A DNA stretch of 64,000 nucleotides. It comes from Candidatus Nitrosopumilus sp. (GTDB taxonomy: Archaea; Thermoproteota; Nitrososphaeria; Nitrososphaerales; Nitrosopumilaceae). Positions 1 through 64,000 of this stretch are shown in pieces. A program made the translations under genes and the position numbers. The number at the start of each line of letters is the position of its first letter. The stretch's first letter is position 1. The notes beneath the pieces were generated by a model. That model searched no databases. It was given only the letters and a program-made list of their open reading frames with translations, and was not told the origin of the DNA. The stretch lies in the NCBI GenBank assembly GCA_013215285.1, contig JABSRD010000001.1, positions 692,815-756,814 of the forward strand, given 5' to 3'.

Positions 1-1544
1 GCTGCTGGATCAATTGTGATTTTTCCTTCAAGTATTCGTGCATCAGTAAGTAACCAATGTCTTTCATCCATTCCTTCAGTTCTTTGAGATAAAACTCGCA
101 AGACAAATGCTTGTGTGAGTTTAGCTTGTTCATTATTTGGTTCTACAACTAATACAAATGATCCAAGTTCTGCTGCCCATTTGTATTCGCCATTATCAAT
201 TGCATTTCGAGTCATTGACATGGTTTTTTCTACTCCACCAAAGCCCTCAACAATTTTGTGTGCTCTATCATCTGATGAAATTGGATTTAGAAATACGGGA
301 TTTCCTTCAAACCATCCTAGATTTCCATAATAGATTTGTTTTACATGTGCTGGAACATCATTTCTAGTCTTTGTTAACCAAGGGTGATTATCTAGTTCTT
401 CAGGAAGCTGAATCATTCTTGATAATTCATCAGCTGTATAGCCTTGATTCATTCCACGTATGGTCTGATCATAGATGTACTGAGCAGCATCCCTTGTTGA
501 AACTAAAATATCTTTAATGTTTTCTTTACCAGTAACAGGTTTTACATGACTTGCCACAAGATATTCTGCATCAAGTGGTATCATTTTGTCTAGAGCATTA
601 ACATAATTCATGGGGTCACGATAAACTGCTCCACGTAAAGTGTAGATATTTGGAACAATTGCATAGATATTATCCCCAATTAGTAATACTTCTTTTTCAG
701 GTAACCAAATGTAAATTTGATCAGATGATTCACCAGCTACAAAAACCATTTTTAATTTCACCCCAGCAATTTCAACTTCCAATTCATCAGAAAATGTCTG
801 AGTTGGAGCAACATAGGCTATAGTTCCAGGAGCCATTGGAGGAAAAATTCCCAAGTTTTTTGCATCTGGTCCTTCATCAGGCAAAAATGCACCAGCAGCA
901 TATCCTGAACGTATTGATGCTATGGGCCCAAGTATACTATTTTCATTAATGTAAAAATCAAGATGAGATTCATGGGCATAAATTTCTACATCTTCACCTT
1001 CTTCTAGAAATGCAGTAGTGCCATGTACATGATCAAGATGACCATGTGTGTAAATTATTGCCTTTACAGGTTTGTCTGTAATTTTTCTAAATTCTGCAAT
1101 CACTTTTTTTGCCTCTTCGTATGTACTAAGAGTATCCACAATGATGATTCCATCATCTCCTTCAATCATAATGCTATTTGCTAAATCATACCCTACTGCT
1201 ACATAGACACCATCTGTTACTTTGTGAACTGCAGGAGGTGACCAGTAATCATTTGTTGCAAGTAATTTGGGATTAATTATTGGTTGATCAGGATATGGTG
1301 GAAGTTCAAAAGCAGTTTCTGATGTTTCATCAGATGTATCTGTGGATAACATTGTTCCCCATCCACGTTGTACAAGTTTGTCAGCAGTACTTGGGGTAAC
1401 GCATGCAATTTTACCTTTAGTGTTTTCAATCCAGACTTTGTCAATACAAATTTGATTTGATTCAGCAGCATCACTAAATGGAACTGCAGGAATGATTCCT
1501 ACTGATAAAATAAGTGGGATTAATGCAAAAATAATAAACTTCAC
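1..1544 (-). CDS. Secreted MBL-fold hydrolase, alkylsulfatase (BDS1/SdsA)-like, truncated by the window edge
   Basis: Open minus frame from GTG at 1544 with a hydrophobic signal-like N-terminus (MKFIIFALIPLILSVGIIPAVPFSDA), MBL motif THGHLDHVHG near 1030-1060, and alkylsulfatase-like downstream sequence (DQTIRGMNQGYTADELSRMIQLP). Not in the ORF track because it runs off the window. Confidence 0.8.
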   Translation of the reverse strand, partial: MKFIIFALIPLILSVGIIPAVPFSDAAESNQICIDKVWIENTKGKIACVTPSTADKLVQRGWGTMLSTDTSDETSETAFELPPYPDQPIINPKLLATNDYWSPPAVHKVTDGVYVAVGYDLANSIMIEGDDGIIIVDTLSTYEEAKKVIAEFRKITDKPVKAIIYTHGHLDHVHGTTAFLEEGEDVEIYAHESHLDFYINENSILGPIASIRSGYAAGAFLPDEGPDAKNLGIFPPMAPGTIAYVAPTQTFSDELEVEIAGVKLKMVFVAGESSDQIYIWLPEKEVLLIGDNIYAIVPNIYTLRGAVYRDPMNYVNALDKMIPLDAEYLVASHVKPVTGKENIKDILVSTRDAAQYIYDQTIRGMNQGYTADELSRMIQLPEELDNHPWLTKTRNDVPAHVKQIYYGNLGWFEGNPVFLNPISSDDRAHKIVEGFGGVEKTMSMTRNAIDNGEYKWAAELGSFVLVVEPNNEQAKLTQAFVLRVLSQRTEGMDERHWLLTDARILEGKITIDPA

Positions 1545-1608
1545 AAAGTCTTGAAATTCTAAATTAGATTTAAAGGATTATGAGATTTTTATACCAAAAA
1601 ATTATGCT

Positions 1609-1920
1609 TTAACCATAATCTACATACCTATCATAACGAGCTTCCACTTCTGGATTTTCACCTGATTGTATTTTTTCATACACAATATTTTTTCGCATTT
1701 CAATGTATTTGCAAATTTCAACAAATTCTTTATCTTTTGGATAGGAATCAAAGACTGGCTCAACCATCTTTAGATATTCGAGAGTTTTTTTTCTATATTC
1801 ATCTCTTGTTGGTTTTTTGATTCCTTTCATTCTAAACCAAATTACTGCCCAACTTGAGCCTACTACATATGGTAATTGGTCAAATGCCCTTTCAATTTCA
1901 TAACGTTCGTCGTTTCTCAT
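1609..1920 (-). CDS. Conserved hypothetical protein
   Basis: 103-aa ORF, overlaps the hemB stop by 4 nt. Confidence 0.6.
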   Translation of the reverse strand: MRNDERYEIERAFDQLPYVVGSSWAVIWFRMKGIKKPTRDEYRKKTLEYLKMVEPVFDSYPKDKEFVEICKYIEMRKNIVYEKIQSGENPEVEARYDRYVDYG

Positions 1921-2897
1921 GACTCTTGTAGAAATTTAGAAGCTGATTTTGCAAAATATGTCACTATCATATCTGCACCCGCTCTTTTAATTGAATAAAG
2001 AATTTCTTGTGTGATTTCATTTTCATTTACATATTCTAATTGTGATGCAGCTTTTACCAATGCATATTCTCCTGAAACACTATATGCTGCAACAGGAATG
2101 TTAAATTTTCTTCTTGTTTCTGCTATTAAATCTAAATAAGATAATGCAGGTTTTATCATTACAATATCTACTCCTTCGTTAATGTCTGTTTCAACTTCCA
2201 TCATTGCTTCTCTGGCGTTTGTATATGGAACTTGGTACGTTTTTCTATCTCCAAACTTTGGTGCACATTCTGCAGCATCTCTAAATGGTGAGTAAAAGTT
2301 TGAACGATGTTTAGCTGAATGTGACATTATTGAAACATCTGTAAATCCTTCATCATCAAGTGCTTTTCTAATTGCTGAAACTTGACCATCCATCATTGCA
2401 GATGGTGATACTGTATCTACTCCTGCTTTTGCTTGACTGACAGCAACCTTTGCAAGTGTATCTAGACTAGTGTCATTATCAATTTTATTTCCTTGAACAA
2501 TTCCACAATGCCCTGTAGATGTAAATTGACATAAACATACATCTGCCATAATTACTATTTTATCTCCAAAATTTTCTCTAATCTGAGAAATTGCTTTTTG
2601 AACAATTCCGTTATCATCAAATGCAGAAGTTCCTGCTTCATCTTTTTGAGTTGGAATTCCAAAAAGCATGATTGCTGGAATTCCTAAATCGATAATTGTT
2701 TGCATTTCTCCATTAACATCTCCTAATGGAAGCCTTTCAATTTCTGACATTGATTCTATTTTGATTCTAGTTTGTAGATCTTCTTGAACAAATACTGGAC
2801 AAATGAAATCCTTTGATGATAGTGTTGTTTGCTGAACCAATTCTCTCATTTTCTCGGATGTTCTTAGTCTGCGCAGACGTCTGATGGGAAATGACAT
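1917..2897 (-). CDS. hemB: Delta-aminolevulinic acid dehydratase (porphobilinogen synthase)
   Basis: RRLRRLRTSEKMRELVQQT, VCLCQFTSTGHCG, SPSAMMDGQV, MIKPALSYLDLI motifs. Confidence 0.95.
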   Translation of the reverse strand: MSFPIRRLRRLRTSEKMRELVQQTTLSSKDFICPVFVQEDLQTRIKIESMSEIERLPLGDVNGEMQTIIDLGIPAIMLFGIPTQKDEAGTSAFDDNGIVQKAISQIRENFGDKIVIMADVCLCQFTSTGHCGIVQGNKIDNDTSLDTLAKVAVSQAKAGVDTVSPSAMMDGQVSAIRKALDDEGFTDVSIMSHSAKHRSNFYSPFRDAAECAPKFGDRKTYQVPYTNAREAMMEVETDINEGVDIVMIKPALSYLDLIAETRRKFNIPVAAYSVSGEYALVKAASQLEYVNENEITQEILYSIKRAGADMIVTYFAKSASKFLQES

Positions 2898-2928
2898 GTT
2901 AGAAATTTTCTCCGGCTAAAATATAATC

Positions 2929-4200
2929 TTAGTCTGCCTGGTTCTGTTTTTTATAGTCAAATAGCTTACTTGCTAATTCCAATACGTCAGGTTTTCCTTG
3001 TTCTGATGCTTTTCTGATATTATTCATTGGAGTTGAAACAATACTTTCAACAACTGCTTTAGTTAGTTCCTCGATAATTTTGATCTTTTTCTCATCTTTT
3101 TCATCAAGCATTTGAAGTGCTTTTCGGAATTCTTTTTCTCGTAGATACTCTATACTCTTGAAAACGTCTTTTACCAATGGTTCTGCATCTAATCTTTTCA
3201 TTGAGGCTTCTAATACAGAAACTTCCTCGTTAATTATATTTTCAATTGATTTTACCTTGTTTAATCGTGCATTCATGTTCTTTTCAACCATTTCTGCAAT
3301 TTGATCTAAGTTCATCAGTTTCACACCTCCAATAGTTGCAACTTTTTCATCAACAGTTCTTGGATTTGATAAATCTAACACCATCATTCCATTTTTCTTT
3401 TCTTTCATAGCTTCCATGATTCTTTCATGTGTTACAAGAAAATACGGTGCAGTTGTTGCTACAAATAACACATCATAATTATCAAATCCTGAAAGTACTT
3501 CTTCAAATTTAACTGGCTCTCCTCCCATTGTTTCACAAAATGTATGTGATCTTCCCATAGTTCTACTTGTAACATCAAATGCATATCCTCTTCTTTGTAA
3601 TGATTTTGCAACAAGAGTAGATACTTCACCTGTCCCAATCAACAAAATTTTCTTTGTTTTTAATTCATCAATATTTTCTTCTGCAAGTTTTACTGCCATG
3701 GATCCAACTGAAACACCTCCCTTACCAATACCACTTGAATTTCTAATTCTAGTACCAATTCTAATTGCTTTATCAAATAGTGTGTTGAGGTGTTGACTTG
3801 ATGCTTTTACTTGTCTTGCAGAAGTGATAGAGTTTTTTATTTGGCCTAAAATTTGTTCTTCTCCAATTACCATAGAGTCTAATCCTGATGTTAGTTTCAA
3901 TAGGTGATGCAATGCTTCTTGATTTTCAACAAATTCAAGATTTTCATTACACATTTCTTCCTCAAGGCCAGCAAGTGATGCCCATGTTTTTTTAATTTTT
4001 TCTTTATCATATGTTTTTGATTTTCCAAATAACTCAATTCTGTTACAAGTTTGAATAATTACACATTCATCTAATCCTGAATGCTTTTTGAATTGCTCAT
4101 ATGCATTTTCTATATCTCTTAATGTAAATTTCTCAAGAATATGGATTGGTGCATTACGAAAAGTTACACGTGCATTTATGATATTTTGATTCATTTCCAA
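2929..4200 (-). CDS. hemA: Glutamyl-tRNA reductase
   Basis: CVIIQTCNRIELFG, GLDSMVIGEEQILGQIK, GTGEVSTLVAKSL, DLSNPR motifs. Confidence 0.95.
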   Translation of the reverse strand: MEMNQNIINARVTFRNAPIHILEKFTLRDIENAYEQFKKHSGLDECVIIQTCNRIELFGKSKTYDKEKIKKTWASLAGLEEEMCNENLEFVENQEALHHLLKLTSGLDSMVIGEEQILGQIKNSITSARQVKASSQHLNTLFDKAIRIGTRIRNSSGIGKGGVSVGSMAVKLAEENIDELKTKKILLIGTGEVSTLVAKSLQRRGYAFDVTSRTMGRSHTFCETMGGEPVKFEEVLSGFDNYDVLFVATTAPYFLVTHERIMEAMKEKKNGMMVLDLSNPRTVDEKVATIGGVKLMNLDQIAEMVEKNMNARLNKVKSIENIINEEVSVLEASMKRLDAEPLVKDVFKSIEYLREKEFRKALQMLDEKDEKKIKIIEELTKAVVESIVSTPMNNIRKASEQGKPDVLELASKLFDYKKQNQAD

Positions 4201-4844
4201 TTTCTCAATATTATACTAGCTCGCTTTTCAGCTTTTTTCATCTGGCCGTCTTTTATTAATTGATCAATCTCATTATCAACCATGATACTGTGTAGATACT
4301 CTCTTCTTTGAGTTTGAGTGGGAATAGTTTCTTTTGCAAGTTTTCTTGCGATCTTTTGAATTTTGATTTGAGCAATGTCTTCTTTTGTGATTATTTTTTT
4401 GAATATTTTTTCTGCATTTGTTTTAATTTTTTTTGACATTGCTGGACTACGACCTCCAGTAAATATTGCAATCTGAATTATATTTTCAAAATCAATTATT
4501 GCAGGATTTGAAAAATCACTTTCATCCGGACTATCTGAACTGTATGCAATTATTTTATTTCTTTTTGCACTACTAATTATTTTTTGATTAATCGCTTTGT
4601 TATTTGTAGTTGTAATTATCATGTATGGTTTAAATTTTAAAATAAATTTACCATCTTGAATTTTTTGTTTTTTAAATTTAATTTTTTTTGCTTTAACTAA
4701 TTTTTTAATATCTGAGTTTATTGAATCACTAATTACTATGATTTCACAATTTTGCTTTAATAGAGAATTGATTCTTTTTTGTGCCTCATTTCCTCCACCA
4801 ATTACGATGATTGTTTTATCTTGAAGATTAAGATTAACTATCAT
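4191..4844 (-). CDS. Precorrin-2 dehydrogenase / siroheme synthase N-terminal domain
   Basis: NAD-binding N-terminus (IIVIGGGNEAQKRINSLL), IFTGGRSPAMSKKIK; overlaps hemA. Confidence 0.88.
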   Translation of the reverse strand: MIVNLNLQDKTIIVIGGGNEAQKRINSLLKQNCEIIVISDSINSDIKKLVKAKKIKFKKQKIQDGKFILKFKPYMIITTTNNKAINQKIISSAKRNKIIAYSSDSPDESDFSNPAIIDFENIIQIAIFTGGRSPAMSKKIKTNAEKIFKKIITKEDIAQIKIQKIARKLAKETIPTQTQRREYLHSIMVDNEIDQLIKDGQMKKAEKRASIILRNWK

Positions 4845-4918
4845 CGATCAAAAAGACTTCAGTTTCTATTTATGTATTAGAAATCAATGCGTAAAATACC
4901 AGTTACGTTTTTAATTGA

Positions 4919-5965
4919 ATGGAAAAAGTTACTGGTTACATGACTTCTATAGATAATTTGGATAAAGAAATTCTTAATGAAATACAATGGTCTTTTCCAC
5001 TTGTGACAAGACCTTTTGATGCCATTGCAAAAAAATTCAATACCACTTCAGAAATTATCAAAGAACGTCTAAACAATCTAAAAGAAATTGGTGTTCTAAG
5101 GCAACTTAGTGCAATATTTGATACTAGAAAACTTGGATACACTAGTTCACTAGTTGCAATGGAAATTGAAGATGACAAACTAGAATATGTTGCAAGCCAA
5201 ATTAATCGTCATCCCGGTGTTACTCATAATTATGAGCGTGATCATCAGTTTAATCTTTGGTTTACTCTAGCTGTTCCACCTAGAACAGATTTGAACGCAG
5301 AACTTGATAAATTCAATGTACTAAAAGGAATAATAAAAGTACGAATGCTTCCAACTTTACAACTATTCAAAATTGGTGTTAAACTAGATTTAGTTGATGA
5401 AAAAAAACATGATATTGCTCCAACTGAAGAGAAAAAAGAAATTAAAAATATAAAATTTGAACCAACCGAACAAGACAAAGACTTTATTCGTGAATTACAA
5501 AAAAACATGGCAATTATTGATGAACCATTTGTAAATGCTGCAAATAATCTTGGATTAACTGAAAATGAAGTATTTGAAAAGATGAAACATTATGAAGACA
5601 TTGGTGTAATGAGAAGATTTGCAGCTATTCTAAGACATAGACAAATTGGATTTACTGCAAATGGGATGATAGTTTGGAAAGTACCTGAAGATAAAATATC
5701 TGAAGTAGGGGAAAAACTAGGCTCATTCCCTCAGGTGAGTCATTGCTATGAACGACCTACATATCCTGATTGGCCATACAATGTATTTTCAATGATCCAT
5801 TGTAAAACTCAAGATGAAGCACATGATGTAGCAAAAACAATACAAGATCAAATTCATGTTGATGAATATGATATTCTTTTTAGTACTCGTGAATTCAAAA
5901 AAACAAGAGTCGAATATTTCGTAGAAAAATCTTTCACTTTAGAAGAAACAATCCCTAACTCTTAG
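4919..5965 (+). CDS. Two-domain Lrp/AsnC-like protein, probable fused siroheme decarboxylase (AhbA-AhbB-like)
   Basis: Two tandem AsnC-type units; HPGVTHNYERDHQFNLWFTL in unit 1 and FPQVSHCYERPTYPDWPYNVFSMIH in unit 2 resemble AhbA/AhbB/NirDLGH; adjacent to heme/siroheme genes. Confidence 0.8.
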   Translation: MEKVTGYMTSIDNLDKEILNEIQWSFPLVTRPFDAIAKKFNTTSEIIKERLNNLKEIGVLRQLSAIFDTRKLGYTSSLVAMEIEDDKLEYVASQINRHPGVTHNYERDHQFNLWFTLAVPPRTDLNAELDKFNVLKGIIKVRMLPTLQLFKIGVKLDLVDEKKHDIAPTEEKKEIKNIKFEPTEQDKDFIRELQKNMAIIDEPFVNAANNLGLTENEVFEKMKHYEDIGVMRRFAAILRHRQIGFTANGMIVWKVPEDKISEVGEKLGSFPQVSHCYERPTYPDWPYNVFSMIHCKTQDEAHDVAKTIQDQIHVDEYDILFSTREFKKTRVEYFVEKSFTLEETIPNS

Positions 5966-6121
5966 AATTCATTTTCATCATGTCCTACGACATGAACTGT
6001 ACAAAAATATTGGTTATTCATGTTACAATAGTATGTAGAATTATTAGCACACATTTTACACAGTGGTTTTTTATCATTTTCTGATAATTTTGTATGGTAT
6101 ATCTTACTCCTACTAGTAACG

Positions 6122-6310
6122 TTAGAATTCTTGTATATATATTCTTGTCATGTTTGAAAAATATTCTGTTTGAAGTGGATTTAGAGGCTCATCACTGTTA
6201 ATTTTTTTAATTATTGCTTTCCATTTTTTATAATCGCCAATCCTGGCAAGCTTCATTCTTTCTATAATTTCTAAAGTTTTTTGAGCATCTATTTGTCTGT
6301 CCATTGACAA
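6122..6310 (-). CDS. Small hypothetical protein
   Basis: 62-aa ORF directly downstream of the aldo/keto reductase. Confidence 0.5.
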   Translation of the reverse strand: MSMDRQIDAQKTLEIIERMKLARIGDYKKWKAIIKKINSDEPLNPLQTEYFSNMTRIYIQEF

Positions 6311-6311
6311 A

Positions 6312-7310
6312 CTAGTTAGCTGGGATGGTTGCCTTTAATTCATAGGATGGCCACGAATTATACAATTCTTCAACCTCTTTCATATCTGAGCTTGAAATGT
6401 ATTTTTCATCTGCCATTTCAGCATACATGACAATTTCTTCTTCACTGATCATTGTTGGAAGTACTGTTGTGAATCCTTTTTTTGTCATCATAAACTTCAT
6501 TGCAAATTCTGTGACGCTTAATCCATTTCTTTCTGCAATTGGTTTGAATTGTTCAACTTTTTCTAATGATGCTTTAAGCCACTCTCGTTTCCTAACTGAT
6601 CTGTGATCATTATCATCAAATTTTGTATCTGCGTTAACCTTCCCTGTAAGTATTCCTGATGCTTCTGGAACTCTAACTAAAATTCCAACATCTGTTTCTT
6701 CAGCTTTTTTCATTAATTCGTTTCCTGGAGTTTGTTCTAAAATATTGTAAACTGTCTGAACTGCACTTACATTTGGTCTATCCATTGCCTCCAAGCCTTC
6801 CTGTGTCCAACCAATTGCAGGACCTAATGCCACTTGGTATGTTTTGATGGATTCATCTGCAACAAAACCATCTAAGACATTAAAAATTGAATCATTTCTA
6901 ATATCTTTTAGTTTTGGATTATGCAAACCATACATGTCAAGATGATCTGTTTGTAATCGCTCTAAACTATTTCGTAATGCCATTTTAGTAAAATCCTCGT
7001 TAAAATTCTGTGGTAATTCTTTATGCCCAATTTGTTCAACTTCGCTAAAATCATAACCGTATTTTGTAGATATGACAATTTCATCTCTCATATCTTTGAA
7101 AACTTCACCAATGAGTCTTTCACTTTTCCCTTTACCATACAAGTCTCCTGTTTCAAAAAAGTTAATTCCTACATCGTATGCTTTTTTCAGCATTCTTTTA
7201 GCTTCATCTTCTTCAATTTTTTTGCCCCACCAATCAAGAGCAATAGCCCAAGCTCCAAATCCAACTTCAGATACTTTGATGTCTGTTTTTCCTAGTTTAT
7301 TGTATTTCAT
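6312..7310 (-). CDS. Aldo/keto reductase
   Basis: MKYNKLGKTDIKVSEVGFGAWAI, FFETGDLYGKGKSERLIG, LDMYGLHNP. Confidence 0.92.
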   Translation of the reverse strand: MKYNKLGKTDIKVSEVGFGAWAIALDWWGKKIEEDEAKRMLKKAYDVGINFFETGDLYGKGKSERLIGEVFKDMRDEIVISTKYGYDFSEVEQIGHKELPQNFNEDFTKMALRNSLERLQTDHLDMYGLHNPKLKDIRNDSIFNVLDGFVADESIKTYQVALGPAIGWTQEGLEAMDRPNVSAVQTVYNILEQTPGNELMKKAEETDVGILVRVPEASGILTGKVNADTKFDDNDHRSVRKREWLKASLEKVEQFKPIAERNGLSVTEFAMKFMMTKKGFTTVLPTMISEEEIVMYAEMADEKYISSSDMKEVEELYNSWPSYELKATIPAN

Positions 7311-7407
7311 CTCAAATCTTCTTTCACTTTTTAAATTTCATCATTTATGTTTATCCAAGATTTGCATTAATGACATTCTTAAAAATTAGTAAATTTTTTC
7401 AAAAAAC

Positions 7408-8082
7408 CTATCCTAGACTAATTATCAATGGAATGATGTCTTTTTTGACACTCACAATCATTGGAATGTCGTTTTGGACATATTTTGATACTTCTGACTC
7501 TCTCAATTCCATGATAAGATTTTGGAAATCTCTGATGTCATCTACTTCAAATGCTAGCATGAAATCCTGATCATGTATTCCAAAAGAATATGTTGTGTTT
7601 AGAACAACTTGCGGATATTTTTTACTTATCCCTATATGTTCATCCATAATTTCTTGACGTTTTTCTTTATCTAGAAGATACCATTCCCTTGTTTTTGTAA
7701 ATGGATATACTATGACGTGTTTTTTTGGTTCATCCCCTGTTAGAAAGCCATGAGCTTTTTGTTCTTGAACATAAAGAGATGACCGTGTACATGACAAATA
7801 TGTTTTTGATGGTATGATGTATTTTCCAAAAACTGTTTTGTATAATTTTTCAATTACTATTTGAATTTCTTCTATTGTTTTTGCTGCAAACCAAAATAGA
7901 AAGTCAGTATCATCTCTTAAACCTAAATTAGAATATGATCTAAACATAATTCCAGAATTATTAATTATGTTTTCAACTTCTTTTGCAGATTCTTCTTTTG
8001 CCAAATCTGCCATCCATCTCCATTTAGGATCTACTTTGAAAAATGAGAAATTAAAATAATATTGTTCACTGTTATCTGACAT
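7408..8082 (-). CDS. Chlorite dismutase-family heme protein (Cld / coproheme decarboxylase-like)
   Basis: YYFNFSFFKVDPKWRWM, YPFTKTREWYLLDKEKRQEIMDEHIGISKKYP, TTYSFGIHDQDFMLAFEVDD. Confidence 0.85.
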   Translation of the reverse strand: MSDNSEQYYFNFSFFKVDPKWRWMADLAKEESAKEVENIINNSGIMFRSYSNLGLRDDTDFLFWFAAKTIEEIQIVIEKLYKTVFGKYIIPSKTYLSCTRSSLYVQEQKAHGFLTGDEPKKHVIVYPFTKTREWYLLDKEKRQEIMDEHIGISKKYPQVVLNTTYSFGIHDQDFMLAFEVDDIRDFQNLIMELRESEVSKYVQNDIPMIVSVKKDIIPLIISLG

Positions 8083-8128
8083 ATTTCATTCCATCTTGAA
8101 ACCCTATTTAAACAAAAAACTTGATTTT

Positions 8129-8341
8129 CTATTGTGGAATCTCTATGATTTTCTTTTGGGATTTATGACCTGATTTAATTTGAACAAGTGTAGTTGACAC
8201 TCCAAAATGTTTTGCGAGTTTTTTTATAATTTCTTTATTTGCTTCTCCTTTGATTGCTTTTGATTTTATTCCAATATTGATTTGATCTTCTTTTATTTCT
8301 AAAAATTCTTTAGAAAACTCTACTTGAACTTTGTAAATCAA
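8129..8341 (-). CDS. DUF167 / YggU-family protein
   Basis: KAIKGEANKEIIKKLAKHFGVSTTLVQIKSGHKSQKKIIEI. Confidence 0.8.
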   Translation of the reverse strand: MIYKVQVEFSKEFLEIKEDQINIGIKSKAIKGEANKEIIKKLAKHFGVSTTLVQIKSGHKSQKKIIEIPQ

Positions 8342-8372
8342 TAGTTTTTTGAAAAAATGTTCTGCTTAAATT

Positions 8373-9146
8373 TTATTGGGCTGGTTGTTCTAAAACCCAC
8401 TCATAACCTTCTGCTTCTAGTTTGTCTGCAAGAGATGCATCCCCAGTTTTCAATACTTGGCCTTTAGCAAACACATGAACATAGTCTAATTTGTCTAAGA
8501 ATTTTAAAATTCTAGCATAGTGAGTAATTATAATTATTGTGGCATCTTTATCTGCAACTTGACTGATTGCTTTTGCTACTGCTTGTACAGCATCTATATC
8601 TAAACCTGAATCTGGTTCATCTAAAATTGAAACTTTTGGTTTTAGTACTGCCATTTGTAAAACTTCTGCACGTTTTTTCTCTCCACCTGAAAATCCTTCA
8701 TTGAGATATCTTGAAAGAAATTCTTCTTTCAATCCAACTTTTTCTAAATTTTCTTTAAGGTATTTTTGAAATTCTCTTACTGTGATGAATACTTCTCTGC
8801 TGTCCCCTTCCAGTGCTTTACTTAATGAATTGTAAGCTGTTCTAAGAAAGTGAGAAAATCCTACACCTGAAACTTCTGTTGGGTATTGAAATCCTAAGAA
8901 TAATCCTTTTTTTGCTCTTTCATTTGCCTTTAAACCTAAAATGCTTTCTCCATCTATCAAAATATCTCCTTGTGTAACTTTGTATTTTGGATGTCCAAGT
9001 AATGTATAAGCTAGTGTACTTTTTCCTGAACCGTTAGGTCCCATAATGGCATGTACTTCTCCAGGTCCTGTTTTTAGATTAACACCTTTTAGAATCTCTT
9101 TACCTCCTATTGATACATGAAGATCTTTAATTTCTAACACTGCCAT
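8373..9146 (-). CDS. sufC: Fe-S cluster assembly ATPase SufC
   Basis: Walker A GPNGSGKSTL, FLGFQYPTEVSGV, FSGGEKKRAEVLQMA, DEPDSGLDIDAV. Confidence 0.95.
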   Translation of the reverse strand: MAVLEIKDLHVSIGGKEILKGVNLKTGPGEVHAIMGPNGSGKSTLAYTLLGHPKYKVTQGDILIDGESILGLKANERAKKGLFLGFQYPTEVSGVGFSHFLRTAYNSLSKALEGDSREVFITVREFQKYLKENLEKVGLKEEFLSRYLNEGFSGGEKKRAEVLQMAVLKPKVSILDEPDSGLDIDAVQAVAKAISQVADKDATIIIITHYARILKFLDKLDYVHVFAKGQVLKTGDASLADKLEAEGYEWVLEQPAQ

Positions 9147-9239
9147 GTTGCGCTTAATTTTCTTTCTATATATAATACCGACGAAATTTAGCTAATCCTA
9201 ACCAGAAGTTTTTAAAAATAAAATGAAAAAAGGGGGGAT

Positions 9240-10196
9240 TTAATTTTTGGCCAGAGATGGTCTCAAAGTAATTTTGAGTTTGTAGCATGTTAGAATCTCT
9301 TTACATCTGTTTCTGATAGTAACTTCTGTAACTCCTGCAATACTTGAAACGTCTCTTTGGAGTACGTTTTGTCCAAGTAGTATTGATGAAACGTATAGGT
9401 ATGCTGCTGCAATTCCATTTGGAGCTTTTCCATCTGAAATGTTACTATCTTTTGTTTTTTCTGCAATTTCCAAGGCTAATCTTTCGACTCTAACCTCAGT
9501 TTGTGTCATGTTTGCTATTTTTGAGATGTATTTGTCCATGGTTACTACTGGGGCTGATAATTGCTCCACTTCCATTACCATGGTTCTATAGTATTTTGCT
9601 GCAAGTTTTGTTTTTGATTTAACATCTTTTGCTGGACATATTCCTCGGCAAATTTCTTCTAGTGATCTTACTACTTCACATTGTTTACATGCTATGTAAA
9701 TTGTAGCAGATGTTATACTGACTACTGATTTTCCCTTCACATCTACATGTCCATCCAAGTTTCTGTATATCATAGAAGCAGTTTCCAACACATTCTTTGA
9801 AAGATTAAGACTATTACATGTCTCACCCATTTTTGCTAAAACATTTGCAAGTCTTCTTTCTTTTGGTGATGAAATTCGTACTCTTTGTTGCCATTTTCTG
9901 AGATTGCGCATTTGGTTTGAAACTTCGTGGTTGATTGTTTTTCCACTAAAGTCTTTTGATCCCATTGAAATCTCAGTTGTTATTCCCAAATCATGTTGAG
10001 AATATGTTGTTTGTCCGGTTGCTCTTGCTAGCTTCATTTTGTCTTCGAGATTTGAGCTAATTGTTTCTGGACCACTATCTACAATCTGATCAGCGACTAC
10101 TATGCCACAACCAGAGCAGATTATTTCACCATTTTGCATGTCATCTACTAATGTAGATTTACATTCAGAACAGCTTTGGGTTTCTAGTATGTTCAT
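9240..10196 (-). CDS. tfb: Transcription initiation factor IIB (TFB)
   Basis: N-terminal zinc ribbon CSECKSTLVDDMQNGEIICSGCGIV and two cyclin-like repeats. Confidence 0.95.
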   Translation of the reverse strand: MNILETQSCSECKSTLVDDMQNGEIICSGCGIVVADQIVDSGPETISSNLEDKMKLARATGQTTYSQHDLGITTEISMGSKDFSGKTINHEVSNQMRNLRKWQQRVRISSPKERRLANVLAKMGETCNSLNLSKNVLETASMIYRNLDGHVDVKGKSVVSITSATIYIACKQCEVVRSLEEICRGICPAKDVKSKTKLAAKYYRTMVMEVEQLSAPVVTMDKYISKIANMTQTEVRVERLALEIAEKTKDSNISDGKAPNGIAAAYLYVSSILLGQNVLQRDVSSIAGVTEVTIRNRCKEILTCYKLKITLRPSLAKN

Positions 10197-10462
10197 TTTT
10201 TTCTTCTCCTAAATTTTTTGTTTGTACTTACAGGAGGTTCTTCATCTGCGAAAACACTTTTGCCAATGAATTTTTTTATATTATTTGTTAACGGCGTTGC
10301 TGATGCAAACGGTCTATTTACTGGACCTATCAATTCCATTACTTTTGCAACTCTAGTTCCTTTTTCGTCACAGAGTATTTGTCCCTCAGCTAATTCTTTA
10401 GATAGCTGAATGATTACCCTGCCACTACCGGCTAGGTGCATTATTTCGCCTACCTCCTGCAA
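10193..10462 (-). CDS. gar1: H/ACA RNP protein Gar1
   Basis: CDEKGTRVAKVMELIGPVNRPFASATPL and basic C-terminus FRRRKK; overlaps the TFB start. Confidence 0.85.
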   Translation of the reverse strand: MQEVGEIMHLAGSGRVIIQLSKELAEGQILCDEKGTRVAKVMELIGPVNRPFASATPLTNNIKKFIGKSVFADEEPPVSTNKKFRRRKK

Positions 10463-10535
10463 TTAAGAATACTAATTATGATACACTATCATAGACTTCT
10501 GTCAACTTTACTTTAGTTAAGAGCTAGATTTGATT

Positions 10536-10835
10536 TTATTTTGATTGTTTGGACCTTTTAGAAACTAGTTTTTCTGAAATTTTGTTAAGAATTTTTGTTT
10601 TGGTTGATTCTTTTGGTAATACTATGTATCCTGACCTTACAAACGGTCTTTTAGGAAATCTTACTTTCTCATTTGACTCTGTAACTTCTAAACCTGCAGA
10701 CTTTGCAGCATCCTTTAATTCTTTTAGTGAAGGATCAAAAACACATTTCGTTAACCCCATTCTTCTTCCTTTAGATTTTTTTAAATTCTTGTTGAAATAA
10801 TCCAACCAGATTACGACATGCTCGTAATCTTTCAT
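10536..10835 (-). CDS. srp19: Signal recognition particle protein SRP19
   Basis: VIWLDYFNKNLKKSKGRRM..., KRPFVRSGYIVLPKESTKTKIL. Confidence 0.85.
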   Translation of the reverse strand: MKDYEHVVIWLDYFNKNLKKSKGRRMGLTKCVFDPSLKELKDAAKSAGLEVTESNEKVRFPKRPFVRSGYIVLPKESTKTKILNKISEKLVSKRSKQSK

Positions 10836-10836
10836 T

Positions 10837-11220
10837 TTATTCCTTTAGTAATATTGCGTTAACTATTCCGTTTTGTCCAGGTTTTGAAATTACTCTACAC
10901 TTTCCTTCTTGTGTTTCTAGAATTGCACCTTTGGTAATGATGCCACGTCTTTTGTAATCATTGTTTGTAGCATTATCTAAAACTTTGATAATTTTTGCTT
11001 TCTTTACTTTTGCACCACCTGTTGCTAAATTTACAAAATCAATTGTTTTCAAAGCTGTTTTTTTATTATTACCTCTAACTCTTCTTGTAATTGTTACTTG
11101 AGCTCCATTTACAGCTTCATTTGGATATCTATCAATTTCATATTTTCTTCTAATTCTAAGTGGAATTCTTCGTCCTCCAGTGATTTTACTGGTTGCTAAA
11201 TTCTCTACTGACTTTTTCAC
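10837..11220 (-). CDS. rps8e: 30S ribosomal protein S8e
   Basis: SKITGGRRIPLRIRRKYEIDRYP, KRRGIITKGAILETQEGKCRVISKPGQNGIVNA. Confidence 0.95.
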   Translation of the reverse strand: MKKSVENLATSKITGGRRIPLRIRRKYEIDRYPNEAVNGAQVTITRRVRGNNKKTALKTIDFVNLATGGAKVKKAKIIKVLDNATNNDYKRRGIITKGAILETQEGKCRVISKPGQNGIVNAILLKE

Positions 11221-11294
11221 AAAAACTTGACTGAATTACTCTAATTTATACAAAACGCAAAAAATTAGCCTTAAACTAAAAAAATCTGTTTAGC

Positions 11295-11867
11295 TTAGTT
11301 TTGTATAATTTGTGGTGTTGGATTTGTATGTCCCATACTTGCTGTTTTTCTTACTTTGGAGAATAATCTTTGTTTTAGATCTTCTGTATCTCCTTGTATT
11401 CCAAAATATTTTTGGAATTTATTTGTAGTTGAATAAATTTTTAATCTCCCAACATTTTGATGACTGATAAAATCTAATTGTCGTAATTCTTTTAGATGTG
11501 CATAAACCCCTGAACCTCTTGTTTCAACAAGTTGTTTTGATGAGATTGGTTGTTGATATGCAATGTATGATAATGTTTTGAGTGTAGCATTTGGGAGAAT
11601 TGGTTTTGAAGCATATCTTTTCACTGTGGAGCTAAATTCTGGTTTTAATTGAAAAACATATGATTCATCTGGAAGTATTACTACTTCTAGTGCTTTGAAT
11701 GCTGATTTTGTCTTTTTCATTATACTGTTGAGTAATTCCAGTGTCTTTGTTCTAGATTCTGTGCCTGACGCTCTAACCAAATCTTCAATTCTAAGTGGCC
11801 TACCTGCTGAATACAGTGCAGCTTCAATTCGTGCTGTTGCTTCATCCATATTTTCAATCCTAACCAT
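11295..11867 (-). CDS. scpB: Segregation and condensation protein B
   Basis: ARIEAALYSAGRPLRIEDL, LKTLSYIAYQQPISSKQLVETRGSGVYAHLKEL; next to scpA. Confidence 0.88.
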   Translation of the reverse strand: MVRIENMDEATARIEAALYSAGRPLRIEDLVRASGTESRTKTLELLNSIMKKTKSAFKALEVVILPDESYVFQLKPEFSSTVKRYASKPILPNATLKTLSYIAYQQPISSKQLVETRGSGVYAHLKELRQLDFISHQNVGRLKIYSTTNKFQKYFGIQGDTEDLKQRLFSKVRKTASMGHTNPTPQIIQN

Positions 11868-11918
11868 GCTTATCCCTTCATTGAAACTTAGTTAAAGAAA
11901 TTTTTTCTCCATTTTTGA

Positions 11919-12596
11919 TCAGTTTGTTAATTTTTCTTTGATTGCTATGATTTTGATGTCATCTTCAATTTGTTCAAGATCTACCTTTTGGTCTCTGGCC
12001 AAAAACAACACTGCAAAGAAACATCTGATTGAATCAACTTGATCAAGTTCTGTAACTATCTCTTGAAGAAATCCAAACCCTGTTGATGCAATCTTTTTCA
12101 TTATTAGATCTTCATACTTTCCAATTATGTTTTCAAGTGAAATTAAATATTCTTGAAAATCTGGCACATCGATTGGCTCAACGTCAATTTGTCTATTTCT
12201 TCTTGATTGAGGATTTGCAATTGTACCTATAAGATTTTGAAGTAATCCTAACAAATCATCTAATGAAACTGGATATGTTGATTCATGTCTGTATGGTATG
12301 TCAATTAATTCAATATCTACGTCTGTTCTTTGATGCATTGGTTTTCTCTCCATTGCAGCTCTTTGTAATGCAAAGATACTTTCCACTTTCATTCTATAGA
12401 TTAGTGATGATGATAGTGCTGCCATTCCTGCGACTTTGAGATCTTTTTTACCTGTTTTTTCTAGAATTTTTGTCAACAAATTCAAAATTTGAATTAGATC
12501 AATATCCCAAACATCTTTTTTGGCAACTGATGATGGATTAAATAAAATATTTATCGGTTCTTGAGAAATACTGTTAGGGGTTTGTGATTCACTCAC
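11919..12596 (-). CDS. scpA: Segregation and condensation protein A
   Basis: DLIQILNLLTKILEKTGKKDLKVAGMAALSSSLIYRMKVES; C-terminal IRCFFAVLFLARDQKVDLEQ. Confidence 0.85.
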   Translation of the reverse strand: MSESQTPNSISQEPINILFNPSSVAKKDVWDIDLIQILNLLTKILEKTGKKDLKVAGMAALSSSLIYRMKVESIFALQRAAMERKPMHQRTDVDIELIDIPYRHESTYPVSLDDLLGLLQNLIGTIANPQSRRNRQIDVEPIDVPDFQEYLISLENIIGKYEDLIMKKIASTGFGFLQEIVTELDQVDSIRCFFAVLFLARDQKVDLEQIEDDIKIIAIKEKLTN

Positions 12597-12690
12597 ATTA
12601 CATCTCTCTGACTATTCAATAATATCTAATGGCTCTATTTTTTTCTCACTTCCAGTCAACTCTTATATTGTTAAGCCAAAAATTGTCTTT

Positions 12691-13767
12691 ATGAAATCTG
12701 CTCAAATCCCAAGTCCAAATGAGCCTCTTACAATAATTGAATCTGAAAACCCAAAACCTCAAGGAAATCAGGTTCTGCTTAAGGTAAAGTCTGAAGGTGT
12801 ATGTCATAGTGATTTGCACTTGTGGGAAGGTGGATATGATCTTGGAGATGGTAAATTTTTGAAAGTTACTGACAGAGGAGTAAAATATCCTATTACTCCT
12901 GGACACGAAATTGTTGGAACTATTGAAGAGATTGGTGATAATGTTTCTAATGTTTCAGTAGGTGATGATGTTCTAGTTTTTCCTTGGATGGGTTGTGGAG
13001 AATGTCCTGCATGTAAAGTGGGAGATGAAAATTTGTGTGATACTCCAAAATCTATGGGCCTTTTTCAAAATGGTGGTTATTCTGATTATACTTTAATTCC
13101 TGATTCTAAATACTTGGCAAAACTTGATGGAGTTGATCCTGATGCTGCAACTTCGCTTGCTTGCTCTGGACTTACTGCCTACAACTCAGTCAAAAAAGCA
13201 AATGTAAACTCTCCAGAATTTTTGGTAATAATTGGAGCTGGTGGTTTGGGATTAATGGCAATACAAATCGCAAAAGCAATCACCAAAGCCAAAATTATCT
13301 GTGTTGATAATGATGACAAAAAATTTGATACTGCAAAAAAGATGGGTGCAGATTATGTTATAAACACTAATGTCACAGGCTCTATATCTTCTGGAATTGG
13401 AAGTCCCACAGATAAAATAATTTCAATTTGTAATGGTAAAGGTGCTGATAGCGTAATTGATTTTGTTAATGCCCCTCAAACTGTAAAGGTAGCACTTGGA
13501 ATTTTACGAAAAAGAGGAAATCTTATCCTAGTTGGACTTTTTGGAGGATCTTTAGAAATATCCCTTGTAACTATTCCACTCAAATCAATTACAATCCAAG
13601 GCGCATACACTGGAAACTTTGATGACATGGTCGAACTCTTAGACCTTGCAAGAAAAGGAGTCATTAACCCTGTTATATCCAAACGATATTCCCTTGATGA
13701 GGTAAACACCGCTTTAGAAGATCTCAAGGCACGTAAAATTATCGGACGTGCTGTGATAAATCCATAA
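12691..13767 (+). CDS. Zinc-dependent alcohol dehydrogenase
   Basis: GVCHSDLHLWEGGY, GHEIVGTIEEIG, WMGCGECPACKVGDENLCD, GAGGLGLMAIQIAK. Confidence 0.93.
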   Translation: MKSAQIPSPNEPLTIIESENPKPQGNQVLLKVKSEGVCHSDLHLWEGGYDLGDGKFLKVTDRGVKYPITPGHEIVGTIEEIGDNVSNVSVGDDVLVFPWMGCGECPACKVGDENLCDTPKSMGLFQNGGYSDYTLIPDSKYLAKLDGVDPDAATSLACSGLTAYNSVKKANVNSPEFLVIIGAGGLGLMAIQIAKAITKAKIICVDNDDKKFDTAKKMGADYVINTNVTGSISSGIGSPTDKIISICNGKGADSVIDFVNAPQTVKVALGILRKRGNLILVGLFGGSLEISLVTIPLKSITIQGAYTGNFDDMVELLDLARKGVINPVISKRYSLDEVNTALEDLKARKIIGRAVINP

Positions 13768-13811
13768 TTAATCATCAATTACAAAATCTTATAAAATAAA
13801 AATATTGAATA

Positions 13812-14564
13812 TTGTTATTGACTATAAAGGTAAATTGTAAAGTTGCACTCACTCACCTTAAAAATAAACAATTCATTACTGCTCACAATTTATTTTTGAC
13901 TCAAGCTGAATCTCTAAAAAAATCTGAATATCTTAAATCTGCATTATTGTATATGTTATCAGCTGAATGTAAAACTAGACAAGGAAAAGAATCTAAAACT
14001 GAAATCAAAGAAGTTGGTGATTTATTTTTAAAATATTCTAATTTAGAAAATTCAAAAAATGTAAAAGGTGCGTTACTTTGCGCTTCAAAATGTTTTTTGA
14101 GTTTAGGAGAATTTAACAAAGCAAAAAATACATATCAAAAAGCAAAATCTATTTTTTCACCAACGATTCAAGTGATGAGACCTATTGTCATTATTGATGA
14201 TAGTAAAGCAATCATCATGAGGTTACAAAACTATGTTGAAAAATTAGGCTATTCTGAAATTCATGTTTATGAGAATGGAAAAGATGGAGTTAAGGGATGT
14301 AAAAAATTATTTTCAGAAAACAAAACACCTCTAATCCTTCTTGATATGGGGTTACCTGATCTTGATGGAGATGTAGTTGCAATGAAATTACTTAAAGAAA
14401 AAATAGATTTACAAATTGTAGTTATAACTGCCGATGAAAAAACAACTACACGTGTTAATAAAACGATAAGCGGCGGTGTTTCAGCATTTATTCAAAAACC
14501 TTTCACACTTGATGAAGTCAAAAAAGCAATAGATGTGGCAGAATCTGAATATTCTTTATTATAA
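13812..14564 (+). CDS. TPR-like N-terminus plus response-regulator receiver domain
   Basis: VIIDDSKAIIMRLQNYVEKLGY, LILLDMGLPDLDGD, ITADEKTTTRVNKTISGGVSAFIQKPF. Confidence 0.85.
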   Translation: MLLTIKVNCKVALTHLKNKQFITAHNLFLTQAESLKKSEYLKSALLYMLSAECKTRQGKESKTEIKEVGDLFLKYSNLENSKNVKGALLCASKCFLSLGEFNKAKNTYQKAKSIFSPTIQVMRPIVIIDDSKAIIMRLQNYVEKLGYSEIHVYENGKDGVKGCKKLFSENKTPLILLDMGLPDLDGDVVAMKLLKEKIDLQIVVITADEKTTTRVNKTISGGVSAFIQKPFTLDEVKKAIDVAESEYSLL

Positions 14565-15068
14565 TAAAAGCAAAGACATGTTTAGTATATTCACATCTTT
14601 AATGTCTATTTCATTTATTCTGTAATCAATTAATTCTTCTGAAAATTTTTCTACAATTTTTTGTGATGTATTTGATTTTTCAGAATCCACTTGAATAATT
14701 ATGAACATATTCCATTCACCCTCCATACTTGCAACTATCAAATAATTATCTAATTTTGTGATGAATTCTTTTATGGAATCTTTTACTGTCTCAAGAGATT
14801 TTGATGGTTTTAATTTCATTAGTACTGCTTGATATTTTATAATTCCTGATACGTCTGTAAGTATTGCTTTGTATCCTTTAATGATTCCACTTTTTTCAAG
14901 ACGTTCGATTCTTTTTCTAATTGTTCTATCTGAAACATCCTGACCTATTTTTTCTAATTCCCCTGCAATTTCTTTTGATGGTGTTCTAGCATTGTTATTA
15001 AGAATCTCAATAATTTTTTGATCAACCTTATCTAGATTGGACCATGCATCTTCACTCATATTCGACAA
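14559..15068 (-). CDS. Lrp/AsnC family transcriptional regulator
   Basis: LDKVDQKIIEILNNNARTPSKEIAGEL..., IRKRIERLEKSGIIKGYKAIL. Confidence 0.88.
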   Translation of the reverse strand: MSNMSEDAWSNLDKVDQKIIEILNNNARTPSKEIAGELEKIGQDVSDRTIRKRIERLEKSGIIKGYKAILTDVSGIIKYQAVLMKLKPSKSLETVKDSIKEFITKLDNYLIVASMEGEWNMFIIIQVDSEKSNTSQKIVEKFSEELIDYRINEIDIKDVNILNMSLLLL

Positions 15069-15129
15069 AAGTTCTAATGCTTTTTGAATTTTTGGTTGAA
15101 ATTACACTTAACATCTCTTTTTGACACGT

Positions 15130-15693
15130 TTATTCTTCTAAAATCCAACCTGATTCTAAAATCCCTTGATCTTCTTGCTCTCCAATCTTGGTAGCAAATC
15201 TCCAAATGAATGATGCGTTTGTATTCATCTTTTCTTTAATTTTTAAAAGTGATTCCATTTCTGAATTTATATTTTGATCTGCTGTTCCGTGTTCTTTACA
15301 AAATTTACATTTCTGATCAAACGTAATTGGTTCAATTTCAATTAGAGGATAAGTCATACATGCAAGCGGTCTGTCTTTGTAAATTTTACAAGGAAATCCA
15401 CCATGTGGTGATTTATCACCACTGTCTGTATCCAAAAATGGACATGTGTTTCCATTTTTTTCAATTCCCATTAATTGATATGCTAAAATTTTTGTCGGTC
15501 CTGAATTCTTATCTTCAGAAATTCCAATCCTTGGTACAATTTTGATTTTTAATCCATTTGTTTTTGATAATTTTTCTATCCTTTCTTTTTCTTCAGGTAG
15601 TATGAGAACTCCTATTTTTCCAAATTTCTTACTTGGATAATATTCTCTTTCAATACAGCATTGAGAACATTCGTCTATGCATCTAAATTCCAC
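15130..15693 (-). CDS. YkgJ-family cysteine-cluster protein
   Basis: CIDECSQCCIE, CPFLD, CKIYKDRPLACMTYPL, CKFCKEHG. Confidence 0.85.
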   Translation of the reverse strand: MEFRCIDECSQCCIEREYYPSKKFGKIGVLILPEEKERIEKLSKTNGLKIKIVPRIGISEDKNSGPTKILAYQLMGIEKNGNTCPFLDTDSGDKSPHGGFPCKIYKDRPLACMTYPLIEIEPITFDQKCKFCKEHGTADQNINSEMESLLKIKEKMNTNASFIWRFATKIGEQEDQGILESGWILEE

Positions 15694-15781
15694 ATTTTCT
15701 TTTTACAATAATGGATAAAATCTCTTGTGTATTGAAATTTCACATCAAAAAAACCCTACAAGTTATATGCTCATAACATGA

Positions 15782-16102
15782 ATGAGAGATATGGGTAAGC
15801 GCCAAGTAAAAAATGAAGCTGCACTAAAAGAGATTCGTCTGCCAGAAGAAGGTGAACTTTTTGGACGAGTATTGAAAATGATGGGTGGAGAAAATGTCAT
15901 GATAAAATGTGCTGATAATCTAACTAGACGTGGTAGAATTAGAGGTAAACTAAAGAGAAGAGTTTGGATTAGAGATAACGATATTGTAATAATAGCTCCT
16001 TGGGATTTTAAAGAAAAGGAACGTGGGGATATCATTTGGAGATTTACACTACCTCAAGTTCAATGGCTAAAAGACGAGAAACATATTCCTATAGATTTCT
16101 AG
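15782..16102 (+). CDS. eif1a: Translation initiation factor 1A
   Basis: EIRLPEEGELFGRVLKMMGGENVMIKCADNLTRRGRIRGKLKRRVWIRDNDIVI; start may be Met at 15791. Confidence 0.93.
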   Translation: MRDMGKRQVKNEAALKEIRLPEEGELFGRVLKMMGGENVMIKCADNLTRRGRIRGKLKRRVWIRDNDIVIIAPWDFKEKERGDIIWRFTLPQVQWLKDEKHIPIDF

Positions 16103-16145
16103 AGTGTTATTTTCCTAATGTTGTTTTAATATCTTAGTTAATATA

Positions 16146-16361
16146 GTGAGCAAGTTTTTCAAAATTATCATGGAACAAGGTACCGTAAAATGGTTCAATC
16201 GAACTAAGGGCTTTGGTTTTATCGAAAGAGAAGGTGGAGACGATCTGTTTGTTCATAAATCAGATGTTGACGGATTCATCAACGAAGGCGATAAAGTCGA
16301 ATTTGAGATCGGCGAAGGTCAAAAAGGACCAGCAGCTCAAAAAGTCAAAAAAACAGAATAG
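16146..16361 (+). CDS. Cold-shock protein (CspA family); true start probably 16170
   Basis: [35 protein letters not shown]. Confidence 0.92.
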
Positions 16362-16461
16362 ACAATGAATTTTTAATTTAAGATTTCATCTTTGTTTTCT
16401 TAAACTAGTCTTTCTTTTTATTATTTTTAAAATTATTTTTTTTAATTTAGAAGGGTTGTGG

Positions 16462-16585
16462 TCCCAAGCGACGGAATTGAACCATCGACAACCCGGTTTC
16501 TGTATGCCTGATATGCTGTTTTTCGGTCAGCCATCTAAAGCCGACAACTACAGCCGGGAGCTCTACCAGGCTGAGCTAGCTTGGG
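16462..16585 (-). tRNA. tRNA-Tyr(GTA) with a ~50-nt intron
   Basis: Minus strand: acceptor CCCAAGC/GCTTGGG, D arm GCTC/GAGC, 5' anticodon half CCCGG-CTGTAG, intron, then A-CCGGG, T arm GATGG-TTCAATT-CCGTC, discriminator A followed by genomic CCA (16459-16461). C1-G72 agrees with archaeal tRNA-Tyr. Confidence 0.9.
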
Positions 16586-16694
16586 ACAAGGAAACGAAGA
16601 TCCCTTCTATTAAAAAACTATCGTAGATGATTTTTGCTGTATGATCGTTAAATTACTGATAAGCATAAATACACTCAAAAATTGTTGATGATTT

Positions 16695-17306
16695 ATGTCC
16701 AAGTTAGAATTATCTTTTTCAGGTTATGTTTGTGCACCATATTTGCACACCGATACATCTACAAAATTAAAAGAAGTTTGGGCAAAATCTAAAAATATTG
16801 AAAAATTATTTTTTGTTACGGGAACATTTTCTAGTGAAAGTAAACCCTACTTTGATAATTCTACAAATCATTATCTTTTAGCAAAATTCAAAGACAGTGC
16901 ACTGATATCTGATGATCTTTCTAAATACAATCAAGAAAAAACATCTTTCGTATTTAATATCCAAGATGAGTTATTCGACAGAGAAGTAAGTGGTGATACT
17001 AATTTCATATCTGTATGTTATATGGAATATGGTGAAGATACTGAAGATCATCAAGAAATTGCAAATCTCTTTTTAAAAAGAATAAAGATTGGGCGAGCCG
17101 GATTTGGAAATATGATAACTCATTGTTTAATTTCTCCAAAATTTACATTCCCATATTCTGAAAATATTGTAGTTCTTGAAGTTGGTAGTGAAAAGAGTCA
17201 CCAAAGCATGAAAAAATATTGTGATCAAACAAGACGTGATATCAACAGAAAAGGATTGACAATGACTAATCTGATAAGTCTTTCAATTCTTGATCAGCTA
17301 AAGTAG
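16695..17306 (+). CDS. Conserved hypothetical protein
   Basis: 203-aa ORF with no recognised motif. Confidence 0.6.
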   Translation: MSKLELSFSGYVCAPYLHTDTSTKLKEVWAKSKNIEKLFFVTGTFSSESKPYFDNSTNHYLLAKFKDSALISDDLSKYNQEKTSFVFNIQDELFDREVSGDTNFISVCYMEYGEDTEDHQEIANLFLKRIKIGRAGFGNMITHCLISPKFTFPYSENIVVLEVGSEKSHQSMKKYCDQTRRDINRKGLTMTNLISLSILDQLK

Positions 17307-17603
17307 AACAGTTGAATTTTTCACTCACAAGCCACGTATGCTGATAAATTTCACGTATCTTCCTCATTGAAGTAACGTTCAATACTTCTCTTTGAAAATA
17401 GCCTAAAATCAGAGGTTACAACGGTGAAATATATCAAAGATCCTGAACAGATTCAAGAATTTTTACAAACTGAGTGATTTGAATTAAATTATGATTTCAA
17501 ATTTTTGATATTAGAATTTACAAATACATACAATATGTCATTATGTCTTATGTGAAATCACATTGGAAAAACAATTAAGTATGGACACAAATCTGTACAA
17601 ATC

Positions 17604-18449
17604 ATGAGTTATGCACACCCCGAAGTTTTAGTAGATACTGAATGGATTTCACAAAACCCTCCTAATGAAAATAGAAAACTAGTAGAAGTTGATTATGATC
17701 CTGTAAATGGATATCAAAAAGGTCACATTAATGGTGCCAGTTTAATTTGGTGGAAACGTGACATCAATGATCCTATTACACGTGACATTATTAATAAAAA
17801 ACAATTTGAGTCATTAATGTCGAAAAATGGAATTACTGCAGATACTGAAGTCATCCTTTATGGTGATTTTAACAATTGGTTTGCAGCTTTTGTTTTCTGG
17901 GTTTTCAAGTATTATGGACACGAAAATCTAAAAATTATGGATGGTGGACGAAAAAAATGGGAATTAGAAAATAAAGATTACACTACTGATGAACCCCAAA
18001 TAACTTCAACAACATACAATGCACAACCACCCGATGAGGGATTACGTGCTTATTTGTTTGATGTTAGTAGAGCATTAGGGCGAGAAGATACTGTTATGGT
18101 TGATGTCAGATCTCCTGCTGAATTTACTGGCCAAATTACTGCTCCTCCAGAATATCCTATGGAGCATGCACAAAGAGGAGGCCACATTCCTAAGGCGAAT
18201 AATATTCCATGGGCCACTGCAGTTAATGATGCTGATGGAACATTCAAGGCAGTTGAAGAGTTGAAACAAAATTATGAATCAAAAGGTGTTACTCCAGATA
18301 AAGATGTGATCTGTTATTGTAGAATTGGAGAGAGATCCTCACACAGTTGGTTTGTTCTAAAATATTTACTTGGATATTCCAAAGTTCGAAATTATGATGG
18401 TTCTTGGACTGAATGGGGTAACATGATAGGAAACCCTGTGGAAAAATAA
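17604..18449 (+). CDS. Two-domain sulfurtransferase (rhodanese)
   Basis: HINGASLIWWKRDIN, HIPKANNIPW, active-site loop CYCRIGERSSHSW. Confidence 0.92.
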   Translation: MSYAHPEVLVDTEWISQNPPNENRKLVEVDYDPVNGYQKGHINGASLIWWKRDINDPITRDIINKKQFESLMSKNGITADTEVILYGDFNNWFAAFVFWVFKYYGHENLKIMDGGRKKWELENKDYTTDEPQITSTTYNAQPPDEGLRAYLFDVSRALGREDTVMVDVRSPAEFTGQITAPPEYPMEHAQRGGHIPKANNIPWATAVNDADGTFKAVEELKQNYESKGVTPDKDVICYCRIGERSSHSWFVLKYLLGYSKVRNYDGSWTEWGNMIGNPVEK

Positions 18450-18450
18450 C

Positions 18451-18762
18451 TTGTTTTCAGACCTTCCTATTCTTAAGAAAGGTTCTTTTTATTTTATCAA
18501 AGATGCTAACACAGATTTGATAATGGAAGACAAAACCAAGAGGGGCCTTACCGTAAAAGAAACATCCGTTGATGAAAAACTAAATGTAAAAGCCGATAAA
18601 GGTATGATTCATGATATTGATGGTATTGGACATTGGGTTCCAATTCGTTGGTATTTTTCTAAAGATTCCTACACTCTTTCTCAAGTAATGATTTTTGCAG
18701 AAGCAATGGAAGAAAAATATATCAAACTACGAGAGCTAACATGTCCTGATGATAATGTTTGA
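18451..18762 (+). CDS. Hypothetical protein (TTG start)
   Basis: 103-aa ORF abutting the rhodanese gene. Confidence 0.55.
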   Translation: MFSDLPILKKGSFYFIKDANTDLIMEDKTKRGLTVKETSVDEKLNVKADKGMIHDIDGIGHWVPIRWYFSKDSYTLSQVMIFAEAMEEKYIKLRELTCPDDNV

Positions 18763-18823
18763 AATTATTTTTTACTTGGATAATATGTGTAAACGTTAAA
18801 TATTCGACAAAAAACTGTTTTTT

Positions 18824-19237
18824 ATGAGTAAGCCTTCTGATCTTGGATCTTTGAAAATTGGTTCATACATTCTATTGCCTCACACTGATCAACCTAGTGG
18901 GGAACCCTGTAGAATTGTTGAATATGATACATCAAAGCCTGGAAAACACGGTTCAGCAAAAGCAAGAATTGTGGGACAGGGAATTTTTGATGGTCAAAAA
19001 AGACCTCATGTTGGCCCAGTCAGTATGCAAATTCACATCCCTATGATTAACAAGAAAATAGGCCAAATCATCTCAATTAATGGTGATACCATTCAAGTAA
19101 TGGATTCTGAAACTTTTGAAACAATTGACATTAGTATGATTGATGATGAAGTTAAAGGAAAATTAGAAAACGGACAAAATGTAGAATATTGGGTTGTGAT
19201 GGATAAAACTAAAATCATGCGCGTTAAGAACCAATGA
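18824..19237 (+). CDS. eif5a: Translation initiation factor 5A
   Basis: EPCRIVEYDTSKPGKHGSAKARIVGQGIFDG, hypusination-loop motif. Confidence 0.95.
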   Translation: MSKPSDLGSLKIGSYILLPHTDQPSGEPCRIVEYDTSKPGKHGSAKARIVGQGIFDGQKRPHVGPVSMQIHIPMINKKIGQIISINGDTIQVMDSETFETIDISMIDDEVKGKLENGQNVEYWVVMDKTKIMRVKNQ

Positions 19238-19303
19238 GGATGCTGATGATTATCGGAAAAGCCGTCTGATTTTATGATGACGATTATGAGTATTGAAGCG
19301 TCC
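19238..19303 (+). ncRNA. Candidate C/D-box sRNA
   Basis: Terminal stem GGATGC (19238-19243)/GCGTCC (19298-19303); C-like box (C)TGATGA 19243-19249; D' CTGA 19266-19269; C' ATGATGA 19274-19280; D-like TTGA 19293-19296; followed by CTTTTT. Confidence 0.6.
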
Positions 19304-19351
19304 TTTTTGAATAAACTTAAAAAATTTGTTGAATAGAATATTTTTTAGATA

Positions 19352-20041
19352 ATGAAATTAGCTTCTCTTTTTTCTGGTGGAAAAGATAGTATGTATGCTA
19401 TTGATCTTGCACAAAAACAAGGACATCAGATAACTTGTCTTCTTAGTGTTTTTGCAAAATCTGATGAAAGTCATTTACTACACTATCCAAATTTACAATG
19501 GACAAAACTACAATCAGAATCAATGAATATTCCTCAATTAACAATTAATTCTGATTCTGATAAAACTGATGATGAGTTGGTTGTTTTAGAAAATTTATTG
19601 AATATTGCAAAAGAAAAATTCCATATTCAAGGATTAGTTCATGGTGGAATTAAAAGTAAATTTCAAAAAGAAAAGTTTGAAACTTTATGTTCAAAATTAG
19701 ATCTAATTGCAATTGCACCTTTGTGGGATACAGAACCAAAACAATACATGTATGATTTAATTGATTCAAATTTTCTTTTTATTGTGGTCACTGTATCTTC
19801 AGATGGACTTGATGAGAAGTGGTTAGGAAAATCAATTTTAAAATCAGATATTGATATTTTGAAAAAATTATCTGATAAATTTGAATTCAACTTAAATTTT
19901 GAAGGAGGTGAAGCTGAAACATTTGTAATTGATTGTCCTTTGTTTTCAAATCCAATTAAAATTAATCAAGGAAAAAAAATATGGGATGGCTATAGAGGAA
20001 GGTTTGAAATAGTGGATGCTGAGTTAAATTACAATGCTTGA
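19352..20041 (+). CDS. dph6: Diphthine-ammonia ligase-like PP-loop ATPase
   Basis: MKLASLFSGGKDSMYAIDLA, GLVHGGIKSKFQK, APLWDTEPKQYMYDLID. Confidence 0.85.
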   Translation: MKLASLFSGGKDSMYAIDLAQKQGHQITCLLSVFAKSDESHLLHYPNLQWTKLQSESMNIPQLTINSDSDKTDDELVVLENLLNIAKEKFHIQGLVHGGIKSKFQKEKFETLCSKLDLIAIAPLWDTEPKQYMYDLIDSNFLFIVVTVSSDGLDEKWLGKSILKSDIDILKKLSDKFEFNLNFEGGEAETFVIDCPLFSNPIKINQGKKIWDGYRGRFEIVDAELNYNA

Positions 20042-21359
20042 TGGACTTAAGAATAGTTTAGGGGCTGCAATTAAAAAAATTGTAAAATCCTCAGGCATAG
20101 ACGAGGAATTAATCAAGGAATTATCCAAAGATGTTCAAAGAGCCTTACTACAATCTGATGTTAATGTTAGATTGGTACTTGAAATTACAAAACAACTAGA
20201 AGAACGTGCATTAAATGAAATTCCCCCTCCTGGACTTTCTCGAAAAGATCATATTGTGAAAATACTTTATGATGAATTATCAAAATTATTGGGCAATGAA
20301 TCTGATTTTGATTTTAAACCTGGAAACCAAAATAAGATAATTTTACTTGGAATTCAAGGTAGTGGGAAAACAACTGTTGCATCAAAACTTGCCAGATTTT
20401 TGAGTAAACAAGGGTATAAAGTTGGAGTTGTGGGTGCTGATACCTACAGACCTGGTGCTTTGGTACAACTAAAGACAATGTGTGAAAAGTCTGATGTCGA
20501 AGTGTATGGTGAAGAAAAAAATAAAGATTCTCCTAGTATTGTAAAAAATGGATTAAAATATTTTGAATCTAAACCATTAGATGTAATTCTAATTGATACA
20601 GCTGGACGTCACAAAGAAGAAAAAGACTTGCTTGAAGAAATGGTTAGAATTAAGGAAGCAGCAGATCCTGACTTGTCATTACTTGTTATTGATGGAACCA
20701 TTGGACAACAATGTTATGCTCAAGCTGAAGCATTTCATAAAACAATTCCAGTAGGTGGTGTAATTATTACTAAATTAGATAGTTCTGCAAAAGGTGGTGG
20801 TGCACTTGCTGCATCTGTAGCAACTGGTGCACAAATAATGTACATTGGTACTGGCGAAAGAATTGATGATTTAGAAAAATTTTCTCCTACTAGATTTGTT
20901 GGAAGATTACTTGGCATGGGTGATATTCAAGCAGTATTGGATTTAGCAAAACGATTAGAAAGTGAAGGTGATGATGTGAGATTGAAAAGAATCGCTAGCG
21001 GAAAAATGAATATGGAAGATTTTCTTTACCAATTAGAAGAAGTTACCAAAATGGGTTCTTTACAAGGAATTCTTGAAAGCATGCCTGGTCTTTCAGGGAT
21101 GGTAAAAGATGATCAAGTAAATCAAATGGAAGGAAAAGTTTCAAAATGGAGATACATTATTCAAAGTATGACTAAAGGTGAAAAAGCCGATCCTGATTTA
21201 CTAAATTCATCTAGAATCAAAAGAATAGCACGTGGTTCGGGTTGGCCAGAAGGCGAAGTTAAAGAATTGATGAAGAATTATAAAAATTCTAAGAACATGA
21301 TGAAAGCTTCTAAGGGACGTCAAATGCAAGGAACCCTAAGAAAAATGGGGTTAGGATAA
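20034..21359 (+). CDS. srp54: Signal recognition particle 54 kDa protein
   Basis: LGIQGSGKTTVASKLA, GADTYRPGALVQL, DTAGRH, TKLDSSAKGGGAL, Met-rich C-terminus. Confidence 0.96.
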   Translation: MLDGLKNSLGAAIKKIVKSSGIDEELIKELSKDVQRALLQSDVNVRLVLEITKQLEERALNEIPPPGLSRKDHIVKILYDELSKLLGNESDFDFKPGNQNKIILLGIQGSGKTTVASKLARFLSKQGYKVGVVGADTYRPGALVQLKTMCEKSDVEVYGEEKNKDSPSIVKNGLKYFESKPLDVILIDTAGRHKEEKDLLEEMVRIKEAADPDLSLLVIDGTIGQQCYAQAEAFHKTIPVGGVIITKLDSSAKGGGALAASVATGAQIMYIGTGERIDDLEKFSPTRFVGRLLGMGDIQAVLDLAKRLESEGDDVRLKRIASGKMNMEDFLYQLEEVTKMGSLQGILESMPGLSGMVKDDQVNQMEGKVSKWRYIIQSMTKGEKADPDLLNSSRIKRIARGSGWPEGEVKELMKNYKNSKNMMKASKGRQMQGTLRKMGLG

Positions 21360-21384
21360 TTTTACGTGTTAAATTTATTCTAAA

Positions 21385-22527
21385 ATGTCTGATTACCAAA
21401 AAATTATACCTATTGCAAATCAAATTTTAAAAAAATATGAATTATGTGATAATTGTTTAGGTCGTTTATTTTCAAAACAATTACATCTTTCATCAAACAA
21501 ACTTTTAGGTAAAAAACTTCAGAAAAAGAAAAACTCTACTCAAAAATGCTATATCTGTAAAAACTTGTTTGATAACCTCAATCATTTTTTAAAATTAATG
21601 CTAGATTTCTCATTCGATTATTCTTTTTCAACATTTAGTGTGGGGACCATGATCAAACCTTCTATTATTGATCGTGATGACTACATTCGCTCAAAATACA
21701 AACTAAAAGGAATTGATGGTGTAAAAACTGACATTACTAGAGAACTAGGAAAATCATTTTCTAAAAAAATGAAAAAAAATCTTGATTTTTTAGATCCAGA
21801 AATAATATTTACAATAAATTTGAAAGATGAATCTTGCCAATTACGTTCTAAATCTATAACTTTCTTTGGAAGATATATCAAAACATTACGAGGAATTCAA
21901 CAAAAACAAAAATCATGTGATAACTGTTCTGGAAAAGGATGTAGAATTTGTAATTTTCATGGAATTTTAGAATTTGATAGTGTAGAGGGTATTGTCTCAA
22001 AATTCCTATTTGAAAAATGTGGTGGAACTACTGCAAAATTTACATGGATTGGAGGTGAGGATAAATCTAGTTTGGTTTTAGGTGCTGGAAGGCCGTTTTT
22101 TGTTAAACTTCAAAATCCCAATAAACGAAATTTGAGATCAACTTCTTTGTCATTTGATAATCTACAAATCACCAATTTCAAAATTGTCTCTGATTCTCCA
22201 AAAAAACCCCTAAAATTTTATTCAACAATAAAAATAAAAATTTCCACAGAATCTCAAATTGACTCAAAAAATCTAAAAAAATTAAAAGATCTTACCACTC
22301 ATCCGATAGTAGTTTATGAAAAATCTGGAAAACGTACTGAAAAGAAATTATCTTCTATAAAATACACAAAAAATTCTACAAATACATTTACTTTATTTAT
22401 CAAAGTTGAAGGTGGATTACCGATAAAGCGATTTGTTCATAGTGATGATGTTTCACCTGGAATTTCACAAATTCTTGATATTTCATGCATGTGTCAAGAA
22501 TTTGATTTTCTTGATATTGAAGTGTAA
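21385..22527 (+). CDS. pus10: tRNA pseudouridine synthase Pus10
   Basis: CDNCLGRLFSK, CYICKNL, CDNCSGKGCRICNFHG, ASFTW-like AKFTWIGGEDKSSLVLGAGRPFFVKLQNPNKR. Confidence 0.88.
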   Translation: MSDYQKIIPIANQILKKYELCDNCLGRLFSKQLHLSSNKLLGKKLQKKKNSTQKCYICKNLFDNLNHFLKLMLDFSFDYSFSTFSVGTMIKPSIIDRDDYIRSKYKLKGIDGVKTDITRELGKSFSKKMKKNLDFLDPEIIFTINLKDESCQLRSKSITFFGRYIKTLRGIQQKQKSCDNCSGKGCRICNFHGILEFDSVEGIVSKFLFEKCGGTTAKFTWIGGEDKSSLVLGAGRPFFVKLQNPNKRNLRSTSLSFDNLQITNFKIVSDSPKKPLKFYSTIKIKISTESQIDSKNLKKLKDLTTHPIVVYEKSGKRTEKKLSSIKYTKNSTNTFTLFIKVEGGLPIKRFVHSDDVSPGISQILDISCMCQEFDFLDIEV

Positions 22528-22565
22528 TGATAACAATTATCTAGCAGCATATATCAAAAATCAAC

Positions 22566-22664
22566 ATGCCAATTAGAAAGAAAGGTAAACATCAAAGACG
22601 TGCTGATCAAGGTGCTAAAAGACTTAGAGTGAAGAAAGCAAAAGCTGGAAAGCCTAGGCACTAA
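22566..22664 (+). CDS. 32-aa highly basic micro-ORF (MPIRKKGKHQRRADQGAKRLRVKKAKAGKPRH)
   Basis: Read directly; ATG to TAA in the Pus10/metallopeptidase gap; absent from the ORF track owing to length. Confidence 0.5.
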   Translation: MPIRKKGKHQRRADQGAKRLRVKKAKAGKPRH

Positions 22665-22706
22665 TTCAATCAACCTTTTTACATTCAAAATTATCGAGGA
22701 TGAATA

Positions 22707-23414
22707 TTGGATCCATTAGTACGTTTGAAGGATGCACATTCTAAAGGAATAATCCCTGATGATGTGTATGATCTTATCCTTGAACGTTTTCCCATTACTG
22801 TTTCAGGTATCAATAGGATTGAAAAGGCATCAGGAATCCGATATCCTGTTGCATATGTAGAACCTTCACTTGTAATTTCTTCTTCTAATCCAAATTCATA
22901 TGAATATGGTGTATTGTTTGCACGAACCATTCCTATAGTGCTTGAAGAAAAATTTCAGGTTGTAATACAAATTTCTGCCCCTTTGGTAGCTTATGGTCTG
23001 AAAGGAACAATTCATGCGATTTTGGCACATGAATTTTTACATTTTCTAGAGTTAATGAGAAAAATTTCAAAGATGGAATTACTTTCAGATGAAATATCTG
23101 GAAACTTATTTGAAAATGTTTACAGTGATGAAACTAGATTGTTTGAACCTAGAGTTGTCTTTAAAGACCGTACTTTGTTAAATCACATCACAAAAAAATT
23201 TCCTGCTGGGTTTCGAGATTTTAAACTAGAAGAAAAAGCTATAAAATTTTGGGCTGACAGAAATCTTCCAAAATCAAATATCTCTTTAGATACAAACACT
23301 GTAAAATTGTCTATGGATTCTCTTTCTAAAATTAAATTAGATCCTGCGTTTATTTCAAAAATTGAAAAATTAGAAGAAAAAAGTTCTAAAATTCACAAAA
23401 AAAGATTATACTAA
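22707..23414 (+). CDS. Putative zinc metallopeptidase-like protein
   Basis: HExxH in AHEFLHFLELMRK; TTG start preceded by GAGG. Confidence 0.65.
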   Translation: MDPLVRLKDAHSKGIIPDDVYDLILERFPITVSGINRIEKASGIRYPVAYVEPSLVISSSNPNSYEYGVLFARTIPIVLEEKFQVVIQISAPLVAYGLKGTIHAILAHEFLHFLELMRKISKMELLSDEISGNLFENVYSDETRLFEPRVVFKDRTLLNHITKKFPAGFRDFKLEEKAIKFWADRNLPKSNISLDTNTVKLSMDSLSKIKLDPAFISKIEKLEEKSSKIHKKRLY

Positions 23415-23666
23415 TTATTGATATCATTTTTTAATTAAATCAACGAGAGTACATGGAAAATACTTTTGAACACAGGACGTATTCTTAACATGAATTATTT
23501 TCCATCCCAATTATTCTACGACGCAGAACAATGGTTTCTCGTTATTTAGTGTACGTCAATATGATATTTAATGATGATCATAATTTCCAATTTCATACAT
23601 CATAGATCAATTAAGGGTGCAAAATAATTATTTTGTATAGTTGTTAGAAATTTAATTAATAGAAAC

Positions 23667-23852
23667 TTACTGGTTAAATTCTGTTAATCCACATTTACCG
23701 CAAGTGTGTCTGTCTTTGTGTTCTGCCATAAAAGTTCCTTTTCCACATCTTGAACAAATCTTTCTTATTCTAGTTGTCTTGTCTCCATCTATTTTATAAT
23801 ACGATGAAACAGTGGGACTGAATCCTTTCTTGGTTTTTTTCTCTACAGTCAT
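23667..23852 (-). CDS. rps27ae: 30S ribosomal protein S27ae
   Basis: [27 protein letters not shown]. Confidence 0.93.
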
Positions 23853-24292
23853 TATTCAGATTTTTCCTTTTCTTTATCATCAGCTTTTACTTCTTTATCA
23901 TCAGCTTTTACTTCTTTATCATCAGCTGGTTTTTCCTCAGCAGATGCTTCTTGTGCTGCTGTTTCAGCTTCTGCAAGTTTTTTGTTTGCTCTTTCTAATC
24001 TTGTAAATATTGTTGGATTGATGTGTTTTTTTGCTAATGCTTCATCGTCATATATGAAGAAAGTTCCTGTAACGTTTGATCTACCGACACTTGTTTTTAA
24101 TCTCATTGAAATGACTACTTTGCCATCTAGTTTGAATTCCTTGGTAATCATATCCACCGCCTCATGTGTTTTGAGTTTACCACCTAAACCTGCTAAATTA
24201 CATGTTAACTCTCTTCTAGATAGAAATGAGTTATTCACATCTGTAATGGTCTCGATAATGGACATGTACCCAAAATCCTTTGGATATTTCAT
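23852..24292 (-). CDS. rps24e: 30S ribosomal protein S24e with a charged C-terminal extension
   Basis: [45 protein letters not shown]; (KADDKEV)n tail. Confidence 0.92.
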
Positions 24293-24347
24293 ATAAACCT
24301 TGATTGTATTAGAGAAGAAATTTAAGAAATCCTTGTAAAATCATTAC

Positions 24348-24908
24348 GTGGAAAGATACATGTTACATTTTAAAAATACGAAATATGGTCCTGAACATTC
24401 TCGTGAGATTATCTATAAGGCTAGAGATCTAACATCTGATTTGGATGTATCTGTAAGAGTTGCTAGAATTTCAAAAAAAATTGTAGAGATCGATGTGGGA
24501 GTTGAAAAAGAAGATCTTGACATACTTGTTGAAAAATTATCTCCAATTGGCCCAATTGATAATATTCGACACGTCTTTGAGGAAGAAATAGAAAAAGAAC
24601 AAGGAATTACTGATGGTATTTTTTATTTTAACAATGAACGATTTTGGGAAAGTCATGAATCTTTTGAAGGTGTTTGGAAACAATGTTTTGGACGAGAAAA
24701 AGAAATACTTCAAGGAATAATTCTATTTGCAGTTGCATTTGCTCATGCTCAAGAAGATGAGCTCAGTATTGGAATTGGAATGCTACACAGAGTTTTAGAA
24801 AAATTAGGTACATCACCATCCATGTATCATTCAATTGATATTGATAGAATTAGAAATAAAGCGACTGAAATGCAACAAGCAAATGATTTGACTATTTTTG
24901 AGATTTAA
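24348..24908 (+). CDS. DUF309-domain protein
   Basis: FYFNNERFWESHESFEGVWKQCFGREKEILQGIILFAVAFAH. Confidence 0.8.
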   Translation: MERYMLHFKNTKYGPEHSREIIYKARDLTSDLDVSVRVARISKKIVEIDVGVEKEDLDILVEKLSPIGPIDNIRHVFEEEIEKEQGITDGIFYFNNERFWESHESFEGVWKQCFGREKEILQGIILFAVAFAHAQEDELSIGIGMLHRVLEKLGTSPSMYHSIDIDRIRNKATEMQQANDLTIFEI

Positions 24909-26178
24909 TTAATTCTAGTGATTTTGTAACTACTTCAGATCCTTGAAGTAAACCCATACTACCTTTTTTTGCTTGTTCTTCAGTCATACGTGTTGTCCCA
25001 TCATTTTTAATAAAATTTCCTGAAACTAAAATTGGTACAGGATCATCACTATGTCCTTTGTTAATACATGGTGTTGAATGATCAGCTGAAATAATGATTG
25101 CTACTTTACTTGAATCAATATTGTCTACAAGAGTTTTAAAAAATCTTTGATCAATTTCTTCTATATTTTTCATTTTACCTACTGCATCACCATCATGACC
25201 AAATTCATCTGGTCCTTTAAGATGAACATATATTGCATTTTGAGTCTCCATTGCTTTTGCAGCAACTCTTGCTTTTTCTTCATAATCTGTTAATCCACCT
25301 GCTTCAAATGCTTTCATTTTGAGAACATCTGCAATTCCAAGTTCAACTGGCATATCAACTATACAAGAAAAATTCATTCCATATTTTTCATTAATTGAAA
25401 TTACATTTGGATATTTGTTACCTGCATCTCTAAGTAAAATACAACTGAGTTGTTTCTTATTTTGTTCTAGTCTTTTTTTGTTAATTTGACTTTGTTTCAT
25501 AATGTTAGTTGACTGTTCAGAGAATTCATTTACTAAATTTGCGGTAAATTTAGCATTATCATTTTCTTCTAAGGGTAAACATTTTTCAATTTTTAAGAAA
25601 TCTCCAACAGCTTTTGCTACTCCCATTCCTCCAATGTTACTGTACGCTGGATCTGTATTTGTAATTCTAGATGATAATTTTTGAGAATCTGCTCTGATTC
25701 TTACTGTAACTCTATGCCCTATTGTTGGAGAAACTTCAACTGTTATTCCTGGATGTGAAAATTTGACTTTTTCTTCAATTTCTTTTGCAATCCCATCTGC
25801 ATCTTCTCTTTCAATTTGTCTACCTGCTCTTCTATCTATGATTACTTGTTCATCATCTAATGTGGAAAAATTCCCTCTTAATGCCAAATCCCCATCTTTA
25901 AAGTCAATTCCTACTCCGATAGCCTCAATCACACCTCGTCCTGCATAATCTGAATGATTGAATTTGTATCCTAACATATTGAAAACTGCAATGTCTGATT
26001 CAGGAGCAATTCCTTTTCCAACTGAAATAACTTCTCCTATTGCACCGTTACTGGCAATTTTATCTAAAACTGGCGTATTTGCAGCTTCTAATGGTGTTTT
26101 ACCATCTAAATCTGGATGTGGAAGGTCTCCCACGCCGTCTAATAGAACATAAATCAAATGAACATCAGAATTATTCAT
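24892..26178 (-). CDS. apgM: 2,3-bisphosphoglycerate-independent phosphoglycerate mutase, archaeal type
   Basis: LLDGVGDLPHPDLDGKTPLEAANTPVLD, HLKGPDEFGHDGD, ISADHSTPC. Confidence 0.95.
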   Translation of the reverse strand: MNNSDVHLIYVLLDGVGDLPHPDLDGKTPLEAANTPVLDKIASNGAIGEVISVGKGIAPESDIAVFNMLGYKFNHSDYAGRGVIEAIGVGIDFKDGDLALRGNFSTLDDEQVIIDRRAGRQIEREDADGIAKEIEEKVKFSHPGITVEVSPTIGHRVTVRIRADSQKLSSRITNTDPAYSNIGGMGVAKAVGDFLKIEKCLPLEENDNAKFTANLVNEFSEQSTNIMKQSQINKKRLEQNKKQLSCILLRDAGNKYPNVISINEKYGMNFSCIVDMPVELGIADVLKMKAFEAGGLTDYEEKARVAAKAMETQNAIYVHLKGPDEFGHDGDAVGKMKNIEEIDQRFFKTLVDNIDSSKVAIIISADHSTPCINKGHSDDPVPILVSGNFIKNDGTTRMTEEQAKKGSMGLLQGSEVVTKSLELIKSQK

Positions 26179-26390
26179 TATATCTTCTGTCTTTGGGAGT
26201 CTTGATCCTCTCCTTTAAAGTTTACATAAAAATATGCGATCAAAAAATATGAAATGCTTGAATCTTTACTTTTAATTTTTACAAAATATTTTTTAATGAA
26301 AGTAAGATTTTCTTAATTTTCAGAAATTTATTGTAACTTATTTTTTTATTTTGAAATTTATTAGATCTTAGTAAACGTTTTAACGCACAT

Positions 26391-27425
26391 TTGCTTTCCA
26401 TCATAAACATGGGAGATATACGCAAAGACAATGTTTCTGAGCGTCTTATGATTGTTGCAAAAAAAACTGACAAAGTTGTAGATCCAAAAAAATCTCCATT
26501 TGCTCCTGGACACGAATCAATGACTAACCCTTCTGTATTATCACTTATTGAAAAAGAAGGTATGTTACAGCGTCTTCAAGATAACGAAGATGAATATGTG
26601 GAAAATTGGTCAATCAGAGTTTTTGAAAGTAAAAATCCAATTGTTTCAATTGAAACTGAAAATTCTTACAGTGATAGGCCCTTCTACAGTGAACCTGCAT
26701 ATGGATATCATTACATTGTAGTTGCAACACCAAATCCAAAAGATACATTTGCAACAATTGATACTGAACAATGGTCAAATGTTTTAGTTGTTGTTCAAGA
26801 TAGATTGAGATGGCTTTATACTCAAAAAGGAGTCACATATGTTTCAATTTATGGAAATCATGGTGAATTAGCAGGTAGCACTAACCCTCACCCTCATCTC
26901 AACATTCTAACATTTTCTACTATCCCTCCAATTATTGAAGAAGAGGCTGAAGCATCTCATAAAATTCTAAATGAAAAAGGTGTTTGCCATATGTGCCAAA
27001 CAGTAAATGAAGAACTTGGAGGTCCTAGGCAAGTACTTCAAACAGAAGGGTTTATCGCATTTTGCCCTTGGGCCCCTTCATATCCGTATGAATTTTGGAT
27101 TGCACCCAAAAAACACACTACTAGCTTTTCAAAAATTTCTCAAAAAGAAATCAATGATTTATCATTAATTTTACGTTCGACTTTGGGTGGACTTTCAAAA
27201 ACTGTCAAAAATGTTGCATATAATTTTGTATTTCATCTTTCACCAGAAAAGAAAAACAGTAGACAAATTCACTGGCATATTGAAATTTATCCAATTACAA
27301 AACCTTGGTCTGGATTAGAACGTGGATATGGAATTTTCTTAAATGATATTTCCCCTGAACAGGCCGCAGAAAAACTTGGTGCAGCATGTAGAAAAGAATT
27401 ATCCAATCTAGTTGGAATTATATGA
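26391..27425 (+). CDS. galT: Galactose-1-phosphate uridylyltransferase-like; start probably 26409
   Basis: NHGELAGSTNPHPHLNI, CHMC, HWHIEIYPI. Confidence 0.88.
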   Translation: MLSIINMGDIRKDNVSERLMIVAKKTDKVVDPKKSPFAPGHESMTNPSVLSLIEKEGMLQRLQDNEDEYVENWSIRVFESKNPIVSIETENSYSDRPFYSEPAYGYHYIVVATPNPKDTFATIDTEQWSNVLVVVQDRLRWLYTQKGVTYVSIYGNHGELAGSTNPHPHLNILTFSTIPPIIEEEAEASHKILNEKGVCHMCQTVNEELGGPRQVLQTEGFIAFCPWAPSYPYEFWIAPKKHTTSFSKISQKEINDLSLILRSTLGGLSKTVKNVAYNFVFHLSPEKKNSRQIHWHIEIYPITKPWSGLERGYGIFLNDISPEQAAEKLGAACRKELSNLVGII

Positions 27426-27467
27426 TTTTTTGAATAGTTTATTTATCAATCAAATTCTGTTAAAATA

Positions 27468-27908
27468 ATGGCAATTGAGAAATGGATTGCAGTAACTAGC
27501 TTAGCTTTGTTTGTTATGTTTGCAGGTGAAATGCTTTCAGTTTATAATTTCATGGCTATGAATTCTAATGATTCTGAATATTTTATATCATTTTCAGCAG
27601 ATGAAAAATTAATTCAATTTATTTCAATTGGAGCTGGCCCTGCTGGAATTTTAGCAGCTGTTGCTTTTATCATGTCTAGACAATATGGATCTAGACCCGT
27701 TGGTGGAATGATTATTGCAGGTGGGGTGATAATGTTTATTGGATTATTTGTTTGCTATGCTATGGTTGATGATATTGATGAGCGCTACATTACAGGTTCT
27801 GTGATATATGTCCCAATTTTGTTTATGGTTTTATCTGCACCAACAATTGTAGTTGGTGCTTTTTTACTACGGGAAAAAAAGCGAAGACCAAAAAAACAAT
27901 ACGTTTAG
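27468..27908 (+). CDS. Membrane protein of unknown function
   Basis: Four apparent TM segments. Confidence 0.6.
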   Translation: MAIEKWIAVTSLALFVMFAGEMLSVYNFMAMNSNDSEYFISFSADEKLIQFISIGAGPAGILAAVAFIMSRQYGSRPVGGMIIAGGVIMFIGLFVCYAMVDDIDERYITGSVIYVPILFMVLSAPTIVVGAFLLREKKRRPKKQYV

Positions 27909-28342
27909 GAATGATCAAATCTTAATTCATTTGCAATATGGGTAAATCCAAGTTTTTCATAAAATGGTTTTACCTCATCTGTACAATCTAAAATTGTCTT
28001 GTAACAACCTTCATTTTTTGCAATTTCTAGAAGATATTTCATAATTTTCTCCCCAATTTTTTGCCCTTGAAAGTTTTTGTTCACTACCACATCCTCAATA
28101 TGCCCAACTAATCCTCCATTGTGGATAAATTTTGGTTCAATTAGGAGTGTTGTACTTGCCACTATTTTTCCATCTAGTTCTGCTACTGCCACTATATGAT
28201 TTGGATTTGAATTAATTTTTTTAAATATTTTTTCAACTTTATCTTTATTGATGTCATTTGTTTGCCTTAGTGAATCAAGTGTAGTTAGAAACCCATTCCA
28301 AAGATCTTCTTTTTTTAATTCTCTGATTATTGGTTCATTCAT
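27905..28342 (-). CDS. GNAT-family acetyltransferase (GNA1-like)
   Basis: HIEDVVVNKNFQGQKIGEKIMKYLLEIAKNEGCYKTILDC. Confidence 0.85.
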   Translation of the reverse strand: MNEPIIRELKKEDLWNGFLTTLDSLRQTNDINKDKVEKIFKKINSNPNHIVAVAELDGKIVASTTLLIEPKFIHNGGLVGHIEDVVVNKNFQGQKIGEKIMKYLLEIAKNEGCYKTILDCTDEVKPFYEKLGFTHIANELRFDHS

Positions 28343-28350
28343 TTTAATTT

Positions 28351-29052
28351 TCAGTTCTTACCTTGTTTTTGAATATGTTCTTGATATGCTTTTTTGTAAG
28401 ATTCTTTGTTACCTATGTCTGTAAATCCTTGTTTTGTAATGAAACTACTTACTAACTTTTTTTTATTCATGGCTTTTTTTATAACATCATCCATTCCATA
28501 TGGTTTGTTTTTTGGAATCAAGCTAAAAACTTTAGGCTCCATTACATAACATCCCATGTTTACATTGGCCTTAATCTCTGGTTTTTCAATCCAATTTAGA
28601 ATTTTTCCAGTTTTAGATGTTTCAATAACACCATATGGCAAGTTAGTTTTGTATTCATGTAGACTCATTGTAACAAATGCTTTTTTCTTGATATGTTGTT
28701 TAATCATATTTTTAAGATTAAAATCAAAAATAGAATCGCCATACATACAAACAAAAGTATCATCAATGAATTTTTCTGCCGTTTTAAGCTGACCTGCAGT
28801 AGCTAGAGATTTGTTTGAAATTGCATACTCTATTTTAATTCCAAATTTTTCACCATCTTCAAAATAGTCTTCAATAGTTTTTCTAAGGTAGCTGACACAC
28901 AAAACAAATGATTTGATTCCACTTTTTTTTGTCCAATTAATTATGTGCTCTAAAATTGGTTTTTCACCTAATGGTAACATTGGTTTTGGAAGAAATGTAG
29001 TGTATGGTTGAAGTCTAGTGCCTAATCCTCCAGCAAGAATCACTGCTTTCAC
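28351..29052 (-). CDS. Sugar-1-phosphate nucleotidyltransferase
   Basis: MKAVILAGGLGTRLQPYTTFLPKPMLPLGEKPILEHII. Confidence 0.92.
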   Translation of the reverse strand: MKAVILAGGLGTRLQPYTTFLPKPMLPLGEKPILEHIINWTKKSGIKSFVLCVSYLRKTIEDYFEDGEKFGIKIEYAISNKSLATAGQLKTAEKFIDDTFVCMYGDSIFDFNLKNMIKQHIKKKAFVTMSLHEYKTNLPYGVIETSKTGKILNWIEKPEIKANVNMGCYVMEPKVFSLIPKNKPYGMDDVIKKAMNKKKLVSSFITKQGFTDIGNKESYKKAYQEHIQKQGKN

Positions 29053-29109
29053 AAACCCTATTTCATGTGTGACTATTTATGTTCGAGGATGAATTGTTAC
29101 TAAATTCAA

Positions 29110-30402
29110 TTAAATAATTTTTGAAATTTTTTCTAAAACATTCTTTGGAGTTTTACCAAAAACTATGATCATTGGTTCTTTTCCAAAATCTCCTTTGTGA
29201 TATACTATGTCCAAAACTTTAGTTGAATTTTTGATTGCACTATTAATCCCCCATTCTATTGTTGATTTTTTAAATTTAATTGATTTAGGTTCTTGATTTC
29301 TATCATAACTAGACACTAGTAATTTTGTTTTTTTAATTTTTAGAATAGTTTGATTTTGATATTTCAGATTTATTGCAGAACAAATTTGTGGGAATTTTTT
29401 ATTCATAATTAGTAATGCTGTTGCAACATGTTTTGATCCTCCATAAGCTAAATTACCTGCAACTGTTACTTTTTCTCCAGTTTTAACAATTCTTCCAGAA
29501 ATTGCTAGAATATCTTTTGTTGATTTTGGTTTTTGTTTGGAATATACAAAATTTGTTTGGCATTCTGGAATATTTTTATAAATATTTTTAATTTCAATAA
29601 ATTTACTTATTGCATGTGATAATTCCACATTGATATTATTTTGAATATCTGTGATGAGAATTCCTTTTCCTAGTCTTTTTGCATTTTTAATTGAATTATA
29701 GGTAAATTCTTTAGCAAATTTCACTGATTCTTTAATATTTTTTTTATTTGCAAGTGAAAAAATCATAGCTGCTGAATAATTACATCCACTCCCATGATTG
29801 ATTTTAGATATTTTATCACTTGAAATCTGATATTTGTTTTCTTTTTCTTGAATGAAATCTGTTATTTGGTCATTTTTTGTTTTAATTCCTGTGATTACAA
29901 CGTTTTTTGCTCCCATCTTTTGAATTATTTTTGCAATTTTTTCAGGCGTATTTTTTCCAACAATCTTAGTTTTTGATAAAATTTCAGCCTCAAATTTATT
30001 TGGCGTAATTACTGTTGCCAGTGGAATTAAAAATTTTTGGAAATCACTGATTGCTGATTTTTCTATTAGTATTCCGCCAGTAGTTGATTTGATTACAGGA
30101 TCAATAACTATTGGTATTCTTAATTTTTTTAATTTTTGATACAATGTTTTGATTATTTGTGAATTGTAAACCATTCCTATTTTTATTCCATCTATTTTAA
30201 AATCTGATATCACTGAATCTAATTGATTTCTTAGAATTTTTTGTGATACTGGCTCAATCATTCCAAAACTTGAAGTGTTTTGACTGGTAATTGCAGTTAT
30301 TACTGTTAGACAGTGGGCATTTAATGTTGTAAATGTTTTAACATCACTTTGAATTCCTGCACCTGAAGATGGATCAGATCCTCCAATTGAAAGTAAATTC
30401 AT
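29110..30402 (-). CDS. thiDN: ThiD-ThiN fusion: HMP(-P) kinase / thiamine-phosphate synthase
   Basis: GGSDPSSGAGIQSDVKTF, HGSGCNYSAA; C-terminal ThiN-like FVYSKQKPKSTKDILAISGRIVK...YGGSKHVATALL. Confidence 0.9.
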   Translation of the reverse strand: MNLLSIGGSDPSSGAGIQSDVKTFTTLNAHCLTVITAITSQNTSSFGMIEPVSQKILRNQLDSVISDFKIDGIKIGMVYNSQIIKTLYQKLKKLRIPIVIDPVIKSTTGGILIEKSAISDFQKFLIPLATVITPNKFEAEILSKTKIVGKNTPEKIAKIIQKMGAKNVVITGIKTKNDQITDFIQEKENKYQISSDKISKINHGSGCNYSAAMIFSLANKKNIKESVKFAKEFTYNSIKNAKRLGKGILITDIQNNINVELSHAISKFIEIKNIYKNIPECQTNFVYSKQKPKSTKDILAISGRIVKTGEKVTVAGNLAYGGSKHVATALLIMNKKFPQICSAINLKYQNQTILKIKKTKLLVSSYDRNQEPKSIKFKKSTIEWGINSAIKNSTKVLDIVYHKGDFGKEPMIIVFGKTPKNVLEKISKII

Positions 30403-30513
30403 GATATTTTCATGTTCTAAGTACTAATCTGCTTTTCCTTTAAACATCCATTGATGTGTATAGTTGAGTTTTTGTGATATCTATTTTATACTTTAACGAT
30501 TTGATTTATCATA

Positions 30514-30705
30514 GTGACTAAAATTCCATTGGTTGATGATTCGATACCTGAAGAATTGAAATGTACAACTTGTTTGTTACCTATGCAATACCAAACAAAA
30601 AAAGATGGAAAATTTTTATGGCAATGTTTCAAATGTGGAAAACAATATCTTGTATCTGAAAATGTTGATGAAACAATTGAAGAAAGATGGAGTCCACCTA
30701 GATGA
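30514..30705 (+). CDS. Small zinc-ribbon protein
   Basis: CTTCLLPMQ...WQCFKCGKQY. Confidence 0.65.
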   Translation: MTKIPLVDDSIPEELKCTTCLLPMQYQTKKDGKFLWQCFKCGKQYLVSENVDETIEERWSPPR

Positions 30706-30929
30706 CAAATATGACTGAAATGGAATCTCTAAAATCTGAAAATCAAAAACTTCGTAATTACATTTCACTAGTTTTAGCTGAGATTGAACTAGTGGAAAGA
30801 ATTAGTGAAATTAAACAAAATTTTGCAGACTCTGCTGATTCTGAACTCATAACTGTGCCTATTATGGATCGAATCTCTAAAATTAAATCTGAAAAAAGGC
30901 TTTTACAAGAAAATCTGAATCTAACTTAA
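30702..30929 (+). CDS. Small coiled-coil hypothetical protein
   Basis: Overlaps upstream ORF by 4 nt; heptad-rich. Confidence 0.5.
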   Translation: MTNMTEMESLKSENQKLRNYISLVLAEIELVERISEIKQNFADSADSELITVPIMDRISKIKSEKRLLQENLNLT

Positions 30930-30938
30930 TTTGCACTA

Positions 30939-31034
30939 TTATGATGCTTGAGTAACACACTCAAAAGAGCAAAATTCATCTTTAATACTGAAAAATTCCC
31001 TACCACAATGTATGCACTCTCTGATAGTTCTCAT
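30939..31034 (-). CDS. 31-aa zinc-finger-like micro-ORF (MRTIRECIHCGREFFSIKDEFCSFECVTQAS)
   Basis: Read directly on minus strand; C-x2-C-x11-C-x3-C; not in track owing to length. Confidence 0.55.
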   Translation of the reverse strand: MRTIRECIHCGREFFSIKDEFCSFECVTQAS

Positions 31035-31130
31035 ATTATCATATACAATTTATTCAATTTAAGACTGATCGATCTTCTTAATATACTCCCAAAAAATTAT
31101 TTTGTGATTATGATTTTTTCAACTTCGTGA

Positions 31131-32489
31131 TTGTTTAAATCAGGTGAAAACATAGTTTACTTTATGACCACTCAGATGACTTCTGCACGACGTGGAGTTG
31201 CTACTGATGAAATGAAACAAGTTGCAAAAGATGAAGATGTTACACTTGATTGGTTGATTCCAAAAATTGCACGTGGCTCAATTATAATTCCAAGTAATAA
31301 TATTCGACCACAAAAAATTCATAATGTAGGAATTGGCAAAGGTCTTAAAACTAAAGTAAATGTCAATATTGGAACTTCCACACTTAATGTAAATCTAGAT
31401 GAAGAAATTGAAAAAGCAAAGATTGCAGTAAAATATCATGCCGACACAATGATGGATCTTAGTGACGGTGGGGATGTTAAAAAAATAAGACAGACTCTTT
31501 TAGATGTTGCACCAATTACTTTTGGAACGGTTCCAATTTATGAAGCATACAATTACGGAGTTGAGGTTCACAAAAATCCTTTGAATCTTACTGAAGATGA
31601 TTACTTGAAAGCATTTGAAAATAATGTAAAAGATGGAGTTGATTATGTTACAGTCCATTGCGGAATTACTAAAGATATTGCAAAAAGGATTTTGAAAGTT
31701 CAGAGATATGGTGGTGTTGTAAGTAAAGGCGGAACAATTACTGCAGCCTGGATGTTAAAACATGATAAAGAAAATCCTTACATTACACATTATGATTATA
31801 TGCTAGAAATTGCCAAAAAGTATGATGTTACATTTAGCCTTGGTGATGCACTAAGACCTGGCTCAATTCTTGATTCTCATGATGAATTACAAGTTCAAGA
31901 AATGATCAATATTTCTCAATTAACAAAACGTGCACATGAACAAGATGTTCAAGTGATGGTGGAGGGCCCAGGCCATGTTCCATTAAATGAGGTTACAGCA
32001 AATGTTAGATTAGCTAAATCATTAATTGGCGATGTTCCATATTATGTTCTTGGTCCTTTGGTAACTGATGTTGCATCTGGACATGATCATATTGCAAGTG
32101 CAATTGGAGCTGCAATTTCAGCTAGTGAGGGTGTCGATCTTTTATGTTATCTAACTCCTTCTGAACACCTCGCTTTACCAAATGTTGATGAAGTAAAAGC
32201 AGGATTAATTGCATATAGAATTGCAGCACATGCAGGAGATCTTGTAAAAATTCGTGATAAGGCAATAAAATGGGATATGGCAATGACTGAAGCTCGACGT
32301 ACTTTGGATTGGGAAAAACAAATTGCATTATCTATTGATCCTGAAGAAGCAGCAAAAATTCATAGTCGAACTGGACAACATCCTGGAAATAATGTTCCAT
32401 GTACTATGTGTGGTGGTGCTTGTGTTTACATGATGTTACCTCAGCAAAAAAAATATGAAAAAGAAAATAACTTACAACAAGTTGAATAA
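31131..32489 (+). CDS. thiC: Phosphomethylpyrimidine synthase ThiC; start probably 31164
   Basis: DYVTVHCGI, VMVEGPGHVPLN, TMCGGACVYMM. Confidence 0.96.
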   Translation: MFKSGENIVYFMTTQMTSARRGVATDEMKQVAKDEDVTLDWLIPKIARGSIIIPSNNIRPQKIHNVGIGKGLKTKVNVNIGTSTLNVNLDEEIEKAKIAVKYHADTMMDLSDGGDVKKIRQTLLDVAPITFGTVPIYEAYNYGVEVHKNPLNLTEDDYLKAFENNVKDGVDYVTVHCGITKDIAKRILKVQRYGGVVSKGGTITAAWMLKHDKENPYITHYDYMLEIAKKYDVTFSLGDALRPGSILDSHDELQVQEMINISQLTKRAHEQDVQVMVEGPGHVPLNEVTANVRLAKSLIGDVPYYVLGPLVTDVASGHDHIASAIGAAISASEGVDLLCYLTPSEHLALPNVDEVKAGLIAYRIAAHAGDLVKIRDKAIKWDMAMTEARRTLDWEKQIALSIDPEEAAKIHSRTGQHPGNNVPCTMCGGACVYMMLPQQKKYEKENNLQQVE

Positions 32490-32876
32490 TACTTTTTGAA
32501 GACTAGGAACTATTTCATACTCTTCTAATTCATTTGAATTAATCCATTTGTATTCTGAATTTTCCCAATTAAGTTTGATTATTGGATTTTCTGTTTCAAA
32601 CAAGAATGGAAATATTTCCCACTCATGATTTTCATATTGAGGCGAATTAACCCTCATTTCTTTTGCAGCTTTTACAAGTATAATTTTATCATCTGTAATT
32701 CCAACTTCTTCAAAAATTTCAATTTTTGCTCTTTTTAGTGACTCTTCATTTTTTTCAATAATTCCACTAACTCCTGCCCATAACCCTTTCATTGATTTTA
32801 CTTTGTTGCTTCTTTTTAGAATTAATAATTTACCGTTAGATCTAATGAAGGATGTAACTATCTTCGTTGAGCGCAT
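32472..32876 (-). CDS. NUDIX hydrolase
   Basis: GVSGIIEKNEESLKRAKIEIFEEVGI (degenerate Nudix box). Confidence 0.85.
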   Translation of the reverse strand: MRSTKIVTSFIRSNGKLLILKRSNKVKSMKGLWAGVSGIIEKNEESLKRAKIEIFEEVGITDDKIILVKAAKEMRVNSPQYENHEWEIFPFLFETENPIIKLNWENSEYKWINSNELEEYEIVPSLQKVLFNLL

Positions 32877-32881
32877 GTCTG

Positions 32882-33736
32882 TTATTTTTCAATAACTTTT
32901 ACCATTTTTGCCAATTTTTTGTATGATTCATCTATGTCTGAATGTTTGGCAAGTCTTTCTTGACATTGTTTTATGTAATCAATAACCTCTTCTGTTTTTG
33001 ATTCTTGAACGGCAGTAAGCAATCTTCCTACGTCTTTCCACAATTCTTCTGCATATCTTCTAATCTCAGGATTTGAAATGATAGTTTCAATTAATTCTGG
33101 AGATTCTGTCATGATACTTTCTGCTAATGTTTTTTGAACCTTGAATGTACTTCCTGACATCTTTTCGGTTAATCCTGATTTTTCATCTTTTGAAATAATA
33201 TTTGCAAACACTAGATTCATCATATGAGTTAATCCTAAAATTACTGCTATTTTTTTATCATGCTCTATTGCATCAATTGTAACAAAATTTGCTCCTTCAA
33301 ATAACGATTTTACAACTGTTAATTCTTTTTTAGCATCTTTAATTGGAATTGAAATTATATTTTTACCTTTGATGTTCTTAATTCCTGGACCAAACATTGG
33401 GTGAATACAAATTGGATTTATTTTATCTGGCATTTTCATTAATGATGAAACCACTTTAGATTTTTGAGATGAAATTTCAATTAGATATGTGCCTCTTTTC
33501 ATTTCTTTTGCAATTAATCTAATAATTTCTGGTGTTCTTCTTGTAGGAGTACATAAAACTACATAATCTGCTTTTAGAATTGCTCCAACTAGAGAGTCTG
33601 ACACAATGATTCCTTTACCTGTAACCTTGTTTTCTGAATCATGTCCAGTTACTTCAAAATCTTTTTCTGCAAAATAACTTGTAAACCATTGTCCCATTTG
33701 ACCTCCGGCACCAATAACTGTAATTTTCTTCTTCAC
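32882..33736 (-). CDS. tyrA: Prephenate dehydrogenase
   Basis: VIGAGGQMGQWFTSYFAEKDFEVTGHD, ICIHPMFGPGIKNIKGKNII. Confidence 0.92.
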   Translation of the reverse strand: MKKKITVIGAGGQMGQWFTSYFAEKDFEVTGHDSENKVTGKGIIVSDSLVGAILKADYVVLCTPTRRTPEIIRLIAKEMKRGTYLIEISSQKSKVVSSLMKMPDKINPICIHPMFGPGIKNIKGKNIISIPIKDAKKELTVVKSLFEGANFVTIDAIEHDKKIAVILGLTHMMNLVFANIISKDEKSGLTEKMSGSTFKVQKTLAESIMTESPELIETIISNPEIRRYAEELWKDVGRLLTAVQESKTEEVIDYIKQCQERLAKHSDIDESYKKLAKMVKVIEK

Positions 33737-35103
33737 TGCTTCTCACTCATGATGTTACCTAGTATATTCATTCCCTCAATCAGTGTTTTTTCATCCTGAC
33801 ACGCAGAAATCCTAATGAAATTTTTATAATTACCAAATCCTTCCCCTGGTGCTATTGCTAAACCTCTTTCAAGTGTACTATTGGCAAATTGAACCCCATC
33901 AAATCCTTCTTTATTTACACGTGCAAAAATGTACATTGCTCCATCTGGAATTTCAAAATCTAATCCAATTTCTTTCACTTTTTCTGCCAATATGTTTAGT
34001 CTGTTTTGTACTGTATTAGTATTATTGGACGTATCTGCTTCAAGTGCTTTCATGGCAACATATTGTATGGGTTCAGACACACTTGTTAGACACAATGCCT
34101 CTAATTTTGCCATTTTTTCAATAATTTTTGTATTAGCTATTCCATAACCTATCCTAAACCCTGTCATGGCATGAGATTTTGAAAATGATTGGGTAACAAT
34201 ACTTTTTTCATAATTATAACTTAGAATACTTTTCCAATCCTTTTTTGCATATTGGGAATAGATTTCATCACTTAACACATAGAGATTATTTTTCCTAGCT
34301 AGTTCAATGATGTTATCTTGTAATTTTTCGGGAAGAATTTTCCCTGTTGGATTGTTTGGATAGTTTAGTACAATCATTTTTGTGTTTGAATTAATTACAT
34401 TCTCTATTTGTTGTAATGATGGTTCCCATTTTTCTTCTAGAGTTGTATTGATAGTTCTAACTTTGATTCCTGCATTTAGCGCACAATCTTTGTATGCAGG
34501 CCATGCAGGTTCTATCACTATCATCTCATCTCCTGGATTCAAAAGTGTAGTAATTGCAGTAAAAATTGAAAATCTTGCACCTGGACTAACTATGATATTT
34601 TCTTGTGTGATGTTTACGTTAAATTTTTTTGAAACATATTTTACAAGTGCTTCTCTAAATGCTGGTACTCCTTTTACTTGACCGTACTTTAGAAATCCTT
34701 TATCAAATACCTCTTCTAATGCATCTTTCACAATTTGTGGGGGTAAAAAGTCAGGTTCTCCAACTTCCATGTGGATTATTTTTTCCCCTTGTTGTTCAAG
34801 TGATTTTGCTTTTAAGAAAATTGATAGATGTGTTTGTTTAATTGCTGATTGAACTTTTACTGATTCATTTAGTAAAAAATTTAAAAATTTTGTTGCAATT
34901 GATTCATCTAGTCCAATACTATTTCCTAATGAAATTACCTTATTTCGTAGATTATCCTCACGTGATTCATCAGTAATACCTTTACCGATATTTTTCTTCA
35001 CTTCTCCTATCTCTCTTGCAATATCTGTCCTGGTTTTTAGTAACTTTATCATCTCTAAAGTTACCTCATCCATTTTATTTCGGAGATTATTGATATCTGA
35101 CAT
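33733..35103 (-). CDS. Chorismate mutase - class I/II aminotransferase fusion
   Basis: N-terminal AroQ-like LRNKMDEVTLEMIKLLKTRTDIAREIGEVKK; C-terminal PLP aminotransferase LNYPNNPTGKILP, SQSFSKSHAMTGFRIGY. Confidence 0.92.
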   Translation of the reverse strand: MSDINNLRNKMDEVTLEMIKLLKTRTDIAREIGEVKKNIGKGITDESREDNLRNKVISLGNSIGLDESIATKFLNFLLNESVKVQSAIKQTHLSIFLKAKSLEQQGEKIIHMEVGEPDFLPPQIVKDALEEVFDKGFLKYGQVKGVPAFREALVKYVSKKFNVNITQENIIVSPGARFSIFTAITTLLNPGDEMIVIEPAWPAYKDCALNAGIKVRTINTTLEEKWEPSLQQIENVINSNTKMIVLNYPNNPTGKILPEKLQDNIIELARKNNLYVLSDEIYSQYAKKDWKSILSYNYEKSIVTQSFSKSHAMTGFRIGYGIANTKIIEKMAKLEALCLTSVSEPIQYVAMKALEADTSNNTNTVQNRLNILAEKVKEIGLDFEIPDGAMYIFARVNKEGFDGVQFANSTLERGLAIAPGEGFGNYKNFIRISACQDEKTLIEGMNILGNIMSEKQ

Positions 35104-35104
35104 C

Positions 35105-36202
35105 TTACAAAGTGGGTTTAATTGCTCCTGCCAGGAGTGCGTGATCTGCTATGGTCAAGGCTACAAGTGAATCTACTACTGGTGGTGCTCTTGGCACTAC
35201 ACATGGATCGTGTCTTCCCTTAACTTGAAGAATTGTCTCTTTTTTTGTTTTAATATCAACTGTACTTTGTTTTTGTGCAATTGATGATGCTGGTTTGAAT
35301 GCAATTCTCATAGTGATTGGCATTCCATTTGAAATCCCTCCAAGAATACCTCCAGAATTATTTGTTTTTGTAATTATTTTTCCTTTCTTAACTGTATACA
35401 AGTCATTATTTTCAGAACCAAAAAGTTCTGATCCTCTAAACCCTGAACCAAATTCAACACCCTTTACAGATGGAATAGAAAAAATTGCTTTACTCAAATC
35501 TGATTCCAATGAGCCAAAAATTGGTTCTCCTAAACCAACTGGAATATTTGTTGTAACTGATTCAATAATCCCGCCAAGAGAATCTCCTTTCTTTTTAGCA
35601 TCTAAAATACTTGCCCTCATCATTTTTGCAGTATTATTTTCAGGACATCTAACTTCATTTTTGTAAATTGAATTAATCATTTTATCATTGAATTCACTTT
35701 TCATCTTTATTTTTCCAATTTGTGATGTAAATGAATGTGTTTCAATTCCTAATGTAACTTTGAGTAATTTCCTAGCAATAGCTCCGCCCATGACATGAGT
35801 TGCAGTTAATCTTCCTGAGAATCTACCTCCACCTCTATAATCATTATAGTGATTGTATTTTACCATGGCTGGATAATCTGAATGACCTGGTCTTAGTTTT
35901 GTTTTCAAATTTTCATAATCTTTTGATTTTTGATCACTATTACAAATCACCATTGTTATTGGAGCACCTGTGGTATATCCTCTAAATACTCCTGAAATAA
36001 TTTCTACGATATCCCCTTCTTTTCTTTGTGTTGAGATGATATTTTGACCTGGTCTTCTTTGATTCAGCATTACTTGGATATCTTTTTCATCAATTTCTAA
36101 TCCTGCAGGACATCCATCTAACACTGTACCAATTGATTTTCCATGACTTTCACCAAAACTTGTTAAAACAAGACGCTGACCAATAGAACTTCCCGGCAAC
36201 AT
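35105..36202 (-). CDS. aroC: Chorismate synthase
   Basis: GESHGKSIGTVLDGCPAGL, RPGHSDYPAMVKYNHYNDYRGGGRFSGRLTA. Confidence 0.96.
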   Translation of the reverse strand: MLPGSSIGQRLVLTSFGESHGKSIGTVLDGCPAGLEIDEKDIQVMLNQRRPGQNIISTQRKEGDIVEIISGVFRGYTTGAPITMVICNSDQKSKDYENLKTKLRPGHSDYPAMVKYNHYNDYRGGGRFSGRLTATHVMGGAIARKLLKVTLGIETHSFTSQIGKIKMKSEFNDKMINSIYKNEVRCPENNTAKMMRASILDAKKKGDSLGGIIESVTTNIPVGLGEPIFGSLESDLSKAIFSIPSVKGVEFGSGFRGSELFGSENNDLYTVKKGKIITKTNNSGGILGGISNGMPITMRIAFKPASSIAQKQSTVDIKTKKETILQVKGRHDPCVVPRAPPVVDSLVALTIADHALLAGAIKPTL

Positions 36203-36380
36203 ACTATCAAAGTTAAACGATGTTTATAATTCCTCATTCTGTTTTTTTAAGCTCTTATTGTGGTTTCAATTAATTCTCAATAGTTAATTACGTATGATTG
36301 AAAATTATAATATTATTGATAATTATATGAAATAATTATAATATAATATTAAATATCATAATATTATATATTATATATGA

Positions 36381-36500
36381 ATAAAAGCGCAAATTTTAAC
36401 CCATAATTTGCGCAGCTCTGCGAAAATGACATGTTATCAACGCAAAAGCGTTGTGGGTGAGGAGAATGCTTTTCACTCTATACAGGGTCGCGCCTTTTAT
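36381..36500. promoter_or_regulatory. Multi-hairpin intergenic element between aroA and aroC; includes a minus-strand terminator-like hairpin
   Basis: GCGCAAATT (36387-36395)/AATTTGCGC (36405-36413), followed on minus strand by TTTTATT; CAACGC/GCGTTG (36438-36443/36448-36453) with AAAA loop; GGGTGA/TCACTC (36455-36460/36473-36478); outer ATAAAAGCGC...GCGCCTTTTAT. Confidence 0.5.
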
Positions 36501-36529
36501 CACATTAGTTGATTTTTTTAAAAATTATT

Positions 36530-37798
36530 TTACTGAACTATAATTTTTGCACCAAGGCGATTCATTTCTTCTATAAAATTCGGATATGACACTTTGACTG
36601 ATTCAGGATCTGTAACAGTACAATTTCCAATATACATTCCAGCTATACAAAATGCCATGAATAATCTATGATCATTTTCAGAATTTAATTTAGCACTAGT
36701 CAAATTTTCTGATGATTCTAAAATTAATCCATCTTCTTTCTCTTCAACTTTAATTCCAAGTTTTACAAGTTCTCTTGAGATAATTGCAATTCTATCTGTT
36801 TCTTTTAGTCTTGCATGTTTTACATTTACTATTTCAATTGGACTAGATGTGTTTAATGATAATATTGCAAGTGGTGGAAGAATGTCTGGCGAATTACTCA
36901 AATCAAATTTTCCACCCTTTAATTTTTCAGGAGATTTTATTTTAATTTCATCATCATTAATAATCACCGTTACCCCCATCTGTTCTAAAATATCTATGAA
37001 AACTTCATCACCTTGTGGCAAGTCTCCCATACTACCTTTGATTATAACTTCTTCTCCATTAAGTACTGCAGCTGATAAAAGTAATGCAAGACTTGAAAAA
37101 TCAATTGGGATTGTAAATGTAGTATTTTTATAGATTTGTGGTGTTATGTTGTATCTTTTGTATGGGATTAATGTTTGAACAGTTACTCCAAATTTTCTCA
37201 TGGTAGCAATTGTTGCATCAAGATATGGTTTTGAAACTAAATTTCCCTCTATTGTTATATTGATACCGTTATTTGTTAATGGTGCACTAATTAATAACGC
37301 TGAAACAAATTGACTAGAAAAATTTCCCGGAATTGTTACATCTCCCCCTAAAATTTTTCCTTTGATTTTGATTGGTGGCTTTCCGTCTGTGGAACTACAT
37401 TGTGCCCCTATACTTGATAGTGCATCTAAAAGTGGTTTCATAGGTCTTTTCTGTAAACTAGAATCTCCAGTGAGTGTAATCTCTTGAGAAAATAAACTGG
37501 CAATACCTGATGCAATTCTAATCGTTGTTCCAGAATTTTCTGTATTAATTTCAGGTACATTAGTACCTAATTTTATTGGATTTTTGACAATAATTGACAA
37601 ACCTTTGATTTCTATTTCAGCTCCAAATTTTTTACAAGCCTCAATAGTTGCAAAAGTATCTGCTGATAATAACACATTATCCACTTTACTATTATTTCCA
37701 GCAAGAGATGCAAGAAAGATTGCTCTATGTGTATAACTTTTGTTTGGAGGACAAACTACTTGCCCTGAAATCTTTGATTTTTCAACTTTACAACTCAT
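36530..37798 (-). CDS. aroA: 3-phosphoshikimate 1-carboxyvinyltransferase (EPSP synthase)
   Basis: PPNKSYTHRAIFLASLAG, NSGTTIRIASG, RPMKPLLDAL, KETDRIAIISREL. Confidence 0.96.
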   Translation of the reverse strand: MSCKVEKSKISGQVVCPPNKSYTHRAIFLASLAGNNSKVDNVLLSADTFATIEACKKFGAEIEIKGLSIIVKNPIKLGTNVPEINTENSGTTIRIASGIASLFSQEITLTGDSSLQKRPMKPLLDALSSIGAQCSSTDGKPPIKIKGKILGGDVTIPGNFSSQFVSALLISAPLTNNGINITIEGNLVSKPYLDATIATMRKFGVTVQTLIPYKRYNITPQIYKNTTFTIPIDFSSLALLLSAAVLNGEEVIIKGSMGDLPQGDEVFIDILEQMGVTVIINDDEIKIKSPEKLKGGKFDLSNSPDILPPLAILSLNTSSPIEIVNVKHARLKETDRIAIISRELVKLGIKVEEKEDGLILESSENLTSAKLNSENDHRLFMAFCIAGMYIGNCTVTDPESVKVSYPNFIEEMNRLGAKIIVQ

Positions 37799-38645
37799 GT
37801 ACTTCGGCCTTCTTGTTGTTGATTTTTGAAATAATTATATTTCCTTCTAATGTCGCAAATACTTTTTTTATATTTGCTTCATTCTCTTTTTTTGTTATTG
37901 CTGCAATAGCTGGACCATTCCCAGAAACTGATGCACCAAGTGCGCCTTTTTCAATTAAAGTTGTAATGATTTTAGAATCTGAATTTAGAATTGATGCTGT
38001 TGCTAATCCATTAATTATCATTGCTTCCCAATAACTTTCTTTTCTTGCTAATTCCCACGCATTATCAAATATTGCTGAGAGAACCTTCAGATTTTTTAGA
38101 TTTCCTCTTTTTCTATTTTTTGGGATAAAAATTACTGCGATTAAATTAGTTGGAGCTTTTTGGAACTGGATTCGTTTTCGCTTTGCATTGTCTGTAACAT
38201 TAAATCCACCATAGTAACATGAACATGCATCATCATATGCACCTGTAATGCTTACTCTTGATTCAATTGATGCTTCAACCCCTGCTAGTAAAATTTGCTG
38301 ATCTGTAAATTTTGGTTTGAAAATCTTTGCACATGCTAATACTACTGCAGATGAAATTGCACTAGAACTTTTGAGCCCATACCCTGTTGGAATTTCAGAA
38401 TCAAGTGTAATTGTAATTTTGTTTTTCTCCAAATCTTTTTTTGAAATAACTTTCTCGACTGTTTTGTTGATTAATCGTGAACTAATACTCTTATTTTTAG
38501 ACTGTATTGTAATTCCCTTACCTGGACTAGTTTCAACTATTGCCTCAACTTTTAGTGATATTCCTAAAGTTGCACCTTTTTGATTGGCAATTGCATTTAC
38601 TAGAGAAATTGCCCCATGGACTGTAGCCTTTGCTTTTGCCATCAA
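37788..38645 (-). CDS. aroK: Archaeal GHMP-type shikimate kinase
   Basis: PTGYGLKSSSAISSAVVLAC, GAYDDACSCYYGG, GASVSGNGPAIAAI. Confidence 0.93.
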   Translation of the reverse strand: MMAKAKATVHGAISLVNAIANQKGATLGISLKVEAIVETSPGKGITIQSKNKSISSRLINKTVEKVISKKDLEKNKITITLDSEIPTGYGLKSSSAISSAVVLACAKIFKPKFTDQQILLAGVEASIESRVSITGAYDDACSCYYGGFNVTDNAKRKRIQFQKAPTNLIAVIFIPKNRKRGNLKNLKVLSAIFDNAWELARKESYWEAMIINGLATASILNSDSKIITTLIEKGALGASVSGNGPAIAAITKKENEANIKKVFATLEGNIIISKINNKKAEVHEL

Positions 38646-39463
38646 AATCCTCCTAGCAACGCTTTTTTCATGGCATTATATGGTGCTTCCATATTATGCC
38701 AAATCTCAAAAGATCTTACTGCTTGACCTAAAAGCATCTCATAACCAAAAATAACAATTGAATCATTATCTTTTGCTTTTTTAATAAAATCTGTATTCAT
38801 TGGCATGTATACAATATCATATACAATTGTTTTTTCATTAATTCCATCTAATGAGATGGGGCTTGGCTCATTTCTTAGTCCTACTGATGTGGCATTAACA
38901 ATAATGTCATAATCTTTTGCAGAATCATTTACATCTTCAATTTTAATTGCATTTGAATTTAATCCGACCTTTTTTGAAAACTCTGAAAGACTTTTGGCAT
39001 TTTCTAGAGTTCTATTTGCTATAGTTACACTACCTGCTTTTTCTTTTGCAAATCCTGCAACTATTGCCCTTGCAGCTCCTCCAGCTCCGAGAAGAAGAAC
39101 TTTGGTATTTGCAATGTTTAATTTTTTTTCCTTGAAAGGTTCTAAAAAACCATCCATATCGGTATTGTATCCTTTAAAAATCCCTTCTTTGTTTGATACC
39201 GTGTTCACTGCACCAATTACACTACATGATTCGTCAATTCTATCAAGATACTTCATCATTTCAATTTTATGTGGAATTGTAACGTTGAACCCATCTATTT
39301 TTATTTTTTTTAATCCTTCAAGCCCTCCTGCTAATTCTCCTTTAGGAATTCTAAAAGCAATGTATGAGGAATCTAAATCTAATTCTCTAAATGCTGCACT
39401 ATGAATATTTGGAGATAATGAATGATCAATTGGATCTCCAATTACTGCAAATGATTTTCCCAT
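38642..39463 (-). CDS. aroE: Shikimate dehydrogenase
   Basis: IGDPIDHSLSPNIHSAAF, GFNVTIPHK, GAGGAARAIV, YDIVYMP. Confidence 0.96.
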   Translation of the reverse strand: MGKSFAVIGDPIDHSLSPNIHSAAFRELDLDSSYIAFRIPKGELAGGLEGLKKIKIDGFNVTIPHKIEMMKYLDRIDESCSVIGAVNTVSNKEGIFKGYNTDMDGFLEPFKEKKLNIANTKVLLLGAGGAARAIVAGFAKEKAGSVTIANRTLENAKSLSEFSKKVGLNSNAIKIEDVNDSAKDYDIIVNATSVGLRNEPSPISLDGINEKTIVYDIVYMPMNTDFIKKAKDNDSIVIFGYEMLLGQAVRSFEIWHNMEAPYNAMKKALLGGF

Positions 39464-39513
39464 CTTCTTTTTCTGAGTAACATGATTGATTTAAACTCTC
39501 AACTGAAATTTGT

Positions 39514-40185
39514 TTATTTTTTTAGATTTGTAATTTTTTTTACTTCATCAACACTAAACTGACCTGCTGCAATTGCTTTTCCTAATGAAACGTATGTGTA
39601 TGGACTGCCCAAATACAGGCACAAAATCCTTGAAATTCTACCAAAATCCCCCATTGCAAATGATATTAGATTGTTTTTTCCTTTTTTACTGTACAATTCA
39701 AGCATTCTAGTAGAGTCATCAGTTGATTTTGCAGTACTTACAATTTTTACATTTGATGAAAATTTACTCATTTGATTTATTTTCTTTTTTAATTCTGTGG
39801 AATTTGGTGTTTTTTTAAAGTCGTGCCATGATACAAGTAAGTTTGTCTTTGTTGATTTTAGATATTTTACTAGTGATGAATTTTTCTTTAGTGTATTAAA
39901 TTCGATATCTAGTAAAAATGGATTGTATTCTGCAATTAATTTTATGATTGCAATTCTTTCTTTTTCTTTTCCTAAAAATTTACCTCCTTCTGTATTTGGT
40001 CTTAAAGTACACACAATTTTGTTTAGATCTTTTTTAATAATCTCTAATGCATCTGGAATTTGTTCTATTTTTAAAAAATCAAATCTTACTTCTACATAAT
40101 CTGATTTTTTTAGTGCAATTTTTAATACTTGTTTTAGTTTTTGTGGTGTTTTTTCTGCAATGGATACACAAGTTTTGTATTTCAT
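39514..40185 (-). CDS. aroD: 3-dehydroquinate dehydratase, type I
   Basis: YVEVRFDFL, CTLRPNTEGGKF, LVSWHDF. Confidence 0.92.
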   Translation of the reverse strand: MKYKTCVSIAEKTPQKLKQVLKIALKKSDYVEVRFDFLKIEQIPDALEIIKKDLNKIVCTLRPNTEGGKFLGKEKERIAIIKLIAEYNPFLLDIEFNTLKKNSSLVKYLKSTKTNLLVSWHDFKKTPNSTELKKKINQMSKFSSNVKIVSTAKSTDDSTRMLELYSKKGKNNLISFAMGDFGRISRILCLYLGSPYTYVSLGKAIAAGQFSVDEVKKITNLKK

Positions 40186-41243
40186 TTTTCTAGTATGTAT
40201 TCGTCTGAAACTTCCATTCCAAAATGTCTACCTGTTGCAGGTTTTGCATGGACCATCACAGTATCCCCTTTCTTTAGATGTGTGACAGATACTAGTTGTC
40301 CATTTGATTTTACAAATCTAATTGTTTCTGCATCCTGTGCAATAATTCCACCTATTTCTCCACCTGCTGATGCTTTAATCATTAACATTGGTCTTCGTTC
40401 AATCTTTGATCTACCTACAGTCACTCTTCTTGCTTTTCCTTTAGAATTAAGAATTAATACCTCAGAACCTGTTTCTATTTCTGAAAGATAGTTAGTTGTA
40501 CCATCTGGTGATAATGTATAGCAGTGAACTGCACCTGCATTAACTCTAAATGGTCTTGGAGATGTAAATGATGATCCTACAGATTCATTATGAACTAAAA
40601 ACAAAAAGTTTGATCTATTCCCAATTAACATTCCTTCTCCTTTGTGAAGCATTGATGCAGTATCTACACAAACTCGTTCACCGTCTCCCACTTCTTTAAT
40701 TTCGATAATTTTGGCAGGTTTCATATCGAAACTTTTTGTTCCTAGGTATACCATTGCTTCTCTTACTTCGTTAATTGTTGATGCATTGAAAATTACCCCA
40801 TCCACCCCAACTTCTAAAATTGAAAACATTTTTCTTACTTCTTTAGGTGTTCTTGCAATTGCAAAAATTTTGGTATGAATTTTGTGAAGTTTAGCTATGA
40901 TATTTTCTAGTGGAATTATTTTCCAATCTTTCACTTCAATTATCACAAAGTCTAATCCTTTTTTTGCAGCAGAAAGAATATTTTCAATATCTGAATTTGA
41001 TAATACTTGGAACTTTCTTCCTATTTTAGCACCTTTTGGTTTAGTTGCTTTTTCTTTTTCAAGTACTACATATTTTGCAGCACTAGAAGGAAAAACTGTT
41101 TGTAATTTTGTTTTAATTTTCCCTAATTTTTTTGGATCAACGTATACCATTTTAATTCCCTCATCTTCTAATTGAGGAATAAATTTGGTTAATTGTGCCT
41201 GAGATACTTTGGGTGAAATTATTAATTCTCTTGTTTTACTCAA
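40182..41243 (-). CDS. aroB': 3-dehydroquinate synthase, archaeal type II
   Basis: VDGVIFNASTINEVREAM, GEGMLIGNRSNFLFLVHNESVGSSFTSPRPFRVNAGAVHCYTL. Confidence 0.94.
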   Translation of the reverse strand: MSKTRELIISPKVSQAQLTKFIPQLEDEGIKMVYVDPKKLGKIKTKLQTVFPSSAAKYVVLEKEKATKPKGAKIGRKFQVLSNSDIENILSAAKKGLDFVIIEVKDWKIIPLENIIAKLHKIHTKIFAIARTPKEVRKMFSILEVGVDGVIFNASTINEVREAMVYLGTKSFDMKPAKIIEIKEVGDGERVCVDTASMLHKGEGMLIGNRSNFLFLVHNESVGSSFTSPRPFRVNAGAVHCYTLSPDGTTNYLSEIETGSEVLILNSKGKARRVTVGRSKIERRPMLMIKASAGGEIGGIIAQDAETIRFVKSNGQLVSVTHLKKGDTVMVHAKPATGRHFGMEVSDEYILEK

Positions 41244-42018
41244 TTTTTTTCATTGCTTCCTTTGCTGTACCTTTTCTAAAAATAATTTCAGCCAATGCTG
41301 CTACCATTTTTTCCGGTGTTTTATGTGCAAAGATGTTTCTACCATATGTGACACCTTTAGCTCCTGCAGTCATGGCGTCTTCAGTCATTTGAAGAATATC
41401 TAAATCTGTTTTTGCTTTAGGTCCACCTGCAATTACAATTGGCACTGGTGTACTCTTTACAATTTTTGCAAATGAATCAATGTCTCCTGTGTATAGTGTC
41501 TTAACAATATCTGCACCGCATTCTGCACCAATTCTTGCAACATGTGCAACAATTTCAGGATCATGTGGGTCTTTGATATTTTCTCCTCTTGGATACATCA
41601 TTGTTAATAGTGGCATTCCCCATCTATGACATTGGTCTGCAGTCATTCCAAGTTGTTCTAACATTTCTGGTTCTTCTTTACCGCCAATGTTGATGTGTAA
41701 TGAAATTCCATCTGCCCCCATTGCAACAGCTTCTTTTACTGTTCCTGTAAGCATTTTGCGGTTAGGTGATAATGATAAAATTGTGCTACTTGAAAAATGA
41801 ACTAAAATACCGATTTTAGTTGGTTTAGGTAATGTTTTTAGAATTCCTTTATTGATAATTACACTTGTAAGACCGTGCCCTTCACATTTGTAAATAGTAG
41901 ATGCTGGATCTTCAAGACCTTCAATAGGTCCATTTGAAATTCCATGATCCATTGGAATACAAAGCATTTTTCCCTTTCTGAGAATTCGATTAAGTCTAAT
42001 TTGGTTACCTGATACCAT
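41236..42018 (-). CDS. aroA': 2-amino-3,7-dideoxy-D-threo-hept-6-ulosonate synthase (class I aldolase family)
   Basis: [42 protein letters not shown]. Confidence 0.93.
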
Positions 42019-42159
42019 AAGTTGATCTCATTTTTGTGCCCTACTTAAAAATAACGTGAATGGTTTTACTTTAATTCCCTAAAAATTGAGCCCAATGCCC
42101 AAATTTTGTAAATCCTTTCTGTCAAGAAATAAATAGAAATCAAAAAGGATGAGAAATAA

Positions 42160-43278
42160 TTGAGCCAAACAACAGAACAGATACAAAAAAGTGATATTCG
42201 TGATATTTTAGAAAATTCTCTTAACGGTCAGAGACCTAGTCCTGAAGATTGTTTGAGACTTTTAGAGTCTGATGATGTTCAACTTATGGGACTTGTTTCT
42301 GGACATTTAACAAAAAAACAATTTGGGAAAAAAGCATCTTTCATCAATAATATTATTCTCAATTACACCAATGTTTGTATCACTGATTGTAAATTCTGTG
42401 CATTTTACAGATCACCTGGTGCAGAAGATTCGTACACACTAACTCTTGATCAAATTGAATCTAGAGTAAAGACTGCATCTGAGATGTTCAAAATTCGTCA
42501 AGTTTTGATTCAAGGTGGGCATAACCCAAATTTGAAAATTGAATATTATGAAGATGCATTTAGTATGATTCGAGATAAATTTCCACTAGTTGGAATTCAT
42601 GGCTTATCTACATCTGAAATAGATATGATTGCAAGAGTTGAGAAATCCTCTACAAAAGAAATTTTATCTAGATTAAAGGATGCTGGATTACAATCAATGC
42701 CAGGAGCTGGAGCTGAAATATTAGTTGATTCAGTTAAAGATGTTATCAGTCCAAAGAAAATTTCTAGTGCTGATTGGATTAGAATTATGGATGAATCACA
42801 TTCGCTTGGCATTCCATCTTCTGCAACAATGATGTATGGTCATGTGGAAAATAATAATGACATTGTTAATCACTTTTTTAAACTTGTAAAACTACAAGAA
42901 AAAACTAAAGGCTTCATGGCATTCATTCCTTGGAATTTTGAACCAAATAATACTTTGATGCAAGAAGAAGGATTAGTTGAATCGGGCTCTGGTGGAGTGC
43001 AACTTTTGAAAATGATTGCAATTTCTAGACTAATTTTTAATGACTCGATTCCTCATATTCAATCTTCGTGGCTAACAAATGGAGTTGGAATGGCTCAACT
43101 TGCTTTACAATATGGTGCTGATGATTTTGGTGGAACTCTAATTGGTGAAGAGGTTGTTTCATGTACTGGTGCTCGTTCTACTGAACTAACTGATAAAAAA
43201 ATCATTGATGCTATTCACCAAATTGGTTTTACTGTAGAAGAGAGAGATAATTTCTACAATCCTATTAGTATCTCATAG
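42160..43278 (+). CDS. mqnC: Radical SAM protein, MqnC-like (cyclic dehypoxanthinyl futalosine synthase family)
   Basis: NYTNVCITDCKFCAFYRSPG, QGGHNPNLKIEYYEDAF, SIPHIQSSWLTNGVGMAQLAL. Confidence 0.85.
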   Translation: MSQTTEQIQKSDIRDILENSLNGQRPSPEDCLRLLESDDVQLMGLVSGHLTKKQFGKKASFINNIILNYTNVCITDCKFCAFYRSPGAEDSYTLTLDQIESRVKTASEMFKIRQVLIQGGHNPNLKIEYYEDAFSMIRDKFPLVGIHGLSTSEIDMIARVEKSSTKEILSRLKDAGLQSMPGAGAEILVDSVKDVISPKKISSADWIRIMDESHSLGIPSSATMMYGHVENNNDIVNHFFKLVKLQEKTKGFMAFIPWNFEPNNTLMQEEGLVESGSGGVQLLKMIAISRLIFNDSIPHIQSSWLTNGVGMAQLALQYGADDFGGTLIGEEVVSCTGARSTELTDKKIIDAIHQIGFTVEERDNFYNPISIS

Positions 43279-44715
43279 TCCATAATCTGACCATTTAGAA
43301 TCAACTAGATTCTTTGTTTCATCATCAACTTTTACTTGTTGTTGAATTTCTCTATCATATCCTTCTTCTTTTGTTTTTTGAGTTGCATCAATTCCCATCT
43401 TAGAACCTAAATTGACAAGTGGTGATGCAGGATCTAGTGTGTCAGTTGGTGTGTTATTGATAATTATTGTATCTCTTGCAGCATCTGCTCTAGTAGTGAT
43501 TGCCCATATGACATCATTCATGTCATGAACGTCGATGTCATCATCCACTACAACAAATGTCTTTGTTAGTGAGAGCTGTCCCATTCCCCATAACCCCAAC
43601 ATTACTTTTTTTGCTTGACCAGGGTATCTTTTTTTAATTGATATGATGGCTAATCCTTGGAACCATCCTGCTGCAGGCATACTATAATCTACTACTTCTG
43701 GATGAAACATCTGAATTAATGGTAAAAATGAACGTTCAATGACTTTTCCAATATATGCATCTTCTAAAACTGGTTTCCCCACAACAGTTGTAATGTAAAT
43801 TGGATCTTTTCTTCTCATAATTCCTGTTAATGTAAAAGTTGGATATGGTTCAACTGGTGTGTAATACCCTGTATGATCTCCAAATGGTCCTTCATCTCTG
43901 GTGTCTGCAGGATCTACATATCCTTCTAAAACAATTTCAGCATTTGCAGGAACATCCAAATCAATTGTTTTGCATTTCACTGTCTTGATTCCTTCTTTTC
44001 TTGTAATTCCTGCAAACAGGTATTTGTCTAATCCTTCTGGTACTGGTGCAATTGATGAAAATATTGTTGCAGGTTCTCCTCCAATAATAATTGCAGCTGG
44101 AATTTTCTCTCCTCTATCTTTTGAAATATCTCCATGATGTGCACCTCTCTTGTGTTTTTGCCAATGCATCAAAGCATGTGTCTTATCAATAATTTGTATT
44201 CTGTATACTCCAAGATTTCTTACTCCCGTTTCTGGATGTTTAGTAGCCACTAATCCTAGAGTGATAAATTTTCCTGCATCATTTGACCATGATTTTATAA
44301 TTGGCAAATCATCAAATGATGCTTTACTTGATGTAATTTCAGTTACTGGTCCACTTGTTTCTGCTTTAGGAAATGACGCTGTCATCTTTGCAAGTTCAGG
44401 AAGTTTTTTTAATTTATTTAATAATCCTGATGGCACATCCATCTTTGTCATATCTGTAATACGTTTACCAATTTCTGTAAAGTCTGTCATTTCAAGTGCT
44501 ATCTCTAATCTTTTCATAGATCCAAACGTATTCCCCAATACTGGCATGTCATACCCTTTTACATTTTCAAAAAGAATTGCAGGGCCATCTGAATACATTT
44601 CTCTTCTCATTATTTCTGCAATTTCTAAATCCGAGTCAACTTCAATTTTTACTCTTTTTATTTCACCATTTTTTTCAAATTCTGTTATTAATTCATGAAT
44701 ATCTTCTATTGGCAC
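43273..44715 (-). CDS. UbiD-family decarboxylase
   Basis: MHWQKHKRGAHHGDISKDRGEKIPAAIIIGGEPA, EGPFGDHTGYYTPVEPYP. Confidence 0.93.
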   Translation of the reverse strand: MPIEDIHELITEFEKNGEIKRVKIEVDSDLEIAEIMRREMYSDGPAILFENVKGYDMPVLGNTFGSMKRLEIALEMTDFTEIGKRITDMTKMDVPSGLLNKLKKLPELAKMTASFPKAETSGPVTEITSSKASFDDLPIIKSWSNDAGKFITLGLVATKHPETGVRNLGVYRIQIIDKTHALMHWQKHKRGAHHGDISKDRGEKIPAAIIIGGEPATIFSSIAPVPEGLDKYLFAGITRKEGIKTVKCKTIDLDVPANAEIVLEGYVDPADTRDEGPFGDHTGYYTPVEPYPTFTLTGIMRRKDPIYITTVVGKPVLEDAYIGKVIERSFLPLIQMFHPEVVDYSMPAAGWFQGLAIISIKKRYPGQAKKVMLGLWGMGQLSLTKTFVVVDDDIDVHDMNDVIWAITTRADAARDTIIINNTPTDTLDPASPLVNLGSKMGIDATQKTKEEGYDREIQQQVKVDDETKNLVDSKWSDYGL

Positions 44716-44908
44716 GATGATTCTGAAGTTAGTTCAAGTATAAGCTTAACTGGATTTACACAAAACCTAGATTTTTTTTAAAATTTTTTAACAACCATAT
44801 TTTGATTCTTTTTTGTATGGGTGATTGTATTGGCTAAGTATAATTTAAAATGAAAATTCTGGTATTATATTTCAAAATATACTACTGATTTTATCTATTT
44901 TTACTAAA

Positions 44909-45283
44909 CTACATTGGTGGAAGTTCATTCTTTTTGTCATGACCACCAGATCCAAATTTACAGTAAAAACACAATTCTGATTCCATGTACTTTAGTTGTT
45001 CAACTTTAATTGCTCCAAGTTTCAGTGCAATTCTTGTTAGAATTCTATATTTTAATGGCATTGCCGGAATTACTTCTTCAGTATACACTCTGTAGTGATC
45101 TGGACAAAACTTGAGTGTAACTCTGGATGCATCTTTTCCTTTTTCATTTACTTGTTTTGTAAAATTGATCTGCTCTCTAATGTATTCGTGCTTTGGACAT
45201 GGACAATCTTTTCCACCTGGATGTTTGTATGCTGGTGTATTTTTCCAGTCAAATCCTGGGTATTCCTTCTCAAAATCGTCCAT
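44909..45283 (-). CDS. Conserved hypothetical protein with Cys/His pairs
   Basis: DCPCPKHEY, FCPDHY, CFYCKFG. Confidence 0.6.
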   Translation of the reverse strand: MDDFEKEYPGFDWKNTPAYKHPGGKDCPCPKHEYIREQINFTKQVNEKGKDASRVTLKFCPDHYRVYTEEVIPAMPLKYRILTRIALKLGAIKVEQLKYMESELCFYCKFGSGGHDKKNELPPM

Positions 45284-45381
45284 TATACCTAGTATTGTAT
45301 TTCAGCTTATAAAACTTGATCAAGATTGATGTTTGGTAATAATCAAAATATACATAAACCCCAGACTGTTCATCCTGATTA

Positions 45382-46020
45382 ATGGCAGCTGCTAAAAAGC
45401 AAACTAAAAAAGATCTTGAAACCAAGATTGCTGAATTAGAAGCAAAACTAACAAAATTAGCAACACAGCTTGAAGCAAAACCTACACCAAAACCAGCAGA
45501 GACAAAACCTGCTGAGGTAAAGCCAGCTGAAACAAAACCAGCTGAGACAGCTAAACCAAAACCAACCTTACCAAAAGGTTCTGAGGTAAAGCCAGCTGAG
45601 ACATCTAAACCAAAACCAAAGCCAGCTGAGACAACATCACAACCTCCAGCAACACTGCAAGCAGCATTAGAAGATGCATATTACAATTCTCAAATGTCTG
45701 ACTTTCATCAGTATAGGGCAAAGGTAACAGGTTACAGTCCAGCTCCTAACAGATATCATGTCAGAAGAACTGCTCCTGTGGGACGAGTTCCAACAACAAA
45801 TTGGAATGATCAGAAACTCAAAGTAACTGGTTATACGCCTGCATCAAATCAATATTTTGCAACAAGAGCAAGAATGGCATATCATCCTGCTGATAAAACA
45901 TTTGGAAGTTTTAGTGGTGTAAACATGACTTTTGATGGTATTGTTGAACAAACACAACAACAACAAGCACCTCCACAAGAAGCACCAAAACCTAAAGGTA
46001 CACTCCCAAAAGGTTTCTAA
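45382..46020 (+). CDS. KPAE-repeat / TLPKGF-terminal protein, short paralog
   Basis: Coiled-coil N-terminus, KPAE-rich linker, KVTGY(S/T)PAxN(R/Q)Y motifs, ends KGTLPKGF. Confidence 0.75.
   Translation: MAAAKKQTKKDLETKIAELEAKLTKLATQLEAKPTPKPAETKPAEVKPAETKPAETAKPKPTLPKGSEVKPAETSKPKPKPAETTSQPPATLQAALEDAYYNSQMSDFHQYRAKVTGYSPAPNRYHVRRTAPVGRVPTTNWNDQKLKVTGYTPASNQYFATRARMAYHPADKTFGSFSGVNMTFDGIVEQTQQQQAPPQEAPKPKGTLPKGF
45406..46013 (+). repeat. Direct repeat copy 1 (608 bp), matches 46282-46889
   Basis: Line-by-line comparison at constant offset 876 found no difference. Confidence 0.9.
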
Positions 46021-46254
46021 TTCAATTACATCCTTTATTTTCTATTTTTACTTTTCATTGATCCATTCATTCACATTTCATGATATTTTATGAAGTTATT
46101 CTAATTTTATAATGAATAATTTTATTATGAATAGATCAATATTTGAAAACTAGTATAATTTTTACAAATTATTGTTTGATTTTACGAATTAATTTGATTA
46201 ATGATTTGAAATTAAACAAAATGTAAATAAACAATGTACTATTTACTGTAAGGA

Positions 46255-47154
46255 ATGGCAGCAAAACGTACAACAAATACGAAAAAAGATCTTGAAACCA
46301 AGATTGCTGAATTAGAAGCAAAACTAACAAAATTAGCAACACAGCTTGAAGCAAAACCTACACCAAAACCAGCAGAGACAAAACCTGCTGAGGTAAAGCC
46401 AGCTGAAACAAAACCAGCTGAGACAGCTAAACCAAAACCAACCTTACCAAAAGGTTCTGAGGTAAAGCCAGCTGAGACATCTAAACCAAAACCAAAGCCA
46501 GCTGAGACAACATCACAACCTCCAGCAACACTGCAAGCAGCATTAGAAGATGCATATTACAATTCTCAAATGTCTGACTTTCATCAGTATAGGGCAAAGG
46601 TAACAGGTTACAGTCCAGCTCCTAACAGATATCATGTCAGAAGAACTGCTCCTGTGGGACGAGTTCCAACAACAAATTGGAATGATCAGAAACTCAAAGT
46701 AACTGGTTATACGCCTGCATCAAATCAATATTTTGCAACAAGAGCAAGAATGGCATATCATCCTGCTGATAAAACATTTGGAAGTTTTAGTGGTGTAAAC
46801 ATGACTTTTGATGGTATTGTTGAACAAACACAACAACAACAAGCACCTCCACAAGAAGCACCAAAACCTAAAGGTACACTCCCAAAAGGAACTGAACAAA
46901 CTTCTTCACAACAATCTAGTTCTACTGAAAATGTAAAATCAAGAAAAGATCATCTAGAAAGTTATGAAAAAGATTACTTGGACAGAATAGAACAAGATAG
47001 GATAGCAGATGAAAAAGCATATCAAGAAATTATTGAAGCTGAAGCAAAATCTCAGGATAAACCATCACGTGGTACACTCCCAAAAGGTTTTGAAGCAAAA
47101 TCTGAACCTGAAGCACCAAAACCTTCTAAAGGTACACTCCCAAAAGGTTTCTAA
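46255..47154 (+). CDS. KPAE-repeat / TLPKGF-terminal protein, long paralog
   Basis: Shares the 608-bp repeat and adds a ~90-aa charged tail with two further TLPKGF motifs. Confidence 0.75.
   Translation: MAAKRTTNTKKDLETKIAELEAKLTKLATQLEAKPTPKPAETKPAEVKPAETKPAETAKPKPTLPKGSEVKPAETSKPKPKPAETTSQPPATLQAALEDAYYNSQMSDFHQYRAKVTGYSPAPNRYHVRRTAPVGRVPTTNWNDQKLKVTGYTPASNQYFATRARMAYHPADKTFGSFSGVNMTFDGIVEQTQQQQAPPQEAPKPKGTLPKGTEQTSSQQSSSTENVKSRKDHLESYEKDYLDRIEQDRIADEKAYQEIIEAEAKSQDKPSRGTLPKGFEAKSEPEAPKPSKGTLPKGF
46282..46889 (+). repeat. Direct repeat copy 2 (608 bp), matches 45406-46013
   Basis: See copy 1. Confidence 0.9.
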
Positions 47155-47175
47155 TTTTTTTACATCCTTTTATTT

Positions 47176-47640
47176 TTAATTTAGATTTTTAAAATCCTCT
47201 AGGACTTCTTTTGAATGTCCTGCAGCTTTTACTTTTGGATAAATTTTGAAAATTTTTCCTTTCTCATTTACAAGAAATGTACTTCTCATTACTCCCATGT
47301 ATTCCCTACCCATGAATTTTTTCTTACCCCAAACTCCAAACATTTTTGATACTTCTTTATCCACATCTGCTAAAAGTGGATACTTGATTCCCATTTTATC
47401 GCAGAATTTTTTGTGAGAATCCACATCGTCTGGACTCACACCTATGATTTCTATTCCTTCTTTTTGAAATTTTTTATAGTCTTTTGAAAATTCGTCAGCC
47501 TCTGTAGTACATCCTGGAGTGAAATCTTTTGGGTAAAAGTAAATTGCATGTTTTTTCCCTTTAAAGTCTGTAGATTTTACTTTGTTACCGTTAGCATCAT
47601 TTATTACAAATTTTGGAACCGCGTCTCCTTCAGAAATCAT
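47176..47640 (-). CDS. bcp: Peroxiredoxin (Bcp/PrxQ type)
   Basis: FYPKDFTPGCTTEADEF. Confidence 0.93.
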   Translation of the reverse strand: MISEGDAVPKFVINDANGNKVKSTDFKGKKHAIYFYPKDFTPGCTTEADEFSKDYKKFQKEGIEIIGVSPDDVDSHKKFCDKMGIKYPLLADVDKEVSKMFGVWGKKKFMGREYMGVMRSTFLVNEKGKIFKIYPKVKAAGHSKEVLEDFKNLN

Positions 47641-47734
47641 ATATTTTCTAAATTAATTTCCATAATTAATTACTTTTCAACACATTTTGATCTAAACTTA
47701 ACTCGAATCTTTTATATGGAAACTGAATTGGCTG

Positions 47735-48445
47735 TTGTTATTGGTTAATCCACGAGCATATCTTGCTGAAGCAATTGCAACTTATGGACTGGTATTCTTT
47801 GGTCCGCTGTCAGTGATTTTAGCAATTTCTGCTTTTGGTGAGGAATTAACCACTCAATCAGTACTATTCATTTCTCTTGGACACGGTGGCGCAATTGCAA
47901 TAATGGTTTATGCATTTGGTCACATTTCTGGTGCTCACATTAATCCTGCAGTAACTATTCCTATGATGATTACAAGAAAAATTGGAATTAAGGATGGAGT
48001 CGGTTACATTATTTCACAATTAATTGGTGCAGTAGCAGCAGCTGCCACCCTTAAAGCAATTTTACCTGAACTTGGAGCCAAAGTAAACTTTGGAACTCAA
48101 GGTGGTCCAAGTGATTTAATCAATAACAGTATTGGTTCAGGATTTGCATTAGAGGCAATCTTGACCTTCTTCTTAGTTACTGTGATCTTTATGGTAGCAG
48201 TTCATAAAAAAGCAACTCCTGGAATTCAAGGACTTGCAATTGGTGGAATGGTTTTCCTTATTCACTTAGTTGCCGTTCCATTAACTGGTGCATCAGTAAA
48301 TCCTGCAAGAACATTTGGTCCAGCATTAATCTCTGGATTCTGGGAATTCCATTGGTTGTATTGGGCAGCACCAATTTTAGGTGGAATCATTGCTGGTTTG
48401 ATAATGAACTATCTTTATGTAAAACCTGCAGAAAAAGAAGCATAA
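47735..48445 (+). CDS. MIP-family channel (aquaporin/glycerol facilitator)
   Basis: Two NPA boxes: GAHINPAVT and GASVNPART. Confidence 0.95.
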   Translation: MLLVNPRAYLAEAIATYGLVFFGPLSVILAISAFGEELTTQSVLFISLGHGGAIAIMVYAFGHISGAHINPAVTIPMMITRKIGIKDGVGYIISQLIGAVAAAATLKAILPELGAKVNFGTQGGPSDLINNSIGSGFALEAILTFFLVTVIFMVAVHKKATPGIQGLAIGGMVFLIHLVAVPLTGASVNPARTFGPALISGFWEFHWLYWAAPILGGIIAGLIMNYLYVKPAEKEA

Positions 48446-48484
48446 TCCCAACATTTTTAAAAATTTGAACTTTAATTTTTCTAT

Positions 48485-48922
48485 ATGACTTCTGCCGAAG
48501 ATATTTCTAAAATGTTTCAGATTGAATCTCAAAAACTTCAAAATTTGTTAGATATTGCAGATTCAAAAACTGATATGAGTATTCATGAAATTATAGCGGT
48601 ATATTATCAGGTCATGAATGTCTCATCTATGACTACAATGCTCAAACGACAGACTAATTCTCAGTCTAAAGAATTATTGGAGAAAATTCAACAAACTGAA
48701 AAACTGATTTCTGAAAGATTTAATTTTATTATACATCCAAAAATTATGGAAACACTATCTACATCAATTCAAGAATTATCCCAGAATCTACAATCTGAAA
48801 ATTCTAGTGAAAAATCAAAAGAACAAATAGAATTGGATGCAAAGTTGTTTGATGAATTACGACAAACAATGAGTACTAAAGAATTTGTTGAACAATATGA
48901 GCATGAACTTTCTCATGATTGA
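48485..48922 (+). CDS. Helical hypothetical protein
   Basis: 145-aa ORF. Confidence 0.6.
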   Translation: MTSAEDISKMFQIESQKLQNLLDIADSKTDMSIHEIIAVYYQVMNVSSMTTMLKRQTNSQSKELLEKIQQTEKLISERFNFIIHPKIMETLSTSIQELSQNLQSENSSEKSKEQIELDAKLFDELRQTMSTKEFVEQYEHELSHD

Positions 48923-49736
48923 TGAACTTGCAAAAAATCTAGTTGAACTAAAAAAAGAATTTGTAAAAATCTATGATGGCAAAAGCCAAATTCAAGAAAT
49001 CATACCTGTTTCAAAATCTAAATCATTACCCATACCACAATCTGATTTAGATTTATTACATCAATTTGCAACAAAGAATCCTATTTACTATAATTCCTAT
49101 GAACAAATTATTGCTGGAATACCCTGTGTTGTTTATGAAGGTGATATTAACAAATATTGGCTAAACAGCATTCAACATGGTTCAAGTCATGCTCCATTTT
49201 CACCAACATGGATAATGTCTGCATATGTTGGTGTATCACTTGCAAAAGATTTAGGATATCATGAAGTTATTGATATTGGTTCTGGGGATGGTAGAATTGC
49301 ATTTTGTGCAAAAGTATTGAATTTAGAATCATACAGTATTGAAATTGATGATATGTTAATTGATTTGCAGAAACTCTTGATTGACATTCATGATTTTCAC
49401 CCACACTGTTCTGACGTTACAGATTTTGATTATTCTTCATTAAATCTAACCCAACCTATTTTTTTCATTGGAGGTCTTGCACAAATGGGTGGAATTGAAT
49501 TAGCATCTGGTGTATTTAAAAAAATAAATTCTATTCCCCTTCTTAAGAAAAAAACTGGTTGGGTTTTTGCAGGTACTTATTCCCAAAAATATCGCCCAGA
49601 TCCAAAAAATGTGGCGGGCTGGGGCACATTAATTGATAAAAATAAACTCAAAACTATTCATACTGTTTCTCTTCCAACTGTTTGGACATTTCATGAATTA
49701 GATGATACTCCATACATTTTTGCTCAACATATCTAA
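48885..49736 (+). CDS. SAM-dependent methyltransferase-like protein
   Basis: VIDIGSGDGRIAFCAKVLNLESYSIEIDD; start probably Met near 48918, giving a short overlap with the preceding gene. Confidence 0.65.
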   Translation: MLNNMSMNFLMIDELAKNLVELKKEFVKIYDGKSQIQEIIPVSKSKSLPIPQSDLDLLHQFATKNPIYYNSYEQIIAGIPCVVYEGDINKYWLNSIQHGSSHAPFSPTWIMSAYVGVSLAKDLGYHEVIDIGSGDGRIAFCAKVLNLESYSIEIDDMLIDLQKLLIDIHDFHPHCSDVTDFDYSSLNLTQPIFFIGGLAQMGGIELASGVFKKINSIPLLKKKTGWVFAGTYSQKYRPDPKNVAGWGTLIDKNKLKTIHTVSLPTVWTFHELDDTPYIFAQHI

Positions 49737-49778
49737 CAAATAGTAATCCAAATTAAGCGTAAATCTCCAAAACTTTTC

Positions 49779-49853
49779 GGACTCGTTGCATAGCTTGGAT
49801 AGTGCGATTGCTTGCGGAGCAATAGGTCACCGGTTCGAATCCTGTCGGGTCCG
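49779..49853 (+). tRNA. tRNA-Arg(GCG)
   Basis: Acceptor GGACTCG/CGGGTCC (one T-G), D arm GCAT/GTGC, anticodon arm ATTGC-TTGCGGA-GCAAT, T arm ACCGG-TTCGAAT-CCTGT with one C-T mismatch. Confidence 0.88.
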
Positions 49854-49890
49854 CTACCCATCATGGTACTAAAATAGTTCCACTTTCATG
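49844..49890 (+). repeat. attL-like direct repeat
   Basis: GTCGGGTCCGC...ATGGTACTAAAATAGTTCCACTTTCATG, imperfect match to 62436-62483. Confidence 0.75.
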
Positions 49891-51093
49891 CCATCATGCG
49901 TGGAGTTAACAATAGAAAACATACAGGAAATAGAAGATCCCTACAATGCGTTTGTAAACTCTGTTAGAAATACTGAAACCCTTCGTAAATATAAAAATCA
50001 GTTACATGTATTTCTAAAATTGATTCCAGGCAAAATTTATGAAGATGTTTTGGGGAAAACACCTGAAAATGACACTCTTGAACACCTGTCTACAATGTTT
50101 GTGGAATTAGCTGACAAGGACTCAAAGACTGTGTATAATATTATTGCAACATACATCAAAGAAGACAGAAAAAAAGTTGAACAGAAATTACTGCGACCAA
50201 ACTCCTTTTCAAATCACATAAAGTCAATTAGAAAACTACTTGATGCAAACGCCATTGCAATATCTTGGAAGTCATTACACCAACTATATCCTAGAGGTTC
50301 TGTAAGCAAGGATAGGGCATACACAAGAGATGAACTTCAAAAGATGATAAACACATCACCTGATCTTGTTGACAAAGTAATTGTTGCGTTATTTTCATCA
50401 GCTGGGTTTCGTTTAGAGTCATGGGATTATTTTATCTGGAAGGATGTAATATTTTTCAAAAATGATGATGATACTTTCAAGGGAGGTGCATTACTAGTTT
50501 ATCATGGAGATCCTGAAAGTTATTGGACACACATTACACCTGAAGCATGTAACTTGTTACAAGAGTACAGAGAGTTGTGGAAATCTCAAATTGGTGTGTA
50601 TCCAAATCCTAAAGATCCACTTCTTAAAACAACAAAGACGCCTGTTGTAAGACGACTCAAAGGTTTTGGCGTAAAAAGAAGAGTTGACAGACTAGCAAGA
50701 AGAATTGGAATGAGAAATGGATTGGTAGATGGTCAAAGCAGATATGATGTTCCATTAGACCATGGCTTTAGAAAATACTTTAACACAATGCTAAGACGTG
50801 CAAAGGTTGACTATCTGGATAAGGAGGATATGATGGGACACACAACAGGACTTGAAAAACACTATGAAAGATACAACGAGGAGGACTTTGAACGGTTTTC
50901 AGAATATGAAAAGGCAATTCCATTCCGCACCATCTCTGATACCGAACGAGTAAAACTTGAGAATGTAAATCTGAGAAGAGAAAAAACAGAGCTGCAAAAG
51001 ACACAGGAAAAGTTAGAACATGCTTTAGTTAAGATAGATGAACTTTGGGCAGACAAACAAAGGATGGAGAATTCTACGTATACCTATGACTAA
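49888..51093 (+). CDS. Tyrosine recombinase/integrase
   Basis: SAM-like N-terminal region, ALFSSAGFRLESWDYF (catalytic Arg region), LDHGFRKYFNTMLRRAKVDYLDKEDMMGHTTGLEKHYERY (H-x-x-R...H...Y). Confidence 0.88.
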   Translation: MPSCVELTIENIQEIEDPYNAFVNSVRNTETLRKYKNQLHVFLKLIPGKIYEDVLGKTPENDTLEHLSTMFVELADKDSKTVYNIIATYIKEDRKKVEQKLLRPNSFSNHIKSIRKLLDANAIAISWKSLHQLYPRGSVSKDRAYTRDELQKMINTSPDLVDKVIVALFSSAGFRLESWDYFIWKDVIFFKNDDDTFKGGALLVYHGDPESYWTHITPEACNLLQEYRELWKSQIGVYPNPKDPLLKTTKTPVVRRLKGFGVKRRVDRLARRIGMRNGLVDGQSRYDVPLDHGFRKYFNTMLRRAKVDYLDKEDMMGHTTGLEKHYERYNEEDFERFSEYEKAIPFRTISDTERVKLENVNLRREKTELQKTQEKLEHALVKIDELWADKQRMENSTYTYD

Positions 51094-51119
51094 CTTTCAA
51101 TTCTTGATGATTTCGGTTT

Positions 51120-51461
51120 TTATTTGCAGAATTTGATTCCGAAATCTCGTTGTTTTGAATAATTCCTCTTTAATTTCTCTTTTTCCTTCTTTGATACCAT
51201 GTCGTTGCAGTTTACAGATTTTATGGCAAATTTTTTTGCCTTTTCTTTATCCCCTTTATATTGCCAATATCCTGATTGACTGCGATAGTAACTCTCTTTG
51301 TATAATCTCTCATAGGAATAAAATATCTTGTCGACAAATTCCTCAATCGCTTTGTCATCAAGTGATTTAAAAAAATGTTCTGAAGGATAAAATGCATGTT
51401 CTATTTGTCTTGTATAAAATTCATTCAAAAATGTTATGGGATAAGAAGTGAAATAATTCAT
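51120..51461 (-). CDS. Hypothetical protein
   Basis: 113-aa ORF, overlaps next plus-strand ORF at 51396-51461. Confidence 0.4.
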   Translation of the reverse strand: MNYFTSYPITFLNEFYTRQIEHAFYPSEHFFKSLDDKAIEEFVDKIFYSYERLYKESYYRSQSGYWQYKGDKEKAKKFAIKSVNCNDMVSKKEKEKLKRNYSKQRDFGIKFCK

Positions 51462-51662
51462 GGGAAAAAAAGAAAAACAAAAATTTTAGAAAATGAACGA
51501 AAACTTTCTGATGAAGAAATTAAAGAAAAACTTGAAGAGTATGTTCGAAAAGGAATATCAAAAATTCTTAGATTACATATGATGTATGAATCTCAAGAAA
51601 ATGTACTAGCACAAATAGACAATTATACTTTGAATAGAGGGGAAAATTTGTATGACGACTAA
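51396..51662 (+). pseudogene. HEPN-like (Apea-type) C-terminal fragment
   Basis: YGIRSEIIHGKKRK resembles the HEPN R-x4-6-H motif, followed by LEEYVRKGISKILRLHM. Confidence 0.45.
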
Positions 51663-52985
51663 TTTAACTTTCTATGGTTGTGTAAATGAAATTAGAGGAA
51701 ACAAAATTTTACTCCAAGACAAAGATACAAAAATTTTCTTAGATTTTGGTAAAGGATTTACAGGATTAGGAAATTATTTTGAGCAATTCCTGGCACCTCG
51801 TGCATCAAATGGAATTTTAGATTTTATTACCATGGGATTAGTACCTGATATTTCTGGAATTTATCGAGATGACTTGATGTTTAGAGCAGGACGTGAAATC
51901 AAAGAACCTGACGTTGACGCAGTATTGATTTTTCATGCACATGCAATCATACATCATTTTCACATGGAGATATTCCACTTTACATGGGTCAGACCACCCA
52001 AAACATGATCAAAGCAATTCAAGAACGTTCTAGCGGTACAATTGATAGAGAAATTTTAGAATACAAACTAACTGGTGCAAAAAGAGGGGATCCTAAAATT
52101 GCAAGAACAATTAACACGTTTCGTACTGGAGAGAAATTCAATATTGGTTCATTAGAAATTGAACCAATACATGTGGATCATTCTATTCCAGAATCTTATG
52201 GTTTTATTATTTACACTTCTGAGGGCTCCATAGTATACACTGGTGACTTGAGACATCATGGTTCCAAACCACAAATGACTGAAGAATTTATTGCAAAAGC
52301 CAAAGATGTAAAACCAATTGCACTAATTGCTGAAGGTACTCGCATCAAAGATGAATCAACTAATGAAAGTGAATAAATAGTATATTCCCAATCTGACAAA
52401 CTAACTGCAGATACCAACAACTTGATTTTTGCTGATTTTAATTTCAAAGATGTAGATAGAGTGCAAACATTTTACAACATTGCAAAGAAAAATGGCAGAA
52501 AATTTGTAATCAAAATCAAAGATGCATATTTTTTAAAACATCTTTCATCTGATCCAAATTTGAATTTACCAAATTGTGATGATGAACATATTATAATTTA
52601 CAAAGCAAAGTATCGTACAGGTACTTATTCTGATTCAGATTATGTTGGAGAAGACCGAACATTTGCAACTGCACCTAATGCGTTAACTACTGCTGAAATT
52701 GCAGCAAAACCTGACAAGTATATTTGTGCTATAGGATTTTTCAGCTTTAATGCATTGATTGATATGAAACCAAAATCAGGTGTCATTTACATTCATTCAT
52801 CCAATGAAGCTTACAATGAAGAACAAGTTTTAAGTACAAAAAGACTGAATAATTGGATTGAAAAGTTTCAAATGGAACATCATCAAATTCATTGTTCAGA
52901 CCATGCAAACGGAGGGGACTTGATGGATCTGATAAAAGAAATTGATGCTAAAACTAGAAGTAAAAAGAATAGATATCAAAAATAA
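51652..52985 (+). pseudogene. MBL-fold / beta-CASP (RNase J-like) gene, interrupted
   Basis: Collinear ORFs 51652-52008, 51984-52376 and 52422-52985. Frame change near 51945 inside HAHA(D)H; later two ORFs share a frame and are separated by TAA at 52374-52376. Confidence 0.8.
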
Positions 52986-52987
52986 GA

Positions 52988-53160
52988 TGAGCGAGGCTAT
53001 GAAAAAGAGATTCATTGAATGGGCTGAAGAAAATTCCGATAAGGCAAATGTATTACAAATTGCAAAAACAGGTTTAGGAAAGATGGACATGGATGCAACA
53101 GTTGATCATTTTCTTGAGCATAAAGATGCAGATCTTGAAAAATATTTGAAGAGTTTTTCT
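52988..53160 (+). pseudogene. Small helical protein, apparently truncated
   Basis: MSEAMKKRFIEWAEENSDKANVLQIAKTGLGKMDMDATVDHFLEHKDADLEKYLKSF, then runs into sequence antisense to an integrase fragment. Confidence 0.45.
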
Positions 53161-53471
53161 GAATTCACTATTTTCTTGATCTCAATCATGTATGATTTTA
53201 TCATGGTCTTAATTATACCCGTATCATTTTTTGCCAAGTTCACAAACGGTATGCAAAGATCTTCTAATTCTTGCGATTTTGGAGTTTCAATGTTATGTTC
53301 TACATAGACTTGTTTTGGAACTAACATCAAAAATATCTTAAGATCTCTTGTATAGTTACGTCTGGTTTGATAACTTTGTATTGATTCTATAAAATTAACA
53401 TATGCGTTTTCCTTCAAATCCGTTAATCCTATCTTCATGGTACTATTTGGTATTGTGTCTATTTGAGTCAC
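53106..53471 (-). pseudogene. Truncated tyrosine integrase (N-terminal part only)
   Basis: AYVNFIESIQSYQTRRNYTRDLKIFLMLVPKQVYVE parallels AFVNSVRNTETLRKYKNQLHVFLKLIPGKIYED of the 49888-51093 integrase; catalytic domain absent. Confidence 0.75.
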
Positions 53472-53611
53472 TAAAATGAGATGCTCCCAGTTGAAAAGAT
53501 CCTGAGATCTCAGTGTAAATCCTTAGAAAATTCATATTTATAGCTCCGATAACCTGACAGAACCTTTGATCGTAATTCTTTAATCATATTAGATATCTTA
53601 TTATTATATAT

Positions 53612-54682
53612 ATGATAAAAATAGGGATGATTTTTGCAAGTATATTATTTGCAGTTATCTTAATTGCGAGTTTTACTATGTCTTCATATGCTGATTATTA
53701 TATCCCACCAAAAAAGCAGTTAGAATCAGGTATATTGCCTGAAGATGTTCTGTGTAGAGATGGAAAAGTATTAGTCATTAGAGATAACGGCAATCCTGCT
53801 TGTGTGCGGGAGTTAACAGCTGTTAAAATGAACTGGAATATTATTATCATTGCAACAGAGACTGTTGCACAAATGATAATTCCATCATCACATCAAGAAG
53901 AAGAAGTTTTGATAAATGACAAAGAAGAAAATGTTTTGATAGAACATGAATCTACTGAAAATGATGAGATAATAAATAATGATTTGATAGAACACAAAAC
54001 AAAACAACCAACTCAATACATAGAGATGAACTTAGGTTCTGATGTGGAATATGTAGATGATGGCAGGGAAATTCATTATGGACTTCAAAGATCACCTGCA
54101 CCTGAAAATATCTATGAACTTATCATAGATAACCAAGAGGATAATGATATAGATCCTTATGGTATGATGAGGGTGCCTGCAGGGTTTGGACATGAAAAAT
54201 ATTCCATAGTTTCAGGAATTGGATTATACCCAGCAGATTGGATGCCAATTTTTATTCCTGATGGATATAAGTTGTTATTTTTTGAGAATTTCAATTATGA
54301 AGATACAACAGGTGATGCAGTTCTAAGAATAAACTTTGTACCAAACACGTTCCAGTTAACTAATCAAACTACTACTCATGATATAAAACGTAGTGAAGGA
54401 TATATGGTGCGTGTATCATATCAATCTTTACCTTTTGATGAGATTGAAGACAGAATTGAAGCAGATAAAGAAGATGAACAGTCAAAGCCAGGTTATGTTG
54501 GTAGATGGTTAGATATTGCACGGGATGGTAAAACAGTTTATGCATCAGAAACACAGACTTTTTATGATGACTATCGTTCAATTTACAGTTTTAGTCCAAA
54601 TGATAATTTAATAGTAGGTGTGTTATCATACCATCATACATTAGAAGAGTTAAAACCAATTTTTGATAGTGTAATGAATTGA
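53612..54682 (+). CDS. Exported/surface hypothetical protein
   Basis: N-terminal hydrophobic segment and PPKKQLESGILPEDVLCRDGKVLVIRDNGNPACVREL motif. Confidence 0.65.
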   Translation: MIKIGMIFASILFAVILIASFTMSSYADYYIPPKKQLESGILPEDVLCRDGKVLVIRDNGNPACVRELTAVKMNWNIIIIATETVAQMIIPSSHQEEEVLINDKEENVLIEHESTENDEIINNDLIEHKTKQPTQYIEMNLGSDVEYVDDGREIHYGLQRSPAPENIYELIIDNQEDNDIDPYGMMRVPAGFGHEKYSIVSGIGLYPADWMPIFIPDGYKLLFFENFNYEDTTGDAVLRINFVPNTFQLTNQTTTHDIKRSEGYMVRVSYQSLPFDEIEDRIEADKEDEQSKPGYVGRWLDIARDGKTVYASETQTFYDDYRSIYSFSPNDNLIVGVLSYHHTLEELKPIFDSVMN

Positions 54683-57600
54683 AAAATGTTTTAATTATTT
54701 TTACACTTACAGTGATTGGTGTTTTTAGTTATTCTCAAGATACTTCTGCACAACTAGTATGTGATGACCCGCATTGTTATGCCTTAGAAATTCACAGACA
54801 AAATTTCGTTGACGGTCTAAAATATGATTTAGCAGCACCTGATTTATGGATTGATAGAAATGCGTGTAATGACATTGCAGTATCTACAGGTTGGTTAATT
54901 TCTACTAGTAATTCAGAATGGGTAGAGGCGGGAATTACAAAAGGTAGTTTAAGAAATCTTGATGGAACTATTACATGTGTTACTCAACTTAGTACGTATT
55001 ATGCGTATAATTTCCTAAAATCTGATGGTAAGTATTCATACATTGAATTTTTAGTCCCAAACGGTAGAGTAGATACTAGAGATGATGTTAATGTCAAAAT
55101 TCAACAAAACGATCAGAATCAGATTAGAGTTCATGTAAACACGCCAGATAGACTAGACGAATTTGCATCAGCTAGAATTACACTACAACCTAACAATAAT
55201 TATTATGCAGACTTTGGAATTGAGGGAACTGTATCTGCACCAACCGAATATTCATCAATTCCAATGAGTAAGTATACAAATACAAAAATTTTACGTAATG
55301 ATATATGGATTGATTTACCTAATACTACCACATTATCAATCCCAACAGCAGGTCAAGGATACAAGGCTATGAAATGCCCAAACAATTCATTCATTGCAGG
55401 GACAGTTACTGCACTTGATTGTAATAATGTGGCTACAAGAAACCAAGTTCCAATATTTGGCAATATAGTAAGGACCATTACAACAAATACACCAATCACA
55501 ATTCCTTTGATGGCAACAGATACAGACAAAGATTATCTTACATACAAACTGGTATCATCATCAACTCATGGTACAACAGATCATACCAATAGAGCATCAC
55601 CAATATCAACTACAAATGGTGAAACTTCACAAATAGTATATACGCCTACAAGCAATACTCCTGAATCTGATACGTTTAGAGTAAGTGTAACTGACAAAAG
55701 AGTTGGCCATACAAAAGAATCACTAGTATCCATTACAGGACCAACATCAGGACCAACAATATCTGATGCAATTGATGATTTGTCACATGTAATAAGTGGA
55801 AATACAATAACACTTTCATGGTCACATCCATTTAATGGCGGTTCTGAAATCACATCATATAGAATAGAAAGATCTGTTGATACAAACACTTGGAGTCTTG
55901 TAAATACAATATCAGAAACTCTTACCAGTTATGATATAACATCCAGTCCTGGATCTATCCAATATTACAGAATACTTGTAAACAATGCAAATGGTCCATC
56001 TGCATCATCCAATATCGTACAACCATACATTATAGATAATACACCGCCTGTAATCACAATTAGTACGCCTACAACTAACCAAATAATCACCAGTCAAAAC
56101 ATTCCTGTTACATCAAACATATTTGAATATGACAACTCTGGTATTGAAAATGTGCAAATGTTAATTGATCATGTTATTATCACAAATCCAATATCTGTTT
56201 TGCATGTAGGGGGTATCAGTATAACTGCAACATCTGAAATCACTGGAGTTGATAATGGCCAGCATACTTTAACAGTTAGGGCAACAAACGGGGACGGATA
56301 CATTGCAAATCAATCAGTCAGTTTTACAAAAAATACGCCAACATCTCAAAACTTGTCATCATTTGAGGATAACTTTGATGAGAATAACATATCTTCTAAC
56401 TGGCATACAACAACTGAAGATGACGAGTATTGGGATATACGAACCCCAATTATTCCAGTACCTGATTCTACACTAGGTAATGAGGTTGCAGGAGTAGAAG
56501 ACTGTGATGATAAATGTGAACTAATCATGATACATACAGTAGACATATCTACCATGGCAGAACCGAAACTTAACTTTTACAGATACCTATCATCATCACT
56601 AGATAACGGTGAGGGATTAGATGTTGATATCTCAACTGATGGCGGTGTAACGTTTATCACACTTGACAGTTTCACTGCCGATGAATCCGAAGATGATGGT
56701 ATATGGCATTTTGAAGAGTATAGTCTTGCTAACTACACCTCAACACAATTCAAATTAAAATTCATTGCAACATCAAGTTCAAACAGCGAGGATATAGAAA
56801 TTGACAATCTAAGAATTTATGATGCATACATACCTACAGATACAACAATATCTCTAATAATCGAATCAATTAATGATATTACAATAAGTGAGGGGCAAAC
56901 TCATATCGTAACAGTATCTGCAACAACAACAGACCAATCCCCAATAACATATTCTTTAACACAAAAACCGTCATTTGTCACAATTACAAATAACACTATA
57001 ACAATATCGCCTGATTATTACAACGCAGGAAATTATACCATCACAGCTCAAGCTATATCTAAAAATCAAACCTCAACTGTACCATTTGATGTTACAGTGT
57101 ATGATTCACAACCTACAGGGTATCTTTCTGCAACAGTCGATAATTATTCCAGCATACTTGAGGTAGTTGAGGGTGAACCATTTATTGTAAAATTCCAATA
57201 TTCAGAGAACCTGTCAAAAACAGGATGGGTATGTTTTGAGATGATTGATTCAGATGGAAACAAAGTAAAGAAAAATGCTGACATCAAACTATGGAATGAT
57301 CCTAGCCAATATTCCTTTGATGGTGTAAGCTGGGGTGGTGATTCATACAACGATAAGGTGTTTTATGGAACCTGCAAGTACATTACAGGGGATCAGTTAT
57401 GGTTGAGCATACCAACCTTTGTAGACTATGATGAAACAGAAAGCGATGAGGTATACTATCTAAAAATACGAGAAGACCGAAACAACCCACAATTTGAGCC
57501 GAAATTAATACCACTAACCATAAAAGAATCAGGACGTGGGCATCCAGTAATTACAGTTGATGTTGACTCTAGCACCCTGGTAGTTACTGAGGGTGAATCA

Positions 57601-57957
57601 TTTGTAGTATCATTTCAGTATGATTACACTTTATCCAAAACTGAATGGGCAAGCTTTGATGTAATTGATTCAGATGGAAACAAAGTACGAGATAACGAGA
57701 ATATTAAACTATGGAATGACCCAAACTTGTTCTCCTATGATAACGGAATAAAATGGGGTGGGCCAGGATACTATGACAAAGTGTATTATGGCTCTTACAA
57801 GTATATCCTGGGTGATTCTATATCAGTTAAGATCCCCACTAAAATAAATGATGATGTTACACAAGGCGATAAAACATACAAGCTAAAGGTAACAGTAAGA
57901 AACAACGAGGCAACAATCATATTCCCTCAAGTTGACCTTACAATACAAGATCGATGA
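54679..57957 (+). CDS. Large modular surface protein (FnIII/Ig-like modules, two C-terminal tandem repeats)
   Basis: Signal-like N-terminus; FnIII-like HVISGNTITLSWSHPFNGGSEITSYRIERS; repeated VxEGExFxVxFQY...SDGNKV...KLWNDP...WGG...Y.DKVxYG. Confidence 0.75.
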   Translation: MKNVLIIFTLTVIGVFSYSQDTSAQLVCDDPHCYALEIHRQNFVDGLKYDLAAPDLWIDRNACNDIAVSTGWLISTSNSEWVEAGITKGSLRNLDGTITCVTQLSTYYAYNFLKSDGKYSYIEFLVPNGRVDTRDDVNVKIQQNDQNQIRVHVNTPDRLDEFASARITLQPNNNYYADFGIEGTVSAPTEYSSIPMSKYTNTKILRNDIWIDLPNTTTLSIPTAGQGYKAMKCPNNSFIAGTVTALDCNNVATRNQVPIFGNIVRTITTNTPITIPLMATDTDKDYLTYKLVSSSTHGTTDHTNRASPISTTNGETSQIVYTPTSNTPESDTFRVSVTDKRVGHTKESLVSITGPTSGPTISDAIDDLSHVISGNTITLSWSHPFNGGSEITSYRIERSVDTNTWSLVNTISETLTSYDITSSPGSIQYYRILVNNANGPSASSNIVQPYIIDNTPPVITISTPTTNQIITSQNIPVTSNIFEYDNSGIENVQMLIDHVIITNPISVLHVGGISITATSEITGVDNGQHTLTVRATNGDGYIANQSVSFTKNTPTSQNLSSFEDNFDENNISSNWHTTTEDDEYWDIRTPIIPVPDSTLGNEVAGVEDCDDKCELIMIHTVDISTMAEPKLNFYRYLSSSLDNGEGLDVDISTDGGVTFITLDSFTADESEDDGIWHFEEYSLANYTSTQFKLKFIATSSSNSEDIEIDNLRIYDAYIPTDTTISLIIESINDITISEGQTHIVTVSATTTDQSPITYSLTQKPSFVTITNNTITISPDYYNAGNYTITAQAISKNQTSTVPFDVTVYDSQPTGYLSATVDNYSSILEVVEGEPFIVKFQYSENLSKTGWVCFEMIDSDGNKVKKNADIKLWNDPSQYSFDGVSWGGDSYNDKVFYGTCKYITGDQLWLSIPTFVDYDETESDEVYYLKIREDRNNPQFEPKLIPLTIKESGRGHPVITVDVDSSTLVVTEGESFVVSFQYDYTLSKTEWASFDVIDSDGNKVRDNENIKLWNDPNLFSYDNGIKWGGPGYYDKVYYGSYKYILGDSISVKIPTKINDDVTQGDKTYKLKVTVRNNEATIIFPQVDLTIQDR

Positions 57958-58355
57958 TGATGATTTAGGTGCAAAATAAAATAACAGGCATTGTCAATCT
58001 AGCGAGTCCTGATTTCAGAATTATGACTTTGCTCATTTGATAGTTTTAGAGAAGAACCAAGACAGGATATAAACCGAGATGAAAAATGTTATTTGAGACT
58101 TGTGATTAAATTCTGCCACTCGAAAGTAGACACGAAGAAATACCAAATGTAGATTACAGAACCCTAAATTATATAATTCAATAATCAAATCACTCCATTG
58201 AGCAAAGTAAACTCTATGCCAACATTATTGATAATGACGATGAACTATACAATGACTGGGAACTAGATGATTATCATTTATTTACAAACTGGAATACCGC
58301 AGAACACAACAATTGGCAACTACCTGCAACAAAAGAACCTCATTGGTGGTGTGGA

Positions 58356-59150
58356 ATGTGGAATACAAAGGGATGTCTTCACACAAAAGATCATACTACA
58401 CATAATAAACAAGTTTACGTACTAAGATACCAGCGTTCATGCTTTCGTTCCTCTTGTAATCTTTGTTGGGAGAAATGGATTGGACGTGCATCAAATGTTG
58501 CAACAAGAAAGATTATAAAATATTTCAAAATAGAAAACAAAAAACCAATACATGTTGTACTGTCTGTATCTAATTGGGACTATGAGTTAGACTACAAAAA
58601 AATGAAGCTAAAGGCAAGAAAGATTTTACGAGAAATCAAGGTTGTAGGTGGAAGCATGATGTTTCACCCATTTCGCTTCAACAAGAGACTAAGATGCTGG
58701 TACTACTCTCCACACTTTCACATTGTTTGTTTTGGGTTTCTTCCCAAAGGTTCTCTTGTAGAGATATATCGCCAAAACGGTTGGTTTGTAAAGTATTTGG
58801 GCGTACGAAAATCAGTCTTTGCCACCTTTTACTATATTCTGTCTCACTGCGGAATTAAACACAGAACACGTACAGTATCCTGGTTTGGAGACTTGTCATA
58901 TAGCAAACTGGAATCAGAAACCCTACCTGAAAATAACAATTGTCCGCTCTGTGGACGGAAATTAGTGGAGATTTACTATAATGGGTGGGATCCTCCAGTT
59001 CCACCTGATGGATTCTTTGAGGGATTTGTGGATTCGTATGGATGGCATGCAGTGGAAACTAGTAACATTCCTTTAGAGCCTTGTAACTTTGAGTATGCCC
59101 CAACTAGAGAACTAAATGATCTGTTGAAAAGCTTAGAACAAGCACATTGA
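58356..59150 (+). CDS. HUH-type (rolling-circle) replication initiator-like protein
   Basis: SCFRSSCNLCWEKW zinc-finger-like, YYSPHFHIVCFGFLPKG (HUH motif), VFATFYYILSHCGI (Tyr motif), C-terminal CPLCGRKL. Open frame extends upstream without a canonical start. Confidence 0.65.
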   Translation: MWNTKGCLHTKDHTTHNKQVYVLRYQRSCFRSSCNLCWEKWIGRASNVATRKIIKYFKIENKKPIHVVLSVSNWDYELDYKKMKLKARKILREIKVVGGSMMFHPFRFNKRLRCWYYSPHFHIVCFGFLPKGSLVEIYRQNGWFVKYLGVRKSVFATFYYILSHCGIKHRTRTVSWFGDLSYSKLESETLPENNNCPLCGRKLVEIYYNGWDPPVPPDGFFEGFVDSYGWHAVETSNIPLEPCNFEYAPTRELNDLLKSLEQAH

Positions 59151-59252
59151 TTTATTGGAACTGTTTTAGATACACTTTGGTGGTTGGAACGATAGAATAG
59201 AATCCTCTGAGAAATTCAATAACTCTATAAACAATCCCTCAATATCCAAAAT

Positions 59253-59419
59253 ATGGCAAAAGACGAAATCGGCGGACGTCTATAGATATTACAAAAGTGG
59301 ATGGTAAAATCAAAATTGTTTTCCATCCTATGGCAAAAAATGCACAACATCCAGATGCTGCAGTTTTCTCTGTAACTCTATCAAAATCGGACCTAGACAA
59401 GCTCAAAAAAGCCTTTTGA
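59253..59419 (+). pseudogene. Small ORF interrupted by a frameshift
   Basis: MAKDEIGGR then stop near 59281; continues in another frame as DITKVDGKIKIVFHPMAKNAQHPDAAVFSVTLSKSDLDKLKKAF. Confidence 0.5.
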
Positions 59420-59488
59420 TTGCATACTACCCAAAGAACAATTATAAACTTCCATCCATTTTAAATAGACTTCCAAATTAGTCATGCT

Positions 59489-60591
59489 GTGTCTCGAGCA
59501 CGAATTGACGAGCAATTTGTAGGAAGCGAAACATATGGATTTGATGCAATTAGAGGCGTTCAGGCAGGTCGTGAATTCTATGTGGCAATGTGTCCGCTCA
59601 AAATTATTCCAAAATTATTCATCTTTGATGATTATGACATACCTCCAGAATTACGTGCTCAGAGAGTATTACGAGAATCAAGAATTCCTGCAATTAAAAA
59701 TTACATTCTGAATAATCCCAATGATTACACATTTTCATCATTAACTGCATCTGTTGATGGGGTTATGAGGTTCACTCCTGCAGCATCCTTGGGAGAAGAG
59801 GGTAAACTAGGACGTCTTTACATTAACATGGATTCTAGACTTTTGATAAACGATGGACAACACAGAAGAAAAGCAATTGAAGAAGCACTAAAAGAAAGAC
59901 CAGATTTAGGTCATGAAATGATTTCAGTTGTTTTTTTCCAAGATGATGGTTTGAAGCGTAGCCAGCAAATGTTCTCTGATCTAAACAAAAATGCAGTAAA
60001 GCCTACAAAATCACTTAACATTTTGTATGATCATCGTGATGAATTTTCAAAATTCATTGTAAGTTTAGTTAATTCAATTGAAATTTTTGATGGAAGAGTA
60101 GAGTTGGAAAAAACTTCAATCTCTAATCGTTCAACTAAAGCATTTACTCTAAATGGAATTGCAGATGCATCATTACGATTAATTGGATTACGTAAAGGAC
60201 GAAAACCATCTGTAGAAGAAAAAAACTAATTAGAGAGTTTTGGGAAATTGTATCAAAAAATATTGCTGAATGGCAGTTACTAATTCAAGGTAAAGTGTCC
60301 TCTTATGAACTTCGGCAAAACTTTGTTCATACATATACCAATTTACTAAATGCACTTGGGATTGCCGGATATGTTATAATTCAAGACAATCCAGATTCTT
60401 GGAAAGACATTCTCAAGAATCTCAAAAAAATTGATTGGTCTAAAACATCCCCTAATTGGAAAGGGCGATTAATCATTAATGAACAGATGCAAAAACATGC
60501 TGCAGGAATTGAGCTAGCTGCCAACATAATTTTGAAAAAATGTGGAATTACACTCTCTGAAGACAGACAAAAAATAGAGGATAAACTTTGA
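59489..60591 (+). pseudogene. dndB: DndB-like DGQHR-domain protein with a frameshift
   Basis: LLINDGQHRRKAIEEAL, FSDLNKNAVKPTKSLNILYDHRD; ORF stops at 60229 after an A7 run and continues in another frame (REFWEIVSKNIAEWQLLIQGKVSSYELRQNFVHTY...) to 60591. Confidence 0.75.
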
Positions 60592-60779
60592 ACAAGTCTA
60601 TTTTTGATCAAAGAAAATTAAGTGATATTTACGAAGAAATTAGAACTGTTTATCTTAATGATAACCGTCCCTGGATATTGGGATTTAGTGGAGGAAAAGA
60701 CTCCACTTGTCTTGCACAACTAGTATGGCATGCATTATCAGAGTTACCAGTAGAGAAATTACAGAAAAAAACAATTTAA
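60588..60779 (+). pseudogene. dndC: DndC-like PP-loop protein, truncated after ~60 aa
   Basis: SIFDQRKLSDIYEEIRTVYLNDNRPWILGFSGGKDSTCLAQLVWHAL, then rapid stop. Confidence 0.72.
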
Positions 60780-60955
60780 TTTCTGTGAATCCAAAAATAG
60801 AAGAGCATCACTCCATGGTAAGATTTACTAGTCTTGATAAAAATATTATACAACCATTAGAAGAATGGGGATTCATTGATGTACAAAAAATTGGACGAAA
60901 TAGATTAATCACAATTACTCAAGAAGGAAAAAATGCTTCTGAATTTTTAATTTGA
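60707..60955 (+). pseudogene. Winged-helix-like C-terminal fragment joined to the DndC remnant
   Basis: MVRFTSLDKNIIQPLEEWGFIDVQKIGRNRLITITQEGKNASEFLI. Confidence 0.35.
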
Positions 60956-61033
60956 CTAATTTCTAAAATACCTGGAAGGGGAGGTTATTGTATTATCAAG
61001 ATCTGTTAAATTCTAGTACGAATTAGCAATTAT

Positions 61034-61201
61034 ATGAATACAAATTCACTACCTTTGATTGCATTGGTAATTGAGGGATTGGCTTTCATTTGGCAAAAAG
61101 GGGTACAAAAACATCCAATGAATTGTACTTGTGATACATGTGTTACAATAGAGGTCTCCATTCCTGTCACGTTAGCGATTACTATGTCAACTCGAAAATA
61201 G
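61034..61201 (+). CDS. 55-aa hypothetical with CTCDTC motif
   Basis: MNTNSLPLIALVIEGLAFIWQKGVQKHPMNCTCDTCVTIEVSIPVTLAITMSTRK, read directly. Confidence 0.35.
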   Translation: MNTNSLPLIALVIEGLAFIWQKGVQKHPMNCTCDTCVTIEVSIPVTLAITMSTRK

Positions 61202-61399
61202 AAAAAATAACTCTGAAATTTGGTTTTGCGGTTCTAAAAAATAGATCCTATTCAATGATAATCTAGTTCAATCACGTGATAAGAGCAATTTAAAATATTT
61301 CTGAGTCAGTTTGGCTTAGGATAGTACCTTGGACTTAAGAGATCATGATTTTAGTATTCATAATCAAAGATTATTACTATAAAAATTTGAGATAAAAAT

Positions 61400-62317
61400 A
61401 TGACAATACCTCCAACAAAATTGATTAAATTACCAATACTAGAATTATTAGCAGACAAGAAAAAACATACACTTAGTGAGACAGTAGAATTTATTGCAAA
61501 AAAATTCAATGTGTCTGAAGAAGATAGAAAGCAATTAATTCCTAGTAGATTGCAACAAACCCTTAAAGTTCGAATTACTTGGGCAGTATCTGAATTACGT
61601 AATGCACTTCTTCTTGAAAACATAGAAAACAAAAGAGGTATTTTCAAAATCACCCAACGTGGATTAGAAGTATTAAAAGAAAATCCTAAAATAATAGACA
61701 CCAAATTTCTTAAAAAATTTTCAGAGTATAGACATTTTTTAGGAATAGATGAAGAAGGAAAGAGTACACAAAAATCTAAAATTATTGAATCAGATGAATC
61801 CCCAATTGAAATCATTGAAGAAAGTTATCAAAAAATTAAACGAGAGTTGATTCAAAATATTTTGACATTAGTTAGAAAATGCTCGCCTGATTCATTTGAA
61901 CGATTAGTGATACAATTAGTTGTTAAAATGGGCTATGGGGGCACTGTTGAAGATGCAGGGAAGGCAATTGGTAAACAGGGTGATGAAGGAATAGATGGAA
62001 TAATAAAAGAAGATGAATTAGGTTTTGAAAAGATCTATGTTCAAGCTAAAAGATGGAATTCTAGTGTGGGTAGACCAAAATTACAAGAATTTGTAGGTGC
62101 ATTACATGGTCAGAAAGCAAAAAAAGGTCTTTTTATCACCAGTGGGGATTTTACAAATGAAGCATTAAGATACAAAGACAAGATAGATGATAAAATTATA
62201 ATTTTGATTGATGGAAATGAATTGGCAGAATATATGATAAGATACAATTTAGGAGTTTTCACCACCAGTGTTTTGGAAATGAAACAAATTGACTCGGACT
62301 TTTTTGAAGAAATTTAA
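61400..62317 (+). CDS. mrr: Mrr-family restriction endonuclease
   Basis: Mrr_N-like PPTKLIKLPILELLADKKKHTLSE; catalytic GYGGTVEDAGKAIGKQGDEGIDGIIKEDELGFEKIYVQAKRW. Confidence 0.88.
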   Translation: MTIPPTKLIKLPILELLADKKKHTLSETVEFIAKKFNVSEEDRKQLIPSRLQQTLKVRITWAVSELRNALLLENIENKRGIFKITQRGLEVLKENPKIIDTKFLKKFSEYRHFLGIDEEGKSTQKSKIIESDESPIEIIEESYQKIKRELIQNILTLVRKCSPDSFERLVIQLVVKMGYGGTVEDAGKAIGKQGDEGIDGIIKEDELGFEKIYVQAKRWNSSVGRPKLQEFVGALHGQKAKKGLFITSGDFTNEALRYKDKIDDKIIILIDGNELAEYMIRYNLGVFTTSVLEMKQIDSDFFEEI

Positions 62318-62435
62318 ATGAAATAATAAAAAAGATGTTGATTTTTAGCATCTGCGTCCAAAATTATACCCCCATGATGGGGGCTGAATCCCATGAAGTG
62401 GAACTTTTTTTGTGACAAGTTAGTACCCTAGTCCG

Positions 62436-62483
62436 GTCGGGTCCGCATACCCTTATGGTCCTAAAATAGTTCCACTTTCATGA
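62436..62483 (+). repeat. attR-like direct repeat including tRNA-Arg 3'-end fragment
   Basis: GTCGGGTCCGCATACCCTTATGGTCCTAAAATAGTTCCACTTTCATG. Confidence 0.75.
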
Positions 62484-62587
62484 TATGGTAGAAATCCCAT
62501 TATGTGATTAATTGAATGGAATTTTTTAGAGTATGTTTTGAAATACTTTTTTTACATATTTAATATCTGAAACCTCGTTAATAATTT

Positions 62588-63157
62588 ATGAAGTTAAAAG
62601 TACTCTCAAATGATTCTGACACCAATAAAATTGGAGAATTCCCTTGTACTTCATGTCACACAAATTGTTGTAAAGAATATGTGATATTTGTTAACGCTCA
62701 TGACATTTACCGACTCTCAGATGGATTGGGGTTTAACCCCGAGAATTTTCTTGAGATTTATGGTGCAAAGGATTTCGATCTCGGAATAAATGTACAAGAA
62801 GGTTTGCTAGATCTAGCTTTAAAACAAAAAGATGGTGGATGTATGTTTCTTGAAGAATCCAAAGATGTCTTTAGATGTACTGTAAATGACTTTAAACCTG
62901 GTGTGTGTAAATCATATCCATTTCAAATGAGAAATGGAAAATTAATCCAGATGGACTCTAAGTTGTGTCCTGTTGAATGGAATGCTGAAGAATTTGAGAA
63001 TATGATGTCAATACATCTCAAAAAAGATGAATGTGAATGGAAATTCTATGATGAACTTGTACTAGAATGGAATACAAAGAATCAGACAAAAAAACCACTA
63101 TCTGCATTTTTGAAATTCATATTAGATAGAGTATCTTTAGAATTTACAAAATCTTGA
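62588..63157 (+). CDS. YkgJ-family cysteine-cluster protein
   Basis: FPCTSCHTNCCKEYV, GCMFLEESKDVFRCTVNDFKPGVCKSYPFQM. Confidence 0.85.
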   Translation: MKLKVLSNDSDTNKIGEFPCTSCHTNCCKEYVIFVNAHDIYRLSDGLGFNPENFLEIYGAKDFDLGINVQEGLLDLALKQKDGGCMFLEESKDVFRCTVNDFKPGVCKSYPFQMRNGKLIQMDSKLCPVEWNAEEFENMMSIHLKKDECEWKFYDELVLEWNTKNQTKKPLSAFLKFILDRVSLEFTKS

Positions 63158-63243
63158 TATATTCACGCTCAATTTCACAGGTCAATTTTCATGGGGTAAA
63201 ATCTAGAAAACTCTTTTGTAACTTGGCTGGTTAAAGAAAAATA

Positions 63244-63360
63244 TTGCAAGATGGTCTAAAAAAGAAACAATTTTGTGGTTATTGCCCTGAAGACAAATGT
63301 CTATTAGATTGTAAAATATGCAATCCTAGAAGAGACAATACTAGTAATTGTGATTGTTAA
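63244..63360 (+). CDS. 38-aa Cys-rich micro-ORF (TTG start): LQDGLKKKQFCGYCPEDKCLLDCKICNPRRDNTSNCDC
   Basis: Read directly; seven Cys; stop codon just upstream in frame constrains the start. Confidence 0.45.
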   Translation: MQDGLKKKQFCGYCPEDKCLLDCKICNPRRDNTSNCDC

Positions 63361-63417
63361 GTTTACTAATAACTTATTTTATGAATATCTTAAATATTAT
63401 GATATTTTAACTTAGTA

Positions 63418-63816
63418 ATGAGTCGTGAAGATTTCAATTACTCTTCAATTCTCGTTAAGGATATTATGACTACTGCATTAATCTCTGTAAATCTAACTAC
63501 AACTACATTTCAAATAGCAAAAATGATGGATCAAGGTGGAATAGGTGCAATCATTGTCAAAGATAATGATGGTCCTGTTGGAATTATTACTGATAGAGAT
63601 TTTGCAGTAAAAATTGCCGCAAACAATCTTCCATCAGACACTCCAGTGGAACAAATAATGTCAGCACCACTAATTACAATTAATCACAGTGAACCAATTT
63701 CAGCAGCTGCTGAAATGATGAGTAGTAAAAAAATTAGAAAACTTGCAGTTTCTGATAATGGTAAGATTGTTGGTTTAATCACATCAACTGATTTAGTAAA
63801 TCAGCTTGCAAAATAA
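63418..63816 (+). CDS. Tandem CBS-domain protein
   Basis: VKDIMTTALISVNLTTTTFQIAKMMDQGGIGAIIVKDNDGPVGIITDRDFA; second CBS EQIMSAPLITINHSEPISAAAEMM. Confidence 0.93.
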   Translation: MSREDFNYSSILVKDIMTTALISVNLTTTTFQIAKMMDQGGIGAIIVKDNDGPVGIITDRDFAVKIAANNLPSDTPVEQIMSAPLITINHSEPISAAAEMMSSKKIRKLAVSDNGKIVGLITSTDLVNQLAK

Positions 63817-64000
63817 CTAAAACGTCTTTGTCTTTCTAAGAAACATTGTAACTGTTGCCATGTAGCATGCAGTTGAAATAATTTCTGAAATTAATGATGC
63901 TATGAATGGTTCTATTCCAATCTCTAGAAAATAATATAGCGTTGGCCACCTTACTCCGAGATAAATTATTTCACCAACCCCAAATGATGAAACCAAAGCT
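63817..64000 (-). CDS. C-terminal part of a membrane protein, truncated by window edge
   Basis: Open minus frame ...ALVSSFGVGEIIYLGVRWPTLYYFLEIGIEPFIASLISEIISTACYMATVTMFLRKTKTF*. Confidence 0.5.
   Translation of the reverse strand, partial: ALVSSFGVGEIIYLGVRWPTLYYFLEIGIEPFIASLISEIISTACYMATVTMFLRKTKTF

Follow-up and report, generated by a model that had tools for sequence, protein, structure and literature searches.

The 64,000-nt stretch of DNA analysed here (the window) contains an element of about 12.6 kb at the 3′ end of a tRNA-Arg(GCG) gene whose T stem has one mismatch. The explanation that we consider probable combines an ordinary tRNA-targeted tyrosine-recombinase element, an older related remnant, and a G63-to-T substitution private to the host. 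Its own tyrosine recombinase would have joined the element to the only tRNA-Arg(GCG) gene, by recombination at the 3′ end of that gene, and integration would have left a 15-nt core at each end, beside the remnant of the older related element. Both partners most likely read CCGGT at integration, and U63 would have arisen later or independently, as a substitution restricted to the tRNA of the host lineage and not borne by the element. Had the element really rewritten the host tRNA, integration would be shown to cause tRNA mutations; what the evidence favours is the ordinary case and not tRNA rewriting.

The tRNA-Arg(GCG) gene (49779..49853, + strand) was the only tRNA found in the window by ARAGORN, which placed it at 49779-49854. 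It is present once in the genome as listed, and the Rfam scan listed no second GCG copy in its own genome. The T arm reads ACCGG-TTCGAAT-CCTGT, with C51 (49831) opposite U63 (T63 in the gene, 49843), and the T-stem mismatch noticed in an earlier sequence-only reading is real. The family was surveyed with a pattern that left bases 63-65 free; among 75 tRNA-Arg(GCG) copies from 74 genomes of eight genera, positions 51 and 63 were unpaired in one copy, that of this genome. For 47 distinct copies read directly from fetched loci, the T stem was fully paired (G·U counted) in 46, and T63 was found in one. Base 63 was the sole difference from the window copy, over the region read, in the tRNA-Arg(GCG) genes of G051, G067, and G019. 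As the tRNA-Arg genes of relatives read CCGGT, T63 is derived and private. A clade-wide variant was ruled out, as T63 was seen once among the 75 family copies. An exact scan of other genomes, possibly omitting records of the own genome, found no CCTGT in this tRNA context from the host's group; its matches were 37 stretches from bacteria and one from Bathyarchaeota.

A direct repeat of 51 nt (86% identical) was found 12,592 bases downstream, at 62432-62482. A 15-nt core stands at both borders (49840 and 62432) and differs by one base, which is the direct repeat expected of a tRNA-targeted element. The attL copy lies within the tRNA (49840..49854, + strand, TCCTGTCGGGTCCGC), and the attR core is the displaced tRNA-Arg 3′ fragment with which the 51-nt repeat starts (62432..62446, + strand, TCCGGTCGGGTCCGC), with G63 at 62435. 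The presence of a 3′ fragment reading CCGGT about 12.6 kb away, as had been noted earlier, was therefore confirmed. A chance repeat was ruled out by the repeat length and by the E-value of the 15-nt core (8e-5 within a 15-kb stretch).

The left end of the element (49855..49887, + strand) carries the arm ATGGTACTAAAATAGTTCCACTTTCATG, and the same sequence is found at an intact tRNA in G069. The right end (62394..62431, + strand, GTGGAACTTTTTTTGTGACAAGTTAGTACCCTAG) has about 20 related copies in six genomes. The dyad symmetry of the arms, considered as a guide to the crossover, gave two different centres: T70 for the inner repeats, and a point between 64 and 65 for the outer ones. Just inside the right end sits a module of 40–60 nt (TGCGTCC...TGAATCCCAT, 62345..62390, + strand). 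Related elements in tRNA-Val genes have a homologous module as their right end, and G035 (L215) contains two copies of it with 4 kb between them. The identity of the 51-nt repeat extends 36 bases beyond the tRNA part, into the arm of the left end (TAAAATAGTTCCACTTTCATG), and therefore the right flank of the fragment (62447..62482, + strand) represents the remains of a left end that belonged to another related element; it is 96% identical over 28 nt to 49863-49890, and no integrase follows it. The earlier reading needs one correction here, in that the sequence after the fragment is not a simple empty-site flank. The next host gene (62588..63157, + strand) encodes a CxxCxxCC protein. In G077, a tRNA with a paired T stem lies 1.3 kb upstream of the same gene with no such element between them, and this tRNA and its flank differ from those of the window.

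Directly after the left end comes an intact gene for a tyrosine recombinase (integrase) of 401 amino acids (49888..51093, + strand; PHROG integrase, E 2e-6). R175, H292, R295, H318, and Y326/Y329 were invariant in eight aligned relatives, so the R-H-R-H-Y set is present. Pfam Phage_integrase was detected in seven of the eight members of the integrase set, with the window protein alone falling below the Pfam cut-off. Related integrases at L106 (G006) and L110 (G016) lie beside an inverted tRNA 3′ core and hence at the attR side. The integrase gene is followed by a metallo-beta-lactamase-like gene broken into three ORFs (51652..52985, + strand), an N-terminal remnant of a second integrase on the − strand (53106..53471) that matches the integrase at G000:C1:745953-746225, and two cargo ORFs (53612..57957, + strand) encoding a 356-aa protein with no family match and a 1092-aa protein with a bacterial Ig domain (Big_9). 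Further downstream, a 264-aa protein (58356..59150, + strand) contains an HFH motif, which hints at a candidate rolling-circle Rep; PDB and plasmid matches were sought for it and none were found. A DndB-family gene is split into two ORFs (59489-60229 and 60295-60591, + strand), with the break adjoining a run of seven A, and an Mrr-type type IV restriction endonuclease (61400..62317, + strand; Mrr_cat and Mrr_N; PADLOC mREase_IV, E 5e-70) lies near the right end. As an intact integrase, a remnant of a second integrase, and broken genes coexist, the element is probably composite and partly decayed. Its GC content was 33.6% vs 32.0% for the host part of the window. No free form of the element was found in the IMG/VR, plasmid, or phage collections searched, and ARAGORN found no replacement tRNA inside it.

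The sequence-only reading had proposed that the element brought in an imperfect copy of the tRNA 3′ end (T63 in attP), which replaced the host end, and that the fragment at 62432 is the original host sequence. As base 63 lies within the shared core, it could in principle come from either parent, and an element-borne T, like a host substitution, needs one mutation only. This proposal agrees with T63 being derived and the relatives having G63. Imperfect element-borne ends are also described, together with tRNA-dependent lysogeny, in actinobacteriophages; the attP core of Mycobacterium phage Boilgate differs from attB by five bases (PMC10865867). However, the related ends speak against it and make it improbable. 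The left end in G069 (L116), which shares 63 of 65 bases with the window (97%), including the core, adjoins a tRNA with an intact CCGGT, and G63 also stands at the left ends of the related elements of G015, G073, and G075. The related right ends (about 20 copies in six genomes) likewise have G63, except for one with A63 (L204). Judged from these copies, G63 is thus what the element family has at its left and right ends alike. Moreover, an element-borne T would require the strands to be exchanged within TCC, the only three bases shared to the left of the mismatch. The fragments in G073 (L198) and G008 (L182) read CCGAT (A64), which leaves A64 unpaired with the GCCGG of their own host tRNAs; such fragments are thus not simply displaced host ends, and the idea that attR preserves the original host end is not supported by this comparison. 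What is supported of the proposal is the tRNA-targeted element, with its intact integrase and core repeat; the supply of T63 by the element is not. A fuller version, in which the imperfect tRNA end of an archaeal element would have taken the place of the 3′ end in an essential tRNA of the host and left a tolerated lesion at 51-63 of the T stem, is a little more improbable still.

A sequencing or assembly error at 49843, with G as the true base, would also explain why a conserved gene has a single private base, and the two broken element genes, including the DndB gene beside seven A, could reflect indel errors. Against this, elements that decay often contain broken genes, and substitution errors are rarer than indel errors in long-read data. 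The upstream host ORFs are long and 88% of that part is coding, so the assembly is not generally poor. We therefore regard an error as unlikely, though it deserves more weight than an element-borne T, and retain the private substitution in the host tRNA as the best explanation.

Many of the related right-end copies, G63 copies included, are found away from tRNA-Arg; the sequence after them is ATGTG, GATTC, or GACTC and not a tRNA acceptor, while TCCGGTCG or a close variant is kept. The retention of G63 at right ends may reflect random targets that share the octamer and were selected by overlap homology; for this reason, the exact crossover, like the order of events, is something that we infer. 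A search for a clean empty site for the right ends outside tRNA genes found none. Relatives were found for two of their flanks, of which the one in G044 had the same right end in decayed form and the one in G057 had a different upstream arm and the same TCCGGTCGATGTGG. In the same integrase clade, four further attL/attR pairs, located at tRNA-Val and tRNA-Met, show agreement in the part of the tRNA that was compared. Unless the crossover is mapped, displaced fragments cannot serve as a record of the original host sequence. Two side observations were made on these ends. The identity between the G069 left end and 49840-49904 drops to 68% over 250 bases where the integrase gene starts. Several copies of the right-end motif ...AGACAAGTTASTACCCTASTCCGGTCG are present per genome, in places about 1–5 kb apart and often followed by ATGTGR (L214 in G073:C45, L220 in G070:C50, L218, L222, and L227), and they may represent either arrayed element ends or a family of repeats.

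Judging from its composition and relatives, the host is probably an ammonia-oxidising archaeon. In Thaumarchaeota, the group to which it would then belong, integrated elements are found at tRNA 3′ ends and have short att sites (median of 17 bp in the survey of Krupovic et al. 2019, PMC6563490). The element described here shares with them the tRNA 3′ integration, the short att repeats (15 nt here), the tyrosine recombinase, and the reuse of one site by several elements; it differs in that the tRNA at attL has a mismatch without a counterpart in the displaced fragment. Across the genus, many distinct elements make use of this tRNA-Arg gene. The tRNA-dependent lysogeny of Mycobacterium and Gordonia phages resembles the present case in the integration into a tRNA gene and the imperfect match between copies, but there the phage supplies a replacement tRNA and the host tRNA is not rebuilt, whereas here it is rebuilt save for one base and the element has no tRNA (PMC10865867). 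Archaeal plasmids of the pT26-2 type also integrate at tRNA 3′ ends, but their att sites are longer and the integrase gene is split in many of them, whereas here it is intact and at one end; up to three att mismatches in these plasmids were ascribed to decay after integration (PMC6972569). For a few archaeal integrases, the crossover has been placed, by mapping or by inference, at tRNA loops (PMC8371274).

The mismatched tRNA-Arg(GCG) scored 51.2 bits with the Rfam tRNA model (cut-off of 29), vs 54.1–56.2 bits in G035, G070, G073, and G091. The predicted folding energy of its unmodified cloverleaf was −19.7 kcal/mol vs −25.9 kcal/mol for the natural G051 sequence, and the cloverleaf was no longer the predicted minimum-energy fold; these energies ignore modified bases and tertiary contacts. 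The mismatch, if real, would weaken the T stem. Pair 51-63 tunes elongation-factor binding in bacteria (EF-Tu). Of the 424 arginine codons counted in the host part of the window, 14% were CGT or CGC, the codons read by tRNA-Arg(GCG). Despite the mismatch, the tRNA can probably still be used, and the codons that it reads are rare.

T-stem mismatches were also found in four further tRNAs of the same genome (G000), i.e., tRNA-His (A52·C62, L169), tRNA-Phe (C52·C62, L176), tRNA-Asp (T52·C62, L274), and tRNA-Ser(GCT) (T50·T64, L269). The A52·C62 mismatch was present at 27 of the 30 tRNA-His loci read, and the C52·C62 form of tRNA-Phe was found again in about 40 genomes. An unpaired T-stem base is thus not strange in itself here, the mismatches of tRNA-His and tRNA-Phe being widespread in the genus. 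Editing or plain tolerance may be the cause of the mismatches in these four tRNAs. In addition, tRNA-Arg(TCG) is present as two identical copies in the genome (L266 and L267), each with an A3·C70 mismatch in the acceptor stem.
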